Assembly: GCF_025144145.1 (NCBI RefSeq)
Contig: NZ_CP083548.1
Coordinates: forward strand, 1 to 64,000
From: Leisingera sp. M658
GTDB lineage: Bacteria; Pseudomonadota; Alphaproteobacteria; Rhodobacterales; Rhodobacteraceae
Direction: 5' to 3'
DNA: 64,000 bases
This document shows, one piece after another, positions 1-64,000 of this stretch. Position 1 is the stretch's first letter. The number at the start of each line of letters is the position of its first letter. The translations under genes and the position numbers were made by a program. The notes under the pieces are model-generated. The model did no database searches. It worked only from the letters and a program-made list of their open reading frames with translations, and was not told the origin of the DNA.

Positions 1-175
1 CAATTCCTACGGCCAGAACCTGCGATAGCGAAGACACCGAGCCGATCACCAGTTCCGGCGATGGAATGGCCAGGGCCGCGACAGGAAGCGCCGAAAAAAG
101 TGAAGTAAGCACAGTTATTTGCGCTGAACGACGGAGAGACCGGGTGGTCTTGGAGGGCAAAGGTGTGTTCTTCAC
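1..175 (-). CDS. N-terminal part of an unidentified secreted or membrane protein (runs off left edge)
   Basis: An open frame on the minus strand continues past the left edge. I chose the GTG at 175-173 because AGGA lies about six bases upstream. The first 20 residues are basic (several K and R), then comes a hydrophobic stretch (VLTSLFSALPVAALA) resembling a signal peptide or first membrane helix, followed by IPSPELVIGSVSSLSQ. I do not recognise the family, and only about 58 residues are visible. The overlapping plus-strand frame at 66-269 has no such features. Confidence 0.5.
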   Translation of the reverse strand, partial: MKNTPLPSKTTRSLRRSAQITVLTSLFSALPVAALAIPSPELVIGSVSSLSQVLAVGI

Positions 176-408
176 GGTGGTTCCTGTTGAGCCAGCTGAG
201 ATTGATATTCTGATTTTATGGCGAATTCGCCTAAAAGATTACGAAAACCTTACTGAAGGGTTAATATAGAAGGCGTAGAATAAAAGAACCGCAAAATTTT
301 TTAAAGAATTGCAAGTGCGTTAACATTGTATTCTTAACCATGTGCCATGTAACGAAGTATGGCGGCCCGCCTGCCGTGCCAGCCGATCGCAGTCAGGAGG
401 CTAGAACC

Positions 409-1305
409 GTGACACTTTTTGAGTGGACCGTTGGTATCATTAAGCTTTTCAGGATACGCCTGCGGGGGGCAGCCCCCGGGGCTGCCTTGGCAGCTGCGCT
501 TGCAGCCTTGCTGCCAAGCGGCGGACAGGCCGGGACCGAATTGGTGTTTGGCACTTATGCAGCGGATAAACCTACCGCAACGGTCAAAAGTACCAAGCCT
601 TTCCTGTCTTTTCTGTCCGGCCGGATGAGCGAGGAACTGGGAGAGCCGGTTTCCATCAGGTTGAAGATCGCCAAGGAGTATGGCGAAGGCATCCGCCAAT
701 TGGCCGGCGGCGAGGTGGATTTTGCCCGTTTCGGCCCGGCGTCTTATGTGCATGTGATGAAGGAGAATCCGGAAATCCGGATTGTCGCGATGGAATCCAA
801 AAACGGCGGAAAGCGGTTCAAGGGGTCATCGTGGTGCATAAGGACAGCAGTGTGCAGTCGGTCGAAGATCTGGCCGGTCTCAGCTTTGCTTTCGGCGATG
901 AATTGTCGACGATTGGCCGTTACCTGGCGCAGGAATACCTGCTGGAGGCCGGAATCAGCGGTTGCCGACCTGCATGAATACGCATATCTCGGCCGTCACG
1001 ATCTGGTCGGTGAAGCAGTGGGCGCCGGAAAATTCTCTGCGGGCGCGCTCAAGGAAAGCACGTTCAAAAAACTGGTCGCCAAAGGCGTGCCGATCCGGGT
1101 GCTGGCTTCCTTTGACAATGTGACCAAACCCTGGCTGGCCTCGGAAGCGATGCCGCAGACGGTGCTGGAAGCGATGCGCAAGGTCATGCTGTCCTCGGAC
1201 AACGAAGAAATTGTGCGCCGGATTTCAAAGAACGGCTTCTTGCTGGGGGTTGATGACGACTATGACATCATCCGCCGGGCGATGGAGCGAAGCCTGGCAT
1301 TCTGA
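409..1305 (+). pseudogene. PhnD-like phosphate/phosphonate-type periplasmic binding protein, double-frameshifted
   Basis: A periplasmic solute-binding protein of the PhnD family, predicted to bind a phosphonate-like or other small ligand and signal to the adjacent kinase. GTG 409 follows an AGGAGG-type site at 395-400; the upstream ATG at 340 lacks one. A signal peptide (GAALAAALAALLPSGGQAG) precedes LVFGTYAADKPTATV. Read as written, residues about 138-183 are out of frame. The correct frame (VIVVHKDSSVQSVEDLAGL) is recovered by adding one G in the G-run near 820-824, and a second compensating indel near 955-960 restores AVADLHEYAYLGRHD. Either real lesions or homopolymer sequencing errors; the rest of the frame is intact. 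The kinase gene starts 17 bases downstream. Confidence 0.75.
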
Positions 1306-1322
1306 GGCGCCGCAGTGAAGAT

Positions 1323-3605
1323 ATGAAACGTACAGGCATCCTTTTTCAGATCGTGTTGTCGCTGCTGCTAGCCGCTTCGGCGGTTGGCTTTGCAGTCGGC
1401 AATCTGGCGCAGCGCCAGGAGGTGCAGCGGCTTGAAGAGCAGCTTGCCGGCCAGGCCGATCTGACGGTTTCCCTGCTCAGCGGGCTGATGCTGGAATCGA
1501 TTATAGTCGAGGATGTCCCGGTCCTGGAGACCGGGTTGATCGAGGCCGTCACCCGCAACCCCCAGATTGTATCGATCCAAATCCGCAGCCCGGCGGGCAA
1601 GCTGCTGGCTGCGGCCAATGCGCCGGGCGCGCCGCAGCCGGATCATCACGTGATCTATGAACGGCCGATCGAACTGGAAGGCGCTTCCTTCGGCACCATG
1701 GTGGTGGACTGGTCGACCCAGGACGGAAAAGCGCTGGTGGCGGCCAAAGTGCGCCAGATCATCATTTGGACAGTTGTGCCGGTGCTGGCGCTGTCGCTTC
1801 TGGTGCTGTTGCTGGTGCATATTCTGGCGCTGCGGCCATTGCATATGATCCATAACCGGATGTCTGACGCGATTGCAGGGCTGCGCAGCCCGCAGCGGCC
1901 GCTGCCCTGGTTTGCCTCCCGGGAATTCCGGGCGTTGGATTTTTCGGTCGGCGTGCTGGAAGACACTTTTTCCGAACGAGACGAGCGGGAATTTGCAATG
2001 GAGCAGGCGCGTGAGGCCGCAGATATTGCAAATCGCGCCAAGTCGGAATTCCTCGCCAATATGAGCCATGAGATCCGCACCCCGATGAACGGGGTGATTG
2101 GCATGGCAGAGCTGCTGCAGGACACCGGGCTGGACGAGGACCAGCGGATGTATGCAGAGACCATTGCAAAATCCGGCACGGCGCTGCTGACGATTATCAA
2201 CGACATTCTGAACTTCTCCAAAATTGAGGCCGGCAAGGTCGAACTTAACCTTGCGCCGTTCAATTTGCAGACGGCACTGGAGGATGTGGTCACCCTGCTG
2301 TCGCCCAAGGCGGCGGAAAAGGGGGTCGAGATCACTATGCGGTACGACCCCGCGCTGCCGGAAATCTTTGAAGGTGATGCCGGGCGGATCCGCCAGGTGA
2401 TCACCAATATTGCCGGCAACGCGGTCAAATTCACCCGCGAAGGCTATGTCTTCATCGACTTGACCGGCCGCAAACAGGGTGGCCGCCATTTGCTGACGCT
2501 GCAAGTCACCGATACCGGCATAGGCATTGAGCCCGAGCGGACAGGGCAGATCTTCCGCGCCTTTGAGCAGGCTGACAATGCCGCCACCCGCAATTTTGAG
2601 GGCACCGGCCTGGGGCTGGCAATCTCGGCACAGCTGCTGGAGCTGATGGGCGGTTCGGTGCAGGTGCAGTCGGAACTGGGCAAGGGCTCTGTATTCACCA
2701 TCGAGATGCCGCTGCAGGCCGGCGGCCATGTCGCCTCGGCACGGGAGGGCAGCCCGCTCAGCTTTGCCGGACTCAACGGTTTGCTGGTGGATGACTTGGA
2801 GCTGAACCGGGTGATCCTGTCTGAACGGCTGAGTGCCTGGGGCGTGACCTGCACGCTGGCAGCCTCGGCGCATGAGGGGCTGGAGATCTTGTCGGATGCG
2901 CAGCTGGACGGGCGCCGGTTCGATTTCATCATTCTGGACTACCAGATGCCGGCGATGGACGGGCGGGAATTGGCAGCCCGGATCCGCGCCATGCCGGGTT
3001 TTGAAGCGGTGCCGCTGATTGTGCTGTCTTCGGTGGAACACGCGCTAAGCCGTTCGGATTGCGAGGCTATCGGAGTTTGCGAGTTTGCGCTGAAACCTGT
3101 GCGGGCGGTGCAGCTGCGGCAGGTGATCACCCGGGTGCTGAGCGTTCAGGACCAAAAACCGGCGATTGCTGACAGCGGCGGCGGCAGCGAGGCGCCGCAG
3201 GGGCGGCTGCTGAAAGTTCTGCTGGCCGAGGACAACCGCACCAACCAGCTGGTTGTTACCAAGATGCTGAAAGATGCGCCGCTGAAAATCAGCGTTGCCA
3301 AAAACGGTGTGGAGGCTGTTGCGCAGTTCCAGGCAGAGAGGCCCGACCTTGTCCTGATGGATATGATGATGCCGGAGATGGACGGAATTGAGGCCACGGC
3401 CGAGATGCGCCGGATCGAGGCAGAGACCGGCGGCAGAAAATGTCCGATCGTGGCGCTGACCGCCAATGCGCTGCAGAGCCACCGGGAAAAATGCCTGGAG
3501 GCGGGGATGGATGATTTCCTCAGCAAGCCGATCAACAAGAAGGCGCTGACCGAGGCCGTCAGCAAATGGACCTGCGGGGACAGCCTGCAACGCACTGGCA
3601 GCTGA
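1323..3605 (+). CDS. Hybrid sensor histidine kinase with two receiver domains
   Basis: 760-residue inner-membrane kinase. Two membrane helices (about residues 7-27 and 147-168) flank a periplasmic domain of about 120 residues. A HisKA domain with the H-box [15 protein letters not shown] (His near 249) and a HATPase domain (N-box NAVKF, G1 DTGIGIEP, G2 GTGLGLAIS) follow. Two receiver domains end the protein: REC1 with [10 protein letters not shown] (Asp near 539) and REC2 with [11 protein letters not shown] (Asp near 678). It probably forms an operon with the upstream PhnD-like protein, which may be its periplasmic ligand sensor, as in other binding-protein/kinase pairs. No HPt domain or separate output regulator is seen nearby. 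The signal is unknown. Confidence 0.93.
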
Positions 3606-3729
3606 GGCCGCCTGGGCGCTGGCCGGTGAACGGATTTGCAGCCGGCAGCCAGGCCCGGATTACGGTCTGCAGCCCAAACCAGGGCTTGTTGCTTTTAATC
3701 GCGGCAAGGATGGATGCAGGCGGCGGCGG
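3606..3729. other. Short convergent gap
   Basis: This 124-base gap separates the kinase stop from the reconstructed znuB stop. The genes converge here. No clear intrinsic terminator with a T-tract is visible. Confidence 0.4.
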
Positions 3730-4537
3730 TCAGCCACGATGCCGTTGCAGCACCAGGCCGGCAAGGCCGGACGCGGCAAAGAGAGCTGCCGCCAGGCAAA
3801 CGATGCTGGGACCGGCGGGGGTGTCGAACACAAACGCCAGCTGCAGCCCGCCAGAGGCCGCCAGCATCCCCAAGAGCGCGGCAATCACCGCCATCCGCTC
3901 CGGTGTTGCGGCAAAGGGGCGGGCGGCCGCAGCCGGAATCAGCAGCAATGGCGGCAATCAGCAATACTCCGACCACCTTGATGGCAACTGCCACGACCAG
4001 GGCCAGGGCAAGTGTCAGCACCATTTGCTCGCGCCGGGGATCAATGCCCGCTGCATGGGCCAGATCCGGGTTCAGCGTGGCGGTCAGCAGCGCGGACCAG
4101 CGCCACCAGAGCAGTGCCAGCACCAGGGCTGCGCCGCACCAGATCACCGCCAGATCGCCGCGCCCCACCGCCAGGATATCGCCAAACAGATACGCCATCA
4201 GATCGATCCGCACACCTTGCAGGAAAGACACTGCGACCAGGCCGAAAGCCAGCGAAGAATGCGCCAGCACGCCCAAAAGCGTGTCCATCGCATAGCCGCG
4301 TCCGGCAAGTGCGGACACGGTGGTGGCCATGGCCAGCGCGGTGGCCAGCACGCCGGCAAAGACCGACACATCAAAGCTCAGCGCCAGCGCCACGCCCAGG
4401 ATCGACGCGTGCGCAGTGGCATCGCCGAAATAGGCCATCCGCCGCCAGACCACGAAACAGCCCAAAGGTGCCGCGGCCAGCGCCACGCCGATGCCGGCAA
4501 GGGCTGCGCGGATCAGGAAATCGTCAAGCAGGGTCAT
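3730..4537 (-). pseudogene. znuB: Zinc ABC transporter permease ZnuB, single frameshift
   Basis: Inner-membrane permease of the ZnuABC high-affinity zinc importer. It starts at ATG 4537, overlapping the znuC stop by four bases (ATGA), so it is translationally coupled. Family signatures include LGCFVVWRRMAYFGDATAH near the N-terminus and several hydrophobic helices. Just after VVGVLLIAA the frame changes: the conserved continuation [12 protein letters not shown] runs in another frame from about 3950 down to the stop at 3730. One extra base, or two missing, near 3945-3951 explains this. As written the protein ends in an unrelated tail. With the znuC frameshift this would disable zinc import, unless both are sequencing errors. 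Confidence 0.8.
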
Positions 4538-5287
4538 TCCGCAGCCTTGTGATGATGGTGGTCATGATTGCAATCCTGATCATGGCTGTGATTGTGCTCG
4601 TGCCGGTAGAGCGCCAGCGCGCCTTGGGTTCCGGTGCCGAACAGGGCGCGGTACTCCGGTGCCGAGGCGACATGTTCCGGCGCGCCCTCGCAACAGACAT
4701 GGCCGTTGAGGCAGACCACCCGGTCCGAGGCCGCCATCACCACATGCAGTTCGTGACTGACCATCAGCACCGCACAGCCCAAATCCTGCCGGACCTTCTC
4801 GATGCGCTGGTAAAAGGCGGCGGAGCCGGGCTGGTCCAGGCCTTGGGTGGCTTCATCCAGAATCAGCAGCTGCGGATCGGTCAGCAGGGCACGCGCCAGC
4901 AGAACCCGCTGGAACTGTCCGCCCGACAGGCCGGACATCTGCCGGGCCGCCAGATCGCCGGCGCCGGCTTGCTCCAGCGCCTCGGACGCGCGGGCGTCAG
5001 ACACCCGCGCGGGCAGGCTGAGGAACCGGCGCACGGTCAGCGGCAGGGTCGGGTCGATATGCAGTTTTCTGCGGCACATAGCCGATGCGCAGGCCGGGCG
5101 CGCGGTTGACCGCACCGCACGAGGGTTTCAGCGCGCCGATCACGCTGCGCAACAGGGTGGATTTACCGGACCCGTTGGGGCCGACCACGGTGACGATCTC
5201 GCCGGGTTCAATGGCCAGGTTGACGCCGGACAGCACTGTCTTTCCGCCATAAGAGACCGTCAGCTGTTGAAGGGAAATCAGGCTCAT
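4534..5287 (-). pseudogene. znuC: Zinc ABC transporter ATPase ZnuC, single frameshift
   Basis: ATP-binding subunit of the zinc importer. ATG 5287 overlaps the zur stop (ATGA). The first frame carries Walker A (GPNGSGKST) and runs to GYVPQK near 5067; the second carries the signature LSGGQFQR, Walker B (LLILDEATQGLD) and the H-loop (VSHELH). The frames join perfectly (GYVPQK-LHIDPTLPLTVRRF) if one A is removed from the AAAA run at about 5064-5067 (TTTT on the plus strand). The C-terminus is His-rich (HEHNHSHDQDCNHDHHHH), typical of ZnuC and plausibly metal-binding. Confidence 0.85.
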
Positions 5288-5766
5288 GCGGCGCCCGCGT
5301 GCTGGCATTTAGGGCACAGGCCCTCGGCTTCGATCACTGCGCGCTCGATAACAAATCCAGCCTCGCGGGCGGCTTGGCCGAGCTGGCCCTGGGTCGGCTC
5401 CCGCTGCGATTCAGCCACCGCATCGCAGGCGCGGCAGATCAGGAAGACCGGCGCGTGATGCTCGCCCGGATGGGTGCAGGCGATGAAGGCGTTCAGGCGT
5501 TCGATCTTATGGGCAAAGCCGTTTTTCACCAGGAAATCCAAAGCCCGGTAGGCAACCGGCGGTTGCGAGCCGAGGCCCTCTTCGCGCAGCCGGTCAAGGA
5601 TTTCATAGGCCCCGAGCGCGCGGTGTTCCTGCAGCAGGATCTCCAGCACCCGGCGGCGAACGGGCGTGAATTGCAGCCCGGCCGTCCGGCACTGGGCGTC
5701 CACCGCTGCGATGCAATCGTGAATGCAGTTGCTGTGGTCATGCGGTTCGAAACCGATGGAGTCCAT
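5284..5766 (-). CDS. zur: Zinc uptake regulator Zur (Fur family)
   Basis: 160-residue Fur-family repressor expected to shut down zinc uptake when zinc is replete. An N-terminal winged helix (FTPVRRRVLEILLQEHRALGAYEI) is followed by a dimerisation domain with the structural-zinc cysteine pairs CRAC and CPKC. His residues near HPGEHHAPV fit the regulatory metal site. It is first in zur-znuC-znuB, with a four-base overlap into znuC, and diverges from znuA across an 85-97 base intergenic region that probably holds its own operator. The ATG follows a GGACC-containing stretch, so start confidence is moderate. Confidence 0.92.
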   Translation of the reverse strand: MDSIGFEPHDHSNCIHDCIAAVDAQCRTAGLQFTPVRRRVLEILLQEHRALGAYEILDRLREEGLGSQPPVAYRALDFLVKNGFAHKIERLNAFIACTHPGEHHAPVFLICRACDAVAESQREPTQGQLGQAAREAGFVIERAVIEAEGLCPKCQHAGAA

Positions 5767-5800
5767 TGCGGGGTCCTTTGGGCGACGGGTGATTTGCCTC

Positions 5801-5850
5801 TTGATATGTTATGTTATGACGTTTATCAACCGCGTGATGTTATAAGATTA
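5801..5850. promoter_or_regulatory. Candidate Zur operator/promoter region between zur and znuA
   Basis: AT-rich spacer between the divergent zur and znuA. It contains the repeated heptamer ATGTTAT (ATATGTTATGTTATGAC at 5804-5820 and GATGTTATAAG at 5836-5845). Alphaproteobacterial Zur boxes are AT-rich palindromes of this general kind, so autoregulated divergent control is the natural reading. The exact operator is inferred, not shown. Confidence 0.45.
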
Positions 5851-5863
5851 CATGGGGCGTGAT

Positions 5864-6946
5864 ATGCGGAATTCCAGCATGTGGAAAAGTGGATCGGCAA
5901 TATTGGCCTTGCTGGCGGGAACCGGGACGGCCTGGGCGGAGGTGCCGCGTGTGGCGGCTGATATCACGCCTGTGCACGGGCTGGTGGCGCGGGTGATGCA
6001 GGGCCTGGGTGAGCCGGCCCTTGTGGTGCCGCCGGGGGCTTCGCCGCATGGCTATTCGATGCGGCCCTCGGAGGCGCGGGCGCTGGATCAGGCGGATCTG
6101 GTGTTCTGGCTGGGTGAGGCGCTGACCCCTTGGCTGCAAGGCCCGCTGGAAGAGCTGGCCGGCGGTGCGCACCGGGTAGAGCTGCTGGAGGCCGCGGGTA
6201 CCACGGTACTGCCGTTCCGTGAGGGCGCGCGGTTTGAGGCGCATGCGCATGATGATGATGAAGAGGACCATGCGGATCATGACGGTCACGATGCGCATGA
6301 AGATCATGACGGTCACGGCCATGAAGAGCATTCTGAGGGCGATGAGGATCACGACGATCATGAGGCCCATGAAGACCATGCGGATAAGGATGGCCACAGC
6401 GATCACGGTGATCATGCCCATGGCCATCACCATGACGGCGCCGACCCGCATGCCTGGCTGCTGCCGGCCAATGCCCAGGCCTGGCTTGATGTGATCGCGC
6501 AGGAACTGGCAGAGCATGATCCCGCAAATGCCGCCGCGTACAAGGCCAATGCCGAAGCCGGCAAGCAGGAGATTGCGGACACTGTTGCCAGCGTTTCGGC
6601 TGCGCTGGAGCCGTTCCGCGCCAAGCAGTTCATCGTGTTTCACGACGCCTATCAGTATTTCGAGCGCGGATTTGGATTGAATGCCGCAGGGGCAATTTCG
6701 ATCGGTGACGCCTCCAAGCCAGGTCCGGCGCGGATTGCCGAAATACGCGATGTTGTGGCGGATCTCAAGGTGGCCTGCGTCTTCTCGGAGCCGCAATTCA
6801 ACCCGGGCGTGGTCGCCACCGTGCTGGATGGCACCGGGACGGGCACTGCGGTGCTGGATCCGCTGGGTGCCAAGCTGGAAACGGGGCCGCAGTTTTACCC
6901 GGCGCTGCTGCAGGATATCGGTGCAGCGATTGCCGGCTGCAAATGA
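5864..6946 (+). CDS. znuA: Zinc ABC transporter substrate-binding protein ZnuA
   Basis: Periplasmic zinc-binding lipocalin-unrelated cluster A-I protein that delivers zinc to ZnuBC. A signal peptide (SAILALLAGTGTAWA) is followed by HGLVARVMQG and a long acidic, His-rich loop at about residues 125-195 with dozens of H/D/E, the hallmark of ZnuA. DPHAWLLPANA and FHDAYQYFERGFGL carry further metal ligands. Start choice is uncertain: ATG 5852 has no Shine-Dalgarno, ATG 5864 follows GGGG, and ATG 5894 would also leave the signal peptide intact. It diverges from zur. Confidence 0.92.
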   Translation: MRNSSMWKSGSAILALLAGTGTAWAEVPRVAADITPVHGLVARVMQGLGEPALVVPPGASPHGYSMRPSEARALDQADLVFWLGEALTPWLQGPLEELAGGAHRVELLEAAGTTVLPFREGARFEAHAHDDDEEDHADHDGHDAHEDHDGHGHEEHSEGDEDHDDHEAHEDHADKDGHSDHGDHAHGHHHDGADPHAWLLPANAQAWLDVIAQELAEHDPANAAAYKANAEAGKQEIADTVASVSAALEPFRAKQFIVFHDAYQYFERGFGLNAAGAISIGDASKPGPARIAEIRDVVADLKVACVFSEPQFNPGVVATVLDGTGTGTAVLDPLGAKLETGPQFYPALLQDIGAAIAGCK

Positions 6947-6976
6947 TCGGCGGGCGGGGCGGGGCGGTCCGCCTTT

Positions 6977-8248
6977 TCACCTGTCGCTGATCAGATGGGT
7001 AAGGCTGGCACCGGCCTCGTAGTAGGCGCTGCGCAGCCCTGCAAAGGGGATTGCGTGGCCTTTTGCGGGCGGGACCGGCAGGCAGGATTGGTCGCCTGTC
7101 AGCAGGGCCTCGGCCATTGCGGTGCCGAACAGGGTGCCGGGGCCGATACCGCGGCCGGAATACCCGAAACAGGCTAAGCCGCCGTTCAGATCCAGGATCT
7201 TGGGCAGGTGTTCGGTGGTCATGGCAATGCGGCCGTGCCAATGGCCATGCAGCCTTGCGTCTTTCAATTCGGGGTAAAGCGCTGCCAGTTTGCGGGGCAG
7301 CCAATTGCGGTGCAGGGCGCTGCCGAAATGGTTGAGCGCACCCATGCCGCCGATCACCAGCCGCCCGGCCTGATCCAGCCGCCAGGAGGACATCACCAGG
7401 GCGGTGTCCCAGCAGCCTTCTTTGTTTGGCAGGAGTTTGTCGAGCAGAGCGGCAGGCAGCGGATCGGTGGAGGCCTGGAAATAATGAACCGGGATCACTT
7501 GCGGCGCGCCGTAACCTGCGATCTGGCTGGCATAGGCGTTTGTGGCCATGATCAGGTGCTTGGCGCGCAGGCTGCCTCTTGGCGTCGTGACCTGCCAGCT
7601 GGTGCCGTCGCGGCTGATCGTGACGGCGGGGGCGTTGCTGTGCAGTTGCGCGCCGGCGGCCGCGGCGGCGCGGGCGAGGCCGCGGACATAGGCGAGCGGC
7701 TGGATTGTGCCTGCGCGCGGATCGAACAGGGCACCGTGCACGGCCTTGGATCCGGTGCGATGTACGGCCTCGTCGCGCGATAGCAGCTCCACCGGCGCGC
7801 CAATGGCGCGAAGCTGGCCGTGGCGGCGCTGCAGGTCTTTCAAGCCGGAGGGCGCATGCGCGCAGTGCAGGGTGCCGTTGCGTTCGGGTTCGCATTGGAT
7901 GGCGTGTTTTTCGATCAGTGAAAACACCATCTGCGGTGCGCAGCCCAGAAGCTGGGAGAGGCGGCTGCCGGTTTCCATGCCCAGTTCGGCGCTGATGCCC
8001 TCGGGCGGCAGCCAGAGGCCTGCATTCACCAGTCCGACATTGCGGCCCGAGCCGCCGCTGCCGATTTCCTCCGCTTCGATCAGGCAGACCGAGGCGCCCA
8101 TTTCTGCCGCCTTCAATGCGGCAGAGCAGCCGGTGTAGCCGCCGCCGATCACCACGAGGTCGGCCACAGCCTCCCCGATGAGTTCCGGGAAGGCTGGATT
8201 TTCCTGGCAGGTTTGGTGCCAGAGGCAGGATGCCAGATCAGATGTCAA
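6977..8248 (-). CDS. FAD-dependent amine/amino-acid oxidase (DAO family), possible L-pipecolate oxidase
   Basis: 423-residue flavoenzyme with the N-terminal dinucleotide motif VVIGGGYTGCSAAL, then EAEEIGSGGSGRNVGLVNAG, and a C-terminal YSGRGIGPGT FAD loop. TTG 8248 is preferred because AGGGG sits about seven bases upstream; it overlaps the end of the dehydrogenase gene. The oxidase/ALDH7 pair beside a LysR gene matches the amaA-amaB arrangement of Pseudomonas putida, where the oxidase converts L-pipecolate to piperideine-6-carboxylate. The substrate here is inferred from context; other cyclic or N-methyl amino acids are possible. Confidence 0.85.
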   Translation of the reverse strand: MTSDLASCLWHQTCQENPAFPELIGEAVADLVVIGGGYTGCSAALKAAEMGASVCLIEAEEIGSGGSGRNVGLVNAGLWLPPEGISAELGMETGSRLSQLLGCAPQMVFSLIEKHAIQCEPERNGTLHCAHAPSGLKDLQRRHGQLRAIGAPVELLSRDEAVHRTGSKAVHGALFDPRAGTIQPLAYVRGLARAAAAAGAQLHSNAPAVTISRDGTSWQVTTPRGSLRAKHLIMATNAYASQIAGYGAPQVIPVHYFQASTDPLPAALLDKLLPNKEGCWDTALVMSSWRLDQAGRLVIGGMGALNHFGSALHRNWLPRKLAALYPELKDARLHGHWHGRIAMTTEHLPKILDLNGGLACFGYSGRGIGPGTLFGTAMAEALLTGDQSCLPVPPAKGHAIPFAGLRSAYYEAGASLTHLISDR

Positions 8249-9740
8249 ACTTGATCCCCTGAGCAAGCGGCAGCTCGCGTGAATAGTTCACCGTGTTGGT
8301 CTGCCGGCGCATGTAGCCTTTCCAGGCGTCGGATCCGCTTTCGCGGCCGCCGCCCGTCTCCTTTTCGCCCCCGAATGCGCCGCCGATTTCAGCGCCTGAG
8401 GGGCCGATGTTCACATTGGCAATACCGCAGTCCGAGCCCGCTGCCGAGAGGAAATATTCGCATTCGCGCACGTCCGTCGAGAAGATGCAGGAGCTGAGGC
8501 CCTGGGGTACTTCGTTCTGCATTTCAATGGCTTGGTCCAGATCGCTGTATTTCACCACATAGAGGATCGGCGCGAAGGTTTCGGTGTGCATGATCGTGGT
8601 CTGGGCGGGCATCTCGACGATGGCCGGATGCACATAGGCGGCATCCCCGAAGGTGTCCGTCAAGGTTTGGCTGCCGCCATGCACGGTGCCGCCTTCTGTC
8701 TTGGCGCGCTCGAGTGCGCCCGCCATGGCGTCCAGTGCGTTGCGGTCGATCAGCGGGCCGACCAGGGTGCCGTCCGCCAGCGGGTCGCCGATGGGCAGGC
8801 CCGCGTAGGCCTTGACCAGGCGCGGGATCAGCGCGTCATAGATGTCCGCGTGCACGATCAGGCGGCGCAGGCTGGTGCAGCGCTGGCCGGCGGTGCCGAC
8901 GGCGGAAAAAACGATAGCGCGCAGGGCCATTTCCAGATCGGCAGAGGGGGCCACGATCATCGCGTTGTTGCCGCCTAGTTCCAGAATGGTGCGGCCGAGG
9001 CGATTGGACATATCCGCCGCAACCGCCTTGCCCATCGGCACCGATCCGGTGGCCGAGATGATGGCGACGTCCTTGGAGGCAGTGAGAGTCTCGCCCAGAT
9101 CGCGCTCACCGATCAGCACCCGGATCAGACCTGCGGGCGCGTCCTCGCCAAAGGCGGCCATGGCGCGGTCGCAGATTTTCTGCACCGCCAGCGCGGTGAG
9201 CGGGGTTTTCTCGGACGGTTTCCAGATCACCGGATCGCCGCAGACCAGAGCAAGTGCTGCATTCCAGCACCAGGGCGCAACGGGGAAGTTGAAGGCAGTG
9301 ATGATGCCGCAGGTGCCCATCGGGTGCCAGCTTTCGCGCATAGCGTGGCCGGGGCGCTCAGACGCAATGGTCAGGCCGTAAAGCTGGCGCGAGAGGCCGA
9401 CGGCAAAGTCGCAGATGTCGATCATCTCCTGCACTTCGCCGAGGCCTTCCTGGTAGATTTTGCCGCATTCCAAAGTGACGAGGCGGCCCAGGGTTTCCTT
9501 CTCGCGGCGCAATTCATCACCCAGAAGCCGCACCAGTTCGCCGCGGCGCGGGGCGGGCACCAGGCGCCAGGATTTGAAGGCCTCTTTGGCGGCGGAAATC
9601 TGCGCTTCGGCCTCTGCCGCGGAGTGGGTTTTCAGGCGGGCGATTTCGCTGCCGTCCACGGGAGTGGTGACGGCGAGGCTGCCGCCTGCCAGTTCGGCCT
9701 GGGTCAGGCCGGCCGCGGCGAGGATATCGGAATGGGGCAT
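8238..9740 (-). CDS. amaB: ALDH7-family aldehyde dehydrogenase (likely 2-aminoadipate 6-semialdehyde / piperideine-6-carboxylate dehydrogenase)
   Basis: 500-residue NAD-dependent aldehyde dehydrogenase. ATG 9740 has AAGGA upstream. The general-base region (ILELGGNNAMIV) and catalytic Cys (GTAGQRCTSLRRL) are intact, and GGEKETGGGRESGSDAWK near the C-terminus is typical of ALDH7/AmaB. It would oxidise the semialdehyde from the adjacent flavin oxidase to 2-aminoadipate in lysine/pipecolate breakdown. It is upstream of and overlaps the oxidase, so the two are co-transcribed. The divergent LysR at 9878 is the probable regulator. Confidence 0.9.
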   Translation of the reverse strand: MPHSDILAAAGLTQAELAGGSLAVTTPVDGSEIARLKTHSAAEAEAQISAAKEAFKSWRLVPAPRRGELVRLLGDELRREKETLGRLVTLECGKIYQEGLGEVQEMIDICDFAVGLSRQLYGLTIASERPGHAMRESWHPMGTCGIITAFNFPVAPWCWNAALALVCGDPVIWKPSEKTPLTALAVQKICDRAMAAFGEDAPAGLIRVLIGERDLGETLTASKDVAIISATGSVPMGKAVAADMSNRLGRTILELGGNNAMIVAPSADLEMALRAIVFSAVGTAGQRCTSLRRLIVHADIYDALIPRLVKAYAGLPIGDPLADGTLVGPLIDRNALDAMAGALERAKTEGGTVHGGSQTLTDTFGDAAYVHPAIVEMPAQTTIMHTETFAPILYVVKYSDLDQAIEMQNEVPQGLSSCIFSTDVRECEYFLSAAGSDCGIANVNIGPSGAEIGGAFGGEKETGGGRESGSDAWKGYMRRQTNTVNYSRELPLAQGIKFDI

Positions 9741-9877
9741 ATCAAGGTCCTTATCGAGCGGGGCAGGGCATGAGGAAAACTTTTGGGTGGATTCCGCGAG
9801 CATCCTGCCGGATACGGTTCTGATATAGAAATTGCACCGTGCTCTCAGGATTGCTAATGAAACTAAATCCTGCCCCT

Positions 9878-10783
9878 ATGAGTTTGTATCATATGATTGC
9901 GCCGCGCCGCTTCCTGCCCTCAATCCCCTCGCTGCTGGCGTTGGAGGCGGTGGACCGGCTGGGCAGTGCTTCGGCTGCGGCGGAGGATTTGTCGCTGACG
10001 CAAAGCGCCATCAGCCGCCAATTGAAACAGCTGGAGGAGCAGATGGGGGTCGATCTGATTGCCCGTGACCAGATGCGGATGCAGCTGACGCCTGCCGGAA
10101 CCGGTTTTGCCAAAGAGGCGCGCGCGATCCTGACCCGGCTGGCGCAGGCCTCGGTCAAGCTGCGGGCGAACCCGGACGGCGGCAGTTTCACGCTGTCGAT
10201 CCTGCCGTCCTTTGGCCTGCACTGGCTGGCACCGCGGCTGCGGGAGTTTGCCGCCGCGCATCCCGGCATCACGGTGAACCTGCACACGCATAATCTGCCG
10301 TTCAGCTTTGATGCGGGCACGGCGCAGGCGGCGATCCATTACGGCACGCGGGACTGGCCGGGTGTGGCGTATCTGCCCCTGATGCCGAAACATGTGCTGC
10401 CGGTCTGCGCGCCGGGGCTGATGGCAGGGCCGGTGTCTTCGCCTGCGGACCTGCTGGATTACCCTCTGTTGCATCTGGAGACCCATCCAGATTGCTGGGA
10501 GCAATGGTTTCACTTGCATGATGTGCCGGCGGCCAAGCTGCGGGGGATGCTGTTTGACCAATCCTCGGCCATGACGCAGGGGGCGGTGCATGGGCTGGGG
10601 GTGGCGTTGCTGCCGGATTTCCTGGCGGAGAACGAGATCGCACAAGGCCGGCTGGCGCTGGCGATGGAGGGGGCTGCGGTGAGTCTGGGCGAGTATTTCC
10701 TGGTCTGGCCTGCGGATCAGCCAGAGGAGTATCCGCTGATCAAGTTCCGCGAATGGCTGCTGTCGCAGCTGGGGGAGGTGTAA
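9878..10783 (+). CDS. LysR-family transcriptional regulator
   Basis: About 301-residue LysR regulator with the helix-turn-helix LGSASAAAEDLSLTQSAISRQLKQLEEQMGVDL and a periplasmic-binding-like effector domain. It diverges from the ALDH/oxidase operon, the usual position for its activator. The start is uncertain: GTG 9839, ATG 9857, ATG 9878 and ATG 9893 are all in frame; 9878 places the domain at the usual distance from the N-terminus. The second LysR follows after a single base. Confidence 0.9.
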   Translation: MSLYHMIAPRRFLPSIPSLLALEAVDRLGSASAAAEDLSLTQSAISRQLKQLEEQMGVDLIARDQMRMQLTPAGTGFAKEARAILTRLAQASVKLRANPDGGSFTLSILPSFGLHWLAPRLREFAAAHPGITVNLHTHNLPFSFDAGTAQAAIHYGTRDWPGVAYLPLMPKHVLPVCAPGLMAGPVSSPADLLDYPLLHLETHPDCWEQWFHLHDVPAAKLRGMLFDQSSAMTQGAVHGLGVALLPDFLAENEIAQGRLALAMEGAAVSLGEYFLVWPADQPEEYPLIKFREWLLSQLGEV

Positions 10784-10784
10784 G

Positions 10785-11672
10785 ATGCGCCTGCCTGGCC
10801 TGACCCATCTGCGCTGCTTCGAAAGCGCTGCGCGGCATCAAAGTTTCACTGCGGCGGGAGAGGAATTGGGGCTGACGCAAAGCGCCGTCAGCAAAAAGGT
10901 AAAGGAGCTGGAGGCGGATCTGGGCTTCGACTTGTTCCAGCGTTCAGGCCGGGGTGTGGTGCTGACGCCTGCGGGGCAGGGGCTGGCCGCCGATCTGAAG
11001 CTGGATCTTGCAGGTTTGCGGGCGACGCTGCAAAAGGCGGCTGCTGCCGGGGCGGGCCGCTCGGCTTTGCGGATTGCGGTGCTGCCTGCTTTCGCCAACC
11101 TGTGGCTGATTCCGCGGCTGCCGGATTTCTTCGCCCGCCACCCGGAGGTGGAGCTGAGTTTCTCCACCCGGCTGGAGCCGTTTGATTTTGCGCGCGAGAA
11201 CTTTGATTTGTCAGTGCACTACGGGCTGGACAACTGGCCGGGCACCCATATGGCGCCCTTGTTCGGCGAGGAAATGGTGCCGGTCTGCGCGCCCGCGTTT
11301 TACGCCGCGCACCAGCTGGAGCTGGCGGGTAACCTGGCACAGGCGCCGCTGCTGCATTTGGACAGCCGGGCGGGGACCTGGGCGGAGTGGTTCGAGCGCG
11401 CCGGGCTGGCAGGCGCACCGCGGCAGGACGGGCGTTATTTCGACCAGCACTCGATGGTGATTGCGGCGGCGGCGGCGGGGCTGGGCGCGGCGATTGTGCC
11501 CTATGACATGGTGGCGCGGGAGATTGCGTCAGGGGATCTGTTGCGGATTCCGGGGCCCGAGCTGGTGTCGCGCAAGCGCTATTACCTGGTGCGCCCGCAC
11601 GGGCCGGTGCCGGAAGCGGTGCAAAAGCTTGAACGGTGGCTGAAGAAGCAATTGCGTTCAAAGCCGGGTTGA
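10785..11672 (+). CDS. LysR-family transcriptional regulator (GcvA-like)
   Basis: 295 residues. The N-terminal HTH (HQSFTAAGEELGLTQSAVSKKVKELEADLGFDLF) is of the GcvA/AmpR type. GGGGAGG ends the preceding gene and serves as ribosome site for ATG 10785. It shares clear similarity with the upstream LysR (WPGxxxxPL, VPVCAP, LHLxxxxxxWxxWF blocks), suggesting tandem duplication and divergence. Tandem paralogous LysR genes at one catabolic locus may act as heteromers or on separate effectors, which is unproven. Confidence 0.92.
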   Translation: MRLPGLTHLRCFESAARHQSFTAAGEELGLTQSAVSKKVKELEADLGFDLFQRSGRGVVLTPAGQGLAADLKLDLAGLRATLQKAAAAGAGRSALRIAVLPAFANLWLIPRLPDFFARHPEVELSFSTRLEPFDFARENFDLSVHYGLDNWPGTHMAPLFGEEMVPVCAPAFYAAHQLELAGNLAQAPLLHLDSRAGTWAEWFERAGLAGAPRQDGRYFDQHSMVIAAAAAGLGAAIVPYDMVAREIASGDLLRIPGPELVSRKRYYLVRPHGPVPEAVQKLERWLKKQLRSKPG

Positions 11673-11803
11673 GGAAATCCGCCTGGGCGGCCCTTGGTAT
11701 TTGATGCCAATCCGGAATGAATGCTGTCGCAAACTGCCGGTTTTTCCGGTGCATTTGCCGCGCCAACCTTGCAGCGCCATCAAACCAGCAGGGAGCCCCC
11801 GCC

Positions 11804-13012
11804 ATGGCCCAGTTCCACCGCGCAAGCCGTCTTGACCCGATCGGGGTCTCGGAGATTTTGACCATCGGCGCGAAGGCGGCAGAGATGAGGCGCCAGGGCG
11901 CGCCGGTGATCATCCTTGGCGCCGGGGAGCCGGACTTCGACACGCCGGACCACATCAAGGAGGCAGCCGCCGCCGCGATGCAGGCGGGGGAGACCAAATA
12001 CACCCCGCTTGGCGGTACGCTGGAACTACGGCTGGCGGTGCAGGCGAAGTTCAGACGCGACAACGGCCTGGAATATGGGCTGGACGAGATCATCGCCGGC
12101 ACCGGCGCCAAGGAAATCTTGTTTGATGCTTTCATGGCGAGCCTTGATCCCGGCGATGAGGTGATCGTGCCCACGCCCTATTGGACCTCTTATTCCGATA
12201 TCATCCGGATTGCCGGCGGGGAGCCGGTGCTGGTGCCTTGCGGCAGTGATACAGGGTTCCGGCTGACCGCAGAGAAACTGCAGGCGGCGATCACCCCGCG
12301 CACCCGCTGGCTGCTGCTGAATTCGCCGTCCAATCCGGCAGGAGCGGGGTACAGCGCCGCGGATTACCGGCCCTTGCTGGAGGTGTTGCTGCAGCATCCG
12401 GATGTCTGGCTGATGGCCGATGACATGTATGAGCACATCACCTATGGCGGGTTTCAGTTCGCCACGCCCGCACAGGTGGAGCGGCGGCTGAAGGAGCGGG
12501 TGCTGACGGTCAACGGCGTCTCCAAGGCTTATGCGATGACGGGCTGGCGGCTGGGCTATGCGGGCGGGCCGAAGGATCTGATTGCGGCGATGAAAGTGGT
12601 GCAGTCGCAATCGACTTCGCACCCGTCCTCGATTTCGCAGGCGGCAGCGGTGGCAGCATTGAACGGGCCGCAGGAGGCGCTGGCAGAGCGGCAGGCCAGT
12701 TTCCAGGCACGGCGCGATCTGGTGGTGGAGGCGCTGAACGGTATCGACGGCATTGAGTGCCCGGTGCCGGAGGGCGCGTTCTACACCTTTGCTAATTGCG
12801 CCGGGGTGCTGGGCAAGCACACTCCGCAGGGGGATGTGCTGGAGACGGACGCGGATTTCTGCGCCTATCTGCTGGATCAGCATCATGTGGCCGTGGTGCC
12901 GGGCCGGGCCTTTGGCATCTCGCCTTACTTCCGGATTTCCTATGCGACGTCCGAGACGGAGCTTCGGGTAGCCTTGTCCCGGATTGCCGCTGCAGCCGCG
13001 GAGCTGGCTTAG
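11804..13012 (+). CDS. Class I PLP-dependent aminotransferase (AspC-like)
   Basis: 402-residue fold-type I aminotransferase. ATG 11804 has GGGAG upstream. Typical blocks are visible: LGAGEPDFDTPDHI near residue 38, TGAKEILFDAFMA, VPTPYWTSYSD, NSPSNPAGAGY, ADDMYEHITY and the Schiff-base lysine in GVSKAYAMTGWRLGYAGG. The closest functional class is aspartate or aromatic aminotransferase; in this locus it might start lysine or aminoadipate transamination, but substrate cannot be read from sequence. Its stop overlaps the stop of the convergent adenylation-domain gene by four bases. Confidence 0.9.
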   Translation: MAQFHRASRLDPIGVSEILTIGAKAAEMRRQGAPVIILGAGEPDFDTPDHIKEAAAAAMQAGETKYTPLGGTLELRLAVQAKFRRDNGLEYGLDEIIAGTGAKEILFDAFMASLDPGDEVIVPTPYWTSYSDIIRIAGGEPVLVPCGSDTGFRLTAEKLQAAITPRTRWLLLNSPSNPAGAGYSAADYRPLLEVLLQHPDVWLMADDMYEHITYGGFQFATPAQVERRLKERVLTVNGVSKAYAMTGWRLGYAGGPKDLIAAMKVVQSQSTSHPSSISQAAAVAALNGPQEALAERQASFQARRDLVVEALNGIDGIECPVPEGAFYTFANCAGVLGKHTPQGDVLETDADFCAYLLDQHHVAVVPGRAFGISPYFRISYATSETELRVALSRIAAAAAELA

Positions 13013-15549
13013 GCCTGTGCCACCGCCGGCTGGCGGCGGTTCCTGGCATTGGTCCAAGCCTGTATCAGCTGGCGCTGCAAGGCGGCGGCGGCAAGACCCA
13101 GGGCGAGGCCGCCAAAGATTGCCAGCGCATCGTTCAGCGGGCTGCGGGCCTCCAGCCCGATCATCGGCATCAGCAGTTCCGGCATGAAGCGGTGCAGCAG
13201 GTAGATCGGGAAGGCGGCCTGGGCCAGCCGCATCAGCGGGCGGGCCGCAAAGCGCGGCATCGGCAGGCGGGTGACGAACAGCAGCCCGGCAATCAGTGCC
13301 AATAGCCACATGTATTTGATCCAGCCGCCGTACCAGTTGCCGCCAAGATAGGCCGCCGCGGGCATGATCAGGCAGGCTGCCCCCAGCACCAGAAGCCGTT
13401 GCCGCAGCGTGCTGGCGGCGGTGATGCACCATCCCAGGGCAAACAGGTAAAAGACCCACGGCACGGTGAACTGCGCGCGGCCGCCGATTTGCCAGACCTC
13501 GGGTGCAATCAGGCGGAGTGCCACGGCAAACGCCAGAAAACACAGGCCGGTGCGGAAAGCACCCTGGCTAGCAAGCCAGCGGCGCAGGGGCGGCACGGCA
13601 AAGGGCAGCGCCACCAGCAGGGTCATTTGCAGATAAGCCTCGATGAACCAGTACAAATACGGCAGCATCAGGTGGGTTTCGGGGATTGTCACGGCAAAAT
13701 TGCCGGCCAGAAAGACCGAGACCCAGGGCACCTGCTCCCACGCCGCGGCATAGCCCGCAAGGATCAGATAATAGGGGATCAGCACCGCGGCTACCGGTTT
13801 GAAGAAGCTGCGCATATCGCCGGATTTCAGCGCCTCCCAGCGAAAGCCTGCGACGCTCATCCCCATCAGGATCACCATCGCAGCTGCTCCGCCGAACACC
13901 GGCCAAAGGGTCTGGTGCGCCACCACCACCGCGAGGATGGCAGCCACGCGGGCAACCAGATCGAAAGGCAGGCTGGCGCCGGGCGCCGGGGCGGCTTGCT
14001 CAAGAGTGCTGATCGGCATGTTTTCCCAGCCCGCCGGGGCGCCGCCAAGGGCTTCGTCCAGAGCCAGGGACAGCTCTACATGACGCAGGGAATCTCCGCC
14101 GAGCGCGGCAAAGCTATCGTTCCGGCCCACACTCTGCGGCGCAAAGGCGGCCTGGAAGACCGCCAGCACATTCCTGGCAGGTTTGCGCTGCGCTGATTGC
14201 GCCTTCAGCGCCGGATAGTCGATCTTGCCATTGGCGCGCCGCGGCAGGGATTTGCGCGGAAGGACGGTGAAATGCTGCTGGCCGATGCCGGTCAGCTTGG
14301 CGGCCATCGCAGCGATGCCGTCCTCCGCCCCGCAGATTGCAATCGAGATGCGGCTGTCATCACCCCAAACCGCGGTCTCATGCCCCTGGGCGGCCAAGGC
14401 ACGTTCAATAGCGTCATGACCGATACGCAGGCCGGCAATCTTGGACATCCGCGAAAGCCGCCCGGTGATGTGGTAAAGTCCGTTTGCATCGCGACGGGCC
14501 AGATCGCCGGTTGCCAGCTCGCTGAGTCCGGCGCCTTTGGCCAGATCGGCGTGGCTTTCGGCATAGCCCATCATCACGTTCGGCCCCTGATAGATCAGCT
14601 CGCCTTCGCCCTCAGGCGTGGTGATTTCGGTGCCGGCGGCAGAGCGCAGCAGCAGACGCCCGCCAGGAATGGCGCGGCCTGCAGCGCCGGGAGTGTCCAA
14701 AGCCAGCTCTGGCGGCAGGTAGCTGATCCGCGCGGTGGCCTCGGTCTGGCCGTACATGACATAGAACCGGCCGCCGCGGGCTTGCATCCGGGCAGACCAC
14801 GCGCGGACCTGCTCTGGCTCCATGGCGCCGCCGGCAACGGTCAGGGTCTTGATGTTTTCCGGCAGCGCATGGGCAAGGCCGGCGCTGTCCAGCAGGCGGT
14901 AGTGATGCGGCACGCCGGCCAGGCTGGTGGCGCCGGAGGCCTCCAGCGCGGTGGCAAAACCGGGGTCCAAAACTGAGCTGGGCGCAAGCCAGAGGCTGGC
15001 ACCGGCGGCAAGATGCGAATGCAGCACCGACAAGCCGTAGGAGTAATGCAGCGGCAGGATCAGTGCGGCGCGGTCTTGGGGCTGGATCCCGAGATACTGG
15101 GCTATAGCGCTGGCGTTGGTATCCATAGCCGTGCCCGACAGGCGGACCCCGCGGCCGTGGCCGGTGCTGCCGGAGGTCTGCAGCAGCAGTGTCAGCTCCG
15201 GGTGGATCTCAGCGGGGTCATGCGCGTGCGCCAGCAGTTGCCAGGTTCCGCCGATGCGCCGGAAGCTGGCAGCCGGACGAAACCGTTCCTCCAGGCGGGC
15301 AGCGGTGACGGGGTCCGCGGCCGGCAGCGGCATAACCGCGTGGCCGGCAGCCAGGGCACCTGCATAGGCGGTAATGGCTTCGGGATCGGATGCGGCTTCA
15401 ACCGCAATCAGCCGCCGCTCTTGCGGCAGCGATTTGCCGAACTCTGCGGCGGCGTCAGCCAGCGCAGCATAAGTCATCTCAACCCCGTCCGCCGCAATCA
15501 GGCAAGGATTGGCGGCAAACGCACGCAATTTGGCCAGGTCGTAGAACAT
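13009..15549 (-). CDS. Adenylation domain - carrier protein - membrane acyltransferase fusion (NRPS-like)
   Basis: 846-residue three-part protein. ATG 15549 has AAGGAG upstream. Residues about 1-470 form an ANL adenylating domain (core LLLQTSGSTGHGRGVRLS, then VMYGQTEATARI and TGDLARRDANGLYHITGR). Residues about 525-590 look like a peptidyl/acyl carrier with the phosphopantetheine serine in LGGDSLRH. Residues about 600-840 contain about ten hydrophobic helices resembling the acyltransferase-3 (OafA-like) family. The likely role is to activate a small acid, load it on the carrier and pass it to an acceptor at the membrane, in effect a one-polypeptide analogue of Dlt-type logic. Substrate and acceptor are unknown. 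Confidence 0.82.
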   Translation of the reverse strand: MFYDLAKLRAFAANPCLIAADGVEMTYAALADAAAEFGKSLPQERRLIAVEAASDPEAITAYAGALAAGHAVMPLPAADPVTAARLEERFRPAASFRRIGGTWQLLAHAHDPAEIHPELTLLLQTSGSTGHGRGVRLSGTAMDTNASAIAQYLGIQPQDRAALILPLHYSYGLSVLHSHLAAGASLWLAPSSVLDPGFATALEASGATSLAGVPHHYRLLDSAGLAHALPENIKTLTVAGGAMEPEQVRAWSARMQARGGRFYVMYGQTEATARISYLPPELALDTPGAAGRAIPGGRLLLRSAAGTEITTPEGEGELIYQGPNVMMGYAESHADLAKGAGLSELATGDLARRDANGLYHITGRLSRMSKIAGLRIGHDAIERALAAQGHETAVWGDDSRISIAICGAEDGIAAMAAKLTGIGQQHFTVLPRKSLPRRANGKIDYPALKAQSAQRKPARNVLAVFQAAFAPQSVGRNDSFAALGGDSLRHVELSLALDEALGGAPAGWENMPISTLEQAAPAPGASLPFDLVARVAAILAVVVAHQTLWPVFGGAAAMVILMGMSVAGFRWEALKSGDMRSFFKPVAAVLIPYYLILAGYAAAWEQVPWVSVFLAGNFAVTIPETHLMLPYLYWFIEAYLQMTLLVALPFAVPPLRRWLASQGAFRTGLCFLAFAVALRLIAPEVWQIGGRAQFTVPWVFYLFALGWCITAASTLRQRLLVLGAACLIMPAAAYLGGNWYGGWIKYMWLLALIAGLLFVTRLPMPRFAARPLMRLAQAAFPIYLLHRFMPELLMPMIGLEARSPLNDALAIFGGLALGLAAAALQRQLIQAWTNARNRRQPAVAQA

Positions 15550-16035
15550 CCGCAACTCCTTCGAGCGCGGCGGGTAATTTAATTTACTAATTTTGTCAAT
15601 TATTAGCCGGCGGCCCGTTGCCGGATCGGTACCGGTTGCGAAGCTGGATTGAACATTGACTGCGGCAGATGAGGAGTGCGCGTCTTTGCCGATGCGGTTT
15701 GCTGTCTTCACCAATTCCAGGATTTGTTCACGCCGTGCGCCTAAACCCGGGCCTGCGGCCGGTCATTTTTCCGCCGCAAGAAGGGCGCGCTTGCGGCTTG
15801 AAAAGCCACATTCCTGCAAGGTCCGCTAAGCTCATGCCTTATTTTTGCCGCAATTGGTCGGGCATCGGGTCGTTTGGGCCCGGGCATTAACTATGATTTC
15901 AATCTCTTACGGGAAACGGGCGAAATCTTGCCCATGCTGGCAAAAGGCTTGGAATGCCTAATTCCGGTCACGATAGACTCAGGCTTGAGCAGTATGTTTC
16001 AACCAACAATAGCCATAGCAAGGAGGACCCTAAGC
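15550..16035. other. Intergenic region upstream of two divergent genes
   Basis: About 490 bases without a convincing gene. An AT-rich stretch (15578-15605, TAATTTACTAATTTTGTCAAT) just upstream of the adenylation gene probably holds its promoter. The part from 15780 leads into the RTX gene; frames there lack codon bias. A strong ribosome site AAGGAGG at 16020-16026 decides the RTX start. Confidence 0.4.
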
Positions 16036-19000
16036 GTGGCAAACACAACGTTTCCGGATCCGGTTTTTACGAAGCTGAAAACCAAAGAGTATACAGGCAG
16101 CCGGGACGACATTCTCAGCATCAATCATTCAAACACCCTTGCGCTGGACGCGGCGACGGTCTCGCTGAGCTTTTCGCTGGACCGCCTGCCCGGCGAGATG
16201 GCGCTGGTGTCCAAGGATGGCAGCGGCGCCGGGGCGGGGGACTTCACGCTTTGGGTCAAGGATGGCACCTTGGTGGCGACCCAGTCGAACGGCAGCGGGA
16301 CCGAATACCTGAAAGTCCCGGATCTGGTGTTGTCGGCGCAGAAAACCTACCAGATCTCGGTCAGCTTTGGCGCCGACGGGCTGATGATCTGGCTGGATGG
16401 CGCGCTGGTGGCAGCCGAGCCGCAATTCAAACAGGGGCTGGCAGACAATGATAACGCCCTGGTGATCGGCGGCAGCCGGGCCTGGCGCAGCGATCAGGAG
16501 GATGACGCGCATTCGCTGTTCAAAGGCACCATCAGCGATGTGCGGATCTTTGACAGCCAGCTGGGCGAAAGCAGCCAGATCGCATTGGCCGAGGCGGCCG
16601 GCACCGCCATGGGCGCCAAGATGGACGCGATGATGGAGGATCTGGCCCCGGCCTTTGGCCAGCTGCACGGCGCCAGCGACACCTTTCTGGAGATCCTGTC
16701 GGATTACGGCGTCACCCATCACGGCCATCTGGACCGCAGTCTCAACATGATCAGCCGCAACGGCGGCGACAACACGGTGCGCGGCACCAGCGGCGCCGAT
16801 GGCATTGACGCGGGCCGCGGCGACGACAAGATCATCGGCAAGGGCGGCTCCGATGTGCTGCAGGGCAACTACGGCAACGACACGCTGTATGGCGGCGGCG
16901 GCAACGATGTGCTGGACGGCGGCCACGGCAAGGACACGCTGAAGGGCGGCGCTGGCAACGATCTGCTGATCAGCCGCGCGGACGGGCGCGAGGGGGCCAT
17001 CGCCTATGATCCCAACCGCGATGAGGGCGACCCGGAAAACGAGCTGACGGACGGCAAGCTGTACCCCGATCAACCGGTGCCGGGCGATGATCTTCTGATC
17101 GGCGGCAAGGGCGCGGATATTTTTTATTTCCAGACGCTTATCAATGCCAAGGAACGCTATATCGAGAAGCACACCCGCGACGACGGCACCATCAACTGGC
17201 ATGGGGTTGCGGGTGAGAACGACAAGCTGCACGACCATTGGGTCGACATCATGGGCCATGATGTGGTGCAGGATTTCAGCCGCGCCGAGGGTGACCGCAT
17301 TGTCATTGAGGGCCACACCACCGAGATCGCCTCGATCACCTATGGCGACAAGAACGGCGACGGGGTGATGGATCACTCGGTGATTGCGCTCTACTCCGAC
17401 CAGGGCAACAACGGCGGCGCCCATAACGACGATCTGCTGGGCAAGATCACCGTCTACGGCGACCTGGTGAAACTGTCGGACATCGAACACACCGCGGCGC
17501 CGGCCTATGGCATCGTCAAGAGCATCGACGACCTGGAGGAGGCGCTGTCGCCAACCGCGGTTTCCGAAAACACCGGCAAAATCAAGGTCCCGGGGTCGGC
17601 GCTGGGAACTGCTGCGCAGGCCGCCATACCAGGTGCCGGCGCGCCGGTTGTTGCGATGCCAGGCCAGCATGTGCTGAGCGGTGAAGACGGCGATTATCTG
17701 AATGCGGGTCATCTGGATGCCCTTGCGCTGAACGCGGCGACGGTCTCGCTGAGCTTTTCGCTGGAGCGGCTGCCCGGCGAGATGGCGCTGGTGTCCAAGG
17801 ACGGCAGCGGCGCCGGGGCGGGCGACTTCACGCTTTGGGTCAAGGACGGCACTTTGGTGGCGACCCAGTCGGACGGCAGCGGGACCGAATACCTGAAAGT
17901 CCCGGATCTGGTGTTGTCGGCGCAGCAAACCTACCAGATCTCGGTCAGCTTTGGCGCGGACGGGCTGATGATCTGGCTGGATGGCGCGCTGGTGGCAGCC
18001 GAGCCGCAATTCAAACAGGGGCTGGCAGACAATGATAACGCCCTGGTGATCGGCGGCAGCCGGGCCTGGCGCAGCGATCAGGAGGATGACGCGCATTCGC
18101 TGTTCAAGGGCACCATCAGCGATGTGCGGATCTTTGACAGCCAGCTGGGCGAAAGCAGCCAGATTGCACTGGCCGAGGCGGCCGGCACCGCCATGGGCGC
18201 CAAGATGGGCGCGATGATGGAGGATCTGGCCCCGGCCTTTGGCCAGCTGCACGGCGCCAGCGACACCTTTCTGGAGATCCTGTCGGATTACGGCGTCACC
18301 CATCACGGCCATCTGGACCGCAGTCTCAACATGATCAGCCGCAACGGCGGCGACAACACGGTGCGCGGCACCAGCGGCGCCGATGGCATTGACGCGGGCC
18401 GCGGCGACGACAAGATCATCGGCAAGGGCGGCTCCGATGTGCTGCAGGGCAACTACGGCAACGACACGCTGTATGGCGGCGGCGGCAACGATGTGCTGGA
18501 CGGCGGCCACGGCAAGGACACGCTGAAGGGCGGCGCTGGCAACGATCTGCTGATCAGCCGCGCGGACGGGCGCGAGGGGGCCATCGCCTATGATCCCAAC
18601 CGCGATGAGGGCGACCCGGAAAACGAGCTGACGGACGGCAAGCTGTACCCCGATCAACCGGTGCCGGGCGATGATCTTCTGATCGGCGGCAAGGGCGCGG
18701 ATATTTTTTATTTCCAGACGCTTATCAATGCCAAGGAACGCTATATCGAGAAGCACACCCGCGACGACGGCACCATCAACTGGCATGGGGTTGCGGGTGA
18801 GAACGACAAGCTGCACGACCATTGGGTCGACATCATGGGCCATGATGTGGTGCAGGATTTCAGCCGCGCCGAGGGTGACCGCATTGTCATTGAGGGCCAC
18901 ACCACCGAGATCGCCTCGATCACCTATGGCGACAAGAACGGCGACGGGGTGATGGATCACTCGGTGATTGCGCTCTACTCCGACCAGGGCAACAACGGCG

Positions 19001-20478
19001 GCGCCCATAACGACGATCTGCTGGGCAAGATCACCGTCTACGGCGACCTGGTGAAACTGTCGGACATCGAACACACCGCGGCGCCGGCCTATGGCATCGT
19101 CAAGAGCATCGACGACCTGGAGGAGGCGCTGTCGCCAACCGCGGTTTCCGAAAACACCGGCAAAATCAAGGTCCCGGGGTCGGCGCTGGCGGACGCTGGC
19201 GATCTGACCCTTGCGGCGGCGGAAAGCCCGGTCTTTGCCATGGCCGGCAGCCACCGGTTCGATGCCGAAGACCGCTCTGCCTATGTCTTTGACCATAACA
19301 AGGCGCTGGAGCTGTCCAGCGGCACCATTGCCTTTCGCTTCACCGTCAGCAGCCTGGCCGGATACCAGACCCTGTTGTCCAAGGATGCTGTTGAATACGG
19401 CAGCGGCGGGCATCTGGCGGTTTATCTGGATGAAACCGGCAAGCTGATCGTGCGCCTGCAGGACAGCGAGGAGACCCACTATTTCACTGCGGCAAATGCG
19501 ATTGAGGCAGGCACAGACTATGACTTCAGCTTGAACTTTGGCAGCGAGGGCGTGGAAGTCTACCTGAATGGCGCGCGGATTGCCTATGAAGCCGGGCTGA
19601 ATTTTGACTGGAGCAGCAACAGCGAGGCATTGATTGCCGGGGCTGCAGGGTGGAGCAATGCGGCTGGCAAAACCGACAAGATCCACAGCTACTTCGATGG
19701 CAGTATCAGTGATCTGGCGGTTTATGATGCGGTGCTAACCGGCGAAGAGGTTTTCGGCAGTGATGAGCGCAGCGATTACGCCTACTTCGGCGGCCGGATC
19801 GACAGCTTTCAGTTCGACCGCAGCGGCGGCGAAATCCAGATCAGCAAGGGCGGCTCTGAGACGGCCCTGGAGCCGAATGATACCTTTGCCGCATTCAAGG
19901 ACGTCACCGTGCGAGCAGCGGATATTCAGTTCGGTTCCAATAGCAACGACGAATTGCGCGGTGCCGATGGTGCCGATGTGCTGATCGGAAAAGGCGGTGA
20001 TGACCGGCTGCTGGGGTATGGCAACGATGACTTGCTGCGGGGCGGAAGCGGCAACGACACCCTTTATGGCGGTGAAGGAGCCGATACGCTGTCCGGTCAG
20101 GGAGGTAACGACAATCTGGCGGGCGGCAGCGGCCGGGACTATCTGTTTGGCGGCGATGGCAATGACACGCTGTATGGCGAAGACGGCCGGGATTGGCTCT
20201 ATGGCGGCCTTGGCGATGACCGGCTGCAGGGCCACAGCTGGAATGCGTCGGACCCCTCAGACCGGGACCGCGCGGTGTTTGACGGCAACTTTGAGGACTA
20301 CAGTTTTGAAAGTTACACCTACTATGACACCAACCGGGGTTCCGACATCACCCGTCTGACGGTAACTGATGCGGCCAGCGGCGGGGCTGATGGCTATTAT
20401 GAAGGCCGCGACCAGCTGCTGGATATTGGCTTGTTAGTCTTTGCCGATCAGACGGTTGCCTTTGATGACCTGATCTGA
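16036..20478 (+). CDS. Giant RTX/LamG-like calcium-binding exoprotein with internal tandem duplication
   Basis: 1480 residues. GTG 16036 is chosen because AAGGAGG lies nine bases upstream; earlier in-frame starts lack a site. Order: LamG/concanavalin-like domain (about residues 30-200), RTX nonapeptide block ([17 protein letters not shown]), a unique domain with [17 protein letters not shown], then the same set again, then a third divergent LamG-like domain and a C-terminal RTX block ([20 protein letters not shown]). No N-terminal signal peptide, so export by a type I secretion system is expected; the transporter is not in this window. VVQDFxxxxD motifs are common in secreted roseobacter RTX proteins. 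Likely an extracellular or surface carbohydrate-binding/adhesive protein. Confidence 0.9.
16136..17605 (+). repeat. RTX gene internal duplication, copy 1
   Basis: A 1470-base unit recurring exactly 1584 bases (528 codons) later. By eye the two copies differ at roughly a dozen positions, all in the first 500 bases; the remaining almost 1 kb (from about 16630) appears identical. Confidence 0.9.
17720..19189 (+). repeat. RTX gene internal duplication, copy 2
   Basis: Second copy of the 1470-base unit, separated from copy 1 by 114 unique bases (17606-17719). Reading frame is preserved. The sharply biased distribution of differences suggests recent gene conversion of the 3' two thirds. Confidence 0.9.
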
Positions 20479-20544
20479 CGCCAGGTCCGGGCGTAGAACA
20501 GCACGGGTTTGGCGGAGCAAACATCTGCCAAACCTTCAGGTGGC

Positions 20545-20578
20545 TTTCACCGGGGGCATTTGGGTGCCTCCGGTGAAA
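20545..20578 (+). terminator. Hairpin downstream of the RTX gene
   Basis: TTTCACCGG (20545-20553) pairs perfectly with CCGGTGAAA (20570-20578), 67 bases after the RTX stop, with further partial pairing inside. It is followed by only a weak AT stretch, so it may be an imperfect intrinsic terminator or an mRNA-stabilising hairpin. Confidence 0.5.
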
Positions 20579-20764
20579 ATCGGTTCCGGGTGCATATGAT
20601 TTAGACACCATTCAGAAATGCCGCCGGCTGCGCAAAGCAGAAACGTCACTGGATAGGGCAACAGGAACAAAGCTTGGCAGCCCGTAGACTTCAAATACCG
20701 AAGGGCTGATAAGCCTTGTGAGAACATGAGACTGAAACCGCTGGATAGCGGTTTGAGCCCAGAC

Positions 20765-21040
20765 CTACATAACTGTGATAATGTCGCCGACAGCGATGAT
20801 CTCGTTCAAGCAAAATTGGCGGTCTGCTCTCATATGCAGATGCGGTGAATCAAGATGGTCGTTCGGCCGCGGTTGATAAACCTCGTATGGGAATGATTTT
20901 CCAGCGTTTGAGATGAATATTTTTGGCTTCCAGTACAGTGCAAAGGCCAGATCAATCTGGTCTTTTGTGTGCAGAACACAACGACTTCGACCATCCTTGT
21001 CGTCGGTCAGAAGATCATAGTCGTTTATCTCAATGTTCAT
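20765..21040 (-). CDS. Small hypothetical protein, possibly 5'-truncated by IS481
   Basis: A 91-residue frame (begins MNIEINDYDLL, acidic N-terminus, contains VYQPRPNDHLDSPHLHM). I recognise no family. Its ATG at 21040 lies only about six bases from the left inverted repeat of the IS481 element and has no Shine-Dalgarno, so the original start may have been lost in the insertion. It could equally be a fortuitous frame. Confidence 0.35.
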   Translation of the reverse strand: MNIEINDYDLLTDDKDGRSRCVLHTKDQIDLAFALYWKPKIFISNAGKSFPYEVYQPRPNDHLDSPHLHMRADRQFCLNEIIAVGDIITVM

Positions 21041-21104
21041 ATGTAGTAGTTCAGATGTGATCTGACAGTCAGCCGTTTTTCCGGCGGCGTCTGTCAGGGC
21101 AAGT

Positions 21105-22181
21105 TCAGTTCAGGAACTTTTCCTTCCAGATTTCCTTTCCCTCAATCATGGTCTGGAACGGCGTTCTGCCGCAACACATTTTGCCCTGATGAGTGCGTTG
21201 GTGGTTGTAGTGGTGCAGCCATTCATCCAGATCGGCCTGCAGCGCATCAATTCTGTCATAGAGCTTCTTTCGGAACGCGACCTGATAGAACTCCTGCAAA
21301 ACTGTCTTGTGGAACCGCTCGCAGATCCCATTTGTCTGCGGTGATTTCACCTTGGTTTTCGTGTGGTCAATATCATTGATCGCCAGGAAGAGCTGGAAAT
21401 CGTGCTTATCGGCCCGGCCGCAGTATTCCGTGCCCCCGGTCCGTCATAATCCGCAGCACTGGCAGCTCATGCTCGTCATGAAACGGCAGCACCCGGTCAT
21501 TGAGCAGATCCGCGGCGGTGATCGGCGTTTTCGTGGTGTAGAGCTTGGCGTGAGCCACCTTGCTAAAGGTATCGACATAGGTCTGCTGATAGACCCGCCC
21601 CACGCCCTTGAGGGTGCCAACATAGAAGGTGTCCTGGCTGCCCAGATAGCCAGGGTGGGCCGTTTCAATCTCACCGCAGGCCTCATCGTCGAGCTTTTTC
21701 TTCTCCAGCGCCTGCACCTATGCCTCGGTCAGGATACCACCCTCTTGAGCGACGATGGCTTCCAGGGCCTTCAGGCGAGCCTTGACCCCTCTCGGGACAT
21801 TGCTGCGCAATGCCCTGCCGGGCAGTGGTTCGCCAGATCATGCCGCAGCCAGATAGACCGGACGCCGGATGGCGAAACAAATACGCCCAGCTTGCGCAGC
21901 TCGTTAGATGTGCGGGCCTGGCCATTGGCCGGGAAATCGGTGGCGGATTTGATGACGGCCTGCTCGGTGGCGTCATCAACCCGATTGGCCAGGTTGGGCT
22001 TGCGCCGGGTACGCTCGAACAGCGCCTCCACGCCGCCTTCGTCGACCGCTGATTTGTACCGGTAGAATGTATCCCGGCTGTAGCCCATGACTTGGCAAGC
22101 TTTGCTCACATTGCCCAGTTCTTCGGCCAGGTTCAGCAGCCCGGTTTTGTGTTTTATGATCTTGTCGGTAGAGTTCAACAT
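21105..22181 (-). pseudogene. IS481 transposase, broken by three lesions
   Basis: DDE transposase with N-terminal HTH (LGNVSKACQVMGYSRDTFYRYKSAVDEGG) and a C-terminal rve core (QTYVDTFSKVAHAKLY, SPQTNGICERFHKTVLQEF). ATG 22181 follows GAGGAAA. Lesions seen: a 41-44 base insertion at about 21786-21827 after IWLRHDLAN; a nonsense TAG in place of a Gln codon near 21718-21720 (LTEA-stop-VQALEKKK); and an extra G in a G5 run near 21436-21440 between LTDRG and TEYCGRA. It is clearly dead. Confidence 0.85.
21786..21827. repeat. 42-bp two-hairpin micro-element, copy 1 (inside IS481 transposase)
   Basis: Begins CCCCTCTCGGGA and ends GCCGGGCAGTG. Hairpin 1 is CATTGC-TGC-GCAATG; hairpin 2 is TGCCC-TGCC-GGGCA. 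The transposase reading frame changes across it by 2 modulo 3, consistent with a 41- or 44-base net insertion. It matches a second copy at 37322-37363 at 35 of 42 positions. Confidence 0.75.
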
Positions 22182-22316
22182 CGTGGTTTCCTCGTTTTGC
22201 GGTTGAGTTTGCACCACCATCAAAACGGGCAACCATCATCTCGATCAAGAGATGCGCCGTCCTCTTCCCGGTTCGCTGGGAAGGGGGCGGTGTCAGATCA
22301 CATCGGGACTAAATCA

Positions 22317-22631
22317 ATTCAACGGATCGCAGATCGTGGGGCCTATGTGAAGGTGCTTGATAAACCCTGGCTCGATCTGACCACTCCGATGGGCAAAGGC
22401 ATCCTCGCTTTCCTTTCCGCTTTGGCCGAAGACGAACGGGAGCGTATCACTCGGCGCGCGAACGAGGGCCGAGCCATCGCTGCGCGACAGGGCGTCAAAT
22501 TTGGCCGGAAACCCAAGTTAACTGAACATCAGCAGAAACTTGCCCGCGAGCGCATGGTCAACGGTGATACCTGCCGGGCCATCGCATTGGATCTCGGTGT
22601 AGCGCACACGACGATCTCAAGGCTGCGCTGA
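22317..22631 (+). pseudogene. Serine recombinase (resolvase) C-terminal fragment
   Basis: About 105 residues from IQRIADRGAYVKVLDKP to the end HTTISRLR, nearly identical to the C-terminal half of the complete resolvase at 49043-49588. The N-terminal catalytic part (YARVS with the nucleophile Ser) is missing because the IS481 right end replaces it; the joined frame runs a few codons into the IS. Non-functional on its own. Confidence 0.85.
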
Positions 22632-22767
22632 TCTGTAGGGCTCAAGCGTTGCAAAGCAATCGGTTGTCTTCGAGCTCTGTAGGTACGCAAAAAATCTAAG
22701 TGATTGAGAACTATGGACGTTGAGTCTCAATAACTCGGTCTCATTATTTACGTACTCCGACAATCCA
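22317..22767 (+). repeat. Resolvase-linked long repeat, copy A1
   Basis: 451 bases matching 49274-49724 with a constant offset (26957) and only a handful of mismatches by eye. It covers the resolvase C-terminus plus about 136 downstream noncoding bases, and the shared sequence stops within the loop of a palindrome (TCCGACA-ATCCA-TGTCGGA). Confidence 0.88.
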
Positions 22768-22917
22768 TGTCGGATCACCCTAATGGTGAGACTGCGGTTC
22801 CAACAAAATCAGCCACTTAGGTCTTTGAATTTCTGAGACTCGTAAACTCTCCAGTTTTCAACCCATGAGTCGAGAACCTGCCGTTCGTCCAACGTGCGGC
22901 GAAGGTGTCAAAAGAGC
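22738..22917 (+). repeat. Resolvase-linked tail repeat, copy B1, with nested palindrome
   Basis: 180 bases apparently identical to 44138-44317 (offset 21400); weaker homology extends about 30 bases further left. A nested palindrome occupies 22738-22792: outer arms GTCTCA/TGAGAC, inner arms TCCGACA/TGTCGGA around a 5-base loop. Both copies end at the same point (AAAAGAGC), suggesting an element boundary. The stretch 22632-23055 has no gene. Confidence 0.85.
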
Positions 22918-23055
22918 TCACTGCCGCCATGCGGTGCCGCGGCGACAGCGCAGCCCTTGAATTCTTCTGCATATTCCAGATACACCGGTTGACCGTCGGG
23001 CCAATGTCCAACATCACTCAAATGGAGTTCTACTTGGGAAATGTGAGATTATTCT

Positions 23056-23865
23056 ATGAAACCCTTTGGAATTGTCGCACTTGTTCTCTTGGCAGCAGCA
23101 GGAGGCTGGTACGTCTTCTTGCGAGACAAAATCCCTTCTGCGGAACAGGTCTTGATGGAAATCCGCAAGACGCTTCCTGATCAGACAGGCGTCAATCTGT
23201 CTCTGGAGCACTGCCAGTTTTCTATTAACAGCACAAAGAATAACGAGACCTCAGAGCAGCTTGCATTGAGTCGCCTGGAAGCGGACCTGACCTCTTTCAA
23301 GTTCGACAGCGTGGGCATCAGAACGGTTTCTGATGGCCGCGCCATTCTTACGATAAAAGCCAAACCGGTTTCAGACCGCCAGCTTGACCAGGCCGAGGCT
23401 TTGGTTGCGCTGGTTCCCGAAGAGATGCGCAGCAAGCGGGGCAGCACGCTCACGATGATCCCGAATGATGGGCCAGTCACAATCACCAAACCTCTGGCAG
23501 CTGATGAGTCTGGCGTCCTGGAGCGCAGCACCCTGAAAGACCTGCTGGAACAGCCAAACGGGCGGCTGTCTTTCCATTTGAGCAGCGTTGTTCGGATCAC
23601 CGAAGAAGTAGAGGCCCCGGCACCCCCGCAGCCTCATAAGGACGCCCCGGGCTTTCACAAGTTTGCCCAAGAGATCCAGGCTGACGATAGGCTGAACAAC
23701 TATTCGCTCTCGCTGGTTTATGTTGGTGCCGAGCCTGATCCTGATTCCCTGTTTGTTGCGGGCCTAAGCTTCCCGCCGCAGCTTCAGTTCATAACCCCAT
23801 CGGTCGATAAGGCTAAGGAATTGGCACGGACAATCATGCACTACGGGCAAACGAATTGCCGTTGA
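23056..23865 (+). CDS. Membrane-anchored hypothetical protein
   Basis: 269 residues. An N-terminal hydrophobic helix (FGIVALVLLAAAGGWYVFL) with no obvious cleavage site is followed by a hydrophilic domain of about 245 residues with alternating strand/helix character (LSRLEADLTSFKFDSVGIRTVSDGRA). Probably anchored in the inner membrane facing the periplasm. I recognise no family or catalytic motif. The long bias-consistent frame supports a real gene. It lies inside the mobile mosaic, about 140 bases after the B1 repeat. Confidence 0.7.
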   Translation: MKPFGIVALVLLAAAGGWYVFLRDKIPSAEQVLMEIRKTLPDQTGVNLSLEHCQFSINSTKNNETSEQLALSRLEADLTSFKFDSVGIRTVSDGRAILTIKAKPVSDRQLDQAEALVALVPEEMRSKRGSTLTMIPNDGPVTITKPLAADESGVLERSTLKDLLEQPNGRLSFHLSSVVRITEEVEAPAPPQPHKDAPGFHKFAQEIQADDRLNNYSLSLVYVGAEPDPDSLFVAGLSFPPQLQFITPSVDKAKELARTIMHYGQTNCR

Positions 23866-24306
23866 TTGGACCTTTGCTGCGCCTGTATGCATCAGCAGAA
23901 GGAGGCACGAGTTCTACTGTCTGGCGGTCAATCAGCTCTTGTCAGCCCTGTTGTCTACAGGCGCTCCTCCGGCCTGCACGGCAGTTCAAACAGCCACATC
24001 GACATTCGAGTACCTGATCAGGAAGCCTGGAACAAACAAGGGCAACGCTGCTGCCGCAGCGCAGCAGAGATCGCCGGAACCGCGTCAGAGCACCGTAGCC
24101 AGACGGTTACGTTTTGTCTGTACACCGCTATCGTTCGTTGGACGTGTTTTGAATGGCCGCAAAGCGCCGTTTTCGACGCGCTGCACAAGCGAAGGCTTGC
24201 CTGGTGGCCAGTGACAGCAATGGGCTCCCACCAGCCTAAGCCTACTTCAGCGGGCGGCAGGATCGAGCCCATTGTGGCGATTGCACCAAAAAGGTTACTA
24301 GGACCG
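23866..24306. other. Noncoding stretch
   Basis: About 440 bases between two genes. An open frame continuous with the following hydrolase exists, but its translation is Cys/Gln/Trp-rich with no family resemblance. I see no RNA gene, inverted repeat or promoter I can defend. Confidence 0.35.
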
Positions 24307-25200
24307 ATGAATAAGAACCAAGAAATCTTCTCCCATCGTGAAACCGGCCCCAATTTGAGTGTTCAACGAAGCTCGGGCGCAGAGGTTTTTCCTTATTGGA
24401 GTTTTACCAAAACCGTAGTCGCAATCTGTGCCTTAAAGATCGTGGAACTGGGCAAGCTCGATCTGGACGAACATCTCGCAGACCATGACTTCTCGCTTCG
24501 CCAATTACTGAATCACACCGCTGGCTTGCCGGACTACTATTCCCTGCCGGGCTACAGGAAAGCGGTTGCGAATGATGAAGAACCTTGGCCTGCTGAGCAC
24601 CTGTTCAATGCCACGATGGCGCAAGGCAGTTTGTTTACACCGGGTGAAGGCTGGGCCTATTCAAACCTTGGTTACATGCTGGCCCGCGATTTAATTGAAG
24701 ACGTCGCTGGTTCGTCATTCTCCAACCTTGTCAGTGAGATGATCTGCGACCCTCTCGGGCTGGACAGCATTGAGCTTGCGACGGCTAGAAAACACCTCTC
24801 ACGCGTTCACTGGGATGGAGCAAAGAGGTATCATCCAGGATGGGTATATCATGGATGTCTTACTGGAACTGCTGCAGACGCTGCACGGCTATTACATGCT
24901 CTGTTTACGGGAAGGTTGCTCAATGCGGTTACGCTTGAACAGATGCTGATCCGTCATCCTCTTGGCGGCGCTATTGAAGGTCGGCCTTGGACGAAATGTG
25001 GCTATGCATCTGGCCTTATGAGCGGCCGGTGCGGGAGGGTCGGCCGCACTGTCGGGCATTCCGGCGGGGGTCCCTTCAGCGTCAACGCAGTCTATCATTT
25101 TCCCGATTTGAAGGAGCCGGTCACGGTTGCGAGCTTCTCTGATGGGCGAAATGAGGGCGTTGCTGAGTTCGCTGCGGTTGAATGCGCTGGTCAGAACTGA
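24307..25200 (+). CDS. Serine beta-lactamase-like hydrolase (class C / EstB / penicillin-binding-protein family)
   Basis: 297 residues. ATG 24307 has TAGGA upstream; an upstream extension of the frame is unlike the family. The catalytic triad motifs are present: SxxK as SFTK (near residue 36), YxN as YSN in WAYSNLGYMLARDLIE, and HSGGG near the C-terminus in place of KTG. Also diagnostic is LRQLLNHTAGLPDYY. No signal peptide, so it is probably a cytoplasmic esterase or D-amino-peptidase rather than a true periplasmic beta-lactamase. Orphan in the mobile mosaic; substrate unknown. Confidence 0.85.
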   Translation: MNKNQEIFSHRETGPNLSVQRSSGAEVFPYWSFTKTVVAICALKIVELGKLDLDEHLADHDFSLRQLLNHTAGLPDYYSLPGYRKAVANDEEPWPAEHLFNATMAQGSLFTPGEGWAYSNLGYMLARDLIEDVAGSSFSNLVSEMICDPLGLDSIELATARKHLSRVHWDGAKRYHPGWVYHGCLTGTAADAARLLHALFTGRLLNAVTLEQMLIRHPLGGAIEGRPWTKCGYASGLMSGRCGRVGRTVGHSGGGPFSVNAVYHFPDLKEPVTVASFSDGRNEGVAEFAAVECAGQN

Positions 25201-25927
25201 CCGCGTAGCGGTCTTGCTGTAGTTGAGCGTTGAAGGTCCGCAAGGCTCCGTTAGCTACTTGCCGCACCTGCGAGAGGCTACCACAAGGCCGACGGCAGCT
25301 GTGGGCTCACTGCCGCCGAATGCTTGAGCAGCAAGATCCTTGTTGTGCGTGGACAGGAACCGGCCATCGAAAGCTCTGGCCAAGAGATTGATCCTGCGGC
25401 GTTTCCGATGATGTGCTGCCATCCGTGTCCCAAAAGCCAAGGTTCGGCCTGGTGGCGGCGAAATCTTGGTGAGAGCCCAACCTGCTCCTTGGAGTTTAGC
25501 GCTGCGTGAGCGTGCAGTACGAAAATCGCTGCAAGCGCTCAGGTTCCACTGCCGCAGGGCAGCGACACAAACTGCCATTCGTCGATTGCGCCGAAAATCT
25601 AAGACGGCAGTTTCACAGCTTGCGGAAAAAGCCGCAGCATCCGTCGCTGGAGATAATGACAACAGACAGCCCAACGCCGTCCCATACCGGGTGACAAACC
25701 TGCCAAGCCAGCACATGCAGTTCGGGCGGAATGCCTTCATTCGCGGCATCTGCGAGAGCAACTGGTCAGATCTCTGAAGGCAGTCATTCAAAGTTTATAG
25801 GCAAGTTCTGTCGGGCAGCAGAAACGCCAGAAATGCAGCAGCATCCGGATTTTGCTTCGCCGTGCCGATTGCCGGTTCGAGAGATCATTTTTGCATCTTA
25901 GGCGACAGTAGATTGCCAAGACTTATA
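25201..25927. other. Long region without a recognisable gene
   Basis: About 730 bases. Open frames on both strands (for example 25255-25791 minus) have translations rich in Ser, Arg and Cys with no recognisable domain and no good ribosome site. It appears to be decayed DNA inside the mosaic region. Confidence 0.35.
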
Positions 25928-26154
25928 GGTCGCGCACGCCACTTCGCGACGCCTTTCAACAGCTTGCCCTGTCTGACCTGGCCGAACTGATCCCGCGCCA
26001 TGGTGCCTTTATTCGTAGGCCCGGACCGGCGGAACTAATGGAGATGTTCGAGATGATGGCAGAGCTGGAGGCCGTTTGCGGTCGGCCGGCTACGCTGCGG
26101 ATTTCGGAAGAGACGCCAACCTCAATCAGGAACGGCCCATTTTTCGGGCCTTAA
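25928..26154 (+). pseudogene. GntR-family (FadR subgroup) regulator remnant
   Basis: The frame from 25928 reads RSRTPLRDAFQQLALSDL, then AELIPRHGAFIRRPGPAE and LMEMFEMMAELEAVCGR. This is the recognition helix, wing and start of the effector domain of a GntR/FadR-type regulator. The first part of the HTH is absent upstream and the frame ends at a stop at 26152-26154 after about 75 codons, so only a fragment of about one third remains. It overlaps the 3' end of the convergent LysR gene. Confidence 0.65.
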
Positions 26155-27031
26155 CGAAATTTTTAAATGCCTGAAGGCGCGCCGGTACATTCCGTTTAGA
26201 TAAGTAGTTGAGTGAAAAGCAGGGAAGCCTTTCAAGGCTCTTTGGAAGAACCTCTATCAGCCTGCCACTTCGAATTGCAGGTTCTGCGGAAGCCGAAAAC
26301 AGATAGGCTAGACCAAGGCCTGCTTCCGCGTATCTCAAGATCGAGTTCACGTTGTTGGAGATTACTCGCGGCTTTGGCATAACCGTGATTGGGCCATCGC
26401 GGGTCTTGAACACCCACGGAGCCAATTTTTCTGAATCCCCGAAAGCAAAACATATCCCCTCGTGGCGCACGATATCATGAGGGAAGTGTAAGGGCCCGGC
26501 CTCCACTAGGTAGGACGGCTGAGCGACCACCTTCATCTCATGGGGCGGACCAATCGAAATAGCGTAGGTATCCGGGTCCAACAATGTTTCGACACGTATG
26601 GCCGCATCAATGCCGCTGGTCAACAGATCGACTTTTCTTTCGTCATAGATCACCTCTATGGCCAGTGTCGGGTACAAAGCCGCAAAATCAGAAATCGCTG
26701 TGTCTAGAAACAACTGACCAGTGCCAACTGGCGCGCTGAGACGGAGCGTACCGGTCAGCCCTTCCCTGAATTCGTTGATTTCCTCAAGCGCGGTATCCAA
26801 CTCGTCAATTGCGGGCAGGCTACGGCGATAAAGAGCTTCACCCGCACGCGTTAAGGAGATTTCGCGCGTAGTCCGCTCGAAAAGACGTACACCGAGCCGG
26901 TCTTCGAAACGTTGAACCGCCTCGCTGACAGAACCGGCCCCCAGCTTCAGGTTCTTTGCCGCCGCACGAAATCCATTTGCGCGCGCAACCTCGACAAAGA
27001 TTGCCAGGTCATTGAGTCTGCCACGGCTCAT
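26126..27031 (-). CDS. LysR-family transcriptional regulator
   Basis: 301 residues with HTH at residues about 9-67 (VEVARANGFRAAAKNLKLGAGSVSEAVQRFEDRLGVRL, split motif) and a C-terminal effector domain (SGIDAAIRVETLLDPDTYA). The family resembles aromatic-compound or LrhA/DsdC-like LysRs with a group-specific start DLAIFVEV. It diverges from the small monooxygenase gene at 27175 and probably controls it. The ATG at 27031 is the only start keeping the HTH at the N-terminus. Confidence 0.92.
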   Translation of the reverse strand: MSRGRLNDLAIFVEVARANGFRAAAKNLKLGAGSVSEAVQRFEDRLGVRLFERTTREISLTRAGEALYRRSLPAIDELDTALEEINEFREGLTGTLRLSAPVGTGQLFLDTAISDFAALYPTLAIEVIYDERKVDLLTSGIDAAIRVETLLDPDTYAISIGPPHEMKVVAQPSYLVEAGPLHFPHDIVRHEGICFAFGDSEKLAPWVFKTRDGPITVMPKPRVISNNVNSILRYAEAGLGLAYLFSASAEPAIRSGRLIEVLPKSLERLPCFSLNYLSKRNVPARLQAFKNFVKARKMGRS

Positions 27032-27174
27032 CGTTCTATTTTTCTAACAAGGTGATCGGATAGTCAGTATTTTTCAAACGAATACCTTTCCCTAAGTTAC
27101 TTGGCAATGACCTAGCGCAGAGCCTCCGGCAAGAGCTGTTAAAGCTAGGCCTGAACGGTAGAAAGGATAAGCTC

Positions 27175-27495
27175 ATGAGCACAAAGAAAATCTGGGATCT
27201 TCATATGCGGGTCTCTGGACCGTTGAACGAGGAAGCTGCCGAAGGCATGCGTCAGCTCGCGCAGAGTATTGCAGAAGAGCCAGGGGTGATCTGGAAGATC
27301 TGGACGCGCGAAGGCGAGAGCGACCGATTTGGCTCAACCTATCTCTTCCAGGATCTTGAAGCCTTGGAAACCTATAAGGCGATGCACTTGAAGCGGCTTG
27401 AGGCCTTTGGAGTGACCGATGTAACAGACTATGTATTCGATATCATGGAAGAGCTGAGCACTATCAACAATGCTCCGGTAAATGATCCGGATTGA
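27175..27495 (+). CDS. YdhR-type putative monooxygenase
   Basis: 106-residue single-domain protein of the YdhR family (dimeric alpha-beta barrel). Diagnostic features are GPLNEEAAEGMRQLAQSIAEEPGVIWKIW split by the helix and FGSTYLFQDLEALETY toward the centre. Ribosome site: AAGGATAAGCTC before ATG 27175. Family members are proposed to act on aromatic or quinone compounds, but the reaction is not established. It is a single-gene unit divergent from the LysR at 26126-27031 and convergent with another LysR across a terminator hairpin. Confidence 0.82.
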   Translation: MSTKKIWDLHMRVSGPLNEEAAEGMRQLAQSIAEEPGVIWKIWTREGESDRFGSTYLFQDLEALETYKAMHLKRLEAFGVTDVTDYVFDIMEELSTINNAPVNDPD

Positions 27496-27516
27496 CCTGC
27501 TCCCCTCGAAGACAAC

Positions 27517-27545
27517 TGGCCCCGCGCATTTCGGTTGCGGGGTCA
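27517..27545. terminator. Bidirectional hairpin between convergent genes
   Basis: TGGCCCCGC (27517-27525) pairs with GCGGGGTCA (27537-27545), one G-U wobble, loop of 11. It lies between the stop of the YdhR gene and the stop codon of the convergent LysR gene, so it fits a shared terminator. Confidence 0.6.
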
Positions 27546-28466
27546 CGCATTACCGCTGGACGCTTGAACTCCGGCGGCAGAACCTTGCTGAAGGCAAAGG
27601 AATTCAACAAACCGGTTCATGGCGCCGTTGCAGCTGGATTTCTTCCAAATCGCAATAGTTTCAAGTCTTTCCGTAATATCCTCAAAGGGAATGGAGACCA
27701 ATCCTGGCGGTGGGGTACGGCAGGTGCTTTCGGCGAGAACCGTGATCCCCATACGGCTGGCAACAAGCCCTAGGATGGCGGCAGAATTATAGGCTTCCTG
27801 GACGATATCAGGCATGAAGCCTGCCCGGCGGCAAAGCGGCAGAAAATGGTAGTAGAAATACTCCCAATCCTTAGCTGGACCATGCACAAACTGCTCCTTT
27901 GCCAATTCTTCCAGCCGGATGCTGCCACGGTGAGCCAAGGGGTGCCCTTCGTAGACGATACAGAGCAGGTGTTCCTGCTGGACGCTGACTGAGGCGATAT
28001 CGGGCAAGTTCACTGGACCAGTGACGAAGCCGACATCCAGCGTCCCTTCTTCCAAACGGTGCAGCTGTTCCGTGGTTACCCCATGAAGCGGTTTAAGTGT
28101 GATGCCCGAAAATTCCTGCTGAAATGTCTTGAGTAAATCGGGGAGGCATCCGCCTATTGCAAAATCCGTATACCCAATGCGCAGTGACCCGATCTTTCCC
28201 TGGTCTGCTTGCCGCGCATTTTCAACAGCGCGTTCCGTCGCCGTCAGGACACCTCGGCAGCCCTCTAGGAACACCCGGCCCGCTTCAGTCAGCACAGTGA
28301 CCCGGTTGCTGCGCTCAAACAGACTTACCTTCAATTCGCGTTCAAGATGCTGAATTGCCCGGCTCAGCGCCGGTTGTGCGATGTTCAGCCGGGCTGCAGC
28401 CCGGCGAAAATGCTGTTCTTCAGCGACGGCAATGAAATAGCGGATGTGCCGCAGGCCAATATGCAT
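27543..28466 (-). CDS. LysR-family transcriptional regulator of the TRAP locus
   Basis: 307 residues. It has a CbbR/CatR-like N-terminus (LRHIRYFIAVAEEQHFRRAA, then LNIAQPALSRAIQHLERELKVSLFERSNR) and a LysR substrate domain. It is transcribed away from the TRAP transporter/dimethylformamidase operon starting at 28575, with about 108 bases between starts, and most likely controls it in response to the transported or hydrolysed compound. The intergenic region holds AATTATGACTTAATTGATATTA, AT-rich as expected for a LysR box and promoter; the exact site is not defined. Confidence 0.92.
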   Translation of the reverse strand: MHIGLRHIRYFIAVAEEQHFRRAAARLNIAQPALSRAIQHLERELKVSLFERSNRVTVLTEAGRVFLEGCRGVLTATERAVENARQADQGKIGSLRIGYTDFAIGGCLPDLLKTFQQEFSGITLKPLHGVTTEQLHRLEEGTLDVGFVTGPVNLPDIASVSVQQEHLLCIVYEGHPLAHRGSIRLEELAKEQFVHGPAKDWEYFYYHFLPLCRRAGFMPDIVQEAYNSAAILGLVASRMGITVLAESTCRTPPPGLVSIPFEDITERLETIAIWKKSSCNGAMNRFVEFLCLQQGSAAGVQASSGNA

Positions 28467-28574
28467 GATGCCGTCCAGTTATCAATTATGACTTAATTGA
28501 TATTATACCTGCATGTATTCCTGTGCCAAGCTTTCTGCAGATCCAAAGACACAACACTTCTGGGAGGAAACCAC

Positions 28575-29573
28575 ATGTTTGAGGGAAAGCTACTGCCAAT
28601 CCTGGCTTCGGCAGCCATCGTAGCAGCATCGGCGCAAAGCGTCTGGGCCGGTAATGTAACCATCAACCTTGGCTATGCTGCTGCCGAAGGCAGCTCCTAC
28701 AGCGTATTGGCCGACAAATTCGAGGAGCTGGCCGAGGAGTATTCCGGCGGCACGGTAGATGTGCGCGTCCGGTGCTGCGGCCAGCTGATGGGCGAGGATG
28801 AAGCGTTTAAGGCGATGCAGCTGGGCACCGTCGACATGCACATTATCACCGGCAACAACATCTCACCGCATTTCCCTCTAATGGACGCCTTTGTGCTTCC
28901 CTATGTCTTCGAGGACAAAATCCATGCTTACAAGGTGCTGGAAGGGGAAGTCGGCACTGGATTATCCAATCAGCTGCATACCGCAACCAATGTGCATTTG
29001 CTGACATTCGGCTTTGTTGGCGACAGGGATTTTTATAACGCCCGCAATCCGATCACCAAAATGGAGGACATGGCCGGACTGAAGGTGCGTGTGCCAAAAA
29101 ACCAGGTGATGATCGACACATTTGCGGAATTCGGTGCCGCCCCAATTCCGCTGCCCTGGGCCGATACGCCAACCGCGTTGCAGACCGGCACGGTAGAAGG
29201 GGCGGACAATGGCACCTCATTCATTAAGTCCCAGAAGTTCTACGAAATTATGCCGCATTTCACGGTGCTTGAGCATTTTTCGTACTTCTCGCCGCTGTTT
29301 GCTAGCGACCGGATCATGAACAAGCTGGACGACGCGCAGCGCGATGCCGTGATGCGTGCGGCGCGGGATGCCGGGCTGTATCAGAAAGAGGAAATGGGCA
29401 GCCGGGTTGCAGGCATCCGTGCCTTCCTGACTGGTGAGGGCGGCATGCAAACCGCCGAGTTTGAGCGCTCCGGCTTCCTTGCCGCGGGCCAGCGGGTGCA
29501 GGATCGTTATGCCGCCGAAAAAGGTGATGATTTCAAAGCACTTCTGGCGGCTATCCGCGCAGCAGCCGACTGA
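28575..29573 (+). CDS. dctP: TRAP transporter solute-binding protein DctP
   Basis: 332 residues. ATG 28575 has GGGAGG at 28562-28567. A signal peptide (LLPILASAAIVAASAQSVWA) precedes the mature protein. TRAP signatures include GQLMGEDEAFKAMQLGTVDM and LKVRVPKNQVMIDTFAEFGA followed by PIPLPWADTPTALQTGTVEG, containing the conserved ligand-carboxylate Arg (VRVPK). It captures an organic acid or amide-related solute in the periplasm for DctQM. The ligand is not deducible, but the downstream enzyme suggests an N-substituted amide or its product. Confidence 0.93.
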   Translation: MFEGKLLPILASAAIVAASAQSVWAGNVTINLGYAAAEGSSYSVLADKFEELAEEYSGGTVDVRVRCCGQLMGEDEAFKAMQLGTVDMHIITGNNISPHFPLMDAFVLPYVFEDKIHAYKVLEGEVGTGLSNQLHTATNVHLLTFGFVGDRDFYNARNPITKMEDMAGLKVRVPKNQVMIDTFAEFGAAPIPLPWADTPTALQTGTVEGADNGTSFIKSQKFYEIMPHFTVLEHFSYFSPLFASDRIMNKLDDAQRDAVMRAARDAGLYQKEEMGSRVAGIRAFLTGEGGMQTAEFERSGFLAAGQRVQDRYAAEKGDDFKALLAAIRAAAD

Positions 29574-29590
29574 CAGGCTTCTCCCTGACT

Positions 29591-29628
29591 GCGGGTACGT
29601 GCGCCACCCTTCATGTGCCCGCCTTTTT
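29591..29628 (+). terminator. Attenuator-like hairpin between dctP and dctQ
   Basis: GCGGGTACGTG (29591-29601) pairs with CATGTGCCCGC (29612-29622) including two G-U pairs, followed by TTTTT (29624-29628). This is a classic intrinsic-terminator layout placed just after a binding-protein gene, where partial termination or mRNA protection commonly raises binding-protein output over permease. Confidence 0.7.
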
Positions 29629-29654
29629 AACTTCTGATGTCAACGGAGGTAACG

Positions 29655-30137
29655 ATGCTGTCACGTCTCGACCGGTATTTTGAGGAGATCCTTTGCACAT
29701 TCTTTCTGTGCATGGTGGTCGGCTCGGTTCTCATGCAGGTGGTGCTGCGATTTTTCTTTCATTCCGCGGCTGCCTGGGCCGAAGAAACCGCCGTCTATGG
29801 CATGATCTTTGCGGTTTATCTCGGGGCGGTGATGGCTGTCCGGGACCGGGCGCACATCCGCATCACCCTGCTGATCAGCCGACTGCCGCGCAGCCTGCAA
29901 GTCTGTTCCGTAGTTCTGGCCGATGCGCTGTGGCTGGGGTTTGTGATCTTCATGATCGTGCAGACCACAATCTATACGCAGCTTCTGTTCCAAGTGACCT
30001 ATCAGACCCCCGGCCTGGGGATCGAACAGCGCTGGGTGCAAATGTTCATTCCCATCGCCTTCTGCCTGATGCTGTTCCGCATGCTGCAGGTCTACTGGCG
30101 CTGGCGTGCCGAAAATTGGAAAGGACTGCCGCTATGA
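29655..30137 (+). CDS. dctQ: TRAP transporter small permease DctQ
   Basis: 160-residue four-helix membrane subunit. ATG 29655 is preferred over 29637 because GGAGG lies six bases upstream. Family features: VLRFFFHSAAAWAEETAVYG (helix 2 with the conserved WxEE) and VRDRAHIRITLL. Its stop overlaps the start of dctM by four bases (ATGA). It pairs with DctM as the stalk subunit of the sodium-coupled importer. Confidence 0.92.
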   Translation: MLSRLDRYFEEILCTFFLCMVVGSVLMQVVLRFFFHSAAAWAEETAVYGMIFAVYLGAVMAVRDRAHIRITLLISRLPRSLQVCSVVLADALWLGFVIFMIVQTTIYTQLLFQVTYQTPGLGIEQRWVQMFIPIAFCLMLFRMLQVYWRWRAENWKGLPL

Positions 30138-31534
30138 ACGAAGCATCCATGGAAAAAGCTGTTCCCCGCACATCTTTGACTGCTGTTTCGGTGCTGGTGG
30201 TTCTGATCTTGGCACTGGTCCTGGCCATGGTTGCAGGTGCGAACGGCCCGGTCATGATGGCCATAGTTTTTGTAGTCACCATGGCCATCGGGGTTCCCAT
30301 TCCCTTTGCTGCAGGTATTGCCACAGTGGCAGGGCTGCTGATTGCCGACATCCCGCTGACACTGATGGCGCAAGCGGCCTGGACGGCGTTTGAGCCTTTC
30401 CCGCTGGTCACTATCCCGCTGTTCATCCTTGCGGGCCAGCTGATGGAGCAAGGCGGCATGTCCGATAAGCTGGTCGCCATCGCCCAGCGCCTTGTTGGGG
30501 CCTACAAAGGCGGCATGGGACTGGTCACGGTTGTTGCCTGCATGTTCTTTGCCGCCTTGTCTGGATCTGGACCGGCAACCACCGCGGCGATCGGTTCGAT
30601 CACCATTCCAGCCATGCAAGAAGAGGGTTACCGCTCCCGTTTCGCAGGTGCCATCGCCGCCGCTGCTGGGGCACTTGGCAGCATGATTCCTCCGTCCAAC
30701 CTGCTGATCATTTTTGCCTTGGTCACCGATGTGTCGATCCCTCGCCTGTTTCTCGCAGGCATCATTCCGGGCGTCGTGCTGGGACTAATGCTGATGGTCG
30801 TGGTGTTCGTGATCTCACTGCGCAACGGGTATGGCGGCACCGGTGAAAGATTCCGCTGGGGACCGCTGCTCGAAGCTCTTTGGGAAGGCAAATGGGCCGT
30901 GATGGCGCCTGTGATTATCCTGGGCGGTATTTATGCCGGCATCTTTACCCCGTCCGAGGCAGCCGGTGTTGCCGTGGCCTATGGTTTCTTTGTCGGGCTG
31001 TTCATCTACAAGGGGCTGACCTGGAGCAAACTGTTTCAGGCCTTCAAATTCACCGCCATCGTTATCGGCACAGTCTTGTTCATTCTTGGCTCGACCAAGG
31101 CCTTTGGCCAGCTGGTCACGATCTTTGACATCCCGTCGTCGGTCCTGGACCTGTTCCAGAATCTGGCAGCCTATCCCTGGCTGGTGATGCTGCTGATCGG
31201 CGTGTTCTACATCCTCGTCGGCATGTGGCTGGAGAGCATTCCGCAGATCATCATTTTTACCGCCGTGTTTTTCCCGCTGGTAACCAGCCTGGGCATAGAT
31301 CCGGTGGTCTTTGGTATCTTTACTGTCATGACCTGCGAAATCGGCTTTCTGACTCCGCCCATCGGGGTCAACCTCTTTGTCGCGGCCCGTATCAGCAGGA
31401 TCTCCATTGAGGAAATCTCTGTTGGGGTGCTGCCGCTGCTGATCCCCTACATCGCAATGATCCTGCTGCTGGTCTTCTTCTCCAGCTGGGTCACTTTCCT
31501 TCCTGATCTCGTCTATGGCGAACGCTTGAGGTAA
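30134..31534 (+). CDS. dctM: TRAP transporter large permease DctM
   Basis: 466-residue, about 12-helix translocation subunit. It starts at ATG 30134 inside the dctQ stop. Diagnostic stretches are IPLFILAGQLMEQGGMSDKL, FFAALSGSGPATTAAIGSIT, SMIPPSNLLIIFALVTDVSI and EIGFLTPPIGVNLFVA. It moves substrate from DctP across the inner membrane using a sodium gradient. The next gene begins three bases after the stop codon, so the hydrolase belongs to the same operon. Confidence 0.94.
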   Translation: MNEASMEKAVPRTSLTAVSVLVVLILALVLAMVAGANGPVMMAIVFVVTMAIGVPIPFAAGIATVAGLLIADIPLTLMAQAAWTAFEPFPLVTIPLFILAGQLMEQGGMSDKLVAIAQRLVGAYKGGMGLVTVVACMFFAALSGSGPATTAAIGSITIPAMQEEGYRSRFAGAIAAAAGALGSMIPPSNLLIIFALVTDVSIPRLFLAGIIPGVVLGLMLMVVVFVISLRNGYGGTGERFRWGPLLEALWEGKWAVMAPVIILGGIYAGIFTPSEAAGVAVAYGFFVGLFIYKGLTWSKLFQAFKFTAIVIGTVLFILGSTKAFGQLVTIFDIPSSVLDLFQNLAAYPWLVMLLIGVFYILVGMWLESIPQIIIFTAVFFPLVTSLGIDPVVFGIFTVMTCEIGFLTPPIGVNLFVAARISRISIEEISVGVLPLLIPYIAMILLLVFFSSWVTFLPDLVYGERLR

Positions 31535-31537
31535 CCC

Positions 31538-33655
31538 ATGAATACCATTCCCCTTATTGGCTACAGCGACCGGCTGTCCGCGCGCCCTGGCGAGAGTATC
31601 GCATTCAAAATATCTTCCGAAGCCAAAGGCAAAGTCACGGCCCGTCTTTTCCGGTCCATAAGCGCCGACCCCAACCCAGCAGGACAGGGGATCGTAGAGG
31701 AGGATGCCTCAGCCTATTTCGACCCGATCCAATTCCTGTCCCGCAAGCAGAACTTCCGCAGTGGCTCGTACGGGCTGGCGAAAGAGGCGGTATCTGCACC
31801 GGCTACAACGGATCTTACCTTCAGCGCTATTGTACTTGCGACTAAGCAGACAGGTAAGCAGCAGGTGGCGCTGGCCTGCGGCGGCTATGAACTCGCGTTG
31901 ACAAATGACGGCAGCGCTAGTTTCTTGGCTCCGGATGGCGCAGTGGCAACCGGCCAGCCGCTGACCCTTCGGCATTGGTACCGGATCACTGGCCGGATCA
32001 GTGCAGCTGGAGACATCAGCATTACCCAGACGCCGCTTGGACGCAGTTTTGAAAATGAGATCATGTCGAATGGCCATGCTGTCCCGCCAACGATGCTGGC
32101 GGGGCGGCCTTCAATTGCAGCCCGCCTTCGCAATGGCCAGGCTTCAGATCATTTCAACGGCAAGATCGAAGATCCATCAATTCTGGCCAACGGTGCACCA
32201 CTGGCTGCCTGGGACTTCTCGCAAGGGATATCTTCAACGCAGGGGCACGCGACAACGGGGCCGGACCTGGATCTGATCAATTTTCCAGCGAGAGCCATGA
32301 CAGGATCCCGCTGGGACGGCTCTGAGATGAACTGGCGGCACCGCCCGGATCACTATGGCGCCATCCATTTTCACGAAGACGATATCTATGACTTTGAATG
32401 GGAAACCGATTTCAGCTTCAATGTGCCGGCAGACATGCCATCCGGTGCTTATGTGATGCGGATCGAGGCAGACGGGCTGGAAGACGCCATACCCTTTTTC
32501 ATTTGCCCGCCGCTTGGCCAGCCGCGCGCCAAACTCTGCGTGCTGGTGTCAACCTTCACCTACACGATTTATGGCAACCATGCGCGGCCGGACTATAAAC
32601 CGGAGTGGCAGAAACGAAATACAGAGTGGAATGCCTACCCGCACAATCCGGCCGAATACCCGCAGTACGGGCTGTCCACCTACAATTACCATTCTGATGG
32701 GTCCGGCATCTGTCACGCCTCGCATCTGCGGCCCTTGTTCAACCTGCGGCCAGGCTTTCTGACCTTCGGGAGCACCTCCTGCTCTGGGCTGCGGCACCTG
32801 CAGGCCGATAGCCATCTGCTCAGCTGGCTGCATGCCAAGGGGATTGACTATGACATTGTGACAGATGCTGAGCTGCACAACGACGGCGTTGCCGCGATTG
32901 CCAGTTATGCAGCCGTCACCACCGGCAGCCACCCCGAGTATCACACAACGGAAACCTTGAATGCTCTACGCGATTACCGCGATGCGGGAGGTTCGCTCAA
33001 CTACCTGGGCGGCAACGGATTCTATTGGCGTATAGCTGTGCATCAGGAAAACCCCGGCCTATTGGAAATCCGCCGGGCCGAAGATGGAATCCGGGCCTGG
33101 GCTGCAGAACCGGGCGAGTATTACAACGCCTTTGATGGCGGTTACGGCGGCTTGTGGCGCCGCAACGACCGCCCGCCGCAAGAGCTGGTCGGCATTGGTT
33201 TTGCCGCGCAGGGGGAATTCCATGGCGCCCCCTACCAGCGCACCTGTACTGATCCGGCATATGACTGGATTTTTGACGGAATCGAGAGTGATGTCCTCGG
33301 AGACTTTGGCTTCAGCGGCAATGGCGCCGCTGGGTTCGAACTGGACCACTGCGACATACGCTTGGGCACCCCCCCGGAAACAGTGATCCTCGCGCAGTCA
33401 TTCTCCCGCGAGGGTGAGTTCATGCTTGTGCCCGAGGAGCAGCTCACGCACCTTACGAACCTGAGCGGCGGCCCGGAAGCTGACATGCTGCGCGCAGACA
33501 TGGTTTACTTGGAGCTGCCCGGCGGCGGCTCGGTCTTTTCGACCGGTTCGATCACCTTCTGCGGCAGCTTGCCGTGGAATGGCTTCAACAATGATGTTTC
33601 CCGCCTCCTTGAAAACATCCTGTGTCATGCTTTAGCAAAAGGATGCCCCCAGTAG
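31538..33655 (+). CDS. N,N-dimethylformamidase large-subunit-like protein
   Basis: 705 residues, close to the size of DMFase large subunits. N-terminal part: IPLIGYSDRLSARPGESIAF with LamG-like strands (residues 60-200); C-terminal half: the DMFase catalytic region (LVSTFTYTIYGNHARPDYKP, YNYHSDGSGICHASHLRPLF, DIVTDAELHNDG, GSLNYLGGNGFYWRI). The metal-dependent amidase of this family hydrolyses N,N-dimethylformamide or related N-substituted amides. The small (alpha) subunit gene of classical DMFase is not present nearby. Co-transcription with a TRAP importer suggests uptake and hydrolysis of the same compound. Substrate is inferred. Confidence 0.85.
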   Translation: MNTIPLIGYSDRLSARPGESIAFKISSEAKGKVTARLFRSISADPNPAGQGIVEEDASAYFDPIQFLSRKQNFRSGSYGLAKEAVSAPATTDLTFSAIVLATKQTGKQQVALACGGYELALTNDGSASFLAPDGAVATGQPLTLRHWYRITGRISAAGDISITQTPLGRSFENEIMSNGHAVPPTMLAGRPSIAARLRNGQASDHFNGKIEDPSILANGAPLAAWDFSQGISSTQGHATTGPDLDLINFPARAMTGSRWDGSEMNWRHRPDHYGAIHFHEDDIYDFEWETDFSFNVPADMPSGAYVMRIEADGLEDAIPFFICPPLGQPRAKLCVLVSTFTYTIYGNHARPDYKPEWQKRNTEWNAYPHNPAEYPQYGLSTYNYHSDGSGICHASHLRPLFNLRPGFLTFGSTSCSGLRHLQADSHLLSWLHAKGIDYDIVTDAELHNDGVAAIASYAAVTTGSHPEYHTTETLNALRDYRDAGGSLNYLGGNGFYWRIAVHQENPGLLEIRRAEDGIRAWAAEPGEYYNAFDGGYGGLWRRNDRPPQELVGIGFAAQGEFHGAPYQRTCTDPAYDWIFDGIESDVLGDFGFSGNGAAGFELDHCDIRLGTPPETVILAQSFSREGEFMLVPEEQLTHLTNLSGGPEADMLRADMVYLELPGGGSVFSTGSITFCGSLPWNGFNNDVSRLLENILCHALAKGCPQ

Positions 33656-34049
33656 GAGTTGCATTTTAGAGGCTGGCGCGCGCCAACAGGCTTTGTTCCG
33701 GGCGCCCGCACAAGACCCGCAACTTAATAGTTGAAATCAACCGCGGCGAACGGACGGATTAGAAATCCACTCACTGACGTGATTATGAAAGATCGGTTTG
33801 GAGGAAAGCACTCTGCACACCAGGCAGCGGACGCGGGCGCAAACCAGTGTGAGTGTCTTCTGCAAGTGCATTCGGCGCAGCGGCGTTAGTTCGCATTGTC
33901 CCGCAACTTTCGAGTTCGTGTGCGGCGCAGCGAAGGGCTGTTCTCGTTCAGGGTGATGCGAAAAGGACCCTTTTTGCAGCAGTGAAGGCCGCTCCCATAA
34001 TGCATTGATTTTCCTAGCACTGGACTGACGCAAAAACCCTAGGCAAAAT
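33656..34049. other. Gap before the TniBQ module, possible transposon end/res site
   Basis: About 390 bases without a convincing gene. The inverted repeat TTGGCGCGCGCCAA-like (33675-33686) lies shortly after the hydrolase. Close to the recombinase start are short AT-rich repeats (TTTTCCTAG at 34010 and CCCTAGGCAAAAT at 34037) of the kind seen in resolvase res sites. I could not locate a matching terminal repeat on the other side of the module. Confidence 0.35.
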
Positions 34050-34991
34050 ATGCACATGAAAATCGGCTATGCGCGGGTATCAACGGAGGAACAAAACCTC
34101 GATCTACAAATCGAGGCTCTGACCGAAGCTGGATGCGACCGTATTGTCACCGATCAGGCAAAGAGCGGCGCAACCGCGGCCGAGACGCGTTCCGGTTTCT
34201 CAGAAGCAATGGAGCTGTTGGATGAGGGTGACTTATTGGTGGTCTGGAAGCTGGACAGGGTAGGGCGGTCCATCGCTGACCTCGTTCACCTTCTGAAACT
34301 CTTTGGAGATCGCGGTATCGAGTTTCGCAGTCTGACGGACGGAATAGACACGACGACTGCAGGGGGGCGCTTAGTATTTCACATTATGGGAGCATTAGCT
34401 GAATTCGAGCGGGACCTGATCCAGGAACGGACGAAGGCCGGTCTTCGCGCTGCGAAGAAGCGCGGCAAGCAGCTAGGCCGACCGCCTGTTCTTTCCGCCG
34501 CTCAAATCGCGCACGCCAGGACTGCGATCGCAACCAAGCGGGAAACTGTTTCAGGCATGGCGGAGATTCTTGGCGTAAACCGAAGCACGCTGCAGCGTGC
34601 AATGTCGCGTGATGAACGGGTGGGCGCCAGGCCGCCAAGCTGCGGCGTGAAAGATGTCATGCTCAAGTACGACCCTACTGACATTCGGATGGTGCACATC
34701 AGTGCAGATGAAGAAATCTTTCATGAGGCCAGAAGCGAGCATTTTCCGCGCAATCCTCTGTCTTTAGATGACTGGCACGAACAACGAAAACGTAGAGAAG
34801 AACGGCTGCAAGCAGCGATGAACGTGCCCAACCCCGTCGCTGCACACGACTATCGCAAGCAAATCTTGTCGGAAGCAAATCGACGAAAGAAGGCAGTTAG
34901 CCACTTCGAAGCACTTCCTCAATCACAAGGTTGCGATATTCGCGATCTTAGTGGGCCACGAGGCTTTTCTGTGCCGAGGAAGTTGTCATGA
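34050..34991 (+). CDS. Serine recombinase fused to a TniA/TnsB-like C-terminal tail
   Basis: 313 residues. Residues 1-190 are a complete resolvase/invertase: catalytic MKIGYARVSTEEQNLDLQ with the nucleophile Ser, KLDRVGRS, EFERDLIQERTKAGL, and a C-terminal HTH (MAEILGVNRSTLQRAM). Residues about 200-313 do not belong to resolvases. They read VMLKYDPTDIRMVHISADEE, then RNPLSLDDWHEQRKRREERL, then DYRKQILSEANRRKKAVSHF, resembling the beta-barrel and tail of Mu/TniA transposases. The DDE core is absent. Start is ATG 34050 or 34056. The stop overlaps tniB by four bases, so the module stays translationally coupled. Confidence 0.78.
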   Translation: MHMKIGYARVSTEEQNLDLQIEALTEAGCDRIVTDQAKSGATAAETRSGFSEAMELLDEGDLLVVWKLDRVGRSIADLVHLLKLFGDRGIEFRSLTDGIDTTTAGGRLVFHIMGALAEFERDLIQERTKAGLRAAKKRGKQLGRPPVLSAAQIAHARTAIATKRETVSGMAEILGVNRSTLQRAMSRDERVGARPPSCGVKDVMLKYDPTDIRMVHISADEEIFHEARSEHFPRNPLSLDDWHEQRKRREERLQAAMNVPNPVAAHDYRKQILSEANRRKKAVSHFEALPQSQGCDIRDLSGPRGFSVPRKLS

Positions 34992-35857
34992 GAAAAACGC
35001 CATCTCAACACTTCGCGGACATGTCGCAGGCGCCGGTACCCGAGCGAATTCATTACGTTCGCACCGGGGCGTTTTTTGAAACATCAGCTATTCGCGCGCT
35101 TAGAGATCGATTGGATGAACTGATCCGTGAGCCGGTAGACTGCGAGAACAAGCTTGTATTCATAACCGCCCCGGCTGGGATGGGATTGACCCGAATTATC
35201 AAGCAATTTGCAGCACAGCACCCCCCAAAGACGAGTAGGCGACGCGGCAGGCACACGGTTCCGCTCGTGAACCAGCTCATCCATCCGAGCGGTGACTTCA
35301 TTGACTATTGCGATGCACTCCGCACGAACCTCGACATTCCAGGATACGGCGCAATGACACGCCGATCCTCTTACCCAAAGACCCTCGAGTTATTAGGGCA
35401 TTTGAAAACGCGGCTCGTAATCTTGGAGGATTTTCACCGCGCCTACAGTTTTCAAAAACATCAATTGATATCGTATCAGAATTACGTCCACTACCTGATT
35501 TCCGAATACGATATCAGGGTCATCCTTACAGGAGCTCCGCGCATATGGCGATGGGCATTGGAAGACGAACAGACTTTAGGGCGATCAGTTCACCTTCAGT
35601 ATCGGGCCTGGACACCAAGCGAGGATGACTTCATCGAGTTTCTTGAAGGGTTTGAACGATGGTGTCCGGTTAGAGAAGAGGGGGCTCTGTCGCGCGATCC
35701 CAAACTTCGCAAGGCAATTATCAGCCGGACCCATGGTATCTGCAAAAGCGTGATGCAAGTGCTCACCGGCCTTGCAATTTATGCGATTGTGTCTGGCAGT
35801 GAGCGCCTGGATTTCGACACGTGGATAAGCTTTCGGGACCAAGGGCTATCGATATGA
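34988..35857 (+). CDS. tniB: TniB-like AAA+ transposition protein with altered Walker A
   Basis: 289 residues, usual TniB length. Layout follows TniB: RALRDRLDELIREP, P-loop region VFITAPAGMGLTRIIKQF, Walker B-like LVILEDFHRA, sensor region VILTGAPRIWRWAL, then a C-terminal helical domain. In the P-loop the Gly-Lys-Thr/Ser signature is replaced by Gly-Leu-Thr, so the ATP-binding lysine is missing, and Walker B has Glu-Asp rather than Asp-Glu. TniB normally bridges TniA and TniQ as a nucleotide-bound filament; this copy may work without hydrolysis or be decayed. It overlaps both neighbours by four bases. Confidence 0.82.
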   Translation: MRKTPSQHFADMSQAPVPERIHYVRTGAFFETSAIRALRDRLDELIREPVDCENKLVFITAPAGMGLTRIIKQFAAQHPPKTSRRRGRHTVPLVNQLIHPSGDFIDYCDALRTNLDIPGYGAMTRRSSYPKTLELLGHLKTRLVILEDFHRAYSFQKHQLISYQNYVHYLISEYDIRVILTGAPRIWRWALEDEQTLGRSVHLQYRAWTPSEDDFIEFLEGFERWCPVREEGALSRDPKLRKAIISRTHGICKSVMQVLTGLAIYAIVSGSERLDFDTWISFRDQGLSI

Positions 35858-36900
35858 GCGTCACACCCTATGCGATGGAAAGCCTGACTTCATTCGTAAG
35901 CCGCGCGGCTGCAATGCATTCGACTGATCCCCGGTCCTACCTTCGCAGGCTCTTTCCGTCAGATAGCTACCAGGACATCGCAAGATTTCCTGAAGATCTG
36001 GACGCACTAGATCAAGGTGCCATTCTAGCTGGTCTGAACAATGCGCTGGACTCTGCGAAGCGCAGGCTGGAATTGCTCACCTTCCCCGGCGCAAAACCTG
36101 GCGTTCATACCAAGTGGTTGAGGCGGGCAGGTGGGATTCATTTGGGTTTTGACCAATTCAGCACGACACCCTCTTTCGCGTGGTGTCCACGTTGCCTTCT
36201 CCGCGACCAACTCGATGGCCACGATCAATTCATGCGATTGTCTTGGAGGTTGATCACACAGACGTTTTGCCTAGTTCATAGGAGACCGCTTACCACTCAT
36301 TGCCTGGCCTGCTATGATTGCGAGGCAGAGACGGCATTCGTTTTCGACGGCGCCAACGTTGTGCTCGCGTGTAGCGCATGCGGCTCACTCTATTCGACGC
36401 AGCTTGGCCTGCCTGATATGTCTGCCTCGACCACTCTGCGACTGCATAACAACCGGCGTGTACAGATTGCTTGGAATGGGGCAATCCAACTGGAAATGGC
36501 ACTCGAAAGGAGCCTGTCGGAGCGGTCTAAAACCAAGAACAAAAGTGAATTCCTTGACTTTGTTATGGCTTTTGCAAACGTGCTGTTGAAATCCGGTCGG
36601 GGCGGGAGGGCGCCGATTGATCTCTTTTCCAGTGTTGCGTTCCCATCGCGGCCAAACCCGCATAACATCACGTCAATGGATCGGCCTTACCGAGCATCTT
36701 CGATCGCAGTTACCCGCAAAACACACGGTTTCATCGCAACCATTTTGAAGCGCCGCGTGAACCTGTTCTCAATAAAGGGCGTGCATGAGAAACGTTGGGG
36801 TAGGGAGCCCTCAATGCAAGAGCTACGATCCGAACTCGAGCCGGATCAGAACGATGAGCTCGATCAGTTACTATTGAGATTTCCTGCAAAATGGTTCTGA
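35854..36900 (+). CDS. tniQ: TniQ-family target-site protein
   Basis: 348 residues. ATG 35854 overlaps the tniB stop (ATGA). The N-terminal TniQ domain begins with ESLTSFVSRAAAMH, and zinc-finger pairs are intact: CPRC (residue about 112), CLVH (about 142), CLAC (about 153), CSAC (about 179). TniQ proteins choose the target for Tn5053/Tn7-like transposons and link to the TniB/TnsC ATPase. No TniA gene lies in the window and no Cascade or other targeting gene adjoins it. It is followed at once by an IS1182/IS5-like element. Confidence 0.85.
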   Translation: MSVTPYAMESLTSFVSRAAAMHSTDPRSYLRRLFPSDSYQDIARFPEDLDALDQGAILAGLNNALDSAKRRLELLTFPGAKPGVHTKWLRRAGGIHLGFDQFSTTPSFAWCPRCLLRDQLDGHDQFMRLSWRLITQTFCLVHRRPLTTHCLACYDCEAETAFVFDGANVVLACSACGSLYSTQLGLPDMSASTTLRLHNNRRVQIAWNGAIQLEMALERSLSERSKTKNKSEFLDFVMAFANVLLKSGRGGRAPIDLFSSVAFPSRPNPHNITSMDRPYRASSIAVTRKTHGFIATILKRRVNLFSIKGVHEKRWGREPSMQELRSELEPDQNDELDQLLLRFPAKWF

Positions 36901-36989
36901 GGGCTTCGGGCGTATTCCGTTGAAAAACTCCTTCTTGATTGAGATGCCCGCGGCTGGTTCAATTCCCTCATTAGGTGGGAGGATCGGCG

Positions 36990-37860
36990 ATGATGGGACC
37001 GCGGCAAGAGGCGCAACCGGCGCTATTTTACGAGTTCTCGCTCGAGGATCATGTCCCGCAAAACCATTTCCTGCGCTCCATCGACCGGTTTGTGGATCTG
37101 TCCGGGATCCGCAGCTACCTTGCCGGTTTCTACAGCCATACAGGTCGGCCTTCGATTGATCCCGAGCTGCTGATCCGCATGTTGCTGGTCGGCTATTGCT
37201 TCGGCATCCGGTCGGAACGGCGGCTGTGTGAAGAGGTCCACCTGAACCTCGCCTATCGCTGGTTCTGCCGCCTTGATCTGAGCGACCGGGTCCCGGATCA
37301 CTCGACCTTCTCCAAGAACCGCCCCTTTCGGCAGATTGCTTCGCAATCGCCTGCCGGGCAATGCATGGTCGGTTCCGGGACAGCGAACTGTTGCGGCATC
37401 TCTTCGAGACAACCGTCGCGCGGTGTATCGAAGAGGGTCTGGTCAGCGGGCAGCGCATGGCCATCGATGCCAGCCTGATCGAAGCCGATGCCAACAAGCA
37501 AAATTCTACGCCTAAGGAAGAATGGGACGTCAGGCAGATCGATCCCGCCGATGCGCCTCGGGCGGTCCGTGAGTATCTCGACACCCTGGACGAGGCTGCC
37601 TTCGGCGCGGCCAGCGAGGTTCAGCCAAAGTTTACGTCCCATTCCGACCCTGCCAGTCAATGGACCGCAGCCCGCAAGGGTCCGGCCTTCTTCAGCTATT
37701 CCGACAATTACCTGATCGACACGGACCACGGCGTCATCGTGGACGTGGAGGCGACGAGATCAATCCGCCAAGCCGAAGTTGGGTCGACCAAGACCATGCT
37801 CGAGCGCGTGAAGGCGAGGTTCGACCTCCACCCTGAGCGCCTGATCGCAGACACCGCCTA
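36990..37860 (+). pseudogene. IS1182/IS5-like transposase, interrupted and 3'-truncated
   Basis: DDE transposase with an N-terminal DUF772-type domain (EFSLEDHVPQNHFLRSIDRF, HTGRPSIDPELLIRMLLVGY, DHSTFSKNR) and the start of the catalytic domain (MAIDASLIEADANKQNSTP, FFSYSDNYLIDTDHGVIVDV). ATG 36990 has GGAGG upstream. The frame is broken at 37322-37363 by a 41/42-base insertion; downstream it continues as HGRFRDSELLRHLFETTVAR. It then stops at LIADTAY where the LysE element begins, so the last quarter is gone. Confidence 0.85.
37322..37363. repeat. 42-bp two-hairpin micro-element, copy 2 (inside IS1182/IS5-like transposase)
   Basis: Begins CCCCTTTCGGCA and ends GCCGGGCAATG. Hairpin 1 is GATTGC-TTC-GCAATC. 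Compared with copy 1 (CATTGC...GCAATG), the closing C-G pair is G-C here: both bases changed together, so the stem is kept. Hairpin 2 is weaker in this copy. Removal of 41 bases restores the reading frame KNR-HGRFRDSE exactly. Confidence 0.78.
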
Positions 37861-38000
37861 TCTTGAGATCATCCGGGTTTGGGCGCGAGATCATCGGCGT
37901 ATCCAGCTCAGATTTTTTGAGACTCAAAATCGCCGCTGGCTCACAATGCTTGCGACTGAGCGCAGATTACCTGAGACGGGCTCACGTCGCTGAGACTGAG
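37861..38000 (+). repeat. Left 140-bp terminal inverted repeat of the LysE element
   Basis: Contains several CTGAGAC/GAGAC motifs in tandem, probably multiple transposase-binding sites. It matches 39045-39184 in inverse orientation, colinear from end to end. Confidence 0.8.
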
Positions 38001-38093
38001 CATATCACACCGGGTTGGTGGTCCGAGAACAGCCGTTCACGGTATCGGACCCGAACAGGTAAGACGCCGGACTTTGCTGCCGTTCAGCCCCGT

Positions 38094-38723
38094 CTACTGC
38101 GCACGTTTGAACGCTGCCGTCGCCACACCCATTGCAACCAAGGAGCAGCCGCCCGAACGTGAGAACCAAGCCAAAACCGAAGGGCGGGCAATCCTTGCTC
38201 GCAAGTTGTCGGCCAAGAGCGCGTAGGCGAGCGCGTTGATGGCGGCCAGTCCGACAAACGTTACTACGAGAATTGCAAACTGAGGCAGCAGCGGTGTGTC
38301 CAAGACAACAAATTGAGGAACGAACGCGATAAAAAACACGATAGATTTCGGATTGAGAGCCGTTACAGCGGCAGCATGGCCGAACACGCTCGACGCGCTG
38401 GTTTGCGATACTTTTTCCAAATCGCCCAACGAAGCTGTTGATGCACTTCGGAAAAGTTTGATCCCAAGAAAAACGAGATACGCTGCACCAATCCACTTCA
38501 GGGCAGTAAATAGAGTCGCTGACGCAAGGACCAAAGCCCCCAACCCAGCGAGCGACGCGGACATGGCGATGAAGTCACCCAGAGCAACGCCGCCCACGGT
38601 CGCAAGGGCGACTCTTTTGCCTTGGCTGATTGCGTAGCTGAGAACGAGTAGGACTGTTGGTCCAGGAATGAGCAAGAGTGCTGTGGAAGCCGCGACGAAA
38701 GCCAGCCAAATTTGAAAATCCAT
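38094..38723 (-). CDS. LysE/RhtB-family amino-acid exporter
   Basis: 209 residues, full family length, about six membrane helices. Diagnostic are the N-terminal ALLLIPGPTVLLVLSYAISQ, GVALGDFIAMSASLAGLG and the conserved TALNPKSIVFFIAFVPQF. It exports an amino acid or a small neutral metabolite such as homoserine or threonine. It is the sole cargo of the 1324-bp inverted-repeat element, and its composition is less GC-rich than the flanking chromosomal genes, consistent with transfer. The right interior (38724-39044) contains its promoter region and no gene. Confidence 0.9.
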   Translation of the reverse strand: MDFQIWLAFVAASTALLLIPGPTVLLVLSYAISQGKRVALATVGGVALGDFIAMSASLAGLGALVLASATLFTALKWIGAAYLVFLGIKLFRSASTASLGDLEKVSQTSASSVFGHAAAVTALNPKSIVFFIAFVPQFVVLDTPLLPQFAILVVTFVGLAAINALAYALLADNLRARIARPSVLAWFSRSGGCSLVAMGVATAAFKRAQ

Positions 38724-39044
38724 GAAATTACCTTTCCAACTTTAAGCTGAGCCAGCCACAGGAGCAGAAGGCTGTAAAGGGGGATTTCATGATCCGACTA
38801 TTGCGATGCAGCATTAGCCACATTGGGCTCTCTGCCCGAATTCGCTGCGCGCCGCTTGAATAGCCGTTGCTGGCAACGGGCACCATTCAGTCGAACAGCT
38901 CACAAGGAAAACGCCCGTTATTCTGGCGGTGACGATGTGCTGAGGATTTCTGGCCTCGCTGCACCAGAAAACCCGATCCGGAAACCTATGACCGCATTGC
39001 CCCCAACAGTTCACCTTTCCTGCCATCGGTCTCCCGACCCTGAT

Positions 39045-39184
39045 CTGAGTCTCAGCAATGTGAGCCCGTCTCAGATAATCTGCGCTCAGTCGCAAGCATT
39101 GTGAGCCAGAGTATAATTATGGTCTCAGACAATCTGAGCCGAAAACGGCGATGATCTCGCGCCCGACGATTTATGATCTCAAGA
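39045..39184 (-). repeat. Right 140-bp terminal inverted repeat of the LysE element
   Basis: Inverse complement of the left repeat, ending in ATGATCTCAAGA at 39173-39184. Immediately outside is the 5' flank of an IS110 fragment, not the missing end of the left-hand transposase, so at least one rearrangement has occurred. Confidence 0.8.
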
Positions 39185-39277
39185 TACCGTAATGGGCTGC
39201 TCAAGCCGCGTGTTTGGTTACAAGCTCCTCGTGAAGGGAAGTGGATTGTCCACCTTCCGTGTCAGCAGGAGGATATC

Positions 39278-39646
39278 ATGGAAGTCTATATCGGGGTCGA
39301 TGTGTCACTGGAATTGTCGAGTGTCTGCGTGGTCGACCGCGCCGGCCAGGTGATACGTGAGACAAAGGTTGCAAGTGAACCCGATGCGTTAGTCGATTTC
39401 TGTTGTTCATTGAGCCAACAGATCGTGTTGATTGGCATGGAAGCGGGGCCTTTATCGCAATGGTTGTTCGCTGGGTTGACTGAAGCAGGACAAAAGCCGG
39501 TTTTGATGGAGACCCGCCAAGTCAAATCTGCGCTACAGGCGATGCCAGTCAAAACCGACCGGCGCGATGCACACGGGATTGCCCAACTCTTGCGCACTGG
39601 TTGGTTTCGGCCAGTGCATTGCAAATCAATCTCGGCGCAGGAGATC
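39278..39646 (+). pseudogene. IS110-family transposase N-terminal fragment
   Basis: About 122 residues: the DEDD (RuvC-like) domain start MEVYIGVDVSLELSSVCVVD, GMEAGPLSQWL, and LMETRQVKSALQAMPVKTDR followed by DAHGIAQLLRTGWFRPVHCK. ATG 39278 has AGGAGG upstream. The family's remaining 200 or more residues, including the Tnp_IS116 domain with its catalytic Ser, are missing; after SAQE the frame enters a pirin sequence without a stop. Non-functional as a transposase. Confidence 0.85.
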
Positions 39647-40060
39647 CCCAGTGTCGGCCTGGCTGATGACGCAGGGCGGCTGCGGGTCATCGCAGGCGGC
39701 TACAGCGGCCGAACGGGGCCCGCTCGTACCTTCACACCGATTGAGGTCTGGGATCTGCGATTGAACGCGGAAAAAGGCATCTCCCTGGCACCGCCGGAGG
39801 GCCAGAACGTGACGGTAGTTGTCCCGGACGGCGAGGTGTCGATCAACGGTAGCGCCCCTCTGGCGGGCCCGGCAACAGCGCGTCTCGGGAACGAGGGGGA
39901 CATCAGGCTGGAGGCTGCGACCAGCGCCAAGCTTCTGATCCTGTCAGGTGAGCCGATTGACGAGCCGGTTGCCGCCTATGGGCCCTTTGTGATGAACACC
40001 CAGGATGAAATCCATCAGGCGATTTCCGAATTTCAGTCCGGAAAGTTCGGCACTCTGTAA
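39644..40060 (+). pseudogene. Pirin C-terminal fragment fused to the IS110 fragment
   Basis: About 138 residues, from DDAGRLRVIAGGYSGRTGPA through TFTPIEVWDLRLNAEKG to MNTQDEIHQAISEFQSGKFG. This is the C-terminal cupin and tail of a pirin-family protein of the YhhW/plant-pirin type. The N-terminal cupin with the iron ligands (three His and Glu) is absent, so quercetinase-type activity is lost. The join with the IS110 part is in frame, giving a potential chimera of 260 residues. The adjacent convergent gene encodes an electrophile-detoxification enzyme, a usual pirin companion. Confidence 0.82.
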
Positions 40061-40105
40061 GGGGCTTCCGGACAGCATTCGGGCGGCGGGGCAGTACCCG
40101 CCGCC

Positions 40106-41632
40106 CTACCGGTTCAGCCAGGCGCGCGCGCTGCTCAGATCGGTAGGCGAAATATCATGGCCGGCCTCAATTACCTCAGTTTCAATATCCGCACCGCTGT
40201 CCCGGAACCATTGGGCCAATCGCGGTGCCTCGGAGCTGAAGGGGTCATCGCGGCCGGCCAGCAGCAATACCTGGGCCGAGGACAGATCCACCTGTGGCAG
40301 CTCTTCGAGCACAGGGATCGCCCGCAGCAGAATGGCGCGGCGGATCAGGCCGGGGTGCAGCGCCATCACTGCGGCCGCAAAATTCGCGCCATTGGAATAG
40401 CCCAGCACCGTCACCGCCCCGGCGTCCAGCTCATATCCCCGCACCACCGCGTGCAGAAAGGCCTCAAAGGCCCGGGCCTCGGCGCGGATGTCCTTCTGGT
40501 CGAAGGCTTCAACGCCAAACCGCCGGAAGAACCGGGCGACGCCTTCTTCGGTGGCACGGCCGCGCACGCCAAGCAGGGTTGCCCTCGGATTGAGGCGCGC
40601 AGCCAGAGGCATCAGGTCAGCCTCGTTGCCGCCGGTTCCGTGCAGCAGAAGGATAATGGAGCCGTCGGGGTTTTCGGGATGGTGAAACCGATACACGAAG
40701 GGCAGAGAGCGCTTGGGCATCCGCGGTTCGCCTGGGCGCGCAAATTGCGGCAGCATCACGCGCAGGTCTGCGGCACGGGCGGTGTCATGGTCCGGTATCA
40801 GCAGCTGTTCTCCCAGATGGTCTGACGGTTCATCCACCGCAAATCCGGGCGCGTCGGTTGCGTATTCAACAAGCAGACCGGCCGGATCCCGGACGTACAG
40901 CGACAGGAAGTATTTCCGGTCATGGACATTGGTCGGCTCATGACGCCGCGCCAAAGACAGGCGCATCTCCCGCACTGCCGCAGCATCCGGAGCGCGGAAG
41001 GCCACGTGGTCAAAAACGCCGGTGCCGGGAATGCCGCTGAAGAACCCGCGCGTATCACGGATATCGATCGCATCCGTATCCGACACCATGCGCTGTATCC
41101 GGCCTTCCACCGCGTCCATACGGTATCCGAACTGCCGGGCAAAATCAGCTGTTGCTGCAGGATCCCCGGAAAACAGCGTGACGGCCCGCAGGCGGGTGGG
41201 CGCAATCGGGTCAGGTAAAGGGTGCCGGGGTTCCAGATCCGTACCTACAAGCTTCACGATGATACCGTCGGGGTCTTTCAGCCGCAGAACGGTCTCCCCG
41301 AACTCGCGCACAGGGTGTTCAAGCGGCACCCTGGCTTCCATGGCGCGTGTCAGCCATTCACCAATGCTGCCGGGCGGCACGGCAAAGGCAATCTCGCCGG
41401 TCTGGCCGTCCCCGGTGCGCCCTGGTGCTCCGTCCTCCCATACCAGGAAAGTCACCACCGACCCCGGAGCGCCTTGCGCGTCGCCATAAAACAGGTGCAG
41501 TTGCTCGGCGTCCTCATAGCCGCCTGTTTGTTTGACAAGGCGCAGGCCGAGAAACCCCGTGTAGAAATCCACGTTGGCCTGAACATTTCTCGTGATGCCC
41601 GTCACATGATGAAGTCCCGAAGGCATTTGCAC
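40106..41632 (-). CDS. MhqO-like VOC dioxygenase fused to MhqD-like alpha/beta hydrolase
   Basis: 508 residues in two parts. Residues 1-300 are a glyoxalase/VOC protein with two repeats (LHHVTGITRNVQANVDFYTGF; VFDHVAFRAPDAAAV) and the metal-binding Glu in LLVEYATDAPGF, as in ring-cleaving dioxygenase-like MhqO. Residues 315-508 are a carboxylesterase/phospholipase-type hydrolase: LLLHGTGGNEADLMPLAARL, nucleophile elbow LGYSNGANFA, Asp in AGRDDPF and His in EAGHDIS. In Bacillus the two are separate genes induced by quinones; here they are one protein. It probably degrades or detoxifies quinone/hydroquinone adducts in the cytoplasm. ATG 41632 is followed directly by the family start. Confidence 0.9.
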   Translation of the reverse strand: MQMPSGLHHVTGITRNVQANVDFYTGFLGLRLVKQTGGYEDAEQLHLFYGDAQGAPGSVVTFLVWEDGAPGRTGDGQTGEIAFAVPPGSIGEWLTRAMEARVPLEHPVREFGETVLRLKDPDGIIVKLVGTDLEPRHPLPDPIAPTRLRAVTLFSGDPAATADFARQFGYRMDAVEGRIQRMVSDTDAIDIRDTRGFFSGIPGTGVFDHVAFRAPDAAAVREMRLSLARRHEPTNVHDRKYFLSLYVRDPAGLLVEYATDAPGFAVDEPSDHLGEQLLIPDHDTARAADLRVMLPQFARPGEPRMPKRSLPFVYRFHHPENPDGSIILLLHGTGGNEADLMPLAARLNPRATLLGVRGRATEEGVARFFRRFGVEAFDQKDIRAEARAFEAFLHAVVRGYELDAGAVTVLGYSNGANFAAAVMALHPGLIRRAILLRAIPVLEELPQVDLSSAQVLLLAGRDDPFSSEAPRLAQWFRDSGADIETEVIEAGHDISPTDLSSARAWLNR

Positions 41633-41788
41633 CTCTCACCCAGCAGTCGGCTCAGCATAACCCAGCTTAGATCCAAGTGAATACAGGGCGGGCGAACACC
41701 GCTTTCGCCCTGAACGAACAGGTGGCGGCTTCTGCATCTCCTGCGATGAGCTATCCTTTTACTGAACTCAGTCCCAAGGGAGGTTGAT

Positions 41789-42727
41789 ATGAGCTGGAAT
41801 CCTGCACTAGATCCCGGATGCCCTGATGACATTGGCAACGACTCCATTGAAACCCTGATCATTCCCCGGGCGCATGACCTGGGCGGGTTTGAAGTCCGCC
41901 GCGCACTGCCCGCGCCGAAGCGCCAGATGGTCGGGCCGTTCATTTTCTTTGACCAAGCCGGGCCAGCAGAATTCCTCACCGGCGAGGGTATCGACGTGCG
42001 CCCCCACCCGCATATCGGATTGGGCACGGTGACCTATCTTTATCAAGGGGACTTCCACCACCGCGACAGCCTGAGCACCGATCAGGTCATACGCCCCGGC
42101 GCCTTGAACTGGATGGTGGCCGGAAAAGGGGTCACCCATTCCGAGCGCACCTCGGCGGAAGGCCGCAACGGGCCGCATTCACTGTTCGGCATTCAGACCT
42201 GGATGGCGCTGCCGGAAGACAAGGAGGACGTCGATCCCCTGTTTGAGCATCACGGCAAGGAAAGCCTGCCTGAAATCGAAGCGGAAGGCGTCCGTGCCAA
42301 ACTGATCCTTGGATCGGCATATGGGGAGGCCGCACCGGCAACCCTTTTTTCCGAAACCTTCTATCTGGACGTCATTCTCGAGCCCGGCGCGCGCTTCCCG
42401 CTTCCGGATGATCACGAAGACCGCGGAATCTACGTATCCCAGGGCAGCGTGAAGATTGCAGGCCAGGAGTTCGAAGCCGGCCGGATGATGGTGTTCCGGC
42501 CAGGTGATCAGATCACGGTGGCCGCTGACCCTGCCGGCGCCCGGCTGATGGCACTGGGCGGCGCGACACTCAATGGCCCCAGATATGTCTGGTGGAACTT
42601 CGTTGCCTCAAGCCGGGAGAAGATTCAGCACGCCAAGGAAGAGTGGCGTGCTGAAAGATGGGGGATGGGGCAGTTTGATCTGCCGCCCAATGACCGGAGC
42701 GAACACATTCCCCTGCCGCGCCGCTAA
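41789..42727 (+). CDS. Pirin-family protein (bicupin)
   Basis: 312 residues. ATG 41789 has GGGAGG upstream. N-terminal cupin with iron ligands: RPHPHIGLGTVTYLYQGDF (two His), then AGKGVTHSERT (third His) and a Glu nearby. The C-terminal cupin (LILGSAYGEAAPATLFSETF) ends in VWWNFVASSREKI, a typical pirin finish. Members act as iron-dependent quercetin dioxygenases or redox-responsive regulators. Gene order with the MhqO-like fusion (divergent, 156 bases apart) and the isochorismatase-like gene (convergent) points to a role in aromatic electrophile stress. Confidence 0.92.
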   Translation: MSWNPALDPGCPDDIGNDSIETLIIPRAHDLGGFEVRRALPAPKRQMVGPFIFFDQAGPAEFLTGEGIDVRPHPHIGLGTVTYLYQGDFHHRDSLSTDQVIRPGALNWMVAGKGVTHSERTSAEGRNGPHSLFGIQTWMALPEDKEDVDPLFEHHGKESLPEIEAEGVRAKLILGSAYGEAAPATLFSETFYLDVILEPGARFPLPDDHEDRGIYVSQGSVKIAGQEFEAGRMMVFRPGDQITVAADPAGARLMALGGATLNGPRYVWWNFVASSREKIQHAKEEWRAERWGMGQFDLPPNDRSEHIPLPRR

Positions 42728-42778
42728 GCGGAGCCCCCGCGCTGAATGCCGCCCGGAGCTGCTGGCGCCAGACTGCCC

Positions 42779-42803
42779 TTGGCGGGTGCAAAATCCCCGC
42801 CAA
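42779..42803. terminator. Hairpin between convergent pirin and isochorismatase-like genes
   Basis: TTGGCGGG (42779-42786) pairs with CCCGCCAA (42796-42803), loop of nine. It lies midway between two convergent stop codons and so can serve both genes. Confidence 0.55.
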
Positions 42804-42838
42804 AGGCTTGCCTGGCAAACTCAGAGGTCTCGGCGCGC

Positions 42839-43465
42839 CTATGAAGTGACGGGCGTCGCGTTGTAGCTGCTGATAAGGTTCCGGTAATCCGGGATGTGGT
42901 TGGAGAACAAGGCTCCCAGCCCTTCGATGTCATTCCGCCAGTCACGGTGCAATTCGCAGGCCAGGCCGAACCATGACGTCAGCTGGGCTCCTGCCGCAGA
43001 CATACGGTCCCATGCAGCGTCCCGGGTCACCTGATTGAATGTGCCGGAGGCATCCGTCACGACAAAGACGTCGTAACCCTCCTCAATCGCCGACAAGACT
43101 GGAAATGACACGCAAACTTCCGTCACCACGCCGGCAACAATCAGTTGCTTCTTGCCAGTGGCCTTAACGGCCGCGACAAAATCCTCGTTGTCCCAGGCGT
43201 TGATTTGTCCGGGGCGGGCGATGTAGGGGGCGTCGGGGAAAAGCTCCTTCAGTTCAGGAACCAGCGGCCCGTTGGGGCCATCCTCGAAGCTGGTGGTCAG
43301 AATCGTCGGCAGGCCGAAGTATTTGGCGGAATCAGCCAGAGCCAGAACATTGTTCTTGAACTTATCGGGATCAATATCCCGCACCAGAGACAGAAGCCCG
43401 GCCTGATGATCGACCATCAGAACGGCGGAATCATTTTTGTCGAGGCGTTTGTAAGGAGTTGTCAT
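42839..43465 (-). CDS. Isochorismatase-like cysteine hydrolase (YcaC type)
   Basis: 208 residues. Catalytic residues of the family are visible: Asp in MVDHQAGLL, Lys in AVKATGKKQLIVAG and the nucleophile Cys in VVTEVCVSFPVLSA. A cis-peptide VVTE motif precedes the Cys as usual. YcaC-like enzymes are hydrolases of unknown natural substrate, frequently co-occurring with pirins. It is 52 percent or so similar by eye to the second copy at 46093-46731, so the two may be ancient paralogues. ATG 43465 follows AAGGAAACG. Confidence 0.88.
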   Translation of the reverse strand: MTTPYKRLDKNDSAVLMVDHQAGLLSLVRDIDPDKFKNNVLALADSAKYFGLPTILTTSFEDGPNGPLVPELKELFPDAPYIARPGQINAWDNEDFVAAVKATGKKQLIVAGVVTEVCVSFPVLSAIEEGYDVFVVTDASGTFNQVTRDAAWDRMSAAGAQLTSWFGLACELHRDWRNDIEGLGALFSNHIPDYRNLISSYNATPVTS

Positions 43466-44137
43466 CTGCGTTTCCTTTCTTATAGCACCGCAATATGAGG
43501 GGGACCGAAGGTGCTTTGGAGGCTTGGGTCAGCTTCAGTGAGGTGCGAAATAACGCACATCCCGTCATAGCGGCTGGTCATATCTTACCAGCTCTAGTAT
43601 TGGCTTTCGCCGCCGGAATACCGAAAGGCGGTGTTCGGAAAAAACGAACGGCTTCTGTTCCGGAGCCAGGTGCAAGCAGCCTTCTGCTTCGGTCAGGATC
43701 GTTGCCACAACCTCATCTCTGGTAGCCTTCAGTCAAATTCTGCCAAGACGCCGAACCGTTGCGGCCGTCGGTTCTGGCGTTCGATTAGCGCGACGGTTCG
43801 GAGCCGCCGCCTGGAGGTCGAGGCCCTGGGTAGTGGGAATGCCCGCATAGCGGGCTGCGACTGCAGCATCACGAGCAACTGTTAGATGTCGCCTTTGGGC
43901 CGTGAGTGACCAGGTAGACAAGTGGCTGATTGACCTAGCTCCACCGGCTGAGTGTACGGAGCCGAACATGGCTGCACGGAAACCGTTGCTACTCGCTGGA
44001 TTACCTACGTGAGAAGTACCTGGCACTGAAATTGCTCGGGCGCGCAAACAGCGGTACTCGTTACGACAGGCAAACCTGCTGAAATCCACAGATCCTTAAG
44101 CTTTTGAAACCATGGGCAGGTGAGTCTCATTAATTTA
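43466..44137. other. Noncoding stretch ahead of the B2 repeat
   Basis: About 670 bases with no gene I can defend. Short frames on both strands have no family resemblance. The final 30 bases show weak homology to sequence left of the B1 repeat (around 22705-22737), including TGAGTCTCA. Confidence 0.35.
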
Positions 44138-44317
44138 GTCTCATTATTTACGTACTCCGACAATCCATGTCGGATCACCCTAATGGTGAGACTGCGGTTC
44201 CAACAAAATCAGCCACTTAGGTCTTTGAATTTCTGAGACTCGTAAACTCTCCAGTTTTCAACCCATGAGTCGAGAACCTGCCGTTCGTCCAACGTGCGGC
44301 GAAGGTGTCAAAAGAGC
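44138..44317 (+). repeat. Resolvase-linked tail repeat, copy B2
   Basis: 180 bases identical by eye to 22738-22917, including the nested palindrome (44138-44192) with inner arms TCCGACA/TGTCGGA at 44156-44174. No resolvase gene accompanies this copy. It ends close to the 3' end of the LysR gene at 44376. Confidence 0.85.
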
Positions 44318-44375
44318 CCATAATTACCGCTGCTGCGTTCTGCATCAATGTCGGTTTTGCCGCCACAATCCTTAA

Positions 44376-45272
44376 TCAAGCCAAGTTCTCCGCAGCTTGT
44401 CTTACATGGTCGATAAAAGCCCTTTGTTTGAGCGTCGCGCCGCGACGGCTCGGATAGATTGCCGACAGAGGCACACTTGAAGCACTCCAATTTGGTAGGA
44501 CAGCAGAAAGAAGGCTGGAGGCGCACTCTGCGTGTACAGCATAGGCCGGAAGCATCGCGATACCGCCGCCTGCGATAGCCAGGTTTCGAAGGGCTAGAAA
44601 GTCGTTAACGACGACATCCCCATTGGCCGCGAAATCTATGACTTCTCCGTCTCGCTGTAGTTTCCACCGGGAGGTTTTGAACCCGCTGCGCATTATCAAG
44701 CACCGATGGTGCTGCAAATCCCTGGGCAGCTGAGGGTTGCCCGAACTGCGCAAGTAGCCGGGGCTGGCATAGAGACCAAAAGGAAACGTCCCTATGGCTT
44801 GTGACATCATCGAGGAATCCGGTGTTTCACCAATGCGGAATGCAAGATCAAAGCCATCCTCAATCAGGTTTGCCCTCATGTTCGTCAATTCCAGGATGAC
44901 TTGAACTTTGGGGAACTGCTGACCATAGGCCGCTATCGCTGGCGCAATGATTTGCTGTCCGACCAGTACTGAGGCTGACACCCTCAGTTCCCCTGCCGGT
45001 TCTCCCAGACTTGTCTCAACAACAGCGTCGGCAGCATTGGCTTCTTCTACCATCAAACGACAGTAATCGGCGTAACGTATACCAATCGACGTCAGCCGAC
45101 TGCTGCGGGTGTTGCGCTCGATCAATTGAACACCGAGGCGGTCTTCCAACCGAGAAAGCCTGCGGCTGACGTTCGACTTCGGAAGCTTCATCTTTTTGGC
45201 AGCACCCGTAATGCTACCAGCCTGCGCAATGGCTGCAAAAACGGCCAAATCGTTTAAGTCTCTATGTTCCAT
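44376..45272 (-). CDS. LysR-family transcriptional regulator
   Basis: 298 residues. HTH in the first 65 residues (AQAGSITGAAKKMKLPKSNV, then SRRLSRLEDRLGVQLIERNT) and an effector domain with VSASVLVGQQIIAPAIA. Its divergent orientation to the pirin operon (start 45370, 97-base gap) makes it the probable quinone/electrophile-responsive regulator, comparable to YhaJ/QhpR-type LysRs that control pirins and glutathionyl-hydroquinone reductases. The C-terminal part ends near the B2 repeat, but length is normal, so it seems intact. Confidence 0.92.
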   Translation of the reverse strand: MEHRDLNDLAVFAAIAQAGSITGAAKKMKLPKSNVSRRLSRLEDRLGVQLIERNTRSSRLTSIGIRYADYCRLMVEEANAADAVVETSLGEPAGELRVSASVLVGQQIIAPAIAAYGQQFPKVQVILELTNMRANLIEDGFDLAFRIGETPDSSMMSQAIGTFPFGLYASPGYLRSSGNPQLPRDLQHHRCLIMRSGFKTSRWKLQRDGEVIDFAANGDVVVNDFLALRNLAIAGGGIAMLPAYAVHAECASSLLSAVLPNWSASSVPLSAIYPSRRGATLKQRAFIDHVRQAAENLA

Positions 45273-45369
45273 TTTTAGAACTTTCTTTTGCCTTTTTGCT
45301 CAATTGATCCACAAACGGAATAGTCTCATATTCTGACCAAGCAATGCAACACGCTTGATTGGACACGCT

Positions 45370-46062
45370 ATGACATCGCAAAGTTTGGAAATTCTGCACC
45401 GCGATACGCTAACGGAAGGCGGCTTCGCGGGCTTGAAGGAACACCGTCTTGTAACCGGCAAAAAGCTCTGGGGTGACCGCGCCAATCCGGATGCCTGGGA
45501 TGGCATCGGTAACTTTGTTTATCTGGCCGATGCGCGGTTTAATCCCAAAGGTGAAACAACCATGCATCCACACAAAGAGATCGATGTGATCTCTGTCATG
45601 GTGGAAGGTCGCGTCGCGCATCGGGGGTCTTTGGAACACGGCGGATCGCTCGACACCAACGACGCACAGGTCCAACGGGCTGGCGGCGAAGGGTTCAAAC
45701 ATAACGAAGTGAATCCCGATGATACCAAGAACCGGATGCTTCAACTTTGGGTCATGCCCGAAGTGAAAGGCGAGCCAGCCGGGTACAAAAAATTCAGCCC
45801 AGCTTGGGGTGAGACAGTTCGTATTTATGGCGGTTTGCCTGACCACACGCAGTCCTTCTCGGCCAAAACCACCATCGACGTGGCCATGCTTACCGCAGGG
45901 CAGAGCATCGAACTGACAGCTCCTTACTTGGCCTATGTCGCCAAAGGCGATGGACAATTTGAAACAACGGATCTGACCGGTGGCGATCTGATCCGTGGTA
46001 CCAATGGCACCTTCACAGCCACGACCGACGTTCAATTCATTCTGGTCGGCACGCTGGCCTAA
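45370..46062 (+). CDS. Pirin-family protein (YhhW type)
   Basis: 230 residues; ATG 45370 is the fitting start. The N-terminal cupin holds HPHKEIDVISVMVEGRVAHR and the AGGEGFKHNEVN metal ligand region; the C-terminal half is a shorter cupin (MLQLWVMPEVKGEPAGYKKF). YhhW-type pirins oxidise quercetin with iron. First gene of a likely five-gene operon (pirin, isochorismatase-like, glutathionyl-hydroquinone reductase, small monooxygenase with membrane tail, hemerythrin), divergent from its LysR. Confidence 0.92.
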   Translation: MTSQSLEILHRDTLTEGGFAGLKEHRLVTGKKLWGDRANPDAWDGIGNFVYLADARFNPKGETTMHPHKEIDVISVMVEGRVAHRGSLEHGGSLDTNDAQVQRAGGEGFKHNEVNPDDTKNRMLQLWVMPEVKGEPAGYKKFSPAWGETVRIYGGLPDHTQSFSAKTTIDVAMLTAGQSIELTAPYLAYVAKGDGQFETTDLTGGDLIRGTNGTFTATTDVQFILVGTLA

Positions 46063-46092
46063 CCTTCCCAACCCAACCGAAAGGACACTCCC

Positions 46093-46731
46093 ATGTCTGA
46101 TAAGTTTTCAGAATTCCTGACACCAGATAACGCTGTATTGGCGATGATCGATCACCAAACTGGTTTGCTCGCCAGTGTGCGTGACATTCAGCCTGAAACC
46201 CTTCGCAAAAACATCAACGGTCTGACCAACATGGCCAAAACCGCAGGTATTCCATCGGTGGTCACAGCATCCCTGTCGGAAGGTCCCAATGGTCCGATCC
46301 TGTCGGACATCACCAACGTGCTTGGCGATACCGTGATCAACCGCGCTGGCGAAATCAACGCGTGGAAGTCGCCAGAATTCAAGGCCGCAATCGAGGCGAC
46401 TGGTCGCAAGAAGGTCATCATGGCGGGCATTGTCACGGATGTTTGCCTGCTGTTCCCTGCGCTGTCGGCGGTTGCCGAAGGTTACGACGTCTATGCCGTC
46501 GTTGACGCCTCAGGAACATGGGATGAAGTGACCCGTGATGCCGCCATGCTGCGGATGAGCCAGGCCGGTGTGAAAGTCACAACATGGGCCTCTGTCCTGG
46601 CCGAAGTCATGGACGACTGGCGCTCCAACCAAGGTTATCCGCTTGGTGGCGTTCTGGGCGGCCACACGGCTTATGGTCTCGTTTATGAGAGCTACCTTGC
46701 GCAGCAAGCCCAGCAAGACTCTGCTGAGTAA
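46093..46731 (+). CDS. Isochorismatase-like cysteine hydrolase (YcaC type)
   Basis: 212 residues. Asp in MIDHQTGLLASV, Lys in AIEATGRKKVIMAG and nucleophile Cys in IVTDVCLLFPALSA. Ribosome site GAAAGGACACTCCC before ATG 46093. The gap from the pirin stop is 30 bases, supporting co-transcription. The likely role is hydrolysis of an aromatic or amide compound in the same stress response as the neighbours; the true substrate of YcaC-like enzymes is not known. Confidence 0.9.
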   Translation: MSDKFSEFLTPDNAVLAMIDHQTGLLASVRDIQPETLRKNINGLTNMAKTAGIPSVVTASLSEGPNGPILSDITNVLGDTVINRAGEINAWKSPEFKAAIEATGRKKVIMAGIVTDVCLLFPALSAVAEGYDVYAVVDASGTWDEVTRDAAMLRMSQAGVKVTTWASVLAEVMDDWRSNQGYPLGGVLGGHTAYGLVYESYLAQQAQQDSAE

Positions 46732-46787
46732 AAGAAACAAAGGCCCCAGTGGTTCATGCTGCTGGGGCACCCAACCGGGAGGTCATG

Positions 46788-47723
46788 ATGGCTGGTAGAT
46801 TGATTGATGGCGTATGGACCCGCGAGAGCGACATTCTGGCCTCAGAGGATGGGCATTATCGCCGTCAGGAAACCGACTTCCGAAACTGGATATCGACTGA
46901 CCCCGGCGCAAAGTTTGCACCTGAAGTGGGCCGATATCACCTCTATGTTTGTTATGCCTGTCCTTGGGCGCACCGCACATTGATCATGCGCAGCCTGAAA
47001 GGACTGGAAGACGCGATTTCTGTCTCGCCCGTTGCCCCCATCGTCAACCAAGACGGCTGGGAGTTCACCGATGCTGATGGTGGCTTCCCCGACCACCTTT
47101 CCGGCATGAGGTATCTGCATGAAATCTATACACTCGCCGATCCCACATACACCGGCCGCGTAAGTGTTCCGGTCTTGTGGGACAAAAAGCTAAACACCAT
47201 TGTCAGCAATGAATCCGCTGAGATTGCGCGAATGCTGAACTCGGCTTTCGTAGGCGTTGCAGGAAATGACACCGACTTTGCACCTGAGGCGCTTCTGGCG
47301 GAAATCGACGAGGTGAATGACCTCGTTTACAGCAAGATCAACAATGGCGTTTACCGTTGCGGCTTTGCCGGAACGCAGAATGCATATGAAGAAGCAGTCA
47401 CCGATCTGTTCTCGGCGCTGGACACGGTTGAGGCGCGGTTAGAAGGCAGCGGCTATCTGGTGGGTGGTCAGTTGACCGAAGCCGACTGGCGGTTGTTCAC
47501 AACGCTGATCCGCTTCGATCAGGTCTATGTCGCGCTTTTCAAATGCAACATTCGACGGATTGCGGATTACCCAAATCTCTCGGCTCTGCGCAAGAAACTC
47601 TATGAGCATGGCGATGTCGCCGACACGGTGAAGTTCGATCAGATCAAGACCCATTATTGGGCGAGCCTGCGCGGTGTAAATCCAAGCGGCATTGTGCCTG
47701 CTGGACCGGAGCTGGTGCTATGA
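46788..47723 (+). CDS. Glutathionyl-hydroquinone reductase (Xi-class GST, YqjG/PcpF-like)
   Basis: 311 residues. CYACPWAHRT gives the catalytic cysteine of the Xi-class CPWA motif. ADPTYTGRVSVPVLWDKKLN, SNESAEIARMLNSAF and LTEADWRLFTTLIRFDQVYV are hallmark stretches. It reduces glutathionyl-(hydro)quinones back to hydroquinones, a cytoplasmic detoxification step after quinones react with glutathione. ATG 46788 (or the adjacent ATG 46785) has GGGAGG upstream. The stop overlaps the next gene by four bases. Confidence 0.93.
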   Translation: MAGRLIDGVWTRESDILASEDGHYRRQETDFRNWISTDPGAKFAPEVGRYHLYVCYACPWAHRTLIMRSLKGLEDAISVSPVAPIVNQDGWEFTDADGGFPDHLSGMRYLHEIYTLADPTYTGRVSVPVLWDKKLNTIVSNESAEIARMLNSAFVGVAGNDTDFAPEALLAEIDEVNDLVYSKINNGVYRCGFAGTQNAYEEAVTDLFSALDTVEARLEGSGYLVGGQLTEADWRLFTTLIRFDQVYVALFKCNIRRIADYPNLSALRKKLYEHGDVADTVKFDQIKTHYWASLRGVNPSGIVPAGPELVL

Positions 47724-48262
47724 GCGATTCAGTAACATTGGCGGTAACGGACCATGTCCCAATGGAGGCCAAGGCTCGCTACGAGGCGCTTGTCGAAGAA
47801 CTGCACCGATTGTTCGAAGCCCAGAACGGCTTCTTGTCAGTCAATACCGTGCGGCACAGCCGCCCGCATCAGGTCGAGTACACAGTGTTGTCGCGGTGGT
47901 CTGATGAAGCCGCTGTGACGCAGTGGCGGGAAAACCCAGCCATTCGCGAGAAGTTGACCCAGATCGAAGCCATTACAGGTGGCCCCGCGCAGCATGTGCA
48001 GGCCATTGGTTTAGGGATGTGGGTGGATCATGCGGAGGGATCGGCCCCACATTTGCCACCAGCATGGAAGCGCACGGCCATGAGCGCCGCTGCCGTCTAC
48101 CCGATGTTGATGCTTTTGATGGCGCTGAGTTCACCCATCATTGGTGGCTTGCCGCAGTTTCTTCAGGTCTTGATCATCGTGATTGTTCTGTCTGCGCTCT
48201 TAACGTGGCCTATTATGCCGTGGCTCAGTAAAGTGCTGCGCCCTTGGCTGATGGCAAGATAA
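47720..48262 (+). CDS. Antibiotic-biosynthesis-monooxygenase (ABM) domain protein with C-terminal membrane helices
   Basis: 180 residues. Residues 1-95 form an ABM-type ferredoxin-like domain (YEALVEELHRLFEAQNGFLS, HQVEYTVLSRWSDEAAVTQW). Residues 115-175 form two hydrophobic helices (AAAVYPMLMLLMALSSPIIG; QFLQVLIIVIVLSALLTWPI). ATG 47720 overlaps the upstream stop. This architecture places a small heme- or quinone-acting domain on the inner membrane. In this operon a role in oxidising or sequestering quinols is plausible but unproven. Confidence 0.85.
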   Translation: MSDSVTLAVTDHVPMEAKARYEALVEELHRLFEAQNGFLSVNTVRHSRPHQVEYTVLSRWSDEAAVTQWRENPAIREKLTQIEAITGGPAQHVQAIGLGMWVDHAEGSAPHLPPAWKRTAMSAAAVYPMLMLLMALSSPIIGGLPQFLQVLIIVIVLSALLTWPIMPWLSKVLRPWLMAR

Positions 48263-48849
48263 TTCAGAAAGCTGCGAAAATGCTCCTCGATTATGATCTG
48301 CCTGAGTATCATGTCAGCAAGCGCAAAGCGCTTCCGTCCTCGGTAAAAGAGACTTTGTTGGAAAGCACACGATCCGAGTGGGAAGATCACCCGCGTTTTG
48401 GTGGCAAAGCAAGCTTCTTTATGTCGATCCATCGCAACCTGCTGGATGGCGCTGCACAGCTGTCGCGTGGGATTGAGCGGCTTCTGGACGTGCCTGCCAG
48501 TGATGTCGGTGAGGCAGTCGCACAAATGAATTTGCTGCCGTTTGCCAAGAACCTGATCGGATTTGCACATCATCACCATGAGATCGAAGACCATGGTTAC
48601 TTCCCTCAATTTGGATTGATGTACCCCGAACTAAACCGTGGGTTTTCTTTGTTGGATGGCGATCACAAGGTATTGGATGCGGCACTGGATGGCACGCAAG
48701 CAGCACTGACCCAGCTAAACGATCCCGTGGTCACACGCGACCAACTGGCAGGCTTGCATAAGGGTGGCCAAGCATTGGAAAATATCCTCAATCGCCATAT
48801 CTGGGATGAAGAAGAAGTCATTATCCCAATTTTTTTGCGGCATGGATAA
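48244..48849 (+). CDS. Hemerythrin HHE-domain protein
   Basis: 201 residues if the TTG at 48244 is used; ATG 48280 is the alternative. The four-helix hemerythrin domain shows iron-ligand histidines: MSIHRNLLDGAAQLSRGIER, GFAHHHHEIEDHGYFPQF and LDGDHKVLDAALDG, with late IWDEEEVIIPIF supplying the terminal Glu/His set. Such proteins bind oxygen or nitric oxide, or protect iron centres under stress. It overlaps the preceding gene by 19 bases, so it probably closes the operon. Confidence 0.82.
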   Translation: MADGKIIQKAAKMLLDYDLPEYHVSKRKALPSSVKETLLESTRSEWEDHPRFGGKASFFMSIHRNLLDGAAQLSRGIERLLDVPASDVGEAVAQMNLLPFAKNLIGFAHHHHEIEDHGYFPQFGLMYPELNRGFSLLDGDHKVLDAALDGTQAALTQLNDPVVTRDQLAGLHKGGQALENILNRHIWDEEEVIIPIFLRHG

Positions 48850-49042
48850 GTGGTCATTGAGCTCGCTTACGTGAAGGTCGGCACCGTCCGCATCTTTTCA
48901 CTTCATGCACGCTGCAGCGAAAGATGGCTGTGTTGCGTAATTCATGATATTTGCACCATCCTCAGGAACCCCATGACATAAGCCTCTTGGTGTGGTGCAT
49001 AAATCAGGTGCGTATTGAAAGGCGTTCATATACGATGAAGTC

Positions 49043-49588
49043 ATGCTTATTGGTTACGCCCGAGTGTCCAGTCACGGACAATCCCTTGATCGACAGATCG
49101 GTGCACTAAACGCCGCCATCGTTGATAAGATTTTCCGAGAGAAAGTTTCCGGGAAAACCGTGAAGGGACGGCCTCAGCTCGAACGTGCGATAGACGCACT
49201 CGGGGCAGGGGATGTGTTTGTGATCGCAGAGTGGGACAGAGCCACACGATCCATGATCGACGGCATCAATATTATTCAACGGATCGCAGATCGTGGGGCC
49301 TATGTGAAGGTGCTTGATAAACCCTGGCTCGATCTGACCACTCCGATGGGCAAAGGCATCCTCGCTTTCCTTTCCGCTTTGGCCGAAGACGAACGGGAGC
49401 GTATCACTCGGCGCGCGAACGAGGGCCGAGCCATCGCTGCGCAACAGGGCGTCAAATTCGGCCGGAAACCCAAGTTAACTGAACATCAGCAGAAACTTGC
49501 CCGCGCACGCATGGCCAACGGTGATAGCTGCCGGGCCATCGCATTGGATCTCGGTGTTGCGCACACGACGATCTCAAGGCTGCGCTGA
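49043..49588 (+). CDS. Serine recombinase (resolvase/invertase)
   Basis: 181 residues and apparently intact: catalytic N-terminus MLIGYARVSSHGQSLDRQ (nucleophile Ser near residue 9), EWDRATRSMIDGINIIQRI, the E-helix region ALAEDERERITRRANEGRAI and a C-terminal HTH (CRAIALDLGVAHTTISRLR). It is small-resolvase-like, probably acting on a nearby res or inversion site. From 49274 it is part of the long repeat shared with 22317-22767, where only the C-terminus survives. No transposase lies beside it, so it is the possible remnant of a Tn3-type or inversion module. Confidence 0.9.
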   Translation: MLIGYARVSSHGQSLDRQIGALNAAIVDKIFREKVSGKTVKGRPQLERAIDALGAGDVFVIAEWDRATRSMIDGINIIQRIADRGAYVKVLDKPWLDLTTPMGKGILAFLSALAEDERERITRRANEGRAIAAQQGVKFGRKPKLTEHQQKLARARMANGDSCRAIALDLGVAHTTISRLR

Positions 49589-49724
49589 TCTGTAGGGCTC
49601 AAGCGTTGCAAAGCAACCGGTTGTCTTCGAGCTCTGTAGGTACGCAAAAAACCTAAGTGATTGAGAACTATGGACGTTGAGTCTCAATAACTCGGTCTCA
49701 TTATTTACGTACTCCGACAATCCA
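49274..49724 (+). repeat. Resolvase-linked long repeat, copy A2
   Basis: Matches 22317-22767. The shared sequence ends after TCCGACAATCCA, i.e. within the loop of the palindrome that is complete in copies B1 and B2, so the right half of the palindrome has been exchanged for unrelated DNA. Confidence 0.88.
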
Positions 49725-50118
49725 CCCCGGCTAAAAAGATGCGGCTTGTAATGCAGATTATGTTGAATGTTAAACAAGAAGAGCGAAGAGTGTGAGATCG
49801 CTGGGTCTGCGTGCGCAACCCCTCCAAACTATGAAGGCTGTCGTTCACAGTCGAGCGGGGGAGGTCTTTGGTGCTGCTGGCAGCGACAGGACCGGCAATG
49901 CACAAGAAGCGCCCCTTTGCATAGTCCAGCCTGCTGTCCGGTAGCGGAAATTGCTTCATCATGGCGCGAAGGAGCAGCTTGTGTCCTCATCTGCAGCCAT
50001 TGAGCAAGCGAACGGCGGGTGTACATTACGCACTTAGCCTCCGCACTTCGGCGGCACGGGGCTGTCAGCATAACTTGCGCATTCTGTCTGCTCTTTCAGC
50101 AGTTGCGGCAAAGCCGGC
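49725..50118. other. Noncoding stretch between mosaic and ectoine locus
   Basis: About 390 bases after the A2 repeat. No gene or RNA is recognised. It marks the right border of the mobile mosaic; the ectoine locus follows. Confidence 0.35.
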
Positions 50119-50595
50119 TCATGAAGTCGTCAGGCTTTCCCCGGTATCCAAAACGGGTGCAGCATCAATGTCCTCCGCGTCCAGCATGGCGGCGACACGT
50201 TCCAGTGCCGCAATCAATCCGGCCTGCTCCCAATCTTCCATCGCTTCAAACTTGCGAACAAACCGTTGCTGCAGGGGGTCAGGGGCTTCCGCAATTGCCT
50301 GACGGCCTTTTGCAGTGACAGATATATCGGTTTGACGCCGGTCGGTCTGCGACTTTTCACGTACGGCCATCTCTTTGCGCACCAGCTTGTCGACAAGCGA
50401 AGTCACGGTTGCTTGGGAAATCCGCATCTGCTGCGAGATTGCCTTGGCCGTGCAATGCTCGCTGCCAGCGATAATTTGCAGCACCCGAAACTGCGGCGCA
50501 GTCAGTCCAACCGACCGGGCAAGCTCACGTCCGAACATGTCGGTCGCGCGCAGAATCCGGCGCAGGGCTATCAAGCTGGCATCAATACGGTCCAT
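50119..50595 (-). CDS. ectR: MarR-family regulator of ectoine synthesis (EctR-like)
   Basis: 158 residues from ATG 50595. A winged helix (FRVLQIIAGSEHCTAKAISQ, then MRISQATVTSLVDKLVRKEM) and DRRQTDISVTAKGRQAI typical of MarR are followed by a C-terminal helix. The frame stays open to ATG 50724, but the palindrome AAGTG-ATC-CACTT at 50673-50685 and the start position favour 50595. EctR-type regulators repress ectABC at low salinity in halotolerant bacteria. It is divergent from ectA with about 200 bases between. Confidence 0.85.
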   Translation of the reverse strand: MDRIDASLIALRRILRATDMFGRELARSVGLTAPQFRVLQIIAGSEHCTAKAISQQMRISQATVTSLVDKLVRKEMAVREKSQTDRRQTDISVTAKGRQAIAEAPDPLQQRFVRKFEAMEDWEQAGLIAALERVAAMLDAEDIDAAPVLDTGESLTTS

Positions 50596-50672
50596 CTTCA
50601 GTTTCTGGCAGAGCTTGGGGGGATAATCAAGAAGTGCGATTTTATGGGTTTTTACTTTGATAGCTGAAGCAT

Positions 50673-50685
50673 AAGTGATCCACTT
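50673..50685. promoter_or_regulatory. Candidate EctR operator
   Basis: Inverted repeat AAGTG-ATC-CACTT between divergent ectR and ectA, flanked by the direct repeat TTGATAG (50658-50664 and 50684-50690). Symmetry and spacing fit a MarR dimer, but binding is inferred only. Confidence 0.4.
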
Positions 50686-50810
50686 GATAGGCGTATTTTT
50701 GTGATTGACGGGCAAAAACGACACATTGACGCAATCTGCGACACTGACTTGAAGCCGTTGCGAGAGGCTGTTACTTAGTCAGTCAAATTAAAATGGAGGC
50801 GCCGGGACAG

Positions 50811-51341
50811 ATGCGGCATGCGTTAGAGTTTTTCCGGAAAGCAACACCTGTGCTTCGTGAGCCCGCAGCGGAAGATGGGGCCGGGATCTGGGAGCTGGTG
50901 CGCGCATGCAAGCCGCTCGACGAAAACTCCATGTACTGCAATCTGATCCAGTGCGACCACTTCAGCGAGACCTGCGTGGTTGCCGAGATCGAGCAAGAAA
51001 TAGCTGGCTGGACTTCTGCCTATGTTCTGCCTGACGATCCGGAAACGCTGTTTGTCTGGCAGGTGGCGGTGTCGGAACACGCCCGCGGAACCGGGCTTGG
51101 CTCGCGGATGCTGAACGGCCTGCTGCTCCGCGAGGCCTGCAAAAACATCAAGCGGCTGCAAACGACAATCACGCAAGAAAACAGAGCGTCCTGGGCATTG
51201 TTCCACAACTTCGCAGCCAACCGGAGCGCGCCGCTGAAGAGCCGACCCCATTTTACGCAGACCGGGCATTTCCGTGACCGCCAAAGTACCGAGCACATGG
51301 TCACGATCGATTTCTCCGAGACGCCCGGCTGCACAGTTTGA
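50811..51341 (+). CDS. ectA: L-2,4-diaminobutyrate acetyltransferase EctA
   Basis: 176 residues. ATG 50811 is preferred: GGAGG (50795-50799) lies about 11 bases upstream; ATG 50793 has none. GNAT fold with AGWTSAYVLPDDPETLFVWQ and the acetyl-CoA loop VSEHARGTGLGSRML. It transfers acetyl from acetyl-CoA to L-2,4-diaminobutyrate, giving N-gamma-acetyl-diaminobutyrate, the second step of ectoine synthesis in the cytoplasm. The ectB gene follows after 62 bases. Confidence 0.93.
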   Translation: MRHALEFFRKATPVLREPAAEDGAGIWELVRACKPLDENSMYCNLIQCDHFSETCVVAEIEQEIAGWTSAYVLPDDPETLFVWQVAVSEHARGTGLGSRMLNGLLLREACKNIKRLQTTITQENRASWALFHNFAANRSAPLKSRPHFTQTGHFRDRQSTEHMVTIDFSETPGCTV

Positions 51342-51403
51342 GGGCGCTTTGATCCATGTGGCGCTTGCCCGTTTTGACCTGTCTAGTTCCAAGAGGACAC
51401 AAT

Positions 51404-52693
51404 ATGCCGACTGATACGTCAGCCGAGATTTCCATTTTCAAGCGCCGCGAATCCGAAGCGCGCAGCTATTGCCGCGGCTTCGATACGGTGTTCACCCATG
51501 CCAGCGGCTCTGAGCTGACTGATGACAAGGGGCGCCGGTACATCGACTTTCTTGCCGGCTGTTCGTCGCTCAACTACGGGCACAACGATCCGGACATGAA
51601 GGCGGCGCTGCTCGACCACATCTCGACCGACGGGCTGGCGCATGGGCTGGATTTCCACACCAGCGCCAAGGCGGGTTTCCTTGACGCCTTCGACCGGCAC
51701 ATCCTGCGGCCGCGCAACATGGACCACAAGGTCATGTTCACCGGCCCGACCGGCGCCAATGCAGTTGAGGCAGCGCTGAAACTGGCCCGCAAGGCGACCG
51801 GCCGCAGCAATGTCATCGCCTTTACCAACGGTTTTCACGGCGTCACCCTGGGCGCCCTGGCGGCCACCGGCAACAGCTATCACCGCGGCGGCGCTGGCAC
51901 CCCGCTGAACGGCGTCACCCGGATGCCTTATGACGGCTACTTTCCGGGCGGCGCTGATACCGCTGAATACCTTGAGACGATGCTGAACGACCGCTCCAGC
52001 GGCATCGACGCCCCTGCGGCTATCCTGCTGGAGACCGTGCAGGGCGAAGGCGGCCTGAACGCCGCGCGCCCCGAATGGGTGCAGCGCATCGCCGCGCTGG
52101 CCAAGGCGCACGGCGCGCTGCTGATCATCGACGACATCCAGGCCGGCTGCGGCCGTACCGGCGGCTTCTTTTCGTTTGAGGACATGGGGATCACACCGGA
52201 CATTGTGACGCTGGCGAAATCGATCTCGGGCTTTGGCCTGCCGATGGCGCTGATGCTGGTGCGCCCCGCGCATGACATATTCGGCCCGGCCGAACATAAC
52301 GGCACCTTCCGCGGCAACACTCATGCCTTTGTCACGGCCCGGGTTGCGATCCGGAAATTCTGGGCCGATGGCCGGTTCCAAAAGGATGCTGCCGCCAAAG
52401 CCAGGCTGTTGACTGCTGCCTTGGAAGAAATGGCCGAATTGCTGCCTGGCGCCTGCCTCAAGGGGCGCGGCATGATGCAGGGGCTGGATGTCGGCTCAGG
52501 CGGGCTGGCCGCCAGCATCTGCGCCCATGCCTTTGAGAACGGGCTGATTATCGAAACCTCCGGCAACAAAGACCAGGTGGTCAAGGTGCTGGCCCCCCTG
52601 ACCACATCTGAGGATACGCTGATGAAAGGTCTGAACATCCTGCGCGGTGCGATCCGCGGCGTAACGGACTCAAGCAAATTTGCAGCGGAGTAA
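51404..52693 (+). CDS. ectB: Diaminobutyrate-2-oxoglutarate transaminase EctB
   Basis: 429 residues, full length. ATG 51404 follows AAGAGGACAC. PLP fold with GCSSLNYGHNDP, MFTGPTGANAVEAALKLARK and the Schiff-base Lys in TLAKSISGFGLPMALMLV; the conserved Asp is in LLIIDDIQAGCGRTG. It aminates aspartate-4-semialdehyde to L-2,4-diaminobutyrate using glutamate, the first committed step of ectoine synthesis. Confidence 0.95.
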   Translation: MPTDTSAEISIFKRRESEARSYCRGFDTVFTHASGSELTDDKGRRYIDFLAGCSSLNYGHNDPDMKAALLDHISTDGLAHGLDFHTSAKAGFLDAFDRHILRPRNMDHKVMFTGPTGANAVEAALKLARKATGRSNVIAFTNGFHGVTLGALAATGNSYHRGGAGTPLNGVTRMPYDGYFPGGADTAEYLETMLNDRSSGIDAPAAILLETVQGEGGLNAARPEWVQRIAALAKAHGALLIIDDIQAGCGRTGGFFSFEDMGITPDIVTLAKSISGFGLPMALMLVRPAHDIFGPAEHNGTFRGNTHAFVTARVAIRKFWADGRFQKDAAAKARLLTAALEEMAELLPGACLKGRGMMQGLDVGSGGLAASICAHAFENGLIIETSGNKDQVVKVLAPLTTSEDTLMKGLNILRGAIRGVTDSSKFAAE

Positions 52694-52696
52694 GAC

Positions 52697-53089
52697 ATGA
52701 TAGTTCGCGACTACAACGACATTGTCAAAAGTGACCGCAGCCGCGTTGTATCAGACGCAAAGTGGTCTTCGGTCCGGATGCTGCTGGAGCAGGACGGGAT
52801 GGGGTTTTCGTTCCACATCACCTTTCTTGAGGCCGGTTCGGAACACACGTTCGAATACAAGAACCACTTCGAGAGCGTTTATTGCATGCAAGGCACAGGT
52901 TCGATCACCGATCTGGCCGCCGGCGAAACCCACCTGATCCGGCCCGGCGTGATGTATGCACTGGACAAGCATGACCGCCACACCCTGCGCGCCGAGGAAG
53001 AGCTTGTCATGGCCTGCGTGTTCAACCCGCCGGTGACCGGCAGTGAAACCCACCGCGAAGATGGCTCTTACGCGCTGGAAACCACCTGA
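52697..53089 (+). CDS. ectC: L-ectoine synthase EctC
   Basis: 130-residue cupin, the usual length. It starts [20 protein letters not shown] and carries the iron-binding cupin residues in [20 protein letters not shown] and [20 protein letters not shown]. It cyclises N-gamma-acetyl-diaminobutyrate to ectoine. The intergenic distance from ectB is only three bases, so coupling is tight. No ectD hydroxylase follows; the operon continues with a dedicated aspartokinase. Confidence 0.96.
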
Positions 53090-53120
53090 AGAGGCCCCGG
53101 CGCCAGCCGGGGGATAGACA

Positions 53121-54557
53121 GTGAATTTTCCCGAACACACCGTCGAGAAAATCGGCGGCACGTCGATGTCCCGCATCCGGGAGTTGCGCGACACTTTGAT
53201 CATTGCTGACCGTTGCAGTGGCGCGCTCTATCACCGGATTTTTGTTGTCTCCGCTTTTGGCGGGATCACCAACCTGTTGCTGGAGCATAAGAAATCCGGT
53301 GAGCCTGGCGTCTATGCCCTGTTTGCCAACGACGACAACGATCATGGCTGGCTTGATGCGCTGAGCCGCGTGGGTGAAGCGATGGCCAGGGTCCACAATG
53401 GCGTCCTGGACAATCCGGCTGACCGGGCGCTGGCGGAGGATTTCGTGCGCGACCGCATCGAAGGAGCCCGCAGCTGCTTGTTTGACCTGCAGCGCCTGTG
53501 CTCCTACGGCCATTTCCGCCTGTCAAGCCAGATGATGCTGGTGCGTGAGCTGCTGTCCGGGCTGGGCGAGGCGCATTCCGCCTTTGTGACAACCCTGATG
53601 CTGCAACGCGCCGGTCTGAATGCCCGGTTTATTGACCTCAGCGGCTGGCGCGATGACAGCGAATGCTCGCTTGAGGAACGGATCAGCGGCGGCCTTGGCA
53701 CTCTTGACCTGGCATCGGAACTGCCTGTGGTCACCGGCTACGCGCAGTGCCGCGAGGGGCTTATGCGCGAATATGACCGCGGGTATTCCGAAGTCACATT
53801 TTCCACCATCGCGGCATACACCCAGGCGAAAGAGGCGATCATCCACAAGGAGTTCCACCTGTCATCCGCAGATCCGGTGCTGGTGGGCGCGAAAGCTGTG
53901 CGCAAACTGGGGCACACGAATTATGATGTCGCCGACCAGCTGTCGAATATGGGGATGGAGGCCATTCACCCGAATGCTGCCAAGATCCTGCGCCAGTCAA
54001 AAGTGGCTCTGCGCATCACCAATGCCTTTGAGCCTTCCGATCCCGGCACCCTCATCGACGGCCAGCCTTCCAAAACCGCAGCCGTTGAAATCGTGACCAG
54101 CCTTGATGTGGTTGCGCTGGAACTGTTCGAGCAGGATATGGTCGGCGTCAAAGGCTATGATGCCACGGTACTGGAGGCCCTGCGCCGCCACAACGTCCGG
54201 ATCGTTTCTAAAAGCTCGAACGCCAATACCATCACCCACTATGTCGAGGCTTCGCTGAAGACAGTGCGCCGTGTGGTGAATGATCTGGAACGCGCTTATC
54301 CGTCCGCCCAAGTCAGCACGCGGGCGTTGTCCATCGTTTCGGCCATTGGACGCGACCTGTCCGGGGTGCAGGTGCTTCGCCGCGGGCTTGCAGCCTTTGA
54401 CCAAGCGGGTGTCGGGGTGATCGCTGCGCATCAAACACCGCGCAATGTCGATGTTCAATTTGCGGTGCCACGGACATCAGCGGAAACTGCGGTCACGGTT
54501 TTGCACAGGGCTCTCATTGCGGGAACCGGCCAGGCTGCAAAAGTAAAAGCGGCGTGA
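53121..54557 (+). CDS. ask: Ectoine-specific aspartate kinase Ask_Ect
   Basis: 478 residues. GTG 53121 with GGGGG upstream. The kinase core begins VEKIGGTSMSRIRELRDTLI, the mark of the Ask_Ect subgroup, and continues with HIPN-type features and two ACT-like regulatory domains (AVEIVTSLDVVALELFEQDM, RALSIVSAIGRDLSGVQVLR). Ask_Ect makes aspartyl phosphate for the ectoine precursor pool and is less feedback-inhibited than housekeeping aspartokinase. It is 31 bases downstream of ectC and in the same operon. Confidence 0.94.
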   Translation: MNFPEHTVEKIGGTSMSRIRELRDTLIIADRCSGALYHRIFVVSAFGGITNLLLEHKKSGEPGVYALFANDDNDHGWLDALSRVGEAMARVHNGVLDNPADRALAEDFVRDRIEGARSCLFDLQRLCSYGHFRLSSQMMLVRELLSGLGEAHSAFVTTLMLQRAGLNARFIDLSGWRDDSECSLEERISGGLGTLDLASELPVVTGYAQCREGLMREYDRGYSEVTFSTIAAYTQAKEAIIHKEFHLSSADPVLVGAKAVRKLGHTNYDVADQLSNMGMEAIHPNAAKILRQSKVALRITNAFEPSDPGTLIDGQPSKTAAVEIVTSLDVVALELFEQDMVGVKGYDATVLEALRRHNVRIVSKSSNANTITHYVEASLKTVRRVVNDLERAYPSAQVSTRALSIVSAIGRDLSGVQVLRRGLAAFDQAGVGVIAAHQTPRNVDVQFAVPRTSAETAVTVLHRALIAGTGQAAKVKAA

Positions 54558-54619
54558 ACAGGCAGCCGGGCCTGTGGCGCCCTTTGCTTTTACCCTGCGG
54601 CCAGGATTGAGGAACGGCA

Positions 54620-55999
54620 ATGTGGTATCCTGATCCCGAAACGCTTTATTCGCCTTTGCATGCCAGCCTGGCGGTTGCGATTGAGCAGGCCATACTGACG
54701 GAGAAACTCCCCGCCGGATCCCGGCTGCCGCCGCATCGCAAAATGGCAGACCGGCTTGGTTTGAGCGTTCACACCGTAAGCAAAGCCTACGATAGCCTGC
54801 GCAAGCAGAACCTGATTGACGGGCAGGTTGGCCGGGGCAGCTATGTCAGCGGTCCCGGGCCACACGCGGCTCCGCAAAGAACTCCACTTGAAGAAGGGTT
54901 TGATTTCTCCACCTCCCGCCCCATCCGCAACCAAGAGCACAGCAGGCGGTTTCAGCTGTCATTGCAGAAGCTTACAGCAGAACTGACCCCCTCGGCCTTG
55001 CAGGATTGCGGTTTCAGTTCCGGGCACGGTGCCCGTCGCGCGGCAGGGGCAAAGTGGCTGGCGGCCTGCGGTCTTGCTGCCGCCCCGGAACAGATTCTAG
55101 TGACAAACGGCGGCAGCCACGGAATGTCTGTTGCTCTGTCTGCGCTGACCCGTCCTGGCGACACCGTTTTGTCAGACAGTATCACGCATAATCTGCTCGT
55201 TTCCGGTTGCTCCTATTTGGGTTTGAAACTTTCGGGACTGAAAACGGACTCATCTGGTATTTTGCCGGATGCATTGGAGAAAGCCTGCCGGACGTCCGGC
55301 GCTAAAGTCCTGTGTTTGCTGCCATCATTGGCAAATCCAGTGCCGGTTATGATGCCCGAAGACCGGCGCAGGGAGCTGTCCCGGATTGCGGATGACCATG
55401 GTCTCTACATCATTGAAGATGATCCGCTTGGCCCTGTGGCAGAGGATCGCCCGCCGCCGGTGTCAGCGCTGGTTCCAGAGCGTTCCGTCTATATGTCTGC
55501 CCTCAGCACCTGCCTGATGCCCGGGCTGCAGGCAGGATACATGGCTGCGCCCAGCCATTTGCTGCCTTCCCTGACGGGCCGCTTGTTAAGCTTCGGTGGG
55601 GCGGGCACGCCCTTAATGCAGGAACTGGCCGGCTGCTGGGTATCGGACGGCACAGCGCTGGAGATTGCAGACTGGCAGAGGAAAGCATTGAAAAGCCGCT
55701 ATCGCATTGTTTGCGGAGTATTGAATGGAATACCCTGGACAGGGCACCCTGCAGCACTGCATCTGTGGTTACCGCTGCCTGACGGATGGGGTTCCGGCGA
55801 TTTTTTGCAATATGCGCGCCAGATGCACATAGCCGTTACGCCTGACGTGCCTTTTCTGCCCCCGGGTACAGGCTCACCGGGCGCAGTGCGGATTTCGCTG
55901 GGCGCGGTTCAGGATGAGACCCGTTTCCGCAAGGGCCTGGAGCTGATTGCAGCCCTTTTGAAGCTGAACCCGCACAGCTTGCCGCAGCTTGCGTTTTAG
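54620..55999 (+). CDS. MocR-type (GntR-HTH plus aminotransferase-like) regulator lacking the PLP lysine
   Basis: 459 residues. Residues 10-75 are a GntR winged helix (LSVHTVSKAYDSLRKQNLID, GQVGRGSYVSG). Residues 110-445 are a fold-type I aminotransferase-like domain (VTNGGSHGMSVALSALTRPGD, LPSLANPVP, YIIEDDPLG). The usual SxSKTLxPGLR segment reads SALSTCLMPGLQAGYM, so the PLP-binding Lys is Thr and the substrate-carboxylate Arg is Gln. The protein is therefore not expected to form an internal aldimine. The position after ectABC-ask suggests a link to ectoine (compare EnuR), but function is inferred. Confidence 0.85.
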   Translation: MWYPDPETLYSPLHASLAVAIEQAILTEKLPAGSRLPPHRKMADRLGLSVHTVSKAYDSLRKQNLIDGQVGRGSYVSGPGPHAAPQRTPLEEGFDFSTSRPIRNQEHSRRFQLSLQKLTAELTPSALQDCGFSSGHGARRAAGAKWLAACGLAAAPEQILVTNGGSHGMSVALSALTRPGDTVLSDSITHNLLVSGCSYLGLKLSGLKTDSSGILPDALEKACRTSGAKVLCLLPSLANPVPVMMPEDRRRELSRIADDHGLYIIEDDPLGPVAEDRPPPVSALVPERSVYMSALSTCLMPGLQAGYMAAPSHLLPSLTGRLLSFGGAGTPLMQELAGCWVSDGTALEIADWQRKALKSRYRIVCGVLNGIPWTGHPAALHLWLPLPDGWGSGDFLQYARQMHIAVTPDVPFLPPGTGSPGAVRISLGAVQDETRFRKGLELIAALLKLNPHSLPQLAF

Positions 56000-56064
56000 C
56001 GGTTGCCCTTAGGGCCAGGGTCCATTGCTTTGCGCTTGGCGGCGGGAACAAAAAAGGTCCGGTC

Positions 56065-56523
56065 TCATTCAGGCAGGGGGAAGACAGCGGTGCGTTTCAC
56101 GGTGCCGTAGACAAAACTGGTGTCGATCGATGCAATGCCGCCAATCGGGTGAATGCGGTGGCGGATGAAACTTTCATAGGCTTCCAGGTCAGGCACCAGT
56201 ACGCGCAGCTGATAGTCCATTGCGCCGGTCAGCACGTGGCATTCCAGCACCTCCTCGATCATTTGCATCCGCCGTTCGAAATTCTGGACGTCGGTTTCGT
56301 TATGCCGTTCCAGCCGGATGCGGACAAAAACGGTGATCGCCAGCCCGCAGGCCGCAGCATCCGCATCGGCGCTGTAGCCGCGGATAACCCCCTTGGCCTC
56401 CAGGTTCCGGACCCGCCGCAGGCACGGCGACGGGGACAGGCTGACCGCGTCGGCAAGTTCCTGGTTGGTCATCCGCCCGTCCTGCTGCAGGGCGCGGATG
56501 ATTTGTCTGTCTTTGTTGTCCAT
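56065..56523 (-). CDS. mdeR: Lrp/AsnC-family regulator, MdeR-like
   Basis: 152 residues. ATG 56523 with GGGGCGG upstream. N-terminal HTH (ALQQDGRMTNQELADAVSLS, then PSPCLRRVRNLEAKGVIRGY) and a C-terminal RAM/ligand domain (VLTGAMDYQLRVLVPDLEAY). It diverges from the methionine gamma-lyase gene with 113 bases between. In Pseudomonas putida the Lrp-type mdeR is likewise divergent from mdeAB and activates it. Methionine or a product is the probable effector. Confidence 0.9.
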   Translation of the reverse strand: MDNKDRQIIRALQQDGRMTNQELADAVSLSPSPCLRRVRNLEAKGVIRGYSADADAAACGLAITVFVRIRLERHNETDVQNFERRMQMIEEVLECHVLTGAMDYQLRVLVPDLEAYESFIRHRIHPIGGIASIDTSFVYGTVKRTAVFPLPE

Positions 56524-56636
56524 GCCGCCCCGCATTGGCAGTATCTGCCAATATTCACACCTATTGAAGCATAGTTCGCAATCAGTTGCCACATGATATG
56601 GCGTATTATGGCTGAAATCAGATTGAGGAGACAGCC

Positions 56637-57839
56637 ATGACCCGCCCCAACGGCTTTGCCACCCGCGCCATTCATCACGCTTATGACCCGCAGGACCACG
56701 AAGGCGCATTGACGCCGCCGTTGCACCTGACATCGACCTTTGCATTTGAGACTGCCGAGGCGGGCGGCGAAATGTTTGCAGGAGAACGCGCAGGCCATAT
56801 TTACAGCCGCATCTCGAACCCGACCTGCGATTTGCTGGAACAGCGCATCGCCACGCTGGAAGGAGCCGAGGCAGGGCTGGCGCTGGCCAGCGGCATGGGG
56901 GCGGTGACCGCGGTTCTGTGGACGCTGCTGTCGCCAGGGGACGAGATCATCGTCGACAAGACGCTTTATGGCTGCACCTTTGCCTTCATGCGCCACGGGC
57001 TGTCGAAATGGGGCGTGACCATCACCCATGTGGATATGACCGACATGGACAATCTGCGCAAGGCGGTCTCCGGCAAGACCCGGGTGGTCTACTTTGAAAC
57101 GCCGGCCAACCCCAACATGCGGCTGGTGGATATCGCCGCGGCGGCGGAAATCACCCATGCCGCGGGCGCCCGGCTGGTGGTCGACAACACCTATTCCACC
57201 CCGTATCTGACCCGCCCGATTGAGCTGGGCGCCGACATTGTGCTGCATTCCGCCACCAAGTACCTTGGCGGCCATGGTGATGTGGTTGCCGGGCTGGTTG
57301 CGGGCCGCGCCGAGCAGATCGCCGAAATCCGCCTGGTTGGCATGAAGGACATGACCGGTGCGGTGATGGCGCCGTTCAATGCGATGCTGGTCCTGCGCGG
57401 GCTGAAGACGCTGAACCTGCGGATGGACCGCCACTGCGCTTCGGCCAGGGTGGTGGCAGACTTCCTTGCCGCCCATCCGGCCGTCCGCACGATGCATTTT
57501 CCGGGCCTTAAAAGCTTCCCGCAGCATGACATTGCGGAACGCCAGATGGACCAGCCCGGCGCGATGATCGCCTTTGAGGTCGAAGGCGGGCTGGCCGGCG
57601 GCATCGCCTTGATGAACGGTCTGCAGATGATCCAGCGCGCGGTGTCGCTGGGCGATGCCGAGACCCTGATCCAGCACCCTGCTTCGATGACCCATTCGAC
57701 CTATACGCCGGAAGAGCGCGCCGAACATGGCATCAGCGACGGGCTGATCCGGCTGTCCATCGGGCTGGAGGAGGTCGAGGACATCCTGGCGGATCTGGAA
57801 CAGGCCCTGCCCGCCCCGTTGCAGCACGCCGCCGAATAA
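56637..57839 (+). CDS. mdeA: L-methionine gamma-lyase MdeA
   Basis: 400 residues, PLP trans-sulfuration family. Features: PLHLTSTFAFETAEAGGEMF, IYSRISNPTCDLLEQRIATL, Tyr/Cys in LYGCTFAFM (the Cys characteristic of methionine gamma-lyase rather than cystathionine enzymes) and the PLP Lys in HSATKYLGGHGDVVAG. It cleaves methionine to methanethiol, 2-oxobutyrate and ammonia in the cytoplasm. ATG 56637 has TGAGGAGAC upstream. The following dehydrogenase starts ten bases after the stop. Confidence 0.93.
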   Translation: MTRPNGFATRAIHHAYDPQDHEGALTPPLHLTSTFAFETAEAGGEMFAGERAGHIYSRISNPTCDLLEQRIATLEGAEAGLALASGMGAVTAVLWTLLSPGDEIIVDKTLYGCTFAFMRHGLSKWGVTITHVDMTDMDNLRKAVSGKTRVVYFETPANPNMRLVDIAAAAEITHAAGARLVVDNTYSTPYLTRPIELGADIVLHSATKYLGGHGDVVAGLVAGRAEQIAEIRLVGMKDMTGAVMAPFNAMLVLRGLKTLNLRMDRHCASARVVADFLAAHPAVRTMHFPGLKSFPQHDIAERQMDQPGAMIAFEVEGGLAGGIALMNGLQMIQRAVSLGDAETLIQHPASMTHSTYTPEERAEHGISDGLIRLSIGLEEVEDILADLEQALPAPLQHAAE

Positions 57840-57849
57840 GGAGACCGCC

Positions 57850-60237
57850 ATGCGCCCGGATCTGACCCATCTGAAGACCGTTGAACAGCGGCTGTTGTGG
57901 CTGTCGCATTGGATGATCCACAACGCCAACCACATCCGCCCCAATCCGGACGGGATCAAGGTGGGCGGGCATCAGGCCTCCTCCGCCTCGATGGTGTCGA
58001 TCATGACGGCGTTGTATTTCTCGGCGTTGAAACCGCAAGACCGGGTGGCGGTGAAACCGCATGCCTCGCCCGTCTTTCATGCGATGCAGTATCTGATGGG
58101 CAATCAGACCCGCGAAAAGATGGAGAATTTCCGCGGCTTCGGCGGCGTGCAAAGCTATCCCAGCCGCACCAAGGACATTGACGATGTGGATTTCTCCACC
58201 GGGTCTGTGGGGCTGGGTGTCGGCATCACCGCGCTGGCCTCAATGGTGCAGGATTTTATCGAAGCCAAGGACTGGGGCGCGGAAACCCGGCTGGGGCGTA
58301 TGGTGGCCCTGGTCGGTGATGCCGAGCTGGATGAGGGCAACATCTATGAGGTACTGCAGGAGGGCTGGAAGAACGGTCTGCGCAACACCTGGTGGATCAT
58401 CGACTACAACCGCCAGTCGCTGGACGGGATTGTGCGCGAAGGGCTGTTTGAGCGGATCGAGAAGATCTTTGATGCCTTCGGCTGGGACGTTGTGAAGGTC
58501 AAATACGGCGCCCTGCAGCGTGCCGCGTTTGAAGAACCGGGCGGAGAAGCCCTGCGCGCCTGGATCGATGCCTGCCCGAACCAGGAATACTCGGCGCTGA
58601 CCTATATGGGCGGTGCGGTCTGGCGCCAGCGGCTGCTGGATGACTTGGGCGATCAGGGCGCGGTCACAGCGCTGATAGACCGCCGCAATGATGCGGAGCT
58701 GGCGGCGCTGATGGAGAACCTTGGCGGCAACTGCGTCGAGACCATGGCGGATGCGTTTGCTGCCATCGGCCACGACCGCCCGGTCTGTTTTCTGGCCTAT
58801 ACGGTTAAGGGCTGGGGCACGCCGATTGCCGGCCACAAGGATAACCACGGCGGGCTGATGACCAAAGCGCAGATGGCGGATTGGCAATCACATATGGGGG
58901 TGCCCGAAGGCCAGGAATGGGATCCTTTTACAACAGTTGCGGATGTGCCCGCGCTGCAGGCCTTCCTGGGCCATGTGCCGTTTTTTGCCCAGGGCCCGCG
59001 CCGGTATGCTGAGGCGCCGCTGGCGGTGCCATCCGTGGCCTTGGACACATCCCGCGAAATCTCGACCCAGATGGCCTTTGGCAAAATCATGGATGCGCTG
59101 GCGCGCGGGGACAGCGAATTGGCGGCGCGGATCATGACCACCTCGCCGGATGTGACCGGCACCACTGGCTTGGGGCCTTGGGTGAACCGGCGCAAACTGT
59201 TTGCACGCGAGGTGCAGGCGGATGCCTTTATCGAGCATCGCATTCCCTCCACCGCCAAATGGAACTTTGCCCCCGAGGGCCAGCATCTGGAGCTGGGCAT
59301 TGCCGAGATGAACCTGTTCCTGCTGCTGGGCGCGGCGGGGCTGGCGCACAGCCTGTGGGGCAAGCGGGTGATCCCGGTCGGCACGGTCTATGATCCCTTT
59401 GTCTGCCGCGGTCTCGATGCGCTGAACTATGCCTGTTACCAGGACGCGCGGTTCATGATCGCGGGCACCCCATCCGGTGTGACCCTGGCGCCCGAGGGCG
59501 GCGCCCATCAATCCATCAGCACCCCGCTGATCGGGATGAGCCAGGACGGGCTGGCGGCCTTTGAACCCGCCTTTGCCGATGAGCTGGCGGTGATCATGGA
59601 ATGGGCCTTTGGCTATTTGCAGCGGGATGGCAGCGGCGACCCGGATGAACGGACCTGGCTTAGGGATGAGACCGGCGGTTCGGTCTATCTGCGCCTTTCC
59701 ACAAAACCGCTGGAGCAGCCGGGCAAACGCGCCGATGAGGGTTTCCGCCAAGGCGCCATCGACGGTGCCTATTGGCTGCGCAAGCCCGGCCCAAATTGCT
59801 CGGTTGTGATCGCCTATCAGGGCGCAGTTGCAGACGAGGCGATTGCCGCCGCCGGCATGATCGGCGGCGTGCGGCGCGATATCGGCGTACTGGCCGTCAC
59901 CTCGGCGGACCGTCTGAATGCTGGCTGGACCGCCGCCCAGCGGGAGCGCGCCCGCGGCAATCCGGCGGCGGTGTCGCATATCGAACAGCTGCTGCAGGAT
60001 CTGCCTGCGCATTGCACCCTGGTCACTGTGATCGACGGCCATCCGGCGACACTCGCCTGGCTTGGCGCCGTGGCCGGGCACAGGACGATTCCGCACGGGG
60101 TGGAGCATTTCGGCCAAACCGGGACAATCGGGGATCTGTCCCGCCATTTCCGGATCGACCGGCAGGCAATTGTCAATTCTATTGACGGTCTGACAGCAGG
60201 CCGCAAGGCGGCGCTGATGCCGGTCAGCCACGGCTGA
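57850..60237 (+). CDS. mdeB: Pyruvate dehydrogenase E1-like 2-oxobutyrate dehydrogenase MdeB
   Basis: 795 residues, thiamine-diphosphate enzyme of the homodimeric AceE type (about 90 residues shorter than E. coli AceE). TPP motif: GDAELDEGNIYEVLQEGWKN with IIDYNRQSLDG. ATG 57850 has AAGGAGA upstream. It probably decarboxylates the 2-oxobutyrate released by methionine gamma-lyase to feed propionyl-CoA formation, as its mdeB homologue does in P. putida. No E2 or E3 gene is adjacent, so it would borrow the housekeeping subunits. A terminator hairpin follows. Confidence 0.92.
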   Translation: MRPDLTHLKTVEQRLLWLSHWMIHNANHIRPNPDGIKVGGHQASSASMVSIMTALYFSALKPQDRVAVKPHASPVFHAMQYLMGNQTREKMENFRGFGGVQSYPSRTKDIDDVDFSTGSVGLGVGITALASMVQDFIEAKDWGAETRLGRMVALVGDAELDEGNIYEVLQEGWKNGLRNTWWIIDYNRQSLDGIVREGLFERIEKIFDAFGWDVVKVKYGALQRAAFEEPGGEALRAWIDACPNQEYSALTYMGGAVWRQRLLDDLGDQGAVTALIDRRNDAELAALMENLGGNCVETMADAFAAIGHDRPVCFLAYTVKGWGTPIAGHKDNHGGLMTKAQMADWQSHMGVPEGQEWDPFTTVADVPALQAFLGHVPFFAQGPRRYAEAPLAVPSVALDTSREISTQMAFGKIMDALARGDSELAARIMTTSPDVTGTTGLGPWVNRRKLFAREVQADAFIEHRIPSTAKWNFAPEGQHLELGIAEMNLFLLLGAAGLAHSLWGKRVIPVGTVYDPFVCRGLDALNYACYQDARFMIAGTPSGVTLAPEGGAHQSISTPLIGMSQDGLAAFEPAFADELAVIMEWAFGYLQRDGSGDPDERTWLRDETGGSVYLRLSTKPLEQPGKRADEGFRQGAIDGAYWLRKPGPNCSVVIAYQGAVADEAIAAAGMIGGVRRDIGVLAVTSADRLNAGWTAAQRERARGNPAAVSHIEQLLQDLPAHCTLVTVIDGHPATLAWLGAVAGHRTIPHGVEHFGQTGTIGDLSRHFRIDRQAIVNSIDGLTAGRKAALMPVSHG

Positions 60238-60263
60238 CGCCGGTCAAACAGACCGATACCGGG

Positions 60264-60283
60264 CGGGTTTTTGGCTAAACCCG
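60264..60283. terminator. Hairpin between convergent mdeB and ABC importer genes
   Basis: CGGGTTT (60264-60270) pairs with AAACCCG (60277-60283), loop of six, extendable with G-C and wobble pairs. It lies 26 bases after the mdeB stop and 35 before the 3' end of the convergent ABC gene. Confidence 0.6.
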
Positions 60284-60317
60284 TCCAACCGGCCCGCCGC
60301 CCTGCCTGCATCCGCCG

Positions 60318-61076
60318 CTAGCGGTGGTAATGCGCAAACGGCAGGCCGCCGATCCGGGTCAGGACCACGGGTGTCTGATACAGCGCCGTCAGGCTGGCGG
60401 CGCTGGCAGCCTCATCCACCGGACCTTGAAAGGCGGTCCGGCCGTCCTTCAGCGCCACCACGTGATCGGACCAGCTGATGGCATAGTTGAGGTCATGCAC
60501 AACGATCACAATACCCTTGCCGCGCTCTTCGGCCAGGCGGCGCAGCTGCGACATCAGATTGCGGGCGTGGTGCAGGTCCAGATTGTTCAACGGCTCATCC
60601 AACAGCAGCCAGTCGGTGTCCTGGGCATAGGCCATGGCGATAAAGGCCCGCTGGCGCTGCCCGCCCGACAGCTCATCCAGGAACCGCTGCTGCAGCGGGG
60701 CAAGGCCGAACAGCTCAATCGCGTCCCCGATAGCGGCGTGATCCGCTTCCGTCAACCGCCCCTGGCTGTGGGGCCAGCGGCCAAAGCCGATCAGATCCTT
60801 GACCCGGACCCGGCTGGCCACGGTCAGGGTTTGGGCCACAACCGCCATCTTGCGGGCCAGCCGGCCAGGGGCGATCCGGGCCGCGTCTTCACCGTCCAGG
60901 CTGATGCGGCCCCGGCTGGGGACCAGTTGCTGCGCGATCAGGTTCAACAAGGTTGACTTGCCTGCACCATTGGGACCGATCAGCGCAGTGATCCGGCCTG
61001 AGGGGATTTCTGCATCAATCCCGTCAAGGATGGGTTTCGCGCCAGGGCCATAGCTGAGGCCGGTTATTTTGATCAC
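60318..61076 (-). CDS. Siderophore-type ABC importer, ATPase (FecE/YclP-like)
   Basis: 252 residues. It starts at GTG 61076 within the stop of the upstream permease (GTGA overlap). Walker A (LIGPNGAGKSTLL), signature (LSGGQRQRAFIAMAYAQDTD), Walker B (WLLLDEPLNNLD) and H-loop (VVHDLNYA) are intact. It drives import of a ferric siderophore or related iron chelate. Fourth gene of the minus-strand binding protein-permease-permease-ATPase operon. Gene order matches ceuBCDE/yclNOPQ-like systems. Confidence 0.93.
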   Translation of the reverse strand: MIKITGLSYGPGAKPILDGIDAEIPSGRITALIGPNGAGKSTLLNLIAQQLVPSRGRISLDGEDAARIAPGRLARKMAVVAQTLTVASRVRVKDLIGFGRWPHSQGRLTEADHAAIGDAIELFGLAPLQQRFLDELSGGQRQRAFIAMAYAQDTDWLLLDEPLNNLDLHHARNLMSQLRRLAEERGKGIVIVVHDLNYAISWSDHVVALKDGRTAFQGPVDEAASAASLTALYQTPVVLTRIGGLPFAHYHR

Positions 61077-62017
61077 CGGATTTTTCCCTTTGCCAGCAAG
61101 AACATGAACAACAGGCCGCCGCAAAACTCGATAACAACGGCCAGGGTGGATTGCAGCATCAGGATGCGCTCGAACACGGTCTGGCCCGCCACCAGGATCA
61201 GCGCGGAAATCAGCGCCGCCGCCGGCAGCAGCAGCGCATGGCGGTGGGTCCGCATCAGGCTGTGCGCCAAGCTGGTTACCAGCAGCCCCAGAAAGGCAAC
61301 CGGCCCCGCCAGCGCCGTCGACACCGAAACCAGTGCGGCAATGATGCAGAGCACCTTCAGCTGCAACCGGTCATGACCCACGCCCAGACTGCGTGCCGTG
61401 TCCCGGCCCAGGGCGGCCACATCCAGAACCGCGTGATTGCTCCAAACCCACCAAAAGGCCAGCATCATCAGCCCCAGAGCCATTGCTAGGGCCTCGCGGT
61501 CGAAACTGCCGAACTGCGCAAACATTCTGGCCTGCACGATTGAAAATTCGGACGGATCCATCAACCGCTGGAGAAAGGCCGTAATGGTCCGGAACATCAG
61601 CCCCAGAACCACGCCGGTCAGCACCATCAGCTGGATATCGTGGCGGGTGCGGCGCAGCACGCTGGTGAACAGGACCAGCGCCGCGCCCATCATGACGGCG
61701 GCGTCCAGCAGGAATCCGGCAAGGGCCGGGATCTGGCTGCTGCCGGCAATCCCCAAACCTGCAACCAGCCCGGTCTGCAGCAGCAGGAACAGCGCGTCGA
61801 ACCCCATGAAGGCGGGTGTCAGAATGCGGTTTCGGCTGATCGTCTGCAACAGCACCGTTGCCACCCCGACGGCGGCCCCGACCGACAGCAGCCCCGCCAG
61901 CTTGACCAGCCGCAGCTCCAGGATATAGGCCACCGGCCCGCGCAGGCCCCAGAACAGGAACAGCGCCGCCGCCGCTGCCAGCAGACAGCTCAGGCCCAGG
62001 ATCCGCCGGTCAGCCAT
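61073..62017 (-). CDS. Siderophore ABC importer permease (FecD-like)
   Basis: 314 residues, about nine membrane helices (FecCD family). ATG 62017 overlaps the upstream permease stop by eight bases. Family blocks: RLVKLAGLLSVGAAVGVATV, LTGVVLGLMFRTITAFLQRL, and the coupling region ALAGPVAFLGLLVTSLAHSL contacting the ATPase. It pairs with the other permease as a heterodimer, as in FecCD or YclNO. Confidence 0.92.
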   Translation of the reverse strand: MADRRILGLSCLLAAAAALFLFWGLRGPVAYILELRLVKLAGLLSVGAAVGVATVLLQTISRNRILTPAFMGFDALFLLLQTGLVAGLGIAGSSQIPALAGFLLDAAVMMGAALVLFTSVLRRTRHDIQLMVLTGVVLGLMFRTITAFLQRLMDPSEFSIVQARMFAQFGSFDREALAMALGLMMLAFWWVWSNHAVLDVAALGRDTARSLGVGHDRLQLKVLCIIAALVSVSTALAGPVAFLGLLVTSLAHSLMRTHRHALLLPAAALISALILVAGQTVFERILMLQSTLAVVIEFCGGLLFMFLLAKGKIR

Positions 62018-63011
62018 GCGCCCGGCGTCCCAGCAGCATATACAGAAACACTGCAGCGCCGAAGATGCCGAAAACGGTGCCGACTGGGATCTCATACGGG
62101 TAACGCAGCAGCCGCCCCAGGATATCGCACAGCAGCAGCAGCCCCGCCCCGGTTCCGGCAACCACCGGCAGGCTGGCGCGCAGGTTGTCACCCATGATGC
62201 GTGAAACCAGATTGGGCACCACCAGCCCGATGAAGGGCAGCATCCCGACGGTCACGATCACCAGCGCCGACACCAACGATACGGTAACAATACCGAACCC
62301 TAGCACCTGCCCGTAGCGCAGCCCAAGGTTCAGGCTGACATTCCGGCCCAGCCCCGCAATGGTGAACTGATCTGCCGCAAAATAGGACAGCACCGCCAGC
62401 CCGCCCGCCAGCCACAGCAGCTCATACCTCCCCGCCAGCACGCCGGAAAACTCGCCGCTCATCCAGATGCCAAGATACTGCAGCAGGTCGGTCTGAATGG
62501 CGACGAAGGTTGCGCAGGCCGTCAGCACCCCGCCGTAAACCAACCCGGACAGCGGGATCAGCAATGGCCGCTCGGGCGGAATGCGGCGGGCCAGCAGGAT
62601 GAACAGGGCGGTGCCCGCCAAGGCCGCAGCCGAGGCTGCCAGCATCTTGCCGAACAGGGACATCGAGGGCGCCAGCAGCGTCACCGCCAGCAATCCCAGC
62701 ATGGCGGCTTCATTGGTGCCGGTGGTGCCGGGCTCGACGAATTTATTGCGCACCAGCAGCTGCATGATGACACCCGCCACCGCCATCGACGCGCCGGTCA
62801 GCAGTACCGCAGCGGTGCGGGGAATGCGGCTGACCGCCAGCAGCTGCAGTGCCTGCGGATCACTCAGCACTGCCCCCGGGCTCAGCCGGTTGACCCCCAC
62901 AAACAGGCTGACCGCAGCGAGCAGACACAACAGCAGCCCCATCAGAACCAGAGTATTCCGGCCCCCGGCGCCGCGGCTATCCAGGGCGGCAGGATCAGCC
63001 ACCAGTTGCAA
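62010..63011 (-). CDS. Siderophore ABC importer permease (FecC-like)
   Basis: 333 residues if TTG 63011 is used; GTG 63002 is an equally good start with GGCGGGG upstream. FecCD-family features: RIPRTAAVLLTGASMAVAGV (first cytoplasmic loop), PGTTGTNEAAMLGLLAV and the ATPase-contact loop LPFIGLVVPNLVSRIMGDNL. It overlaps both neighbours, which indicates a tightly coupled operon. Confidence 0.92.
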   Translation of the reverse strand: MQLVADPAALDSRGAGGRNTLVLMGLLLCLLAAVSLFVGVNRLSPGAVLSDPQALQLLAVSRIPRTAAVLLTGASMAVAGVIMQLLVRNKFVEPGTTGTNEAAMLGLLAVTLLAPSMSLFGKMLAASAAALAGTALFILLARRIPPERPLLIPLSGLVYGGVLTACATFVAIQTDLLQYLGIWMSGEFSGVLAGRYELLWLAGGLAVLSYFAADQFTIAGLGRNVSLNLGLRYGQVLGFGIVTVSLVSALVIVTVGMLPFIGLVVPNLVSRIMGDNLRASLPVVAGTGAGLLLLCDILGRLLRYPYEIPVGTVFGIFGAAVFLYMLLGRRAHG

Positions 63012-63906
63012 ACCCCGCCAGAACCTCCTCTAGCGCCGCCGTCATTGACTGGATGCCGCCGCCCGCAATATAGACGTTGGCCGCATTCAGATAGACCACC
63101 TGCTGCCGGCGCCAGGCTGTGGTGCCCGCAACCAGCGCATTGTCCAGGGTGACCGCGGCTGCCTGATTGCCCTGGCCAATCGCTGCGGCACGGTCGATGA
63201 CGATCAGCCAATCGGGGTTGGCCGCGGCGATGAACTCAAAGGAAACAGCCTCGCCGTGGGTCTGTGCTGCGACGCTTTCCACCGCCTCCGGCAGGTCCAG
63301 CGCGGTGTGCAACCAGCCGAACCGCGACCCGGCACCATAGACGGACACTTTGGGGCCGTTGGTCATCAGGATCATTGCATTGCCGCGGCCACCAACGGCG
63401 GCGCGGGTGTGCTCCAGCTTGGCGGTGAAGGCCGCTTCCAGATCCGCCGCCCGCGCCTCCTGCCCGGTCAGGTGGCCATAGCTGCGCAGCCGCGCCAGCG
63501 ATTGGGCAATGTGGTCTTCGCCCCATATTGTCATGTCGATGGCCGGTGCGATCCCGGCCAGCGCCTCAACCTGCACCGAGGACCGCCCGCCCGCCACGAT
63601 CAGATCAGGCGCCAGCATGGCAATGGCTTCAAAATCCGGTTCAAACAGGGTGCCCACCGGCACGGCCCTGTCCTGCAGATCCTGCAGGTAGCTGACATAC
63701 AGTTTGGACGGGACACCGGCGATTGGCACCTGCAGGGCCTCTAATGTGTCCGCCGCCGCGGCATCCAGAACGACGATCTTCTGTGGAATTCCAGGCAGTT
63801 CGACCGCGCCGCGCGCGGTGTCAACGGCAATGCTTTGCGCCTGCGCTGCACCGGCCAGGGCAACAGCAATTGATGCAGCCAGCTGCAAAATCTTCCGATG
63901 GGCCAT
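62995..63906 (-). CDS. Siderophore-type ABC importer periplasmic binding protein
   Basis: 303 residues. Signal peptide (MAHRKILQLAASIAVALAGAAQAQ), no lipobox Cys. Helical-backbone binding fold with IVVLDAAAADTLEALQVPIA, MLAPDLIVAGGRSSVQVEAL and a C-terminal segment AANPDWLIVIDRAAAIG. It resembles FatB/YclQ/CeuE proteins that bind catecholate siderophores. ATG 63906 has AGGATAG upstream. First gene of the importer operon. An iron-responsive operator upstream (63907-63967) is plausible but I see no defensible Fur box. Confidence 0.92.
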   Translation of the reverse strand: MAHRKILQLAASIAVALAGAAQAQSIAVDTARGAVELPGIPQKIVVLDAAAADTLEALQVPIAGVPSKLYVSYLQDLQDRAVPVGTLFEPDFEAIAMLAPDLIVAGGRSSVQVEALAGIAPAIDMTIWGEDHIAQSLARLRSYGHLTGQEARAADLEAAFTAKLEHTRAAVGGRGNAMILMTNGPKVSVYGAGSRFGWLHTALDLPEAVESVAAQTHGEAVSFEFIAAANPDWLIVIDRAAAIGQGNQAAAVTLDNALVAGTTAWRRQQVVYLNAANVYIAGGGIQSMTAALEEVLAGFATGG

Positions 63907-63967
63907 TTTCTATCCTGTTAAGATGGAATTTGGCTGGCGGGGTTGGCTTGCTCAAAATCGAGAGCGG

Positions 63968-64000
63968 CTTAGCCGCCTGCGCTGAAGAAGTCCAGCCGCG
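63968..64000 (-). CDS. Possible C-terminal end of a gene running off the right edge
   Basis: A minus-strand frame entering from the right edge ends at TAA 63970-63968, with last residues RLDFFSAGG. Only ten codons are visible, so it cannot be identified; it might belong to the same iron-uptake locus. Confidence 0.25.

Follow-up and report, generated by a model that had tools for sequence, protein, structure and literature searches.

Gene content of the locus

We analyzed the first 64,000 nt of contig NZ_CP083548.1 of Leisingera sp. M658 (hereafter, the window), in which one open frame at 34050-34991 (313 amino acids) encodes a whole serine resolvase that runs directly into the C-terminus of a TniA transposase. 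Intact frames for tniB and tniQ follow (Table 1). The original prediction had described three frames joined by ATGA overlaps, the first of them a full resolvase with a TniA-like tail, and this description was confirmed. The resolvase part matched the Pfam Resolvase family (5.6e-46, residues 5-140) and shared 94% amino acid identity with the resolvase of Leisingera NJS201. The tail, which carries the motif KYDPTD, was identical over all 117 amino acids to the C-terminus of TniA from Leisingera M527, with 0 of 351 nucleotides different. Judged by this identity, the TniA origin of the tail is certain.

Table 1. Features at the fused locus, in window coordinates
Feature	Position	Strand	Remarks
Leader with palindrome GCGAAAAGGACCCTTTTTGC	33954..34049	+	resolvase-site-like, possibly where res crossover takes place
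Serine resolvase part of the chimeric ORF	34050..34637	+	residues 1-196; catalytic domain and HTH
Probable deletion junction	34637..34638	.	resolvase sequence to the left, tniA sequence to the right
3′-terminal 117 codons and stop of tniA, continuing the resolvase frame	34638..34991	+	without DDE motifs
tniB (AAA+ ATPase), intact frame	34988..35857	+	289 aa; Pfam TniB 5e-17
tniQ, intact frame	35854..36900	+	Pfam TniQ 3.7e-16
IS1182-type insertion sequence, damaged	36908..37861 (approximate)	+	directly behind tniQ; matches IS1182-family genes

Separate relatives of the resolvase measure 200 amino acids in NJS201 (locus L009), 189 in loci L037 and L038, and 187 in L028. Set against the position of the join, the proteins of L028, L037, and L038 stop before it, and that of NJS201 extends six residues beyond. 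As both the catalytic domain and the HTH are retained in the resolvase part and its relatives end near the join, we predict that the fused protein may be a working or near-working resolvase. The palindromic leader also precedes this resolvase in L009, L034, L037, and L038 and, in part, in L028, and homology in further plasmids likewise starts near 33953-33958, ahead of the resolvase. This conservation suggests that the leader is perhaps the res site of the resolvase.

Of the Mu-transpos_C domain, the first half is missing from the tail; the region beyond the domain is retained whole. The original prediction named a search with the Mu-transpos_C profile (PF09299) as a check, and the tail did not pass it. 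The whole 313-residue protein had no Mu-transpos_C match in Pfam, and the tail alone (34629-34988) reached 12.9 bits (E = 0.12), below the Pfam gathering cut-off of 21.7 bits. Only profile positions 35-55 of 61 were covered, indicating that the domain has been cut. When a profile of the tail alone was compared with solved structures, nothing meaningful was matched (best E 0.33). The tail of the fused protein is unable to transpose by itself.

Downstream of the fusion, TniB was 100% identical to its M527 counterpart (1 of 867 nucleotides different) and TniQ was 98.9% identical (9 of 1,044 nucleotides different, 4 of these in amino-acid-changing codons). The tniQ frame is listed from a GTG at 35821; starting it from the ATG at 35854 gives a protein of 348 amino acids, creates the ATGA overlap, and agrees with the M527 start. 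The overlaps between tniA and tniB and between tniB and tniQ are also found in the unfused modules of NJS201, M527, and A. crassostreae S204, and therefore the coupling of the three frames is uninformative about the fusion. The host genome holds a single copy of tniB and of the tail. Its tniA-like frames comprised two distant matches only (24% and 25%), both in long open frames, and no close tniA relative was found elsewhere in the genome. For this reason, tniB and tniQ are most likely stranded remnants of a parent module.

The junction and the missing DNA

The matches to the two source genes change over at one point. At the protein level, residues 3-197 matched the NJS201 resolvase (94%) and residues 197-313 the M527 Mu-type transposase (100%). 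In nucleotide alignments, the NJS201 match on the left stops at 34637, and the tniA matches of both NJS201 and M527 start at 34637. Of the 100 nt preceding the join, 95 agreed with the NJS201 resolvase and 28 with M527 tniA; of the 100 nt that follow it, all 100 agreed with M527 tniA and 27 with the NJS201 resolvase region. With 1 bp shared between the left and right matches, illegitimate recombination seems the likely mechanism.

Because each half has its own closest relative, an assembly error joining two repeats or two copies of the module could also be suspected. We consider such an error very improbable. The tail and tniB are each present once in the genome, and the other resolvases in it are distant (40% or less), leaving no copies to confuse. 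Moreover, agreement with the wrong parent was at the level of chance on each side of the join (6 of 20 in both cases), and the genome was assembled into 7 contigs and scored 100% complete.

Measured in NJS201 coordinates, the window lacks about 2.74 kb, including the candidate DDE motifs. These lie at residues 172, 256, and 291 of NJS201 TniA, which we take to be the catalytic residues from TnsB alignments and general knowledge of the family. The tail begins at residue 416 of the 532-residue TniA, within the Mu-transpos_C domain that spans residues 386-440 in NJS201. The complete NJS201 protein passes the Mu-transpos_C cut-off (4.7e-11, 43 bits), scores 0.0005 against the rve integrase core (20.7 bits, under the family cut-off of 32.6), and matches the TnsB chains of solved structures (e.g., 7svw, 3.1e-24).

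Unfused relatives and the origin of the fusion

On plasmid unnamed4 of NJS201 (NZ_CP038238.1), a distance of 1.5 kb separates a resolvase gene (locus 6001-6603) from a 532-residue tniA downstream of it (8081-9679), and resolvase, tniA, tniB, and tniQ are all on the same strand. The gap between resolvase and tniA holds a Phd-type antitoxin gene, a hypothetical gene on the other strand, and an HTH gene. This module is also damaged, as its tniQ (L009 10542-11587) is broken into two overlapping frames. In A. crassostreae S204 (NZ_CP080785.1), the order is resolvase, Phd-type antitoxin, HTH, 532-residue tniA, tniB, and full tniQ. In A. crassostreae S128 (NZ_CP080779.1), the order is that of S204, but the annotation gives tniA and tniQ later starts and shows no separate HTH gene. 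Aliiroseovarius sp. S1339 (L034) carries a resolvase gene followed by tniA, tniB, and tniQ. Plasmid unnamed4 of M527 (NZ_CP081041.1) carries tniA, tniB, and tniQ with no adjacent resolvase.

The tni half of the locus was 99.5% identical at the nucleotide level to M527, where tniA is of full length and has no resolvase alongside. Compared with NJS201, identity was 86% over the resolvase and 92% over the tni half (including the first part of the IS1182-type element), but there tniA is of full length and apart from the resolvase, whereas in the window the two are fused. The S204 and S128 modules share the gene order of the window at 70-77% nucleotide identity, and their genes are unfused. Because the resolvase half is nearest to NJS201, the tni half is nearest to M527, and M527 has no resolvase, we infer the parent module from its relatives only; the exact parent is not among the genomes compared. 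On these sequence comparisons, the nearest relatives of the locus are in Leisingera, and the host is a roseobacter.

The first of the two alternatives in the original prediction, that a deletion fused a resolvase gene to tniA, is strongly supported by these relatives, in which the presumed parents stand as separate genes of one module, and by the sharpness of the join. We estimate a probability of about 0.95 that the fused gene is a scar in a Tn5053-like tni module, however it was formed and including a route in which the resolvase was added. In the parent, a res-like site and a resolvase gene would have been followed by small genes and then tniA, tniB, and tniQ, all oriented the same way. A recent deletion of ~2.7 kb would then have run from the last resolvase codons to codon 416 of tniA, with the reading frame preserved by chance. 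A single deletion event is the presumed cause, and one would be enough because NJS201, S128, S204, and S1339 have a close resolvase ahead of tniA and oriented like it. The product would be a resolvase with a 117-residue TniA tail that possibly touches TniB and has no evolved purpose.

Within this scar reading, a different route can be envisaged, in which a res-resolvase unit arrived beside tniA or within it, and tniA subsequently lost its 5′ part. By sequence comparison, the resolvase is an exchangeable neighbor of tni modules: close relatives of it occur on plasmids without a close tniA, the tni regions of loci L034 and L035 are 87% alike yet accompanied by different resolvases, and M527 has none. 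Still, NJS201, S128, S204, and S1339 already hold a closely related resolvase upstream of tniA, and we regard arrival followed by loss as unlikely.

The resolvases of L034 (2033-2593) and L035 (3133-3669) share 90% and 36% amino acid identity, respectively, with that of the window, and close relatives of the L034-type resolvase sit on plasmids on which no close tniA is visible. The resolvase was perhaps a former target of res-site-directed insertion.

The locus resembles the Tn5053/Tn402 family of res-site hunter transposons in that both combine tniA-tniB-tniQ genes with a resolvase and, putatively in the window, its res site. In one account of the family, the order is given as tniABQ-res-tniR, with 25 bp inverted repeats (PMC7765201). 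The resolvase is last in those elements, whereas in the window it lies upstream of the tni genes and is fused to them. The same account also describes defective members of the Tn5053 family that retain remnants of tniA and tniR (PMC7765201). Compared with an intact Tn5053/Tn402-type element, the locus has tniB, tniQ, and a serine resolvase gene but no tniA with a DDE core, as only codons 416-532 are left.

Search for the fusion elsewhere

The original prediction proposed a search of other genomes for the same fusion, and none was found in the records examined. We ran a six-frame search with the 313-residue protein over 72,556 plasmid records and considered the best 5,000 matching records, among which the fusion was not found. 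In 2 of these 5,000, both from Photobacterium, a single place covered at least 80% of the query; one of the two was examined (83% of the query) and rejected because the match runs through stop codons. The longest matches outside the roseobacters also included Sphingobium and Rhodococcus plasmids (75% of the query each), where the annotated genes are separate resolvases. The separate resolvases annotated in Photobacterium, Sphingobium, and Rhodococcus are 188, 190, and 182 amino acids long, respectively.

Within the genus, the fusion was absent from the 20 other genomes examined. In a DNA search of 21 genomes, including that of the host, three matched, and the tail, tniB, and tniQ were matched in the host genome only. 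Genome G013 matched in the resolvase alone. At G010:C14:146034-146225, two short adjacent pieces correspond to the leader and start of the resolvase gene and to a later part of it, as if the middle of the gene had been lost there too.

Across the family, the tail protein was matched in 9 of 394 sampled genomes, the host included. Outside the host genome there were 12 such places, 10 of which had a transposase motif in the same frame; one (L020) was a short frame beginning inside the tail, and one (L017) was not located by motif search. A resolvase motif was present in 0 of the 11 non-host tail frames read. A tail-profile scan of GTDB contigs gave three relatives, all with the rest of TniA upstream, which in one of them (L036) is broken by a stop codon. 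The exact join was found in 0 viral contigs, and no report of a serine recombinase fusion with TniB and TniQ was found in the open-licence literature searched.

Age of the fusion and possible function

Over the 2,260 nt that run from the join through tniQ, the window differed from M527 at 10 positions, none of them in the tail. Because the tail is unchanged since the split from M527, selection on the fusion cannot be shown, and the comparison of window and M527 gave no sign of selection on the fused gene. For the unfused tails of M527 and NJS201, 7 differences fell in synonymous and 8 in non-synonymous codons. At near-zero divergence, frames would be expected to stay open with or without a use for the product, which removes the force of the earlier argument that three intact frames speak against decay.

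As for the second alternative in the original prediction, we find it exceedingly improbable that the locus is a new targeted recombinase module, in which the TniA tail recruits TniB and TniQ for a serine recombinase and the arrangement is kept by selection. The open frame is coupled to intact tniB and tniQ, and aligned TniA relatives show conserved residues close to their far C-terminal end, as this proposal would have it. However, the records examined contain no second copy of the fusion, the lack of change in the tail leaves selection impossible to demonstrate, and half of the Mu-transpos_C domain has been lost. The ShCAST system bears on the proposal in both directions. The 117-residue tail is about the size of the C-terminal fragment of ShCAST TnsB, the last 109 residues of which were used to bind TnsC, with the last 15 acting as a hook on TnsC, according to the ShCAST study (PMC9371665). 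On the other hand, such C-terminal fragments, as that study describes them, bound and decorated TnsC filaments and were not enough to disassemble them (PMC9371665).

By analogy with ShCAST, the fused tail, which includes a stretch resembling the part of TnsB that holds TnsC, could touch TniB. A fused resolvase that is active and docked on TniB filaments by its TniA C-terminus, with recombination or the choice of res site steered by TniB and TniQ, strikes us as very doubtful. Still, some use for a fused gene that is open and resolvase-complete is possible. If true, a TniB-steered resolvase would be a natural one-step example of a recombinase swap in a Tn7-like system.

The scar reading carries a caution: even when an in-frame fusion is linked to intact neighbors by ATGA overlaps, it can be a deletion scar of very recent date. 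It is the parent operon that supplied the overlaps, and at almost no divergence an open frame tells one little. The locus is also a clean case of how a deletion can join a TniA C-terminus, perhaps still able to contact TniB, to an unrelated recombinase.

Ends and surroundings of the module

No terminal inverted repeats were found in L009, L034, L037, and L038 with 14-mers at up to 2 mismatches, and a scan with 16-mers at up to 3 mismatches in L008, L034, L035, L037, and L038 gave a single weak site each in L008 and L037; both scans covered about 110-590 bp per side. With no terminal inverted repeats recognized, the term "transposon" rests here on the genes of the module. Minus-strand BLAST gave 23 bp at 83% within M527 and 23 bp at 87% between the left side of the window and the right side of M527. 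Many of the short minus-strand matches of M527 and the window contain GCAGCGAA or a variant, and we took these for dispersed repeats.

The roseobacter tniABQ modules (L008, L009, L034, L035, L037, and L038) were all without recognizable terminal inverted repeats in the ends scanned. The unit common to S128 and S204 starts just before the res-like palindrome and ends ~8 bases past tniQ.

Behind tniQ, the match to NJS201 continues unbroken into the IS1182-type element as far as 37331. The match to M527 stops at 36919 and resumes at 38066, such that the element has no M527 counterpart at this locus. A DUF772 match (5.6e-25) lies within 36975-37475, and 36990-37990 read as a single frame contains four stops. 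The surroundings of the locus are a mosaic.

A second chimeric frame lies at 39173-40060 on the plus strand, 2.3 kb past tniQ, and joins an IS110 transposase in frame to a pirin (IS110 N-terminal part, 1.6e-12; pirin C-terminal domain, 3.1e-26). With two in-frame chimeras within about 6 kb, rearrangement fits better than design. A 142-bp inverted repeat, 82% identical, flanks the stretch that follows the IS1182-type element, at 37859-38000 and 39045-39186, and the gene between its two copies has an M527 counterpart annotated as a LysE family translocator.
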